Origin: a virus
DNA length: 25,161 bases
Virus record (IMG/VR): IMGVR_UViG_3300045950_000135
Span: 1-25,161 of that record
Reading direction: 5' to 3' (one strand)
Part shown: in pieces, positions 1 to 25,161 of the stretch
How positions within the stretch are numbered: the stretch's first letter is position 1
Layout: every line of letters begins with the position of its first letter
The notes under the pieces: model-generated
Databases searched by the model: none
Seen by the model: the letters and a program-made list of their open reading frames with translations, nothing else
Told to the model about the DNA's origin: nothing
Program-made: the position numbers and the translations under genes

Positions 1-61
1 TGCGCTCCGGCACGGTATCGGCCGCGCCCAGCAACTTCTTGATGATTTCTTCCTGCGTCAT
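1..61 (-). CDS. Tail assembly chaperone, N-terminal fragment (XkdN / Mu gp41 position)
   Basis: Only the first 20 codons are inside the window; the gene runs off the left edge. The ATG at 61 is preceded by a GGTGA ribosome site five bases away, and an upstream in-frame GTG is less well placed. The visible peptide is MTQEEIIKKLLGAADTVPER. A short helical start followed by 'LL.AAD.VPE' is what I know from XkdN-type tail assembly proteins of PBSX-like phages. The gene directly follows the tail tube gene, which is the normal place for the chaperone. The call rests on position and this short match. In many myophages the chaperone continues by frameshift into a longer product; that part is not visible. 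Confidence 0.6.
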   Translation of the reverse strand, partial: MTQEEIIKKLLGAADTVPER

Positions 62-88
62 ATCTTTCACCGCAATCACAACCCCTTT

Positions 89-496
89 CTACGGCGCCTC
101 AATCGGGTCCAGGAGCTCATAGCCCTCGAACGTGAAGGGCGTGGCCTCTTCAACGACTTCACCGGCGGTCCAGTTCGCCAGAACGATCTCATCGGCCATA
201 CAGTTCTTCAGCCTGATGCGCTCGTGCCCGAATGCTCCCGGATCTTCGAGCTTAGAGATGACCTCAAACCGGCCAAAGCCTTGTTCAATCATCTCAGACG
301 TCACCTTGAAACCACTCATGGTGCCGGTGCCTTTCATGGGACCTTTCTTGTGCCGCACCCAGGCACTGCCGGACAGCTTAAGCTCAGCCTTTTCCATCGC
401 CACTTTGGCTTCCAGGTGGTTGACATTGGTCAGCCACTTGCCGTCCTTGAACAGTTTCCCATAGTGCCCCTGGATTGCTCTTTCGGCTTCAAGCAT
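89..496 (-). CDS. Phage tail tube protein (XkdM-like)
   Basis: A 135-residue protein that should form the inner tube of the contractile tail. It starts at an ATG with a strong AAGGAGGTG ribosome site. Length and the pattern 'I.G.YGKLFKDGKWL.NV..LEAKV...KAEL.LSG..W..HK..G.KGTGTM.G.KVTS' fit the XkdM/DUF2001 tail tube family of PBSX-type phages. It lies directly downstream of the sheath gene, the order seen in Mu (L then M) and PBSX (xkdK then xkdM). The roughly 100-base gap to the sheath gene contains a very GC-rich hairpin, listed separately. No truncation is seen. Confidence 0.9.
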   Translation of the reverse strand: MLEAERAIQGHYGKLFKDGKWLTNVNHLEAKVAMEKAELKLSGSAWVRHKKGPMKGTGTMSGFKVTSEMIEQGFGRFEVISKLEDPGAFGHERIRLKNCMADEIVLANWTAGEVVEEATPFTFEGYELLDPIEAP

Positions 497-520
497 TTAG
501 CCGCACCTCCTTCAGTTTGT

Positions 521-553
521 GGACCGGCCCGGGCCCGGCGCCCCGGGCGGTCC
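521..553. repeat. GC-rich hairpin between sheath and tube genes
   Basis: GGACCG-G-CCCGGG on the left pairs with CCCGGG-CGGTCC on the right, giving about 12 base pairs with one bulged base around a short GC loop. It lies between the sheath stop and the tube ribosome site. No T-run follows on the minus strand, so it does not look like an intrinsic terminator. It may protect mRNA ends or separate expression of the two genes. Confidence 0.55.
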
Positions 554-594
554 TCGGTCAGCTGTCCTGGCGGTGCCAGTGCCGGTGGCGTCAG

Positions 595-2028
595 CTACTT
601 GATGTAGCCCGTGCCGTAGATCTTCTCCATGGAGTCGATGATCGTGGCCTCGTAGCGCCAGTAGAATTCGTCCGACTCGGCGTTCGCCTGCAGATCGCGG
701 TCGGTCTCGACCACGAAGTCCGGCGCCAGCAGGGCGGGGGAGAGGGTTTCGAAGTAATTTTTGATCGCGCTCAGCACCGCCGCCTGGCCGTCTTCGTTGT
801 TGAGCACCTTGCCGATATAGTTGTCGTGCGCCGCCTGGGCGGTGTCCATGTCGATGGCGTCCATAATCCGCAAGGGCTTGATCTTCCGCCAGGCGCGGCC
901 TTGCCCCTCGCGGAGGGAAGAGAGGGTGTTAATGCCCTGCTCGATGATCACCTTCTCACCATCGTGCACAAAAACAAGGGTGCCGGACTGTAGCGCCTGG
1001 ACCACTTGGTTATGCGTGAGACGGGGCGCGACATCCGTAAAAGGTGTGGCCGCGTAGGTGAGACTTTCGGCCAACCGCTGACCGGTACCCCGGCCCGCCA
1101 CGTAACAGGCTGCCACTGCGCTCGGGTACCAGGTGCCGGCCAGCTCCACACTGGTACCAACGTTAACCACGCCCTCGTGATTGAACCCGGCGGACCGGGT
1201 ATTCGCGGTCGCCGGCGTCTGGTCGTCGACCGCGCTGCCGCCCAGGTAGGCAATAACCTTCTTGCCCTCGTCGCGCAGCCGTTCAACCCACGTCCGCACG
1301 GACGCCTGCAGGCTCGCGTCCGTGGCGCCGTCCAGCGCGAAACCCTGGAACTGTCTGGCCTCGAAGGCGTTCATCGCATCAAGGTAATCCGCACTGGTCA
1401 CCGCCGCCACGCCGGCATTGCCACCGGTGAGGGGCTGAGTGGCCACGTTGGCGATTGTGCCGCTGCCGGCCGCCAGTTTCTGCGCTTCCAGCCAGGCGTT
1501 ATTCGCGCCGTCGCTGACAGCCGTCACCGCGTTGTCCACCACGGCGGCGCCTTTGGCGAACGTCCAGGTGTGAAGACGCCTGGCCCCTTCGTAGAGGATG
1601 AGGTCCTGTTTGGTCTCGTCCTGGATGTTGTCCTGCACCGCAACCTTAAAGTCCCGCGTGGTCTCGTACTTAGTGGTGAGCCTCAGTACGTCCAATGCCG
1701 CCGAGTCTCTCAGAGTTATGCCGGCTTTCGCTTCGCTGCCGTCCGCCAGCCGGTAGGCCAGGATCGTTTTCGGCCGTCCCAGGAGGCACATGCGGACGCA
1801 TGTGTAGGCCGTGAAGCCGCCCCCGATGTCGGTGCCGAGAATGTCCACCAGGTCTTTTTCGCTGGTGATCTCCACCGCTTGTCTCACGGGTCCCCAGTTC
1901 GCCTTGACGGGAATCGCCACGATTCCCCTAGCCCCGGGTTGGATCGCCGCCAGTGCGGCCGCGATGAACCGCATGTAAAAGCCAGGTCTCACCGGTTTGC
2001 CGGCAGGGTCCCAAACACCGCCCGCCAT
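595..2028 (-). CDS. Contractile tail sheath protein (XkdK-like, Mu L equivalent)
   Basis: A 477-residue structural protein that should form the contractile sheath. The N-terminus (GVWDP.GKPVRPGFYMRF...GARGIVAIPVKANWGP) and the C-terminal run 'RIMDAIDMDTAQAAHDNYIGKVLNNEDGQ...IKNYFETL' followed by 'D.D..YWRY.ATIIDSMEKIYGTGYIK' are typical of Firmicute XkdK-type sheaths. Length is normal. The ATG overlaps the stop of the small upstream gene (TAATG) and has a GAAGGAGGG ribosome site. Its presence shows the virion is a myophage. Confidence 0.93.
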   Translation of the reverse strand: MAGGVWDPAGKPVRPGFYMRFIAAALAAIQPGARGIVAIPVKANWGPVRQAVEITSEKDLVDILGTDIGGGFTAYTCVRMCLLGRPKTILAYRLADGSEAKAGITLRDSAALDVLRLTTKYETTRDFKVAVQDNIQDETKQDLILYEGARRLHTWTFAKGAAVVDNAVTAVSDGANNAWLEAQKLAAGSGTIANVATQPLTGGNAGVAAVTSADYLDAMNAFEARQFQGFALDGATDASLQASVRTWVERLRDEGKKVIAYLGGSAVDDQTPATANTRSAGFNHEGVVNVGTSVELAGTWYPSAVAACYVAGRGTGQRLAESLTYAATPFTDVAPRLTHNQVVQALQSGTLVFVHDGEKVIIEQGINTLSSLREGQGRAWRKIKPLRIMDAIDMDTAQAAHDNYIGKVLNNEDGQAAVLSAIKNYFETLSPALLAPDFVVETDRDLQANAESDEFYWRYEATIIDSMEKIYGTGYIK

Positions 2029-2231
2029 TATTTCGCCCTCCTTCTCAAGAAGCGGTTAACCGCTTTTTGCACCTCAGCCTTCGTCAGCTCCGAGGCCGGA
2101 TCGCCGTGCAGCGCTCCAACGACCACTTCCGGTTTTACCCCGAAAAGTCCCTGTGCGTTTTTGATGAATTCTCCCCGGGGATACTTCGCAGGCTTGGTTT
2201 TGGCTTCGCCGTTGGTTGCCCCTTCAGTCAA
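2028..2231 (-). CDS. Small hypothetical protein preceding the sheath gene
   Basis: A 67-residue basic protein starting at TTG with a GGGGGGAA ribosome site. Its C-terminal half (HGDPASELTKAEVQKAVNRFLRRRAK) resembles the short proteins found just before the sheath gene in many Firmicute myophages, where a 'T..EV...I..FL' helix is common. Function is unknown to me. It is translationally coupled to the sheath gene through a TAATG overlap. An assembly or gateway role is possible but is inference only. Confidence 0.65.
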   Translation of the reverse strand: MTEGATNGEAKTKPAKYPRGEFIKNAQGLFGVKPEVVVGALHGDPASELTKAEVQKAVNRFLRRRAK

Positions 2232-2248
2232 CTTGCTTCCCCCCTGTC

Positions 2249-3088
2249 TTACTTGATTTCTCCGGTGCCGGCAACCTTCTGGATCAGGCTCACTTCCGGC
2301 TGCGGCCTGGCGACCATCTTCGTCAGCACCAAAGACACCTGGCCTTTGTGGAAGGCATCGGCCTGCAGATCCGCCCTGGGCGTCACTGCCGTCATATAGT
2401 CCTTGGCCTCGGCGTCAATTGGTATCTTGACCGCCCCCGTTAAATCCTGACTGATCCGCAACGTCGCCTGCAGTTGAGAGTTCGGCGTGAGGCCCAGCAC
2501 ATGGACGGCCACGTGCTTCCGCAGCTCGTAGGCGGCACGGCTCTTATCGGTGGCCAGAATATCCGTCACCCGGATTAGCACCGCTGGTCTGACGTAACCC
2601 AGGGGCCAACCGTTCAGGTAGACATTCCATCCCGGCATAAAGCCTTGAATCCACCGCGACAGCGCCTGCAGCCAGGGATCATCCTGCACAGTCTCCGGAA
2701 CATCCACAGGCTGCAATGCCAGCACCGCGAAGCGCAGCGGCCTGGTCAGCGCGTCCCAGTCGTCGTCCACGAAGTCGGGGGAAGTGGGGCCTAAGTAATT
2801 GCACGTAAACACCTGGCCGGTTTCCGGGTCGCCGATGAGCTGCTTGTCCAGCGCCGCCACTACGGAATTGACCAGGACATCCAGCTCCGTAAAGCTGGTT
2901 CGTGAAACATAGGGGTATATCTCAAACACCCGGCGCCAACCGGCCCAGGCCGACTCTTCGGAGTCCACACCCTGGCGGATCGCCAGATACGGCTTTTCAG
3001 TATCCTTGTCGGCGGCGTGGGGTTCAAGCGCCCGACCGCCCAGGGCCGGAATTTCGCTGATCAGCTTTTCGCGCAGCGCATTCCTCAA
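2249..3088 (-). CDS. Tail completion/terminator protein, apparent two-domain fusion
   Basis: A 279-residue protein starting at TTG, with a GGAGGGG ribosome site. Residues about 1-130 (LREKLISEIPALGGRALEP..., KPYLAIRQG...) look like a gp17/DUF3168-type tail completion protein. Residues about 140-279 (WLQALSRWIQGFMPGWNVYLNGWPLGYVRPAVLIRVTDI...) look like a second tail-terminator-type module of the kind placed before the sheath in PBSX-like phages. In related phages these are usually two proteins of about 130-150 residues, so a fusion is likely. There is no stop codon or frameshift at the join. Domain assignment is from memory and moderately sure. Confidence 0.65.
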   Translation of the reverse strand: MRNALREKLISEIPALGGRALEPHAADKDTEKPYLAIRQGVDSEESAWAGWRRVFEIYPYVSRTSFTELDVLVNSVVAALDKQLIGDPETGQVFTCNYLGPTSPDFVDDDWDALTRPLRFAVLALQPVDVPETVQDDPWLQALSRWIQGFMPGWNVYLNGWPLGYVRPAVLIRVTDILATDKSRAAYELRKHVAVHVLGLTPNSQLQATLRISQDLTGAVKIPIDAEAKDYMTAVTPRADLQADAFHKGQVSLVLTKMVARPQPEVSLIQKVAGTGEIK

Positions 3089-3109
3089 GGCCGACCCCTC
3101 CCGGTACAG

Positions 3110-3439
3110 TTAACTCCATAGATCATTGAGCGTTTTTTTGACCGCGGCCAGGTGGACGTCCAGCGTGGGTAGAATAATCGCGTTCTTGCCGCCGTGAGCG
3201 ATTTCCAACCAGATACCGTACTCTACGCCGTGGCTAAGGAAGAGGACGACTTTGTTGTCGGCCGGCTGCTCAACACCGGCGTGCAGAGCCTGCCGGGCGT
3301 GACCGGTACGGTCCCGCCATTTGGCGCGTTGCTTGGCGTGGGACTCCATCGCACCAGCCCAGGTTTGCATCAGCATCACCGTGGCCGCTTTCTGCCGCTC
3401 AATGTGCTTCAGCGCTCCGTCTCCGAAGACCATCGGCAT
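3110..3439 (-). CDS. HK97 gp10-like / XkdI-like tail component
   Basis: About 110 residues. The pattern 'A...MLMQTWAGAMESHAKQRAKWRDRTGHARQALHAGV...VLFLSHGVEYGIWLEIAHGGKNAIILPTLD' is characteristic of the HK97 gp10/XkdI group: aromatic-rich, 'W.DRTG.AR..L', 'YG..LE..HGGK.AII.P'. Members act at the head-tail joint or tail completion step. The ATG at 3439 overlaps the upstream stop (TGATG); an alternative ATG at 3433 has a better spaced GGGTGA. It sits in a run of overlapping head-tail genes. Confidence 0.8.
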   Translation of the reverse strand: MPMVFGDGALKHIERQKAATVMLMQTWAGAMESHAKQRAKWRDRTGHARQALHAGVEQPADNKVVLFLSHGVEYGIWLEIAHGGKNAIILPTLDVHLAAVKKTLNDLWS

Positions 3440-3729
3440 CACCCGTCCCGCAGCAGATTGTTTTCCTTGAGGACCATGTAGAGCCCGACTGACAGCCGTT
3501 CAACTTGCTCTTCGTTGAGACCGACACCCATGAAAACGTCCGCCACGTGGACCATTTCGTGGAAGAAGACCTCCTCGGATCTCTCCGGCACCAGCCCGGC
3601 CTCAATTCTGATCACCAGGTTGGCATTATCGGCTTCACCAACGCGATCCCTGCGCTCATTGTTAACAAGAGCCGGACGCTCTACCCGGTAGGGGAACGGC
3701 CCCACCTTGAGGGTCTCCGGAATCTTCAT
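3439..3729 (-). CDS. HExxH mini-metalloprotease-like protein, late copy
   Basis: A 96-residue protein with a zinc-protease signature HEMVH at residues 57-61, preceded by the hydrophobic strand 'SEEVFF'. The N-terminus 'MKIPETLKVG' and C-terminus 'GLNEEQVERLSVGLYMVLKENNLL' closely match the early-region protein at 23961-24254, so the two are paralogues. Acidic residues in 'NEEQ' could supply a third zinc ligand. The ATG overlaps the upstream stop (TGATG) and has a GGGTGA ribosome site. It is embedded between closure and tail completion genes, so it is expressed with the structural genes. Substrate is unknown. Family resemblance is to small ImmA/IrrE- or SprT-type domains; proteolysis is not proven. 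Confidence 0.75.
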   Translation of the reverse strand: MKIPETLKVGPFPYRVERPALVNNERRDRVGEADNANLVIRIEAGLVPERSEEVFFHEMVHVADVFMGVGLNEEQVERLSVGLYMVLKENNLLRDG

Positions 3730-4109
3730 CAACTCACCCTTTCCAGGTCGGCCTGGTAGCCGACCACAACGCCGCCGACCACCTGCGGGTAAACGGCCCG
3801 GATCACGAATGCGCCAAGCCCCGGGGTCTCGAATTTGTCCGTCACGTTGGGGCCGACCTTGAGGTCTGCTGCGTGATCCGCCAGAAGGCCGTATACTGTG
3901 TCTGTCTGCATCTTGCCGGCTACGCCTGAAACATCCTGCTGACCGGAACCCTGGGTGAATATGCGTACCGTCAGTGGGCCGACACTGGAGACCTGCTCCG
4001 CAAAACCGCCGCCGGACCGGATTTTCTCAGCGCGGATGATGGTGATAATCACCGGGTTCTGCGCGATTGACCATTGTATGTGTCGTTTCCGTGCTGCTGC
4101 CAGATCCAT
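3729..4109 (-). CDS. Putative head closure / head-tail joining protein (XkdH-like position)
   Basis: A 126-residue protein. The content 'ARKRHIQWSIAQNPVIITIIRAEKI...GPLTVRIFTQG' with a C-terminal 'YPQVVGGVVVGYQADLERVS' suits a small beta-rich head closure protein of the YqbH/XkdH type. Position after the connector gene and before the gp10-like gene supports this. The ATG overlaps the upstream stop (TGATG) and has a GGAGGTGC ribosome site. Assignment depends mainly on gene order. Confidence 0.6.
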   Translation of the reverse strand: MDLAAARKRHIQWSIAQNPVIITIIRAEKIRSGGGFAEQVSSVGPLTVRIFTQGSGQQDVSGVAGKMQTDTVYGLLADHAADLKVGPNVTDKFETPGLGAFVIRAVYPQVVGGVVVGYQADLERVS

Positions 4110-4444
4110 CACAGCACCTCCGGCGGCCTCACGCTGATGATAACCCCGCCTGAAACCCCCGCCGTCCGGGCCATTTCGGCGTATCTTTCCGACATCTTGA
4201 GTGCGTGTTCGACCTGGTCCTTGAGCTTGGTCACGTCGTAGGACTCATTGCCGACCTTGTAGCTCTCGATCTGTCCCTGATAGAGCCCGGCCTTGATCGT
4301 CCAGGCCAGCGACGCCGCCAGGTAGAGGTCCTGCTTGTCATCCAGCAAGGACTCCAGTTCGGCGTCGGTGAAGTGGGTGTCCGCCTCGGTACCGCCGGGC
4401 GGGATGGCCTCGTTGATCAGCTTGCGCAACGGTGTTACGTCCAT
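4109..4444 (-). CDS. Head-tail connector protein (YqbG/gp6-like)
   Basis: A 111-residue, mostly helical protein. 'MDVTPLRKLINEA...FTDAELESLLDDKQDLYLAASLAWTIKAGLYQGQIESYKVGNESYDVTKLKDQVEHALKMSERYAEMAR' matches the connector/adaptor pattern: early 'LR.LI', 'FTD.EL...L', then 'D..LAA...W..KA' and 'G.ES.DV..LK'. The reading frame is open further upstream to 4582, but that part encodes low-complexity Arg/Gly/Pro from a GC-rich repeat. The ATG at 4444 with AGGGGG upstream is the sensible start. Confidence 0.75.
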   Translation of the reverse strand: MDVTPLRKLINEAIPPGGTEADTHFTDAELESLLDDKQDLYLAASLAWTIKAGLYQGQIESYKVGNESYDVTKLKDQVEHALKMSERYAEMARTAGVSGGVIISVRPPEVL

Positions 4445-4627
4445 CTCTATCCAGCCCCCTTCAGGCCCCTTCCCCGGCGCCGGCCCCCACCGCAATCGCC
4501 GGCGCTCGACGCTTGGGGAGGGTAGTTGCGTCCGTCCCCTCCCGGCGCCGGGGGAGAGGAGGGAGTGGGAGGAAGACCCCACCCCCTACTCAAACTCAAA
4601 GATTCTGATGCGTTGTGAGAAAAACGG
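4445..4627. repeat. GC-rich dispersed-repeat-like spacer between capsid and connector genes
   Basis: This 183-bp gap interrupts an otherwise tightly packed head operon. It contains several GGCGCC cores, including the perfect 12-base palindrome CCCGGCGCCGGG (about 4541-4552), followed by a GGGGGAGAGGAGGGAG run. The Arg/Gly/Pro shadow translation is typical of short dispersed 'ctctccc/gggagag' palindromic repeats found in many bacterial genomes. A related GGGGAGAGG word lies next to the gam gene at about 17450. No T-run suggests a terminator. I see no gene in it. Confidence 0.5.
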
Positions 4628-5662
4628 TTACTGCAGGGACAGTTCCTGCACGTTTTCGCCGACCGCGGCAAACACTCCCCGATAGGCGTAGCCCACGATC
4701 TGGGCTTCCACCAACCGGGCCAAGTCGCCCCGGGCGGCCTCAAGCCGGAGATCCTGCTTGAGCAACGCCTTGAAGCCTCTCTCGGGCCTGACCAGATATG
4801 CCTTGTTTTCCGGCACCCCCGGATAGTTGTGCGTCTTTTTGCCGACGGTTGCTTCCCAGCCGTCGTAGTAGACCACGGCGCTGATGCCGCTGATGCCCGG
4901 ATATTTTGTGCCCGCGATCTGGTGTCCGCCCTCCAGGGCCATCTGGATGTCGGCCTCGTTGGCCGAGTTGGCCAGGAGCACCGTGCCCTTGCGCTTCTTC
5001 TTGGCCGCATCTTTCTTCGCCGCCTGGATCGTCTTCCAAACGCCGACCCAGACAGGATCTTCGGCCGCGCCGGCGTAAGCCGTCTTGTTCGCGGCAGGAT
5101 AGGCGAAGGCGAAGATGGGGTAGAGGTGGATGTGGTTCACCAGCGCGTTGTATGCCTCACCGATGGATTTATTGAGCATCTCGACCGAGAATGACTGATT
5201 GAAGTCCTTCATGAACTTCGTGTACTCGAAGCCGGCGGAGTAAGGCAGAATCCTGGCGGACGGCCCTTCTTCGGCGTACAGCTTGCCGAATTTGACTTCT
5301 TCGCCCTCCATGTGTTCGGTGAAGACACACGCCCCGCCGAGCGCCCACTTGGCGTCCACGACGGGCGGAAGGTTCTTGTCCTCGATTATGTCGTAGATCG
5401 GGCGATATAGGACCGGCACCTTTTCGCGGCCCAGCTCCACATCCAGCACGGCTTTGCCCACCAGATCCTTAATGCTCTCAATGGAGCCCAGGGTCAGCAA
5501 CTCGCCAATCGGCTTTGTCAGCTGCAATGTCTCCATCTCGCCGTTTAAAATCCGCTTGGTGACCTGGAATTCCTTGCCGTCGACAAGGAAGGTCACCGGC
5601 ACCTCGATGGTGCCCATCCTCCGTCTTTCACGCAGTGTCTCGATACTGATTACTTGAACCAT
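4628..5662 (-). CDS. Major capsid protein (Mu T equivalent)
   Basis: A 344-residue protein in the major capsid position, between the cement protein and the connector. It opens with 'MVQVISIETLRERRRMGTIEVPVTFLVDGKEFQVTKRIL' and later has long regions rich in aromatic and glycine residues (YPIFAFAYPAANKTAYAG, GTKYPGISGISAVVYYDGW) as in HK97-fold capsid P- and A-domains. The ribosome site AAGGAGG is strong, though spaced 11 bases from the ATG. Size fits Mu-like capsids. The exact capsid subfamily is not clear to me. Confidence 0.8.
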   Translation of the reverse strand: MVQVISIETLRERRRMGTIEVPVTFLVDGKEFQVTKRILNGEMETLQLTKPIGELLTLGSIESIKDLVGKAVLDVELGREKVPVLYRPIYDIIEDKNLPPVVDAKWALGGACVFTEHMEGEEVKFGKLYAEEGPSARILPYSAGFEYTKFMKDFNQSFSVEMLNKSIGEAYNALVNHIHLYPIFAFAYPAANKTAYAGAAEDPVWVGVWKTIQAAKKDAAKKKRKGTVLLANSANEADIQMALEGGHQIAGTKYPGISGISAVVYYDGWEATVGKKTHNYPGVPENKAYLVRPERGFKALLKQDLRLEAARGDLARLVEAQIVGYAYRGVFAAVGENVQELSLQ

Positions 5663-5678
5663 CGACTACTCAGCCTCC

Positions 5679-6194
5679 TTACGATGCAATGATGCCGGCT
5701 GTACGGAGCTTGGCCAGCAGCGCATTGAAATCACCAACAATGGTCGCCACATCCCCCGCCGTGCTGTTGGCCTGCGCCGCAGCCTGCCGGAGCGCGCCGA
5801 GCTGATCCGCAAGCTTGAACCGTATTGCATTGTTGGCGTCTTTGGCCAACGTCACCCGGCCCGCGTAACGATTGCCGGCCGCGGCCTGGGTAAAGCGGTT
5901 GTTGGCGGCGTCCCAGTAGATGTCCGCGCCGCCCGCCATGGCATCGGTGGTCAGGATCTGGTCCGTCTCGTACTCCGCCTGTTCGATGTTCAGCACCAGC
6001 TCGGCCGTTTCTCCCGCGCCGGTGGTAACGCTCCGCATGGCCGCGCCCAGAAACCCGCCGAGCAGGTAGAACTTACCCGCAGAAATAGTGGTGTTTTGCG
6101 GCACGGTCACTTGCACCGCTCTACCGTTCGATACCTTGGGGTCGGTGCTCTGGTGCACTGTGGTCGGTACCGGTTGACCCTGGTACACTCGCAT
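5679..6194 (-). CDS. Capsid cement/decoration protein (DUF2190-like) with C-terminal extension
   Basis: A 171-residue protein. The first 120 residues (GQPVPTTVHQSTDPKVSNGRAVQV..., 'SAGKFYLLGGFLGAAMRSVTTGAGETAELVLNIEQAEYETDQI', 'GADIYWDAANNRFT', 'YAGRVTLAKDANNAIRFKL') fit the DUF2190 decoration family: 'V..G....L....GV......AG..V.L.....V.....' then 'G..vYWd...n..T'. The last 50 residues are an alanine-rich helical extension. An AAGGACGTGA ribosome site precedes the ATG. Gene order protease - cement - capsid agrees with Mu-like phages. Confidence 0.8.
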   Translation of the reverse strand: MRVYQGQPVPTTVHQSTDPKVSNGRAVQVTVPQNTTISAGKFYLLGGFLGAAMRSVTTGAGETAELVLNIEQAEYETDQILTTDAMAGGADIYWDAANNRFTQAAAGNRYAGRVTLAKDANNAIRFKLADQLGALRQAAAQANSTAGDVATIVGDFNALLAKLRTAGIIAS

Positions 6195-6207
6195 TCACGT
6201 CCTTTCG

Positions 6208-7281
6208 TTAAATGGCGGCCCGCTTTACGCGCACGTTGGCGGAACCGCCTTTGTCGCCGGCGGCGCGCACGGCGCCGGCGACCATTGCCGGCGTGTCGGT
6301 GTGCAGCCGGCTCAGTGTTTCCTTTACCGACGCTTCGGCCAGCAGCGCGTCGATCTCCCCGGCGATCTGCTCCTTGGTCTTGCCCGCCGGCTGCAGCATC
6401 TTCCGGATCAACGCCTGAGCCATCTCGCCGGCGACTTTTTCCTTAAGCACACCATCGACCAACTCCTGGTGACTGCGCTCCCGGTCTTTGTCCATAGCCG
6501 CCTTAGCCTCCTTGGCCGCCTGTACGACGCCCATCTCGCCGGTCACGCCCAGGGCTTCGGCCACGGCCTGCAGCGCTTTCTCCGCGCCGGCCTTGCGCTC
6601 CACCCACTTGCCGTCAATCGCCCCGGCCACCTGCTCCGGCGTCCAGCCCATCTCCCCGGCCACCTGGGCCAGGGTCACATCACCGCTCTGCAGCAAGCCC
6701 TTCAGTTGCTGCACCAACTCTTTCCAACCCATCGTTTTGCCTCCTTCAATCTCACCAGTGGCCACTATTCTGGTTTGCATCCCCGCCCGGTCCAGAGGCG
6801 TCCAGTCAATTGAAAGCGCCTCATAGTCAATAACCTCGGCCTCTCCGCCCGCCGTCCGCAGCTTGGGATAGCCGAAGATGGACACCTGCTTAACCCGTCC
6901 GGTGCGTATCCAGCGTTTGAGATCCACCGCCGCCTGGTCAACCACGCCCCGAAAATACGCTTTGCCGTTCTGCATCTTGGCTCCGACCCAATGGGTCACA
7001 ACAGCCGGGAACTGGGTGGGCACATCGTCGGCCTTCTGGTGCCCTAAAAACCCGTTCAGCGTCCGCTCCTGGACCCGCCGGACGATGGCTTCCAGCGCCG
7101 GCATCTTGTAGTTCCAACCTCGCTTGCTCTTGCCCGGGGCAATCTCGACCACGACCTCCAGGGGGTCCTGGTCGCCCGCTTTAAGCGCCGACAGATCCAC
7201 GCCCGGCGCCGCCGGCACATCCTCGGGCCGCATTTCGCCCGAAACAGCGGCCGGCAGCCATGTCATTTCTCCCACAAGCAA
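6208..7281 (-). CDS. Prohead protease/scaffold protein (Mu I-like)
   Basis: About 357 residues. The N-terminal half contains 'GFLGHQKADDVPTQFPAVVTHWVGAKMQNGKAYFRGVV' and 'VKQVSIFGYPKL...EALSIDWTPLDRAGMQTRIV'. This is the layout of phage prohead proteases: a 'GH' histidine, a hydrophobic strand, a 'VSI.G' serine and a closing 'DW...RAGM..R'. The C-terminal half is helical and charged, rich in Lys/Glu/Ala (EQVAGAIDGKWVERKAGAEKALQAVAEAL, DKDRERSHQELVDGVLKEKVAGEMAQALIRKML), as expected for a scaffold. Start choice is uncertain. The TTG at 7281 has GGGAGGTG eight bases upstream, GTG 7275 and ATG 7266 are alternatives, and the open frame reaches 7326. Confidence 0.75.
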   Translation of the reverse strand: MLVGEMTWLPAAVSGEMRPEDVPAAPGVDLSALKAGDQDPLEVVVEIAPGKSKRGWNYKMPALEAIVRRVQERTLNGFLGHQKADDVPTQFPAVVTHWVGAKMQNGKAYFRGVVDQAAVDLKRWIRTGRVKQVSIFGYPKLRTAGGEAEVIDYEALSIDWTPLDRAGMQTRIVATGEIEGGKTMGWKELVQQLKGLLQSGDVTLAQVAGEMGWTPEQVAGAIDGKWVERKAGAEKALQAVAEALGVTGEMGVVQAAKEAKAAMDKDRERSHQELVDGVLKEKVAGEMAQALIRKMLQPAGKTKEQIAGEIDALLAEASVKETLSRLHTDTPAMVAGAVRAAGDKGGSANVRVKRAAI

Positions 7282-7304
7282 CAAATCACACCTCCCTTCG
7301 GGGC

Positions 7305-7333
7305 ATAATGAAAAACGTCCTAACACCGTTCAA
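7305..7333 (-). promoter_or_regulatory. Candidate sigma-70-type late promoter upstream of the protease gene (Mu PI position)
   Basis: On the minus strand TTGAAC (7333-7328) and CATTAT (7310-7305) are separated by exactly 17 bases, each matching the consensus at 4 of 6 positions. Transcription would begin near 7298, only about 17 bases before the TTG start, with the ribosome site in between. In Mu, late promoter PI sits immediately upstream of gene I, the homologous protease. The helically phased boxes lie directly upstream of this -35. This is prediction only. Confidence 0.45.
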
Positions 7334-7338
7334 CACCG
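7322..7338. repeat. Pair of AACACCG direct repeats, 10-bp spacing
   Basis: AACACCG occurs at 7322-7328 and 7332-7338, ten bases apart, overlapping the proposed -35 element of the protease promoter. The spacing is one DNA turn, so both copies would face the same side of the helix. They could be an extra binding site or chance. Confidence 0.5.
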
Positions 7339-7343
7339 CTCCG

Positions 7344-7414
7344 ACGTTAACGGGGTCAGCCCCCGGCGTTAACATAGCGTTAATACCGCGTTACATGGGC
7401 GTTATTTTGCGTTA
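7344..7414. promoter_or_regulatory. Array of helically phased GCGTTA boxes
   Basis: On the plus strand GCGTTA starts at 7366, 7377, 7388, 7399 and 7409, giving steps of 11, 11, 11 and 10 bases. A variant ACGTTA at 7344 is 22 bases before the first. On the transcribed strand the box reads TAACGC. Regular one-turn phasing in a non-coding gap is a strong sign of cooperative protein binding along one face of DNA. The array spans about -46 to -116 from the predicted start of the protease promoter. The obvious candidates to bind it are the Mor-type activator or a repressor. Confidence 0.75.
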
Positions 7415-7463
7415 CTAGATTTGGGTACGTGGGTGGGTAGGGGTGTGCCCGGCTACGAGGCTT

Positions 7464-7484
7464 GCAGGGCCGTATAGGCCCTGC
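7464..7484. repeat. Perfect 8-bp hairpin downstream of the DUF4926-like gene
   Basis: GCAGGGCC (7464-7471) and GGCCCTGC (7477-7484) flank a five-base loop, GTATA. It lies 19 bases past the stop of the DUF4926-like gene in the direction of transcription. No T-run follows on either strand, so intrinsic termination is doubtful. A role as mRNA 3' end protection or as a boundary between the MuF module and the protease operon is possible. Confidence 0.6.
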
Positions 7485-7502
7485 TGCCAAATCATGGGTG
7501 CT

Positions 7503-7724
7503 TTATGGCTTACCGGCGGAGCCTATGCTGTGAACCAGCTCTAAATCGTCGGGACCGAACTCCTCCAGGACCAGGGTTTCTCCTTCCTGGTTGCTGAATT
7601 CCACTGTGTAGGCTTCATCCGGATGCCGAAACGCCATTACCACCGTTCCGGTGTCACCGCTTTTCAGTCCGTGCTCCGGAAAATCCCCGGTCAGTCTTAC
7701 CACATCAAGTTCCTCGAACTTCAT
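7503..7724 (-). CDS. DUF4926-like small protein, probable immunity partner of the MuF toxin-like domain
   Basis: A 73-residue protein: 'MKFEELDVVRLTGDFPEHGLKSGDTGTVVMAFRHPDEAYTVEFSNQEGETLVLEEFGPDDLELV'. The pattern 'D.V.LT.D.PEHGL..GD.GTVV....P..AY.VEF....G.T......DL.LV' matches DUF4926, a small SH3-like family that I know as a frequent neighbour of DUF6883 genes. Here it follows a MuF protein whose C-terminus looks like DUF6883, and the two genes overlap by four bases (ATGA), so they are translationally coupled. A protective role for the host or lysogen is inferred from that pairing. It is not a known Mu head gene, and Mu has no counterpart at this place. Confidence 0.8.
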   Translation of the reverse strand: MKFEELDVVRLTGDFPEHGLKSGDTGTVVMAFRHPDEAYTVEFSNQEGETLVLEEFGPDDLELVHSIGSAGKP

Positions 7725-9139
7725 TTCTTCACCTTCTTGGGAACGTAAGTGGTTACCAGCTGGGGGAAGTCCTTATTTTCCCGAAAGATCCACGCCGTAA
7801 CCACTTTAGCCGTTTTACCGTTTGGCCCCGTCAATTCCATGATTACCTCGTATTTGTCGCCATGTTTGCCTTTACCCTTGTAGACTGCGTCGTAATAGGG
7901 GAGGTTGCCCAGGATATCCCTCTCTAAGCGCCCCGCTGTGTTCAGGTTATATCCAAGGACTCTCTCGAAAACTATCGCCTTGTTTTTCCCCCTGGGGTGC
8001 TCCTTGTCCAGGGAATACTTCAACAGCTTCGGCGGGGCAATATAGGCCCGTTCCAGCCCCGGCAGCGGCTTTTCGGCCCATGGCCTCTCTCTGATTATAC
8101 CACCCGGCGGCCCGGCGCTAAACCCTTTGTAGACATCATTATACCAACGCTCCAGTTCGGGCTGGGCAGCCGGGTTCTGTGCCCATTCCTTGATCTTTTC
8201 GACCATTTCATCCGGCTGCGCGTGCACCGGCACCAGAAAGCTCATGGTGTTCGGGTGCGCCGGGTAAACCGGCTCGTTGCCCGGAGCGTACACTCCCGGC
8301 CCGAGGCCGTCCTCATCGGCCGCCGCCAGTACGTCGCAGATGTCATAGATCCGATGCTGTGCCGAAAGGCAATACTTGATCCCGACGTAGGAGGGAGTGA
8401 GCCGTGCGGCGGCGATACTGGCCTGACCGAAAGCCGCCGTGGCCTCGGTGCGCGCCAGGCGCAGCGCCTCATAGCTAATATCCTTCGGCACCCGGCCCTT
8501 GAGGCGCTCCCACGCCTCGGGATAATCCCGCAGGAGCGTCCCGGCGCCGGCTTTGACGTATCGCTCCAACATCCGGGCGGTCTTCACGGCGTCCTGGCCG
8601 ATGGCCACCGATTCCTGCACAAGCCTGGTTAGTTGGGTGCCATAGTTCGCCCCGGCGCGCCAGATTCGATCCGACACCTTTAGTCCCTTGAGGGTACGCT
8701 GCCACGCGGCTTCCACCGCCCGGGCGTTGACCCGGGCGAACATGCTGTTAATGCCGCTTGCGGTCACCAGGGTGCTGCCCGCATCTTGGAAGAGAGTGGT
8801 CGTCACTCCTTTGGAGTAGGTCGTCCCGGCTAAGACCGCGCCGTGAATCTGCCGGCGCAGCGCCGCGTCCAGATCGTCGGTGAGTTGCCCGACTTCCAAG
8901 CGCAGCATTCTTTCCAGTTCCTCAAGCTGTTGTTTCCTGATGTAGCTTGAAGGGGCTTTAAGGGCCAGTTTCCGTATTTCGTCGGCGATGTGGTCGGCGG
9001 ACCGCGCGTAGACCTGCCTGATCTCCAGATCCTGTTTCAGGCGCAGCTCGATAAACTCCCGCCGGGCCTGCAGGAAACGTCGCTTATACTCCTCGTTTCG
9101 GGTGGCGGCCGCGATCTGGTCGATCTCCCGCGGGCTCAT
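7721..9139 (-). CDS. MuF-type head morphogenesis protein fused to a DUF6883-like C-terminal domain
   Basis: A 472-residue minor head protein. Residues 1-140 are helical. Residues about 140-305 form the MuF/SPP1 gp7 domain: 'ISYEALRLARTEATAAFGQASIAAA' is its central helix, followed by 'KYCLSAQHRIYDICDVLAAADEDGLGPGVYAPGNEPVYPAHPNTMSF', with the typical C..H...DICD and 'P.HPN...F' residues. After a linker, residues about 367-466 ('LLKYSLDKEHPRGKNKAIVFERVLGYNLNTAGRLERDIL', then 'YEVIMELTGPNGKTAKVVTAWIF', 'DFPQLVTTY') look like DUF6883, a domain seen as a stand-alone or toxin-end module. The start overlaps the portal stop (ATGA). Carrying a toxin-like tail makes this a candidate member of the MuF polymorphic toxins of temperate phages. 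No active site is proposed. Confidence 0.85.
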   Translation of the reverse strand: MSPREIDQIAAATRNEEYKRRFLQARREFIELRLKQDLEIRQVYARSADHIADEIRKLALKAPSSYIRKQQLEELERMLRLEVGQLTDDLDAALRRQIHGAVLAGTTYSKGVTTTLFQDAGSTLVTASGINSMFARVNARAVEAAWQRTLKGLKVSDRIWRAGANYGTQLTRLVQESVAIGQDAVKTARMLERYVKAGAGTLLRDYPEAWERLKGRVPKDISYEALRLARTEATAAFGQASIAAARLTPSYVGIKYCLSAQHRIYDICDVLAAADEDGLGPGVYAPGNEPVYPAHPNTMSFLVPVHAQPDEMVEKIKEWAQNPAAQPELERWYNDVYKGFSAGPPGGIIRERPWAEKPLPGLERAYIAPPKLLKYSLDKEHPRGKNKAIVFERVLGYNLNTAGRLERDILGNLPYYDAVYKGKGKHGDKYEVIMELTGPNGKTAKVVTAWIFRENKDFPQLVTTYVPKKVKK

Positions 9140-10638
9140 TGCTTACCGCCAAGCTCTTTGTCGATCTCCGACTTTTCATCCAGTAGGCCTTCTGCGTCCT
9201 CCAACCGGGCTCTTTCGATTCGGTTCCTGATGATCCGTTCTCTTTCTCCCGGTTCATCACCCGCTTCAGACTCATAACTGCGCATGGTGTCCACGTATCG
9301 GCTGAGGAATTCGGCGGCCGCGTCATCGGAGAGGAACCCGCCCTGCACAGCGCGGTCCAGGGCGCTGGCGACCTTCTCCAGGATCTCGGCCACCTCTTTT
9401 TCGTCGCGCGGGTCCACTTCGTCCCAGTCCAGTTCCGTGGCATAGGTTGAGTACGCTTTGCCCTCGGACTTGGCCGTCATCGCCAATACGATCCGGGCCA
9501 CGAGCTGCCAAGGGTCCGCAAACTGATCGCGCTTGCGGATCACCTTGCGCACCACGACCGGCATTTGCTCTTTGACGGATGACATAGAGCTGGGGGTATG
9601 CACACCAAAAACGAATTCCGGTGTCTCGCTGGTATCCACGATGCAGTAAAAAATCAGCTTCAGCAGGGCGATGGTATCCCCAGTGGCGCTTTGCGCTTCC
9701 AGGAAGCCCGCATCTTCTTCGGACGAGAAGATGAGCAGTTCATGGCCGGACAGATTGATGGTGCCGCCCTTTTTCGCGAACTCCGCCGGCTCGGTGATGT
9801 TGAAATTGTTGCGCAGAAACGCGGCTACGTCTTTCAACTTCAGTTTCAGCCGAGGAGTGGAGTGCATCTTGGAGCCTTGGGCGGCGTGCAGCATCACATC
9901 ATGATACAGCTTCAGAAAAGGTTCGACGGGCTCCAGCTCCGACCGCCCGAACACTGCTGTTTCGTCGCCCTCGTTCCGGAAATGGACGATGGGGATGAAG
10001 CCCCAAATGTTTTCTTCCGTTCCCGGCCGCACTCCGGGGACCTGGCCGCCGTCGATCTCAATGGTCCTGGTCTCGCGGGTAATCCGCTGAGTGACGGTCG
10101 CCTGTCTCTTGCTGCCGTGCTCGTCCGTCCATTTGTGCCGGGACTTTAGCACATATTCGTAAACATCGCCGGTGACCGGGTTTTGTTTGATCTCGTCGAC
10201 CTGCTCAGGCGGGATGATGTGGTACACCAGCTTGGTATTTAGCTCCGGGTAAAACTCCTTGTCAGTCTCCTCCCGCGTGATCCAGACAAAGCAGTCTCCA
10301 TCACGCAGCGCGTTGCGGTGCGTTCTCTGCACGCGGGACCGGTTGGCGCCAAAAAATTCATCCAGCACCTTCTGGGCGTTTTCGTCTTCCGAGAGGAAGC
10401 GGGGCACACCCATAAATGCGACCAGCGTGTTGATGATGCCGCGCGCGAACCCGGCCCCCAGCTTGTATTCGTCCCGGTTGTTTTCGTACAGCTGACGGGC
10501 CAACTCGTAGTCCACCCGGCTGGAGTCCAGCTGGTAGACCGCATAGCCGCCGGTGGTCACCCCGAAGGGCAGGTACCCGCGCAGCCGGCTCATTTCGCCG
10601 ATAGCCCGCTTGACCCGTCGTATCCAACTTCCGTGCAC
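9136..10638 (-). CDS. Portal protein (Mu gp29 position)
   Basis: A 500-residue portal protein that should form the DNA gate of the capsid. The visible order is an N-terminal region 'YELARQLYENNRDEYKLGAGFARGIINTLVAFMGVPRF', then 'RDGDCFVWITRE' and 'YHIIPPEQVDEI...TGDVYEYVLK'. Next comes the stem/clip region 'IPIVHFRNEGDETAVFGRSELEPVEPFLKLYHDVMLHAAQGSKMHSTPRLKL', and an acidic helical C-terminus. These are general portal hallmarks, and the gene lies between terminase and MuF as expected. It starts at GTG, 16 bases after the terminase gene. An out-of-frame ATG overlaps the start. Confidence 0.9.
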   Translation of the reverse strand: MHGSWIRRVKRAIGEMSRLRGYLPFGVTTGGYAVYQLDSSRVDYELARQLYENNRDEYKLGAGFARGIINTLVAFMGVPRFLSEDENAQKVLDEFFGANRSRVQRTHRNALRDGDCFVWITREETDKEFYPELNTKLVYHIIPPEQVDEIKQNPVTGDVYEYVLKSRHKWTDEHGSKRQATVTQRITRETRTIEIDGGQVPGVRPGTEENIWGFIPIVHFRNEGDETAVFGRSELEPVEPFLKLYHDVMLHAAQGSKMHSTPRLKLKLKDVAAFLRNNFNITEPAEFAKKGGTINLSGHELLIFSSEEDAGFLEAQSATGDTIALLKLIFYCIVDTSETPEFVFGVHTPSSMSSVKEQMPVVVRKVIRKRDQFADPWQLVARIVLAMTAKSEGKAYSTYATELDWDEVDPRDEKEVAEILEKVASALDRAVQGGFLSDDAAAEFLSRYVDTMRSYESEAGDEPGERERIIRNRIERARLEDAEGLLDEKSEIDKELGGKQ

Positions 10639-10653
10639 ATTATCACCGCCATT

Positions 10654-12219
10654 TTACCCGTAGATCCTGGCCCGGCGGAAGATCCCCATCAGCCCCGAAT
10701 CCAGGGTGGATACGTTCTTGCACAGGCTGCGGCAGCCCTCCAGGGCGTCCGGCCCGTCGTCGTAATCGGCCATGGGGAAATACTTGAGCTGTTCCAGCAG
10801 TCGGCGGTGCCTGGGGTTGAACTTGATGTACTTGTTCTTGATATCCGGCTGCAGGGTCTGGATGCGCAGAACCTTGTCCCTGGACTGATAGACCTCTTCA
10901 ATGGGCAGGTACAGCTTCTCCCGGGCGCTGGCCTTAGCTAGCTCTTCCTTTAGAAACCACTGAAACTGGTTCGACTCGGAGCCGAACTTAGCATAACCCC
11001 GGCCGTAATCCCGGCGCAGCCAGCGCTCTTTCTCCAGGATGTCGGCAATGATCCGGTCCGGGTGCCGCCGCTCAATATCGGCGTCCAAGACGTACATGTA
11101 GCCAGTCTGCGTGTCCAAGGCGACGGTAATGATCGCGGAAAAGTCCGATTTCTTGCTCTTGCCCAGAGACGGGTCCACAAAGCCGAAGAAGAGAAAGCCT
11201 TTGCCGAACTGCATCCCCACAGGGTTGAAGTAGTCAAACCACCCATCATCAAACAGGCAGTCCTCGGGGTTGATCGGCTCGTTCTGCAGTTCCGAGTTGA
11301 AGCTGGCCTCGCCCTCGGAAACCCGGGTCGCCATCAGGTCGTAATAACTGTTTTTCTCTTCCCAGAGCACTCTGGCGCCTTCCAACATGGCTTCACGATG
11401 CTCTTCAAAAAACCGGTGCGCATTCTCCTCACGGTCTTCGTCAAACAGGTCGGTGTAGATCTCCTCCCACTGATCCCACAGCCCCTGGTTCTTGGCGAAG
11501 CTCAGTACCGCCTGGTATTTCCTGGTCCGGTAGGCTGGGTTTTTGAGCACTTTGGCCAGCAGGCTGTCGTAGTGCAGGAGGGTGCCGATGTAGATGATGT
11601 CCGTGTAGTCGTCGCCCGCTTTGGACACGGCCTTGTAGAACCAGTTCTCCAGCTTTTTGCGCTGCTCCGGCGTCCGGACGTTCTCGTCATTTTCAATGTC
11701 GTCCAGGATGATCAAGTCCGGCCGCCAGTTCTTGTGCTTCCGGCCGCGGACCTTCTTGCCGGCGCCCAGGGCCTCGATCTTGATGCCGGTACTGGTCAGC
11801 AGCACGTTACCCTTCCAGACCTTGCCTTCAAGTCGCCCAAAGTCCTCGATAGCGCGCTCGTTTTCTTCCAGCTCTTCGCGTATGCTGGCCAGGAAGCCCT
11901 CGGCCTGTTCGCTGCTGTCCGAGATAATGAGGATATAGTGCTTGTAGCCATAGAGGATGGCGTGCAGCGTATTCTTGAACGTGAGCGTGGTGCTCTTGGC
12001 GTGCCCGCGCGGGGCGCCGACGGCTCGCCGGGTACCCGTTTCCGTGTCGATGACGCCTTCGAGCCAGATCTGATCCAGCTCCCGGTGAAATTCCGGCGAC
12101 GGGCGAGAGAAGTAGTGGGGGAAATAAGCTTTGCCGAAGTAGTCCAGGTCCCGCTGCCCGCGGCGTTTTCTGTTCGAGTCGCCGCTGCGGCCTTGGACCA
12201 GGTCCTCAAGGATGCTCAT
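10654..12219 (-). CDS. Terminase large subunit (Mu gp28 equivalent)
   Basis: A 521-residue packaging motor. The Walker A-like motif APRGHAKST is at residues 69-77. The Walker B motif LIILDD is at 169-174 with E176 close by. The nuclease domain shows D349 (FGFVDPSLG), D359 (KSDFSAIITV) and the C-terminal 'DYDDGPDALEG' (485-495). ATPase and nuclease halves are both complete. It starts at ATG a few bases after the small membrane protein gene and precedes the portal gene. Mu-like phages package by headful with this enzyme. Confidence 0.95.
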   Translation of the reverse strand: MSILEDLVQGRSGDSNRKRRGQRDLDYFGKAYFPHYFSRPSPEFHRELDQIWLEGVIDTETGTRRAVGAPRGHAKSTTLTFKNTLHAILYGYKHYILIISDSSEQAEGFLASIREELEENERAIEDFGRLEGKVWKGNVLLTSTGIKIEALGAGKKVRGRKHKNWRPDLIILDDIENDENVRTPEQRKKLENWFYKAVSKAGDDYTDIIYIGTLLHYDSLLAKVLKNPAYRTRKYQAVLSFAKNQGLWDQWEEIYTDLFDEDREENAHRFFEEHREAMLEGARVLWEEKNSYYDLMATRVSEGEASFNSELQNEPINPEDCLFDDGWFDYFNPVGMQFGKGFLFFGFVDPSLGKSKKSDFSAIITVALDTQTGYMYVLDADIERRHPDRIIADILEKERWLRRDYGRGYAKFGSESNQFQWFLKEELAKASAREKLYLPIEEVYQSRDKVLRIQTLQPDIKNKYIKFNPRHRRLLEQLKYFPMADYDDGPDALEGCRSLCKNVSTLDSGLMGIFRRARIYG

Positions 12220-12232
12220 GCCGCCACGCCCC

Positions 12233-12424
12233 TTATCTCCCTACCGCCTTGCCGTCCACATAACTCTCGCCGACTATGAAGGCGATGGCCCCGCCGGTGA
12301 TGGCGAAGTACGCCTCCCGGTCGACCGGGGCTCCCAGTATCTCGTTTAACACCACAAATCCGAAGTTCGCCAAGGCCACGAGGAACTTCCGGGACTTCAG
12401 CCGGTCAAAAAAGGACCTTTGCAC
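12233..12424 (-). CDS. Small membrane protein, holin-like
   Basis: A 63-residue protein starting at GTG with GGGGGTG upstream. It has two hydrophobic segments, 'FLVALANFGFVVLNEILG' and 'AYFAITGGAIAFIVGESYVDG', after a basic N-terminus (RLKSRKF). Short proteins of this type next to lysis genes in Clostridia phages are commonly annotated as holins or holin partners. It immediately follows the amidase gene. A second, unrelated two-segment membrane protein lies on the other side of the amidase, so which of them is the true holin cannot be decided. Confidence 0.65.
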   Translation of the reverse strand: MQRSFFDRLKSRKFLVALANFGFVVLNEILGAPVDREAYFAITGGAIAFIVGESYVDGKAVGR

Positions 12425-12427
12425 AGC

Positions 12428-13069
12428 CTACACCCCCTTTGCGGGCACAATCACATCCACCGTCTGCGTGGTCGCGTCCCAGTCGATGGTTGCCTGCGGA
12501 ATCATCTCAATTACGCTCCGCAGCTGCACCCAACAGCTATCCAGCTGCATCTGGGTCCGCCCGTCCACGATCCGCGCCGGGATCTTCGTCCGCCGACCAT
12601 TAAAGAGTACCGTGACGCCGGCACTGCCTGTCTCCAGCAACTTTTCCAACTCTGCCCAGGGGAACATCGTCCCTGGACAAGCCGTGGCATCCACGTCCTT
12701 ATGCCCGATCACCAGGATGTTGCCATACCGCTTCTGAATGTCTCTGATAAGCCAGGTCAGCGACTGCATCTGCTCCAGCGCCGGTCGTGCATTTGTAAAA
12801 TTGCCGGCCAGGGCGATCCCAATGCTGTCGCTGTTGGCTCCCGAGGCATGCACTCCCTGCGTGTGCTCCGGACGACCGCGCTCGATGACGCCGTTGTGCC
12901 GGATTAGGTAGTGATAGCCGATGCCCGCCCACTTACGAGCCAGGTGCCATCCGTGAACGGTGGTCGCCGAAACGTCGCCCGACGCCGTGTGGTGGATCAC
13001 GATGCGCCGAGTGCTTGCCCGCGGGGGCAGAGCGCCATTAAACCGGAGGCCCGTCTCTGTGATCTGCAC
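12428..13069 (-). CDS. Endolysin: N-acetylmuramoyl-L-alanine amidase with copper-amine-oxidase-N-like C-terminal domain
   Basis: About 213 residues, counted from a GTG start with AGGAGG seven bases upstream; the frame is open to 13096. Residues 21-145 form an Amidase_2 domain: 'RRIVIHHTAS' gives H26, 'IGHKDVDATACPG' gives H123 and C131, the expected zinc ligands. 'GIGYHYLIRHNGVIERGR' and 'SIGIALAGNF' are typical core strands. Residues 151-213 ('GVTVLFNGRRTKIPARIVDGRTQMQL...VQLRSVIEMIPQATIDWDATTQTVDVIV') match the repeat-like domain often found on Firmicute wall enzymes. It should cleave the stem peptide from muramic acid to lyse the host. It overlaps the upstream holin-like gene by about 32 bases. 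Confidence 0.92.
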   Translation of the reverse strand: MQITETGLRFNGALPPRASTRRIVIHHTASGDVSATTVHGWHLARKWAGIGYHYLIRHNGVIERGRPEHTQGVHASGANSDSIGIALAGNFTNARPALEQMQSLTWLIRDIQKRYGNILVIGHKDVDATACPGTMFPWAELEKLLETGSAGVTVLFNGRRTKIPARIVDGRTQMQLDSCWVQLRSVIEMIPQATIDWDATTQTVDVIVPAKGV

Positions 13070-13316
13070 GATAATCCCTCCTCGATTGATACGCATCCGT
13101 GCCCATCCGGGCCACCTCGTGCACGAAGTAGCCCCCCAGAATAATCTGGATCATCCGCCCCAGCTGATCCACCGCCCATTCTTCGCCGCATCCAAAATAA
13201 CTGGCGATGATCATAGGCAGATAAACCAGCACAAAGGAGACCGCCAGACCGTCCTTAAAACTGAACTGCCTGGGGGCGCTGAAGCGATCTTCTATTTTTT
13301 TCAGGCTCTTACCCAT
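13038..13316 (-). CDS. Putative holin (two membrane segments)
   Basis: A 92-residue protein from the ATG at 13316, which has AAGGTGTG upstream. Hydrophobic segments are 'GLAVSFVLVYLPMIIASYFG' and 'LGRMIQIILGGYFVHEVARM', separated by a short acidic loop; the C-terminus is charged. Its 3' end overlaps the start of the amidase gene, the classic holin-endolysin order. Together with the 12233-12424 gene it makes a lysis cassette with a membrane protein on either side of the amidase. It is the first gene after the long hairpin that follows the NusG-like gene. Confidence 0.7.
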   Translation of the reverse strand: MGKSLKKIEDRFSAPRQFSFKDGLAVSFVLVYLPMIIASYFGCGEEWAVDQLGRMIQIILGGYFVHEVARMGTDAYQSRRDYRADHRDGPPV

Positions 13317-13336
13317 AAGCTCACACCTTACCACAC

Positions 13337-13400
13337 AAAAGGGGCTGATTTTGGCCGCGCTACGCCATTTGGCCCTCGATTCGCGGCCAAAGCCAGTCCC
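13337..13400 (-). promoter_or_regulatory. Long imperfect hairpin with U-run between NusG-like and lysis genes
   Basis: In the minus-strand RNA, bases 13400-13382 can pair with 13359-13341 over 19 positions, with one G-U pair and two mismatches. The apical 22 bases contain a possible second small stem (GCC AAAT GGC). The 3' arm ends AGCCCC and is followed directly by TTTTGTG. It therefore resembles an intrinsic terminator with an elaborate top, placed straight after the NusG-like gene and before the lysis, packaging and head genes. NusG paralogues of the LoaP type act on RNA hairpins upstream of terminators, which makes this a candidate target or read-through point. Confidence 0.6.
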
Positions 13401-13445
13401 TCTAGCATCCTCGCTCGAACTGCACCGCCGAAACAGGCGCGGTCC

Positions 13446-13943
13446 TTACTCGGACTTTTGCAACACGTTTACGCTCAACTCAATGATCTTGGGCTCGCCA
13501 AACAGCGGGATATTGACCTTCGCCCGGCCCTTGCGGCGATCCAGCTTAACGATTTGCCCCTCTAAACCCCGGAGCGGCCCCGACACTATCTTGACCCCAT
13601 CCTGTTCGTACAGAGCAGTCGATACACCGATCAGTTCATCGTCCCGCACCAGGCCGAGTACCCGGTTCATCTCTGTCGGCTGTACCGGCTGCGGTCTGCC
13701 GGCGCCCAAGATCCGGATTACGCCGCGAATTCCAGTGAGCGTGTAGTAGTCATTCGGCTCCAATGCTGTGTTTACGAACACATAGCCCGGGAAAAGACAC
13801 CTGATGACCTGCCCTGTCACGCCGCGCCGCCGCTCCGTCATCTGCCGGCGGGGGACCAGGGCGTGCATCCCCGCGTCCCGCACGCGGCGGCCGACCTCAA
13901 CCTCCCGCGCAGTCTTGGTATGCAGGACATACCACTCAGCCAT
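13446..13943 (-). CDS. NusG-family transcription elongation/antitermination factor (LoaP/RfaH-like paralogue)
   Basis: A 165-residue protein. Residues 1-80 are the NGN domain: 'MAEWYVLHTKTAREVEVGRRVRDAGMHALVPRR', then 'GQVIRCLFPGYVFVNTAL' and 'YYTLTGIRGVIRILG'. Residues about 110-160 carry a KOW domain ('DGVKIVSGPLRGLEGQIVKLDRRKGRAKVNIPLFGEPKIIELSVNVLQ'). Length and a complete NGN-KOW layout equal a small NusG. Such proteins bind RNA polymerase and prevent pausing or termination. It overlaps the gp27-like gene by eight bases (ATGGCTGA), so it belongs to the phage operon and is not a host gene. Mu itself has no such factor at this place. Specialised control of the late operon is inferred. Confidence 0.88.
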   Translation of the reverse strand: MAEWYVLHTKTAREVEVGRRVRDAGMHALVPRRQMTERRRGVTGQVIRCLFPGYVFVNTALEPNDYYTLTGIRGVIRILGAGRPQPVQPTEMNRVLGLVRDDELIGVSTALYEQDGVKIVSGPLRGLEGQIVKLDRRKGRAKVNIPLFGEPKIIELSVNVLQKSE

Positions 13944-14514
13944 CCCTATCCTCCAAGCGGGAAACGATCTTGTCATCCAACAAGCAGCAGATCTTCTCAT
14001 GCAGATCAGGGTTGCGCTTCAGCTCCTTGGCCAGCTCATCCTTGACCTCCTGGACGGCTTGTTTAATCAGCCGGCCCTGCTCCGCCCGGAACTTCTCCTT
14101 GTGGACGATACTCCTCTGCAGGTAGACCAGGAGCCGCCCCACCTTGTCCAGGGGCATCCGGTCCCACTCATCCTCAGCAGTAGCCAGGCGCTCGGTCAGG
14201 GCATTGATCAAGATCGTCTCTGCGGCGTCCGAGGCCTCGATGTTCTGATTCTCCTTAACAGTCTGGACCAGGAGCCGGGTCTTCTCATATGCTTCCTTCA
14301 GCCGCCGGGCGGCCGCGGACTTGTTCAGCGCATACCGTCCGACACTGGATTTTGAGATCCGAAAGGCTCCTTGCCCCCGTGATGTAATTTCGGCCGCGAT
14401 CTGCTCGTAGGTATAGTTCACGTTGGCCAGCATCTCATCCAGCCGCGCACGGACATCTTCCGGGAGTTCGTCCACCCGGCTCTTGATTCGATGTCTCTCG
14501 CGTTCCTTGCCCAT
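13936..14514 (-). CDS. Mu gp27-like protein (DUF3486), putative small terminase subunit
   Basis: A 192-residue helical protein. 'MGKERERHRIKSRVDELPEDVRARLDEMLANVNYTYEQIAAEITSRGQGAFRISKSSVGRYA' is the characteristic DUF3486 N-terminus: a basic start, 'S.vd.LP..vr..ld..L....yty..I...i...G....iSkSsvgRY'. The remainder is coiled helices. Mu gp27 lies just before the large terminase gp28; here the NusG and lysis genes have been inserted between them. It should bind DNA and recruit the large subunit. The start ATG is directly after the preceding gene. Confidence 0.88.
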   Translation of the reverse strand: MGKERERHRIKSRVDELPEDVRARLDEMLANVNYTYEQIAAEITSRGQGAFRISKSSVGRYALNKSAAARRLKEAYEKTRLLVQTVKENQNIEASDAAETILINALTERLATAEDEWDRMPLDKVGRLLVYLQRSIVHKEKFRAEQGRLIKQAVQEVKDELAKELKRNPDLHEKICCLLDDKIVSRLEDRDG

Positions 14515-14831
14515 TACACGTCAACCCCGGGATCTTCCCGGGAACCCTCCAGCAGGTCGATCCCCGTGGGCGTCAATCGTACGGCAATGTCATCCTTGAG
14601 CACGTTATAGGACTTGATCTTGTCATCCGTGAACTCGATATAGCCCTTTTGCTCCAAGTAGTTGATGTAGTTGCCGATATCGTATGAGACAACCAGGCCG
14701 TCCCCGAAAAGGGAAGAGGCGATCTGGCGGCAAAAAAGCGTTAAGTTCTGCGACTTCAAGAGGCTCCGCAGGATATATCCCCTGATTGCCTTGTTTTTCC
14801 TTATTTCCATCGTCCGCTCCGGGCTCTCCAT
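14514..14831 (-). CDS. Mu gp26-like winged-helix protein
   Basis: A 105-residue protein from the ATG at 14831, which shares a base with the stop of the upstream gene (TAATG) and has GAAAGGAAGGG upstream. 'AIRGYILRSLLKSQ...FCRQIASSLFGDGLVVSYDIGNYINYLEQKGYIEFTDDKIKSYNVLKDDIAVRLTPTGIDLLEG' reads as a winged helix: a helical start, a recognition-helix region, and a wing followed by 'LT..G.dLLeG'. This is the Mu gp26-type protein that regularly sits before gp27. Its function is not known to me; DNA binding is inferred from fold. Confidence 0.72.
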   Translation of the reverse strand: MESPERTMEIRKNKAIRGYILRSLLKSQNLTLFCRQIASSLFGDGLVVSYDIGNYINYLEQKGYIEFTDDKIKSYNVLKDDIAVRLTPTGIDLLEGSREDPGVDV

Positions 14832-15127
14832 TACGCACCCTTCCTTTCGATCCACGACTGAATCTTGTCTAGTTTCTTTTCAAGGATGCCGGTAAAGCGG
14901 ATGAAGTCGTCCTTGGCGGTGTAAATAAACGGCAGATCGGCCTTCAGTTCATTCAGGCCCCTCTCCAGCCGCCGGGCCTCATCCTGGCAGTCCCGGCTCA
15001 CCTGGGCGATTGTTTCCTTGTTTTCCTTGATTTCCTCGTCGATCCGCTTTTTCAGATCTCGCAAGAAATAAGCTATCGTACTAATCGCCAGCAGTGTGGC
15101 CGTTTGCACCGCCCAGGAGAGATCCAT
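14831..15127 (-). CDS. Small membrane-anchored coiled-coil protein (Mu gp25-like position)
   Basis: A 98-residue protein. An N-terminal membrane segment (WAVQTATLLAISTIAYFL) is followed by a long charged coiled coil (DLKKRIDEEIKENKETIAQVSRDCQDEARRLERGLNELKADLPFIYTAKDDFIRFTGILEKKLDKIQSWI). The arrangement is common in Mu-like phages just before the gp26/gp27 genes; in lambdoid phages a similar layout is seen in Rz-type or holin-associated proteins. A strong TAGGAGGT ribosome site precedes the ATG. It is the first gene after the control region, so it should lead the middle/late transcript. Confidence 0.65.
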   Translation of the reverse strand: MDLSWAVQTATLLAISTIAYFLRDLKKRIDEEIKENKETIAQVSRDCQDEARRLERGLNELKADLPFIYTAKDDFIRFTGILEKKLDKIQSWIERKGA

Positions 15128-15265
15128 TGAGCTACCTCCTACCGAATAGATAGATGGTATGGTTTAGATGGTTTGCATCCAAGCCCCCACCAGCCACAGG
15201 ATGCTGCTCCGCCGCCCTTCCTTCCCGGTGCGCGGCAACCCGTCGGCCGAGGCGAAGCTCCTCAC

Positions 15266-15290
15266 AAAAGCCCATTTTAGCTAAGGGCTT
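15266..15290 (-). terminator. Terminator-like hairpin in the leader of the middle operon
   Basis: On the minus strand AAGCCC (15290-15285) and GGGCTT (15273-15268) form a six-base stem around an 11-base loop, followed by a short TTTTG tail. It could end the early transcript after the Mor-type gene. It also lies downstream of the candidate promoter near 15329, so it would attenuate that transcript unless RNA polymerase is modified. The stem is modest and the U-run short. Confidence 0.5.
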
Positions 15291-15328
15291 CGACCAATGT
15301 TGCTTTCTGTTGCATCTTTCTTTGGTTA

Positions 15329-15334
15329 ATTGTA
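15329..15334 (-). promoter_or_regulatory. Candidate -10 box of a Mor-dependent middle promoter
   Basis: TACAAT on the minus strand matches the -10 consensus at five of six positions. The 17-base-upstream position reads GCAAAA, not a -35, so an activator would be needed. Mor-dependent promoters of Mu also lack a good -35. Repeats at 15373-15412 lie about 50-90 bases upstream of the implied start. Confidence 0.4.
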
Positions 15335-15372
15335 GCGGTAATTCCTTCGATTTTGCGGATTGGTCACAAATT

Positions 15373-15412
15373 GTTGACACGTTTTGTTGACACGTTTTAC
15401 TGAAACGTGTCC
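15373..15412. promoter_or_regulatory. Operator-like repeats: GTTGACACGTTTT twice direct plus inverted copy
   Basis: GTTGACACGTTTT occurs at 15373-15385 and again directly at 15386-15398. AAACGTGTCC at 15103-relative position 15403-15412 is an inverted copy, so GACACGTTT (15389-15397) and AAACGTGTC (15403-15411) form a 9-bp dyad with a five-base spacer. The region is non-coding and lies immediately after the Mor-type gene. Three copies of one element strongly suggest a protein binding site, with the adjacent Mor-type activator as the natural candidate. Confidence 0.75.
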
Positions 15413-15424
15413 GAGATGGCGCGT

Positions 15425-15730
15425 TCAAAGCCCTTTAAGGCTGACTGACAATGGCGAATTCTCAATAACTCTTCGGATACTGCGTTCCGACATCTCGAAT
15501 TTCCGGGACAAATCATCAATGTTGTATCCATTGAACTCCGCCCTGATCCGCCGGTCACGGGCTTCTTGGACTATGCGTGCCGGTTGCGGGAAGTAAAGCT
15601 GCCGCCCGCCGAACTCGTGGGCCAGCATCAGGGTTGCTTCGAGCCCGATCAGCTCCGCCATCCGGTGATACGGCTCCGGCAGATCTTCCGTCTCAATCTC
15701 GATGTTATCCCGCTCCTGCAGCTCCCGCAT
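15425..15730 (-). CDS. Mor-family transcription activator
   Basis: A 101-residue activator of middle/late phage genes. 'LPEPYHRMAELIGLEATLMLAHEFGGRQLYFPQPARIVQEARDRRIRAEFNGYNIDDLSRKFEMSERSIRRVI' has the Mor/C hallmarks: 'IGLEA...L...FGG..LY.P', then 'R...I..EFNG.N...L...F..SER..R.I', the last part being the helix-turn-helix (about residues 70-92). The frame is open to 15838, but the ATG at 15730 with AAGGAGG upstream fits family length. It is the last gene before the control region, as Mor is the last early gene in Mu. No second activator of the C type is seen in this window. Confidence 0.9.
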   Translation of the reverse strand: MRELQERDNIEIETEDLPEPYHRMAELIGLEATLMLAHEFGGRQLYFPQPARIVQEARDRRIRAEFNGYNIDDLSRKFEMSERSIRRVIENSPLSVSLKGL

Positions 15731-15747
15731 CGCCTCACGCTCCTCCT

Positions 15748-16152
15748 TTAGGCTTCTTCGGCAGCGCCTTGCTCCTGGCGCTCCAAGAGCTTCTTGAGTC
15801 CCTCGATTACCCGCCATGCCTGGGGGGTCGTCAGCCACTCCAGCCGGTCCACGCCGGCGTACTTCTTCACAAAACCTTGGACCCGCTTGGGGTTATCCGC
15901 CCAGCCCAGCGCCCGGGCCAGTTCGTTGATCTTCCAGATCTGTTTCCTGCTGGCCCGTCCGGATCGCGTGCGGCCGATCCGGCGCTCAAGTTCATCAATC
16001 ACCCGGATCGCCTCCGCCTTTGTGAGCTTTGACATGCTCTCCTTGCCGGCCACGTTTTGGATGACAGCCCGCCGCAGATCGTCGTCAATTCCCAGTTCCC
16101 GCGTCACCGCGAAGATCTTCTTTCGCTGCGCCGCCGTAATCGGTTCACCCAT
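15748..16152 (-). CDS. gemA: GemA-like regulatory protein (Mu gp16, DUF1018)
   Basis: A 134-residue protein. 'ITAAQRKKIFAVTRELGIDDDLRRAVIQNVAGKESMSKLTKAEAIRVIDELE' and 'ASRKQIWKINELARALGWADNPKRVQGFVKKYAGVDRLEWLTTPQAWRVIEGLKKLLER' are both signature parts of the DUF1018/GemA family: 'iT..Q...I......lG..d...R......G..S...LT..EA..vi..L' then 'as..Qi..I..L...lGw'. In Mu, GemA influences host gyrase and DNA-related gene expression early in infection. The start overlaps the upstream zinc-ribbon gene by eight bases (ATGGGTGA). Confidence 0.9.
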   Translation of the reverse strand: MGEPITAAQRKKIFAVTRELGIDDDLRRAVIQNVAGKESMSKLTKAEAIRVIDELERRIGRTRSGRASRKQIWKINELARALGWADNPKRVQGFVKKYAGVDRLEWLTTPQAWRVIEGLKKLLERQEQGAAEEA

Positions 16153-16300
16153 TTACTTCACCTCCGATTTCAGACGACTTGCTTTGCCCTTCCGGCGGCG
16201 GTATCTCGGCCCCGCAATCCCCGTAAGGACACTCCCAGGTCCCCTGGCCGTCGGCGGAGTAGGACTTGCGGCCGCAAGTCGGGCATTTGCGTTCAACCAT
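16145..16300 (-). CDS. Small zinc-ribbon protein
   Basis: A 51-residue protein from the ATG at 16300; an earlier start is possible but has no better ribosome site. Two cysteine pairs, C-P-T-C (MVERKCPTCGRKSY) and C-P-Y-G-D-C (TWECPYGDCGAEI), form a typical zinc ribbon. The C-terminal tail is acidic and polar. Small zinc ribbons are frequent among early phage proteins; DNA, RNA or polymerase binding cannot be told apart here. It is coupled to gemA by overlap. Confidence 0.7.
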   Translation of the reverse strand: MVERKCPTCGRKSYSADGQGTWECPYGDCGAEIPPPEGQSKSSEIGGEVNG

Positions 16301-16325
16301 CGGTGCCACCACCCTCTTTCTGTAC

Positions 16326-16766
16326 TCACTCAATGACCTTGTTGTTCTTGACACATTCCTTAAAATCCAGTTCGCTCTGCGCTGGCTCCTTATCCGCGTC
16401 CAACTTGAGCGAAAGTTGGCCTATCATCTCGGTCACCCACCCGGTGCGGTCGTAAGCCTTGGCTCTGTGCAGGATCGATACGGCTCGCCGGATTAATGAG
16501 CGCCGCACCTGGCGCAGCTCCTGGGCATCTGTAATGATGTAGTATCCGCCCGGCACTGCCGAAGTGGAGCCGATAGGGAGGCGGTGGTGCTCGACCAGTG
16601 TTTTCACGATCTCCCGAATTTTGCGCTCATCCAGCCCGGTCTTGTAGCTCAGGTGCCGCACGGCCACCGCCTTGCTCCGCCCCCGGCACTTGGCGATGAT
16701 TTCGGCCACCCGGCGCTCTTCCGGAGACATCCGGGGCATCAAACTTGCCTGATCCACCTGTGCCAC
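16326..16766 (-). CDS. Winged-helix-like early protein
   Basis: A 146-residue protein beginning at GTG (16766; a second GTG at 16757 is better spaced from AAGCGAGG). 'MSPEERRVAEIIAKCRGRSKAVAVRHLSYKTGLDERKIREIVKTLVEHHRLPIGSTSAVPGGYYIITDAQELRQVRRSLIRRAVSILHRA' reads as a winged helix: recognition helix 'DERKIREIVKTLVEHH', wing 'PIGS....GGYYIIT', then a helix with 'R...l..RA..il.r', as in many Firmicute phage replication-region proteins. Exact role is unknown; DNA binding is inferred. Confidence 0.7.
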   Translation of the reverse strand: MAQVDQASLMPRMSPEERRVAEIIAKCRGRSKAVAVRHLSYKTGLDERKIREIVKTLVEHHRLPIGSTSAVPGGYYIITDAQELRQVRRSLIRRAVSILHRAKAYDRTGWVTEMIGQLSLKLDADKEPAQSELDFKECVKNNKVIE

Positions 16767-16772
16767 CTCGCT

Positions 16773-17009
16773 TCACTTGACCGTCACCGCCACGAACATC
16801 CCGTCGTATTCCCGAGCCAGCACCACGGCCCGGGAGCTCCCCCGGAGCCTCACGTGGTACTTGCCGTCCTCAAGCCTTTTCAGGCTTCGCTTTCGGATCG
16901 TATTTGCGATCCAGGCCCGCTGCGCCGCGGGAGATGCATTCCCGATCCTCTCCTGGTAGCGCTCCACAAAGTGTCCGGTGAGAAAAACCGTTACCCGCCT
17001 TTTCCTCAT
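16773..17009 (-). CDS. Small basic hypothetical protein
   Basis: A 78-residue protein, counted from the ATG at 17009 with GGGTGA five bases upstream. 'RVTVFLTGHFVERYQERIGNASPAAQRAWIANTIRKRSLKRLEDGKYHVRLRGSSRAVVLAREYDGMFVAVTVK' has a strand, the 'HF.ERY.ER' helix, and a C-terminal beta sheet with Arg. This resembles the compact alpha/beta layout of small RelE/DUF4258-like proteins, but I cannot make a firm match. It is part of the tightly spaced early operon. Confidence 0.6.
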   Translation of the reverse strand: MRKRRVTVFLTGHFVERYQERIGNASPAAQRAWIANTIRKRSLKRLEDGKYHVRLRGSSRAVVLAREYDGMFVAVTVK

Positions 17010-17025
17010 CGGTGTCACCCGCCAA

Positions 17026-17382
17026 TCAACTAAGATACAGCTTCTTGATCATCTCCTGTTCTTTCTTCCGGTCTCTGGAATCGCCGCCCGTGCCAGGTCG
17101 GGCTTGTAGAACATACCTTGGCCACAGTCCTTCGATTCTTGCCAAGTGATCAATCCGGTTTTTCCAGTACGGCTCCGTAAACGCCCAGTCAATGCATTTA
17201 CGCCACTCATCCAAGCTCGGAGCATTTTGGCCGGCCAGCATCACCCTGGCCGTTGCCAGCTGCTTCAGGTGCCAATCGCGTGGGAAGCGGAGCACCCCGC
17301 GCTTCTTGAGCGCTTCCTTGAGATAGTTGACTAGTGCCTTTTCGTCCTCCGCGTAACCCGTCTCAGACCCCCTTGGCGTCAC
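17026..17382 (-). CDS. Early hypothetical protein, possibly replication-linked
   Basis: A 118-residue protein starting at GTG. 'LRFPRDWHLKQLATARVMLAGQNAPSLDEWRKCIDWAFTEPYWKNRIDHLARIEGLWPRYVLQ' is reminiscent of the C-terminal part of phage replisome-organiser proteins, where 'W...I.wa..d.yW...i.....l...W..y' recurs. The N-terminal DNA-binding half of such proteins is absent here, and a winged-helix gene lies two genes downstream. Function is tentative. The upstream 87-base gap holds two hairpins. Confidence 0.5.
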   Translation of the reverse strand: MTPRGSETGYAEDEKALVNYLKEALKKRGVLRFPRDWHLKQLATARVMLAGQNAPSLDEWRKCIDWAFTEPYWKNRIDHLARIEGLWPRYVLQARPGTGGDSRDRKKEQEMIKKLYLS

Positions 17383-17413
17383 CGTTCACCGACAACCCCC
17401 TTTCGCGGCTCCT

Positions 17414-17471
17414 CTTCCCGTCACCCGGACAGCGCCCTGGCAACGGGAAGGGGAGAGGGGAACATCCCCTC
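17414..17471. repeat. Inverted repeats at the end of the gam gene
   Basis: GAGGGGA (17455-17461) and TCCCCTC (17465-17471) form a perfect seven-base stem with a three-base loop that covers the gam stop codon. Further downstream in the transcript, ACGGGAAG (17443-17450) pairs with CTTCCCGT (17414-17421). No T-run is present. The GGGGAGAGG word is shared with the spacer at 4445-4627, so this may be another dispersed palindromic repeat. Confidence 0.5.
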
Positions 17472-17982
17472 AGCCCTGATCGCGCAACCTTTCGCGATCC
17501 CACTCGTACCAAAACACATCGTCCACATCGACACCCGCGCCCACCTTTAAGATCTCGGCGGGGGGGTATTTTTTCAGTGCTTCCTTGTCCACCTTTTCCG
17601 GCGCCTGCACAATGCAGTCAGTCATCCCGCGGGCCTTGAGCTTCTTGATAATCTCCGCCAGTTTCGCGGCTGCCCGGGGCAGTTGTATCTTGGTGCTCTT
17701 CCGGAAACCCAGCTTGCCGAAGTTGAGGAGCATGGTTTTCTTCTTGCCCAGTTCATCCCGATGCGCCTCGGTGAACTCCTTGATTTCCACCTCAAGCTTT
17801 TTGACCCGATCCTTGTGCGGCTTGGCCCGCATCTCGGCATCCAACTTCAGATCGTGGATCTTCTCTGTCAGCTCAGCCTCAATAGCCTCGACGGCCAGCT
17901 CACATTCCCCGATCTCCTTGAGGTTTAAGTTGACATCGTCCCAACTCCGCAACGCCGTTCCTTCCATCCGCACTCTCGGCAT
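17470..17982 (-). CDS. gam: Mu Gam-like host-nuclease inhibitor / DNA-end-binding protein
   Basis: A 170-residue protein from the ATG at 17982, with AAGGAG upstream. 'LRSWDDVNLNLKEIGECELAVEAIEAELTEKIHDLKLDAEMRAKPHKDRVKKLEVEIKEFTEAHRDEL' is the Gam coiled-coil pair. 'KKKTMLLNFGKLGFRKSTKIQLPRAAAKLAEIIKKLKARGMTDCIVQAPEKVDKEALKKYP' is the conserved core 'r...l.fG..gfR......' and 'L...g..d.i.....v.k.al'. Mu Gam is a Ku-like protein that coats DNA ends and blocks exonucleases. It sits in the early operon after transposase genes as in Mu. Confidence 0.92.
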   Translation of the reverse strand: MPRVRMEGTALRSWDDVNLNLKEIGECELAVEAIEAELTEKIHDLKLDAEMRAKPHKDRVKKLEVEIKEFTEAHRDELGKKKTMLLNFGKLGFRKSTKIQLPRAAAKLAEIIKKLKARGMTDCIVQAPEKVDKEALKKYPPAEILKVGAGVDVDDVFWYEWDRERLRDQG

Positions 17983-18007
17983 CGGCAATCACTCCTTCGT
18001 GTGTGGC

Positions 18008-18895
18008 TTATAGGACCAATTTAGCGTTCTTGAGTATTTCTATCCGCGACTCACTCTGGGTCAAATAGTTCAGCAAAACCTCGGCGACCCTGTCGGTGAT
18101 CGTTTCGTTTTGCAGTATCCGGCGACAACACTCTTTATCTGCCTCGAAGGCATCGATCAGCTTGATGACATCCGCCACGGAAACCAGCTTCTCTCCGTAC
18201 CCTTCCGGTATGTCTTCGTCGTCGGTCAGCCCTGGATCTGCACATCTGCATCCCGAACCGCAACCGGACCCGCAGGTGGCCAGCGTGTGATCGAGTCTCT
18301 CCTGGCGGGAATCAGGTCCGGAGTCTCCGGCCGGTGTCTTGCCAGGTCTGAGGCTTACGCCGATGAGCTTCTGCTTGCGCTTCCAGGCGTAAAACAGGTC
18401 AGACCGCTTCTCAATACCGCACGCTTTCATAATTTGCAGATCGGTCCAGCCAGCCATCTTCAGTTCGCGATATTTCTCCGCCGTCAAGACCTCGCGCCAG
18501 TCCTGGCCTTTAGGGACTCCATCTGTTTGGAGCACCAATCCCAGGTCTCCGGTCTCAGTCACCGCCGGTGGCACCGGCGCACTGTCCCCATCAGCTCTCA
18601 TCTGATCATCCCCCTTTCTCTGTTCTTGCAGGGCCGGGCCGTCGCGCTGGACCACGCGGACCCGGACCCCGCTGATGATGTGACTCCTCGACACCGAGAA
18701 CGTGAACCCCAGTCGGTGGCGAACCTCCAGGAAACGCACGGCCACTTTAACGATCTCCCCGACCTTGCCGTAATCGCGGTCATTCTCTTCCTTTATTCCA
18801 CCCGCCACCCAGTCGATTTCGACTACATCCCCCGGGCGATACAACTCCTGCAGTGCAGGTACAGTGGGGGGGGGGGGGGGTGATCTTCTGGCCAC
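18008..18895 (-). CDS. Early protein with C15 tract after the start codon; KOW-like and HTH-like parts
   Basis: A 295-residue reading frame starting at GTG, with AGGTGA six bases upstream. Codons 6-10 are a run of 15 cytosines, read as five prolines. Residues about 17-80 (RPGDVVEIDWVAGGIKEENDRDYGKVGEIVKVAVRFLEVRHRLGFTFSVSRSHI) look like a small SH3/KOW-type barrel. Residues about 135-170 ('LTAEKYRELKMAGWTDLQIMKACGIEKRSDLFYAWKRKQKL') look like a homeodomain-type HTH. A Cys-rich stretch (CGSGCGSGCRC) and a helical C-terminus follow. An internal ATG at 18601 with AAAGGGGG upstream could give a separate 197-residue product. Any one-base change in the C-run stops the full-length frame early. Function unknown. 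Confidence 0.65.
   Translation of the reverse strand: MARRSPPPPPTVPALQELYRPGDVVEIDWVAGGIKEENDRDYGKVGEIVKVAVRFLEVRHRLGFTFSVSRSHIISGVRVRVVQRDGPALQEQRKGDDQMRADGDSAPVPPAVTETGDLGLVLQTDGVPKGQDWREVLTAEKYRELKMAGWTDLQIMKACGIEKRSDLFYAWKRKQKLIGVSLRPGKTPAGDSGPDSRQERLDHTLATCGSGCGSGCRCADPGLTDDEDIPEGYGEKLVSVADVIKLIDAFEADKECCRRILQNETITDRVAEVLLNYLTQSESRIEILKNAKLVL
18866..18880. repeat. G15/C15 homopolymer tract
   Basis: Fifteen consecutive G on the plus strand, equal to C15 in the coding strand of the 18008-18895 gene, five codons after its GTG start. With 14 C the frame stops at a TAG 19 codons past the tract start; with 16 C it stops at a TGA about 33 codons past it. Tracts of this length are unstable in replication and are classic phase-variation sites; a sequencing length error is the other option. 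Confidence 0.9.
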
Positions 18896-18943
18896 CGGTG
18901 GTCACCTCGCCATCACTGGGGCCGTCTTATAAGCAACCAGCAC

Positions 18944-19432
18944 CTACTTGCGTCCCCAGCGCAGAGCGTCGTTCCTGGCCGCCGACCCGGCGCCCATATA
19001 AAGATCGATTGACCTGCCCCGGATGGCCGCTCCCGTGTCTTCGGCCATCCGCCAACCCAGCCCTTGAACGTAGATCCAGCTGCCCAGGGGGATGACTCCG
19101 GGGTCCACCGCCACGGTGTGTCCCGGTACCGGAATAGTCATGCTGGCTGTGAAACCGTCGCCATTCCCGCACTGCGCGGTGTAAGCTGTGGACTCGAACG
19201 TCTCCACCTGCCAGATTTCCAACCACTCCTGCCACCGCGCCCGCAACTCCTCGTTTTCCCGCCGCAGCTCAACAATCTCGTCCAGCAGCATCCGGTTGAG
19301 GTCCAGCAGCTCCTGTCTGTCGGCAAGTTCTTTCTGCAGCCTATCGGCTCCGGACAAATAGCTGTGCCCGATGACCAGGAGACCAAGCAAGAGCAGCACC
19401 GCAGGCAGAATCTTTAACCGTTCCTTCACCAT
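18944..19432 (-). CDS. Membrane-anchored 3D-domain protein (putative peptidoglycan lytic transglycosylase-like)
   Basis: A 162-residue protein from the ATG at 19432 with AAGGTGG upstream. It has a basic start and one membrane segment (ILPAVLLLLGLLVIGHSYL, residues about 7-25). A coiled coil follows (RLQKELADRQELLDLNRMLLDEIVELRRENEELRARWQEW). The 3D domain spans residues about 78-162: 'STAYTAQCGNGDGFTASM', 'TVAVDPGVIPLGSWIYVQGLGWRMAEDTGAAIRGRSIDLYMG', which contains the three aspartates (VDPG, AEDTG, IDLY) that name the family. Related domains in YabE and MltA-like enzymes act on cell-wall glycan. It should sit outside the membrane facing the wall. Its place in the early region is unusual for a lysis gene. 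Confidence 0.85.
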   Translation of the reverse strand: MVKERLKILPAVLLLLGLLVIGHSYLSGADRLQKELADRQELLDLNRMLLDEIVELRRENEELRARWQEWLEIWQVETFESTAYTAQCGNGDGFTASMTIPVPGHTVAVDPGVIPLGSWIYVQGLGWRMAEDTGAAIRGRSIDLYMGAGSAARNDALRWGRK

Positions 19433-19466
19433 CACACCACCTTGACTCAAGAATCGGGGTCCCCGT

Positions 19467-19556
19467 TTAACCACCGTTCCGCGCCGCCAACCCGGCCAAC
19501 GTAACCAGGGCCAGGGCGATAAACCCGGCAGCAACCCAATCAGCCAACACCATCAT
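19467..19556 (-). CDS. 29-residue single-span membrane peptide
   Basis: A short frame (MMVLADWVAAGFIALALV... then TLAGLAARNGG and TAA) that consists almost wholly of one hydrophobic helix with an Arg-Asn-Gly-Gly end. Two adjacent in-frame ATGs at 19556 and 19553 follow a GAGGTGA ribosome site inside the end of the preceding gene, and the frame overlaps that gene's stop. It fills the only gap between that gene and the 3D-domain gene. No function is known; it could be a small regulator or partner of the neighbouring membrane protein. Confidence 0.5.
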   Translation of the reverse strand: MMVLADWVAAGFIALALVTLAGLAARNGG

Positions 19557-19887
19557 CCATCACCTCGTACACTTCCGGCACACACATGGCACAAAGCGCT
19601 TCGTCCTCGATCTCCGCACCAACACGCCGGTCGTCTTCGCTCACCAGCCCACCGCACCGCCGGCAAGGCACCTGCCAGCCTTTTTCCGCCAGTACCCGGG
19701 CCGGTACCCGACCGGCCTCCGCGTATTGGTCAAACTCCTTGACGCGCCGGACCGAGATCTCGGTCCTGGTCGGCATTATTTGGGGATCTTCTACCGCCCC
19801 GAATGCCTCATCGCGCGTCCGGGTGAAGACCACCTGGCTGCCGAGAGCATCCGTTACCACCCAGGCCCGCAGGTTTTGCTCGGGCAT
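19540..19887 (-). CDS. Early hypothetical protein with CxxC pair
   Basis: A 115-residue protein from the ATG at 19887, with AGGTGA upstream. The first half is 'NLRAWVVTDALGSQVVFTRTRDEAFGAVEDPQIMPTRTEISVRRVKEFDQYAEAGRVPARVLAEKGWQVPC'. The C-terminal half has C-R-R-C and C-A-M-C pairs (VPCRRCGGLVSEDD..., ALCAMCVPEVYEV), a probable zinc site. Small Cys-pair proteins of this kind are common in Firmicute phages. No function recognised. Confidence 0.65.
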   Translation of the reverse strand: MPEQNLRAWVVTDALGSQVVFTRTRDEAFGAVEDPQIMPTRTEISVRRVKEFDQYAEAGRVPARVLAEKGWQVPCRRCGGLVSEDDRRVGAEIEDEALCAMCVPEVYEVMDDGVG

Positions 19888-19893
19888 CAAATC

Positions 19894-20205
19894 TCACCTC
19901 ACAATCCGCTCCGCCGCCTGCCCCCACAGATCAAAGTGGGGGAGACCGCTATTGCTCACGTGCATCCAAGATTCCGGTATCCCGTTTGCCCGCCCCCAGC
20001 TCCGGAGCTTGTCCGGATGGCTGCAGAGCACCTTGACGATCAGTCGGCCCCGGTGCCGGTGGCGAATCACAGCGATTTCGCCGGCCCGGGCCTTGCCCAG
20101 TGCCACCGCCCGCTCGTCAGGCCATCGCTGCCACCCATCCACGAACAAGGGCAGAGAATCCGACGCATAGTCCCGCAAGATTTCACAGGCTTCGTGGTAC
20201 AGCAC
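19894..20205 (-). CDS. DUF4031-like early protein
   Basis: A 103-residue protein starting at GTG that shares one base with the upstream stop (TAGTG). The C-terminal part 'HPDKLRSWGRANGIPESWMHVSNSGLPHFDLWGQAAERIVR' matches the pattern I know from DUF4031: a 'L..fA...G.p..W.......PH.Dl......' block. The N-terminal half is 'MLYHEACEILRDYASDSLPLFVDGWQRWPDERAVALGKARAGEIAVIRHRHRGRLIVKVLCS'. Function of the family is unknown to me. Confidence 0.55.
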   Translation of the reverse strand: MLYHEACEILRDYASDSLPLFVDGWQRWPDERAVALGKARAGEIAVIRHRHRGRLIVKVLCSHPDKLRSWGRANGIPESWMHVSNSGLPHFDLWGQAAERIVR

Positions 20206-20405
20206 TACATCATCGCCGCCCTGATCATCTGACCAACCAGTACCAGGCCCGCCAGGCCAATAATCACCCAGCCCAGCCAGCTCAGCTTGTCCTCGACGAG
20301 TCCGCGCTCAACACGACCCAAGAACTCATCCGAGGTACCCAGCAGTGTACGGATGGCCTGTCCATCCAGCTTGTAGCTCTTGCGCTTCAGACTCATCTGA
20401 GGCAT
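20205..20405 (-). CDS. Small protein with C-terminal membrane anchor
   Basis: A 66-residue protein. A basic, polar N-terminus (MPQMSLKRKSYKLDGQAIRTLLGTSDEFLGRVERGLVEDKLS) is followed by one hydrophobic segment (WLGWVIIGLAGLVLVGQMI). AGGAGG eight bases upstream fixes the ATG at 20405. It overlaps the end of the upstream small gene. Early membrane proteins of Mu-like phages can be linked to superinfection exclusion, but no specific match is seen. Confidence 0.6.
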   Translation of the reverse strand: MPQMSLKRKSYKLDGQAIRTLLGTSDEFLGRVERGLVEDKLSWLGWVIIGLAGLVLVGQMIRAAMM

Positions 20406-20593
20406 TCAGCAATTCCTCCTAACCTGGGCAGCGCCAGGGCGACACAATCCCTGGCTATGTCCCAGTACACCACCATGCTTTGCCCCGCCCGGTCGGTGAT
20501 CAGCCGTCCGGCCGGCAGAAGGGGGAAGTCCTCGACCCTGATCGCATCCAAATGGAAGTTTGCCTCTATCCAATCCCGGACCGCCTTCTCCAT
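20393..20593 (-). CDS. Small early hypothetical protein
   Basis: A 66-residue protein. The ATG at 20593 with GGGG upstream is preferred over the in-frame TTG at 20599. 'MEKAVRDWIEANFHLDAIRVEDFPLLPAGRLITDRAGQSMVVYWDIARDCVALALPRLGGIAECLR' shows a helix followed by a small alpha/beta body. I do not recognise it. It lies directly after the MuB-type gene and overlaps the next gene by 13 bases. Confidence 0.55.
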   Translation of the reverse strand: MEKAVRDWIEANFHLDAIRVEDFPLLPAGRLITDRAGQSMVVYWDIARDCVALALPRLGGIAECLR

Positions 20594-20627
20594 TGCCAAT
20601 CACCCCTTGCGCCGAGGGTTTCGGCAT

Positions 20628-21674
20628 CTACGCCTTGAAGCTCAGCACGATCTGGCCCAGCTCTTCGACCAGGTCCTCGGTGATCTGAGCGCCGCCGGTC
20701 ACGTCCAGCAGCCGGCCCAGGGCCTTAACCAACTGGCGAATACCGCGCTTGGCGCCGGTGTCGCACAGCAACCGCCTGGCCGCCGGCGTCGCGTTGATCC
20801 GCGCCAAGAACACATGCGCTTCCTCGTTGCTCAGACCGCTTAAGCGCACGTAATACCCGATGCGGTCGCGCAGCCGGGCCATTTCCGGCCGGTCCTCGGC
20901 ATAGAGGAGTATCTTTTCCGCCAGCACCTCATTGCCCACGAGCACAACACCCACTCGGGCCTTGTCGTAGATCGCCCGTACCGTCTCCAGCACGACGTCA
21001 TTCTTCATCAGGTCCGCCTCGTCATAGACCAGGAGGCGGGGCTGCTGCTTCAGGCTCTTTACGATCCGCTTCAGCAGCATGGCCGAGGAGCCGTAATCCT
21101 TCAAGCCCAGTGCCTCCGCCGTATCCGCCAGGATGCTCCGCTTCGTGCTGGTGGTGTCGCACGTGATGCACACCATCGGCACGGCGGCCCGCTTCTCATA
21201 CTCCTCAAGCGCGAAGCTCTTGCCCGCGCCTGGGTCGCCGGTGATGACGCCCATCTCAACAGAGTCGTGGCACTTCTTGCATACGCCCCAGATGCGTTCC
21301 AGGTCCCGTGTGGGCACCAGCCCCAACTCCCGAATTGACCTCATCCAGCCTTCCGCCGGGAGCTTGTCCGTGTCCGGCGCCGGCGCCGTCTCGTCGTCAA
21401 CCGTCCCATCCATAGCGATAGCGCTATTGCCCTCTTGCCAATAGCCAGTGCTTTTGAGATAATCCCGAATGAGAGGCTCCAGCGTGCGCGCGCTTGAGTA
21501 TTTGCCGTGCAAATACTGGCTGACGGCGCTCCGGTGCTTGCCGATGGCCCGGGCGACGTCCGCCACACTGGTGCCCTCTTCCGCTACCACCCTGTGCAGC
21601 AACCGCCGCTCCGGACTCCAACCATTCTGCTGCTGATAGATCTCCACTGCGGTTTGCTCCAGCGCCTGACCCAC
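20628..21674 (-). CDS. MuB-type target-selection ATPase
   Basis: A 348-residue protein starting at GTG, with AAAGGGGG upstream. Residues about 35-58 (TSVADVARAIGKHRSAVSQYLHGKYS) form an N-terminal HTH as in Mu B. Walker A GDPGAGKS is at 146-153 and Walker B LLVYDEAD at 214-221. The C-terminal 'RDRIGYYVRLSGLSNEEAHVFLARI' and 'RGIRQLVKALGRLL' complete an AAA+ ATPase. MuB binds target DNA, stimulates MuA and gives immunity to self-insertion. It follows MuA by 30 bases, the Mu order. Confidence 0.95.
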   Translation of the reverse strand: MGQALEQTAVEIYQQQNGWSPERRLLHRVVAEEGTSVADVARAIGKHRSAVSQYLHGKYSSARTLEPLIRDYLKSTGYWQEGNSAIAMDGTVDDETAPAPDTDKLPAEGWMRSIRELGLVPTRDLERIWGVCKKCHDSVEMGVITGDPGAGKSFALEEYEKRAAVPMVCITCDTTSTKRSILADTAEALGLKDYGSSAMLLKRIVKSLKQQPRLLVYDEADLMKNDVVLETVRAIYDKARVGVVLVGNEVLAEKILLYAEDRPEMARLRDRIGYYVRLSGLSNEEAHVFLARINATPAARRLLCDTGAKRGIRQLVKALGRLLDVTGGAQITEDLVEELGQIVLSFKA

Positions 21675-21704
21675 AACAACTCCCCCTTTGATAGAATTTG
21701 GAAC

Positions 21705-23927
21705 CTAGATTTCACTGCCCGCCTTGCGCAAGAAGTCATCGAACCGGCTTCCGGCCGCCTTCTTCCGGGTCGCCTTGGCCTCTCCGGCCGGCAGCCGCTT
21801 GTCCTCTTTCTCCTTGGCCCGGGCCGCCTGCTCGAACCCCGTGATGTAGCGGGTGCCAGGCTTCTTGTCGCCGTCGATTTCGCCGCTGGTCATCGCCGGC
21901 CCGGCCGCCTGGCGCGCCCTGGCCACCGCCTCGACGCTTTGCTTCCCGGACTCCTTAAGCCGCCGTTTCAAGTCCTTCTTCCGGGCGGCGTTGGCCTTGC
22001 GGATCGCCGCGATGTCGTCTTTGGACGCCTCCCAGCTTAAGAGTTCCGCGTTGGTCGCCGTGCAGATCTCGCGGCCGGTCTTCGGGTCAAAGACCCGTAT
22101 CTCCCCGAGCCGGTTGGGATCGTAGCGGATGGCCACCTTCCGGCCCACGTACTTGTCCATCAGCAGTTCGTGCTTGTAGTAGCGCGGCCGCCCCCGGATA
22201 CCGAACCGCTGAATGCCGCTGGCGGAAACGGTGGCCTTCTCCACATCCATCAGGCAGATGTCCAAGGCGCGCAACTCCGGCATCCCGGCCCGAGCTTTGG
22301 ATGTTGACTCGTATTTTTGGATCGGGGTCATTCCCAAGGCGCTGTGTACCGTGTTGTGGTACCGGTGGATATACATCTCAACCAAAAAGGCCGCTTCCTC
22401 AACATCAAGCAATTCACCACGTGCCGCCATCTGTTTCTCATCAAGATCGTGCGGCCGCTGCTTGTTGTCCTTGCCGCAGTAACTCGGCAGGTCGCGGTCA
22501 AACTGGTTCGCCAGCGTGCCGTACCAGCGCTCCTTGTGCGCTTTAGCCCATGGCGAATACTTTGTGCAGAATTGGGGCTTGATGCCCAGTGATTCGCAGG
22601 CACCGCGAACCTCGCGGGAATACTCAAAACCTGGATGTGCAGCACGGGTCTTAAGCTTGGACTTATAATCCTCGCCGTTGTCTATGTACAGCACAGAAGG
22701 CAGGCCGCTGAAGGGTAGCTCCTGGCCGGCACAGCCGGCGATTTCCTCCCAGTCCCAGTCCAGGCTGTCCAGGTGCAACCGCAAGGCCGGGCTGACCTCC
22801 CGGTCCCAGCACGGCAGCCGTTTGTGCCAGATACCGTGCCGCAGTGCCAGAGCAATGGTCCGGCCGTTCGCCTGAATAGAGAGGGACCAGCCAACGATCA
22901 CCCGCGAGCATACATCCATCCAGCTTGTCAACCAGGGCCGTACCGGCCGGCCGTTGTAAATGATAAAGAAGTCCATTCGCCGGTGGTCGCCCATCCACAC
23001 TTGGTTCACAAAGTCCGGCTCCTTGCGGATGACCTTCTCGGCGAACCTTTTGTTGTATTCCTCTTCGCCTTCCTCGATCAGGCAAATCAGGCCCGGGTCC
23101 TCGTCGCGTTTTTCGCCTATGAGCCGATAAACGGTCGCCCGGCTGGGAGCCTTGATCCCCTGTTGACCGCAGAACTTCACGCACTTGTCATACACTTTGC
23201 TGACCTTGAGCGTGCCCCGGCCCGGGCGGTCGCGCCTGAGGTGGGTCGCCCAGGCGTACTCTTCCACTTCCGCCGGCACCGACCGGCGGACGGTGCCCAC
23301 GTGCAGCCTCGGGGGTACCTCCATCAGTCCCACCGTCCCCGCTTCCTGATATGTGTCCGCCCAGCGGTAAACTGTTTGCCACGTGACGCCGCACCGCGCG
23401 GCGATCTCCACCGCCGCCTGCTTCTTCTGGCCGCGCATGTCAACCGCCAGCAGCCCCCGTGCTGCTTCGGCCTTCATCTCCGCTGCCGCCAAGAGCACCT
23501 GGAAGCGCTCTTCGCCCACGAGCGCCTTGACCTCGGCCAGGTTCACCGGCCGGGCCGCCGGGGAAGCCGGTGCCGGCACCGATTCCGGCCGGTTCTGACT
23601 TTCCGGTTCTTCCGCCGGTGCCGGTACCGATTTCGGCTGATCCGGACTTTCCGGTTCTTCCGCCAGCGCTGGCACCGGTCCGGCCGCGGCTTCCCGCTCG
23701 GCCTCTTGCGCGTACCGCTGCTCATACCAGCGCTGCCGCGCCACCACAGAGAGAGAGGAGAGTGCAATCAGATAGCGCTGGCCGCCGTTACCGCCCCGGC
23801 CAGCCCTTTCGGTTTTGACTGTCCAGGTACCGGTCTTCGCCCTAGAGTGCGCAGCCTGGCGAGAGATCCCTTCAAGCTCCGCCGCCTGGCTGGTGGTCAG
23901 CCACGTCTCCCGCGCCGTCGGTTGCAC
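21705..23927 (-). CDS. MuA-type DDE transposase
   Basis: A 740-residue transposase starting at GTG, with GGAGG seven bases upstream. Residues 1-75 are a Mu A N-terminal winged helix ('WLTTSQAAELEGISRQAAHSRAKTGTW...RYLIALSSL'). Residues 85-121 are a repetitive Pro/Glu linker. HTH domains follow ('AAVEIAARCGVTWQTVYRWADTYQEAGTVGLM'). The catalytic core holds D314 (WMGDHRRMD), D416 (YIDNGEDYKSK) and E466 (KAHKERWYGTL). A Mu-type C-terminal basic region with long helices, expected to contact MuB and ClpX, ends the protein. The DDE triad is intact, so it looks active. Slightly longer than Mu A (663) because of the linker. Confidence 0.96.
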   Translation of the reverse strand: MQPTARETWLTTSQAAELEGISRQAAHSRAKTGTWTVKTERAGRGGNGGQRYLIALSSLSVVARQRWYEQRYAQEAEREAAAGPVPALAEEPESPDQPKSVPAPAEEPESQNRPESVPAPASPAARPVNLAEVKALVGEERFQVLLAAAEMKAEAARGLLAVDMRGQKKQAAVEIAARCGVTWQTVYRWADTYQEAGTVGLMEVPPRLHVGTVRRSVPAEVEEYAWATHLRRDRPGRGTLKVSKVYDKCVKFCGQQGIKAPSRATVYRLIGEKRDEDPGLICLIEEGEEEYNKRFAEKVIRKEPDFVNQVWMGDHRRMDFFIIYNGRPVRPWLTSWMDVCSRVIVGWSLSIQANGRTIALALRHGIWHKRLPCWDREVSPALRLHLDSLDWDWEEIAGCAGQELPFSGLPSVLYIDNGEDYKSKLKTRAAHPGFEYSREVRGACESLGIKPQFCTKYSPWAKAHKERWYGTLANQFDRDLPSYCGKDNKQRPHDLDEKQMAARGELLDVEEAAFLVEMYIHRYHNTVHSALGMTPIQKYESTSKARAGMPELRALDICLMDVEKATVSASGIQRFGIRGRPRYYKHELLMDKYVGRKVAIRYDPNRLGEIRVFDPKTGREICTATNAELLSWEASKDDIAAIRKANAARKKDLKRRLKESGKQSVEAVARARQAAGPAMTSGEIDGDKKPGTRYITGFEQAARAKEKEDKRLPAGEAKATRKKAAGSRFDDFLRKAGSEI
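23565..23675. repeat. In-frame 48-bp tandem repeat in the MuA-type gene
   Basis: Residues 90-105 and 106-121 of the transposase are two copies of a 16-residue unit (EEPES..-.P.SVPAPA), preceded by a partial VPALA. On DNA the units are 48 bp apart and nearly identical. The repeat length is a multiple of three, so copy number can change without breaking the frame. It forms a flexible linker between DNA-binding and catalytic parts. Confidence 0.85.
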
Positions 23928-23960
23928 CCATAACCCTCCTCTCTGCAGGCAAGTGCCTGA

Positions 23961-24254
23961 TTAGTCTTCTAGCCCGAAGTGCAATTTGTTGATTTTAATT
24001 GCTGCGTAGAGGCTTTCAGCCAGTCGGGCCACAGCGTCCTCATCCAACCCGATTGCGCATTGTTGGTCGATCTCGTGCAGTATCTCGTGAAGCAGTGATT
24101 GTTCCTGGCGGCTGTGACTCATAGCACCATCAATTCGTATCTTGTTTTCCAAATGATCTATCTCTGCCCGCCTCGGAACATGTTTGTTGACAATCTCCAC
24201 TATAGACACCTGAAATGAATGGCCGCCAATTCTTACATGTTGAGGAATTTTCAT
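23961..24254 (-). CDS. HExxH mini-metalloprotease-like protein, early copy
   Basis: A 97-residue protein from the ATG at 24254, which has GGGGGA six bases upstream; the frame opens at 24275. HEILH is at residues 56-60 after 'QSLL'. The start 'MKIPQHVRIG' and end 'GLDEDAVARLAESLYAAIKINKLHFG' align with the late copy at 3439-3729. Proteins of this type are short ImmA/IrrE- or SprT-like domains. Since it sits beside the transposase and near regulators, cleavage of a repressor is a reasonable guess, but no such substrate is visible. It is divergent from the YjzC-like gene. Confidence 0.75.
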   Translation of the reverse strand: MKIPQHVRIGGHSFQVSIVEIVNKHVPRRAEIDHLENKIRIDGAMSHSRQEQSLLHEILHEIDQQCAIGLDEDAVARLAESLYAAIKINKLHFGLED

Positions 24255-24276
24255 CCGCATTCCCCCGAAAAACATG

Positions 24277-24300
24277 TATAATTACTTCTAAGGAGGTGAT
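24277..24300 (+). promoter_or_regulatory. -10 box and strong ribosome site of the YjzC-like gene
   Basis: A perfect TATAAT at 24277-24282 is followed by AAGGAGGTGAT at 24290-24300, eight bases before the TTG start. The -35 is not convincing. The start of transcription would fall close to the ribosome site. The overlapping minus-strand sequence GTAATTATAC may serve the divergent operon. Confidence 0.5.
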
Positions 24301-24304
24301 TTCG

Positions 24305-24493
24305 TTGTCGAAGAAACCCACGCACAAACCGGGAAAAAAAGTCCCGCGCTCCGGTCAAGCTGAGATCATTGGGCCTCGTGGCCATCGGACCGGAGTTGAA
24401 AGAACCGTGGTCAAGGGTGAGCCTTTCCCGCCTACCCCGAAGCCTGGCCAAGGATACCAGATCGTTGATCCGACAAAACATAAAAAACCGTGA
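24305..24493 (+). CDS. YjzC-like small protein (phage cargo gene)
   Basis: A 62-residue basic protein and the only convincing plus-strand gene. It starts at TTG after AAGGAGGTGAT; the open frame extends upstream to 24215, but that part is non-coding. 'KPGKKVPRSGQAEIIGPRGHRTGVERTVVKGEPFPPTPKPGQGYQIVDPTKHK' matches the YjzC pattern I know: 'kPGqkvP.sG.y...G..g......v.l..Ge.FPpt...g..y.l.d.tkh'. Function of YjzC is not established; it is usually a host gene of Firmicutes. Here it has its own promoter and terminator and runs against the phage genes, the mark of a moron. Confidence 0.82.
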   Translation: MSKKPTHKPGKKVPRSGQAEIIGPRGHRTGVERTVVKGEPFPPTPKPGQGYQIVDPTKHKKP

Positions 24494-24514
24494 ACCTGAG
24501 TTTGCACAACCTCG

Positions 24515-24540
24515 GCCCCGGCAACGGGGCTTTTTGTTTT
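24515..24540 (+). terminator. Intrinsic terminator of the YjzC-like gene
   Basis: GCCCCG (24515-24520) and CGGGGC (24525-24530) form a six-base stem closed by a GCAA tetraloop (GNRA type), followed by TTTTTGTTTT. It lies 21 bases after the stop codon. On the minus strand no T-run follows, so it acts in one direction only and lets phage transcription pass. Confidence 0.9.
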
Positions 24541-24613
24541 GCCGGCAAAGGGATCGCCGCATTCTCATTGCCTCCTTAAAGTCGGTAACGGTCATTCTCA
24601 CAACTCCGCTGGT

Positions 24614-25018
24614 TCACCGCCGTTCCGCCTCACCCCCTTCCGGCGGGGGAACATACAGCCGCTTACCTTGCCGGAGTTTGCGCACCGCCCGGTAGATCGT
24701 CTGATACACCCCGATCCGCCAGCCCTGGGCGGCCGCTTCGCTCTGCAGCGCCCGGACCAACTGCGCCGTCTTCCATCCCGGATTGTCCGCGTACAACGAC
24801 TCCAGGTGGGCCAGCGCTTCCGGGTCGAAACCCGGATGGCGGCTTTGCTGGCCGGCGCCGGCCTCTCGGATTGCCTGTTCCAGCACCAATAGGTTGCGCT
24901 CCAGGTTGTGCAGGCGCCGGGACATCCGCTTCAACTCGGACAGAAACGGCCGCGCTGGGATGAGTATCTCCCGCGTTCCCGGGTCCACCTTGTCCGAATC
25001 AAACAATCTGACCTGCAC
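24614..25018 (-). CDS. Early helical hypothetical protein
   Basis: A 134-residue protein starting at GTG, with AAGGGGGTGA upstream. An N-terminal part ('MQVRLFDSDKVDPGTREILIPARPFLSELKRMSRRLHNLERNLLVLEQAI') contains a short coiled coil. The C-terminal half ('DPEALAHLESLYADNPGWKTAQLVRALQSEAAAQGWRIGVYQTIYRAVRKLRQGKRL') looks like a compact helical DNA-binding domain. I cannot name a family. It lies between a small HTH-like gene and the transposase, where Mu has ner; a regulatory role is possible. Its transcript would have to cross the antisense YjzC-like gene to reach the transposase. Confidence 0.6.
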   Translation of the reverse strand: MQVRLFDSDKVDPGTREILIPARPFLSELKRMSRRLHNLERNLLVLEQAIREAGAGQQSRHPGFDPEALAHLESLYADNPGWKTAQLVRALQSEAAAQGWRIGVYQTIYRAVRKLRQGKRLYVPPPEGGEAERR

Positions 25019-25047
25019 TGATTGTCACCCCCTTTTCGAGCCTGGGC

Positions 25048-25161
25048 TCACTGCCTTCTGGTCTTTGTGGGCAATTTTATCCCCAATTCCGTTGCGATCA
25101 GCTCTTTGTGTTTCTTGCCAGATACAGCTCCGTAGAGTGCCTCAGAAACGCGGGTTTCGCT
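25048..25161 (-). CDS. C-terminal fragment of a small HTH-like protein
   Basis: The last 37 codons of a gene running off the right edge: 'SETRVSEALYGAVSGKKH', then 'KELIATELGIKLPTKTRRQ' and TGA. 'TRVSEALYG..S..KHKELIA.ELG' reads as the second and third helices of a small HTH domain of the Ner/Cro type. Its position before the early operon would fit a Ner-like regulator or the repressor. Only part is visible, so the call is provisional. Confidence 0.5.
   Translation of the reverse strand, partial: SETRVSEALYGAVSGKKHKELIATELGIKLPTKTRRQ

What the first reader, a model, noticed from the sequence alone, without database searches (positions are those of the whole stretch)
7503..9139. MuF head protein with a toxin-like DUF6883 tail and coupled DUF4926 partner: a possible phage-borne toxin/immunity pair
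Seen: a full MuF domain is followed by about 100 extra residues (about 367-466) resembling DUF6883, and the next gene, overlapping by ATGA, resembles DUF4926. Known: DUF6883 and DUF4926 genes often sit side by side in bacteria, and MuF proteins of temperate phages can carry polymorphic toxin domains at the C-terminus, packaged in the virion. Inference: the domain is delivered with phage DNA or acts against competitors, and DUF4926 protects the lysogen. I do not know a described activity for DUF6883 in this setting.
Basis: partly seen in the sequence, partly recalled or inferred. Interest (0 to 1): 0.88.

Follow-up and report, generated by a model that had tools for sequence, protein, structure and literature searches.

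The report
Phage head toxin with immunity partner
A virus of bacteria carries, on the end of a protein of its head, a small domain that looks like an RNA-cutting toxin, together with the gene of a small protein that probably neutralises it; the same pair turns up in many other bacterial weapons, so two protein families of unknown function gain a testable role.

Summary
Window:7721-9139(-) is a MuF-type minor head protein (PHROG 1657, E 1.8e-92) ending in DUF6883 (residues 359-467, E 9e-25); the next gene, overlapping by ATGA, is DUF4926 (E 1.4e-19). BalMu-1 and phiCD27, with the same head gene order, have a short MuF and no DUF4926 gene. DUF6883 ends phage-head proteins (MuF1, MuF2, portal) and FHA/CdiA-like, Rhs, Hcp and PrsW proteins, the mark of a polymorphic-toxin domain. 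In 62 of 66 surveyed DUF6883 loci a DUF4926-like ORF follows directly; none was found in 79 MuF loci without DUF6883, near-copies and fragments included. The predicted DUF6883 structure (pLDDT 90) best matches the BECR-fold tRNase CdiA-CT Kp342 (Z 11.0, 2.3 A over 101 residues) and keeps a candidate Lys/Tyr/His/Thr active site. DUF4926, modelled on a homologue, is an SH3/KOW-like barrel. Best reading: a MuF polymorphic toxin, probably a tRNase, with its immunity protein. Toxicity, RNA cleavage, packaging and protection are inferred. New, undescribed member of a known kind.

The parts
8117..9106 (-). MuF-type minor head / head morphogenesis domain (residues 12-341 of the 472-aa protein)
   Evidence: PHROG 1657 E 1.8e-92; 45 and 39% identical to the short MuF proteins of BalMu-1 and phiCD27; hhalign to PF04233-bearing MuF 97.8%
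7739..8065 (-). DUF6883 domain (residues 359-467), predicted BECR-fold RNase toxin
   Evidence: PF21814 E 9.2e-25; model pLDDT 90, pTM 0.82; 6cp9 CdiA-CT Kp342 Z 11.0
8027..8029 (-). K371 (domain K13), invariant in 51 of 51 aligned domains, proposed active-site lysine; Y375 lies at 8015-8017 and H381 at 7997-7999
   Evidence: conservation; equivalence to Kp342 K157/Y160/H170 inferred from the ends of the structural alignment and PMC9086364
7751..7753 (-). T463 (domain T105), Thr/Ser in 48 of 51, proposed active-site residue on the last strand
   Evidence: equivalence to Kp342 T255 inferred
7721..9139 (-). whole muf-DUF6883 gene (472 aa)
7503..7724 (-). DUF4926 gene (73 aa), predicted immunity protein, pI 4.3; SH3/KOW-like barrel by homology
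   Evidence: PF16277 E 1.4e-19; fold from the homologous pair L025; charge
7721..7724 (-). ATGA overlap: stop of muf-DUF6883 and start of DUF4926 (translational coupling inferred)
   Evidence: kept in L002
9136..10638 (-). portal protein gene directly upstream (its 3' end overlaps the muf start): head-module context
   Evidence: PF05133 E 1.4e-11, phrog_64 E 5.2e-46
6208..7326 (-). next head gene downstream (phrog_3219); in BalMu-1 and phiCD27 a large hypothetical gene follows the short MuF with no DUF4926 gene between
   Evidence: phrog_3219 E 1.5e-127

Best explanation
This is a MuF polymorphic toxin of a temperate, Mu-like (transposable) myophage. The MuF part places a few copies of the protein in the head next to the portal. 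Its C-terminal DUF6883 domain is a metal-independent RNase of the BECR fold, most likely a tRNase like CdiA-CT Kp342/EC3006, with a Lys-Tyr-His-Thr active site. It would enter the next cell with the DNA and slow or stop translation there, tipping the infection towards lysogeny or inhibiting competitors. DUF4926, co-translated through the ATGA overlap, is an acidic SH3/KOW-like barrel that caps the active site and protects the virion-producing cell (and a lysogen, if it is expressed there). Shown here: the architecture, the pairing, the shared-carrier pattern, and the predicted folds with conserved candidate residues. Inferred: RNase/tRNase activity, toxicity, capping by DUF4926, packaging and injection, and the biological payoff.
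For: Domains. Same-synteny relatives without the domain lack the partner: BalMu-1 and phiCD27; 0 of 79 fetched MuF loci without DUF6883 have a DUF4926 hit. Pairing: 18 of 24 viral, 36 of 37 genome and 5 of 5 plasmid loci at E <= 1e-3; 21, 36 and 5 at E <= 0.01; all 76 DUF4926 hits in the 164 loci scanned are adjacent to DUF6883. Shared pool of carriers: MuF1, MuF2 and portal heads, FHA/CdiA-like, Rhs, Hcp, PrsW, and stand-alone pairs. The same MuF slot carries other extensions in relatives, including the BECR toxin Ntox50 in L135. Fold: AF2 pLDDT 90; 6cp9 Foldseek E 7.4e-4; VIA Z 11.0, 2.3 A over 101 of 109; 6vek Z 8.8; 6cp8 Z 8.3; a second model, of a homologous domain with an overlapping alignment, gives 6cp9 Z 11.5. 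K13 and Y17 in 51 of 51, H23 in 48 of 51, T/S105 in 48 of 51, in line with the published Kp342/EC3006 set K, Y, H, T. Toxin and partner in one chain: pLDDT 96.2, pTM 0.79. Window toxin pI 9.8, partner pI 4.3; 23 of the 24 DUF4926 proteins measured are acidic. Temperate lifestyle: Mu-type transposase and transposition protein. Weak support: the cassette has lower GC (52.0 and 54.8%) than the MuF part (62.9%), but other small genes of the window are as low.
Against: No activity is shown. The fifth Kp342 active-site residue, R252, would fall on Q in the window and on R in 29 of 51 domains; H23 is missing in 3 of 51. The residue equivalences come from the ends of a structural alignment, not from a residue-by-residue superposition. 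No sequence match to any solved structure at a meaningful E-value. BECR proteins also include non-RNases (ParE). Only 37 of 51 DUF6883 domains are basic (pI > 7.5). In cyanobacteria 54 of 150 listed DUF4926 genes have no DUF6883 hit upstream, and 33 of 130 DUF6883 hits have no listed DUF4926 downstream; in 4 of 14 orphans inspected a ParE/RelE-like or HicAB gene lies close by, so DUF4926 is not exclusive to DUF6883. Four of 66 surveyed DUF6883 loci (L020, L022, L047, L071) have a downstream small ORF that the profile does not recognise, and three more (L024, L026, L079) match only weakly. An RNase that cuts host tRNA on entry could harm the phage's own replication, a cost that Iyer et al. raise for phage BECR domains. 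The one-chain model has no inter-domain error estimate and a short tether.
Confidence: 0.72

Rival explanations
1. DUF6883-DUF4926 is an intracellular toxin-antitoxin module that happens to be fused to a head gene; it acts in the producing cell (addiction or abortive infection) and is not delivered by virions.
For: Stand-alone DUF6883-DUF4926 gene pairs are common in cyanobacteria (97 of 130 hits paired) and occur on plasmids (L006, L007), with no delivery domain.
Against: Of 17 viral carriers scanned with profiles (of 24 found) 15 are MuF-type minor head proteins, one is a portal and one a polyvalent protein. The same domain ends FHA/CdiA-like, Rhs and Hcp proteins, which are exported (established knowledge). 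A late head gene is a poor place for an addiction module (inference).
Confidence: 0.13
2. DUF6883 is a BECR-fold domain that no longer acts as a toxin in this phage: it binds RNA or DNA, or helps head assembly or ejection, as proposed for the inactive C-terminal domain of Mu gpF.
For: BECR domains at MuF C-termini can be inactive, as argued for Mu gpF (PMC5512222); the window protein has Q where most relatives have R.
Against: K, Y, H and T are kept in the window protein and nearly everywhere. A paired DUF4926 gene is kept, and was not found where the domain is absent. Short MuF relatives with the same head gene order lack the domain, so it is not needed for the head.
Confidence: 0.1
3. The domain is an RNase toxin but its target is not tRNA: it cuts mRNA on the ribosome (RelE/BrnT-like) or phage/CRISPR RNA, and serves counter-defence or host shut-off during infection.
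For: A Salmonella toxin-antitoxin toxin (7vd7, Z 7.6), BrnT (Z 6.8) and RelE proteins (Z 5.0-5.9) follow the two CdiA toxins in the structural ranking. Iyer et al. suggest mRNA or CRISPR RNA targets for phage BECR domains, since phages need tRNA.
Against: The closest match by a clear margin is the tRNase Kp342 (Z 11.0 and 11.5), followed by EC3006 (Z 8.8). The K-x3-Y pair and the late Thr/Ser fit the Kp342/EC3006/colicin D set.
Confidence: 0.2

Closest known systems
MuF polymorphic toxins (Jamet et al. 2017, PMC5576092; Apk2, PMC12226406; Bxa, PMC11699363)
   Same: MuF domain next to the portal gene in a temperate phage, variable C-terminal toxin domain shared with other polymorphic toxins, small immunity-like ORF directly downstream
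   Different: The toxin domain (DUF6883) and partner (DUF4926) are not those characterised for Apk2 (pppApp synthetase) or Bxa (ADP-ribosyltransferase); the term DUF6883 occurs in no paper of the library searched
CdiA-CT Kp342 and EC3006 (PDB 6CP9, 6CP8/6VEK), BECR-fold tRNases for tRNA-Ile(GAU)
   Same: Fold (Z 11.0 and 8.8; 2.3 and 3.3 A) and a conserved K, Y, H, T/S set at apparently matching places; the Kp342 immunity protein is also mostly beta-strands
   Different: About 16% identity and no detectable sequence match; on a phage head protein instead of CdiA; the partner is a small (49-111 aa, 73 aa here) SH3/KOW-like protein; substrate unknown; the Arg is Q in the window
PBECR domains fused to MuF or portal (Iyer et al. 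2017, PMC5512222)
   Same: A BECR RNase fold at the C-terminus of MuF and portal proteins, probably injected
   Different: No PBECR profile matches the window protein at E <= 0.01; in L162 PBECR3 and DUF6883 are two separate domains of one protein; a partner gene accompanies DUF6883
Ntox50 type BECR toxins (YxiD/YxxD, MafB2; PMC12700104)
   Same: BECR tRNase at the end of polymorphic toxins; YxxD immunity has an Sm-like fold with an acidic loop; an Ntox50 domain sits in the same MuF slot in L135
   Different: Different family; three-His active site; different immunity family

Membership tests
MuF polymorphic toxin | N-terminal MuF-type domain | tested here: met
   PHROG 1657 E 1.8e-92; hhalign 97.8% to PF04233-bearing proteins; Pfam's own MuF models not reached at E 0.01
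MuF polymorphic toxin | gene in the head/packaging module next to the portal | tested here: met
   portal gene 9136-10638 directly upstream, terminase 10654-12219
MuF polymorphic toxin | C-terminal domain shared with other polymorphic-toxin families | tested here: met
   FHA/CdiA-like (L034), Rhs (L038), Hcp (L041) and PrsW (L029) proteins with C-terminal DUF6883; 4 of 6 bacterial carriers scanned have a recognised N-terminal part
MuF polymorphic toxin | small ORF directly downstream, absent when the MuF lacks the toxin domain | tested here: met
   62 of 66 DUF6883 loci; 0 of 79 MuF loci without DUF6883 have a DUF4926 hit, near-copies and fragments included
MuF polymorphic toxin | temperate phage | tested here: met
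   Mu-type transposase (phrog_310, Mu-transpos_C) and transposition protein (phrog_296) in the window; lifestyle itself inferred from these
MuF polymorphic toxin | toxic activity, neutralised by the partner; presence in the virion | not testable with these tools
   needs expression, binding and proteomics
BECR-fold RNase (Kp342/EC3006 type) | BECR fold: N-terminal helices and a four-stranded antiparallel sheet | tested here: met
   model helices 11-18, 27-37, 41-57, strands 60-66, 69-79, 85-94, 101-107; 6cp9 Z 11.0
BECR-fold RNase (Kp342/EC3006 type) | active-site K, Y, H, R, T | tested here: inconclusive
   K, Y, H and T/S conserved (51, 51, 48 and 48 of 51); R in 29 of 51 and Q in the window; positions matched by alignment ends only
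BECR-fold RNase (Kp342/EC3006 type) | cleaves tRNA | not testable with these tools
   -
PBECR (Pfam PBECR families) | match to a PBECR profile | tested here: not met
   only PF21814 found in the window protein at E <= 0.01
Type II toxin-antitoxin system | small stand-alone toxin with a cognate antitoxin | tested here: inconclusive
   stand-alone pairs exist elsewhere but here the domain is fused to a head protein

The most novel reading that the evidence does not exclude
DUF6883-DUF4926 is one tRNase/immunity cassette that moves between phage heads (MuF1, MuF2, portal), type VI Hcp, CdiA-like, Rhs and PrsW carriers. In the phage a few virion-borne tRNase molecules per infection change its outcome (for example pausing translation to favour lysogeny, or blocking rivals) until the incoming genome supplies DUF4926. 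This would be a virion-injected tRNase with its own dedicated inhibitor; I know of none described, from recall and the paper searches only.
Probability: 0.3. Interest if true: 0.78.

Novelty: new member of a known kind. Interest (0 to 1): 0.56.

Why it matters
Two widespread Pfam families without a function (DUF6883, DUF4926) become a concrete, testable toxin/immunity hypothesis: a fold, four candidate catalytic residues and a partner. The pair links phage heads to contact-dependent, Rhs and type VI weapons through one shared cassette. It also offers sources from named strains (the genome of Extibacter muris DSM 28560, locus L049, whose gene is the one of virus record L014; and a phage region on an Anoxybacillus amylolyticus DSM 15939 plasmid, L003) to ask the open question of Jamet et al.: what MuF toxins do for phages, and whether they are injected.

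Tried and rejected
Rejected: chance resemblance (scores far above curated cut-offs; pair conserved). Rejected: a structural need of the head, because same-synteny phages do without the domain. Rejected: exclusive partnership of DUF4926 with DUF6883, because 54 of 150 listed cyanobacterial DUF4926 genes have no DUF6883 hit within 400 bp upstream (the DUF4926 list was cut at about E 1e-6, so 97 of 130 is a lower bound; some genes count as two hits). Of 14 of these 54 orphans that I fetched (among the highest-scoring), one keeps a C-terminal DUF6883 remnant (L176, E 1.3e-4), two have a ParE/RelE-like gene close upstream by profile (L168, L175), L167 has a close relative of the L168 gene (by eye), L171 has HicAB, and in the other nine I recognised no partner.

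Led nowhere: tblastn of the DUF6883 domain and of DUF4926 in 50,697 phage records gave no match at E 0.01, although IMG/VR and BFVD hold relatives; profile searches against solved structures gave nothing of note; PADLOC gave only weak, unspecific matches to the MuF part. The literature searches for DUF6883 (0 papers) and DUF4926 (1 paper, a passing mention) cover only the open-licence library. VIA lists other folds lower down; absence of a family from that list was not used.

Rows dropped: I gave the script 60 of the 80 MuF loci (left out: L114, a second copy on the contig of L113, and 19 near-copies of the phiCD27-type MuF, judged by identity and coordinates). Of the 60, 8 ran off the contig and 4 were identical to another, leaving 48: 19 with an extension of at least 100 aa (the window's near-copy L081 among them), 28 with 21 aa or fewer, and L100 with 81 aa. 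The six-frame scan used all 164 loci held then. The 66 surveyed DUF6883 loci include near-copies (L012/L013, L017/L018, L014/L049, L023/L057, L005/L025/L042). Of the 24 viral carriers 17 were scanned with family profiles. Five genome loci carry broken or partial toxin genes (L036, L053, L061, L062, L063) with the partner gene still recognisable; they were described as they are and not mended.
Full report
1. The observation. The minus-strand gene 7721-9139 encodes 472 residues. Residues 12-341 match PHROG 1657 (head morphogenesis, E 1.8e-92) and other minor head families. Residues 359-467 match DUF6883 (PF21814, 87.5 bits, cut-off 27), and the 73-aa gene 7503-7724 matches DUF4926 (PF16277, 69.7 bits, cut-off 29.1). 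Stop and start overlap as ATGA at 7721-7724. The window is a 25,161-base IMG/VR virus record with Mu-type transposase and transposition protein, Mu Gp27-like, terminase, portal, head decoration and tail sheath genes: a transposable, hence temperate, myophage. A second virus record, 96% identical over the MuF protein, keeps both genes and the overlap.

2. A natural contrast. The best MuF relatives in 50,697 annotated phage records are BalMu-1 (45% identical) and phiCD27 (41%). Both keep the order portal, MuF, large hypothetical gene, decoration, but their MuF ends at 333 and 335 aa and no DUF4926 gene follows. A wider IMG/VR scan gave 80 MuF loci (206 confirmed, the best 80 kept). Only the near-copy of the window (L081) carries DUF6883, and only it has a DUF4926 hit; the other 79, near-copies and fragments included, have none. 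Among 48 distinct complete genes that I compared, 28 are short, one (L100) has an 81-aa intein-like extension, and 19 have an extension of at least 100 aa in the same slot. Ten of the 18 other long extensions were scanned: one is Ntox50, a BECR toxin (L135, E 1.2e-10); three show sub-threshold similarity to a zincin peptidase family; six had no toxin match. Motifs read by eye suggest zinc peptidases (HExxH) and JAB-like domains; these labels are recalled, not tested. The slot is thus polymorphic, as Jamet et al. describe for MuF toxins (PMC5576092, parts 1-3 of 6 read).

3. The pair elsewhere. Searches with DUF6883 and DUF4926 alignments gave 24 virus records with DUF6883 and 37 genome contigs; 5 of 7 plasmid hits were opened. 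A DUF4926 profile, built from the paired genes and run over all six frames of 164 loci, hits 21 of 24, 36 of 37 and 5 of 5 of these loci (18, 36 and 5 at E <= 1e-3), always directly downstream; no hit lies anywhere else in the 164 loci. The four misses (L020, L022, L047, L071) have a small downstream ORF that the profile does not recognise. The profile was trained on neighbours of DUF6883, so its sensitivity is biased towards them; that it hits nothing else, and nothing in the 79 MuF loci, is the control. With Pfam's own model 8 of 10 divergent phage partners are DUF4926-like at E <= 0.01, three of them above the curated cut-off; two (L071, L078) give no match. In 194 cyanobacterial genomes 57 have DUF4926, and 51 of those 57 have DUF6883. 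There 97 of 130 DUF6883 hits are followed by a listed DUF4926 and 33 are not; 54 of 150 listed DUF4926 are orphans.

4. Carriers. Of 17 viral carriers scanned (of 24), 15 are MuF-type minor head proteins (PF04233, PF06152 or head PHROGs; L074 is a portal-MuF fusion), one is a portal protein (L019) and one a polyvalent protein with a PBECR3 domain (L162). An Anoxybacillus plasmid carries a PF04233 MuF-DUF6883 gene in a phage region; Pfam does not recognise its 56-aa partner, but my profile does (E 1.7e-9). Of six bacterial carriers scanned, four have a recognised N-terminal part: FHA/CdiA-like (L034), Rhs (L038), PrsW (L029), Hcp (L041); two (L043, L044) have none. A toxin domain found at the end of several unrelated delivery proteins is the hallmark of polymorphic toxins (PMC5576092; PMC3482391, passages). 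In a tree of 51 domains the 19 phage-head rows need 7 changes of carrier (6-8 in bootstraps), though well-supported branches alone force only one; the window groups with other phage-head domains without firm support. The cassette has lower GC (52.0 and 54.8%) than the MuF part of the same gene (62.9%) and the window (59.9%), a weak sign, since other small genes of the window are as low.

5. Fold and candidate mechanism. AlphaFold2 with a 51-sequence alignment models the domain at pLDDT 90, pTM 0.82: three helices, then a four-stranded sheet. Foldseek's only PDB matches with E <= 0.001 are two chains of 6cp9, CdiA-CT of Klebsiella pneumoniae 342. VIA-align gives 6cp9 Z 11.0 (2.3 A, 101 of 109), CdiA-CT EC3006 Z 8.8 and 8.3, then toxins of toxin-antitoxin systems (7vd7, BrnT, RelE) at Z 7.6 and below. 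A second model, of a homologous domain and with an overlapping alignment, gives 6cp9 Z 11.5. Kp342 and EC3006 are BECR tRNases for tRNA-Ile(GAU), with active sites K157, Y160, H170, R252, T255 and K204, Y208, H256, R260, T330 (PMC9086364, passages; PMC6851490, passages). In DUF6883, K13 and Y17 are invariant in 51 of 51, H23 occurs in 48 and T or S105 in 48. The structural alignment runs from model residue 7 / chain 151 to 109 / 259, which would set K13 on K157 and T105 on T255 if no gap lies near the ends: a strong hint, not a residue-level proof. R252 would fall on residue 102, R in 29 of 51 and Q in the window.

6. The partner. DUF4926, modelled in one chain with its toxin from L025, where the genes lie in one frame, is an SH3/KOW-like barrel (best row Z 9.7, NusG Z 9.1; many SH3-like folds are close to tied). 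The chain has pLDDT 96.2 and pTM 0.79, which suggests a defined packing of the two parts, but no inter-domain error is given and the tether is short. Of 24 DUF4926 proteins measured 23 are acidic; 37 of 51 toxin domains are basic; the window pair has pI 9.8 (toxin) and 4.3 (partner). Immunity proteins of BECR CdiA-CTs generally bind over the active site.

7. What remains inference. RNase or tRNase activity, toxicity, capping, packaging and injection were not testable. Delivery is plausible because MuF proteins are head components bound to the portal and a MuF toxin has been detected by proteomics of phage StB12 (reported in PMC5576092). The MuF toxins Apk2 and Bxa are toxic in bacteria and are neutralised by neighbouring proteins (PMC12226406, abstract and passages; PMC11699363, passages). 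The partner gene overlaps a late gene and a sigma-70 consensus scan shows no promoter-like site on its strand, so protection of the virion-producing cell is better founded than protection of a silent lysogen. A cost remains: a tRNase could hurt the phage itself; Iyer et al. make this point for phage BECR domains (PMC5512222, passages).

8. Known or new. The kind is known: MuF polymorphic toxins, and BECR domains on MuF and portal proteins (PBECR). The window's DUF6883 matches no Pfam PBECR model, and in L162 DUF6883 sits beside PBECR3 as a separate domain. No paper in the library names DUF6883, and DUF4926 appears once in passing. Verdict: a well-supported, apparently undescribed toxin/immunity pair; a new member of a known kind; interest 0.56.

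Noticed in passing
window 7366-7414 (and L008 about 4044-4090): Five GCGTTA motifs at 11, 11, 11 and 10 bp spacing lie between the DUF4926 gene and the next head gene (5 of the 8 in the window; the total is as chance gives, the clustering is not tested); BalMu-1 has a different repeat in the same gap. By recall this is about where Mu has its strong gyrase site, near the genome centre.
   Followed up: partly
window 7464-7484: A perfect 8-bp hairpin (GCAGGGCC, 5-nt loop, GGCCCTGC) just after the DUF4926 stop codon, without a T run.
   Followed up: no
window 13446-14000 (-): A NusG-family gene that passes the NCBIfam cut-off for the antiterminator LoaP (153 bits against 125), next to Mu Gp27-like 13936-14514; unexpected in a Mu-like phage.
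   Followed up: no
window 3439-3732 (-) and 23961-24275 (-): Two small proteins with an HExxH motif (HEMVH, HEILH) that resemble small zinc peptidases by eye; no Pfam match at E <= 0.01.
   Followed up: partly
L100 and L101: MuF genes of relatives appear interrupted by an intein/Hint-like sequence inside the MuF domain (read by eye).
   Followed up: no
L168, L175, L171 (and L167): Some orphan DUF4926 genes of cyanobacteria lie beside ParE/RelE-like or HicAB genes, so DUF4926-like barrels may also partner other toxins.
   Followed up: partly
L036, L053, L061, L062, L063: Genome loci in which the DUF6883 gene is broken or shortened while the DUF4926 gene is still recognisable, as expected if the partner protects.
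   Followed up: partly
L019 and L074: DUF6883 also sits at the C-terminus of portal proteins (L019 without a MuF match, L074 as portal-MuF-DUF6883).
   Followed up: yes
window residues about 295-302 of the MuF protein: The HPNCxC / HPHCLC motif of the short relatives' MuF domain reads HPNTMSFL in the window protein.
   Followed up: no
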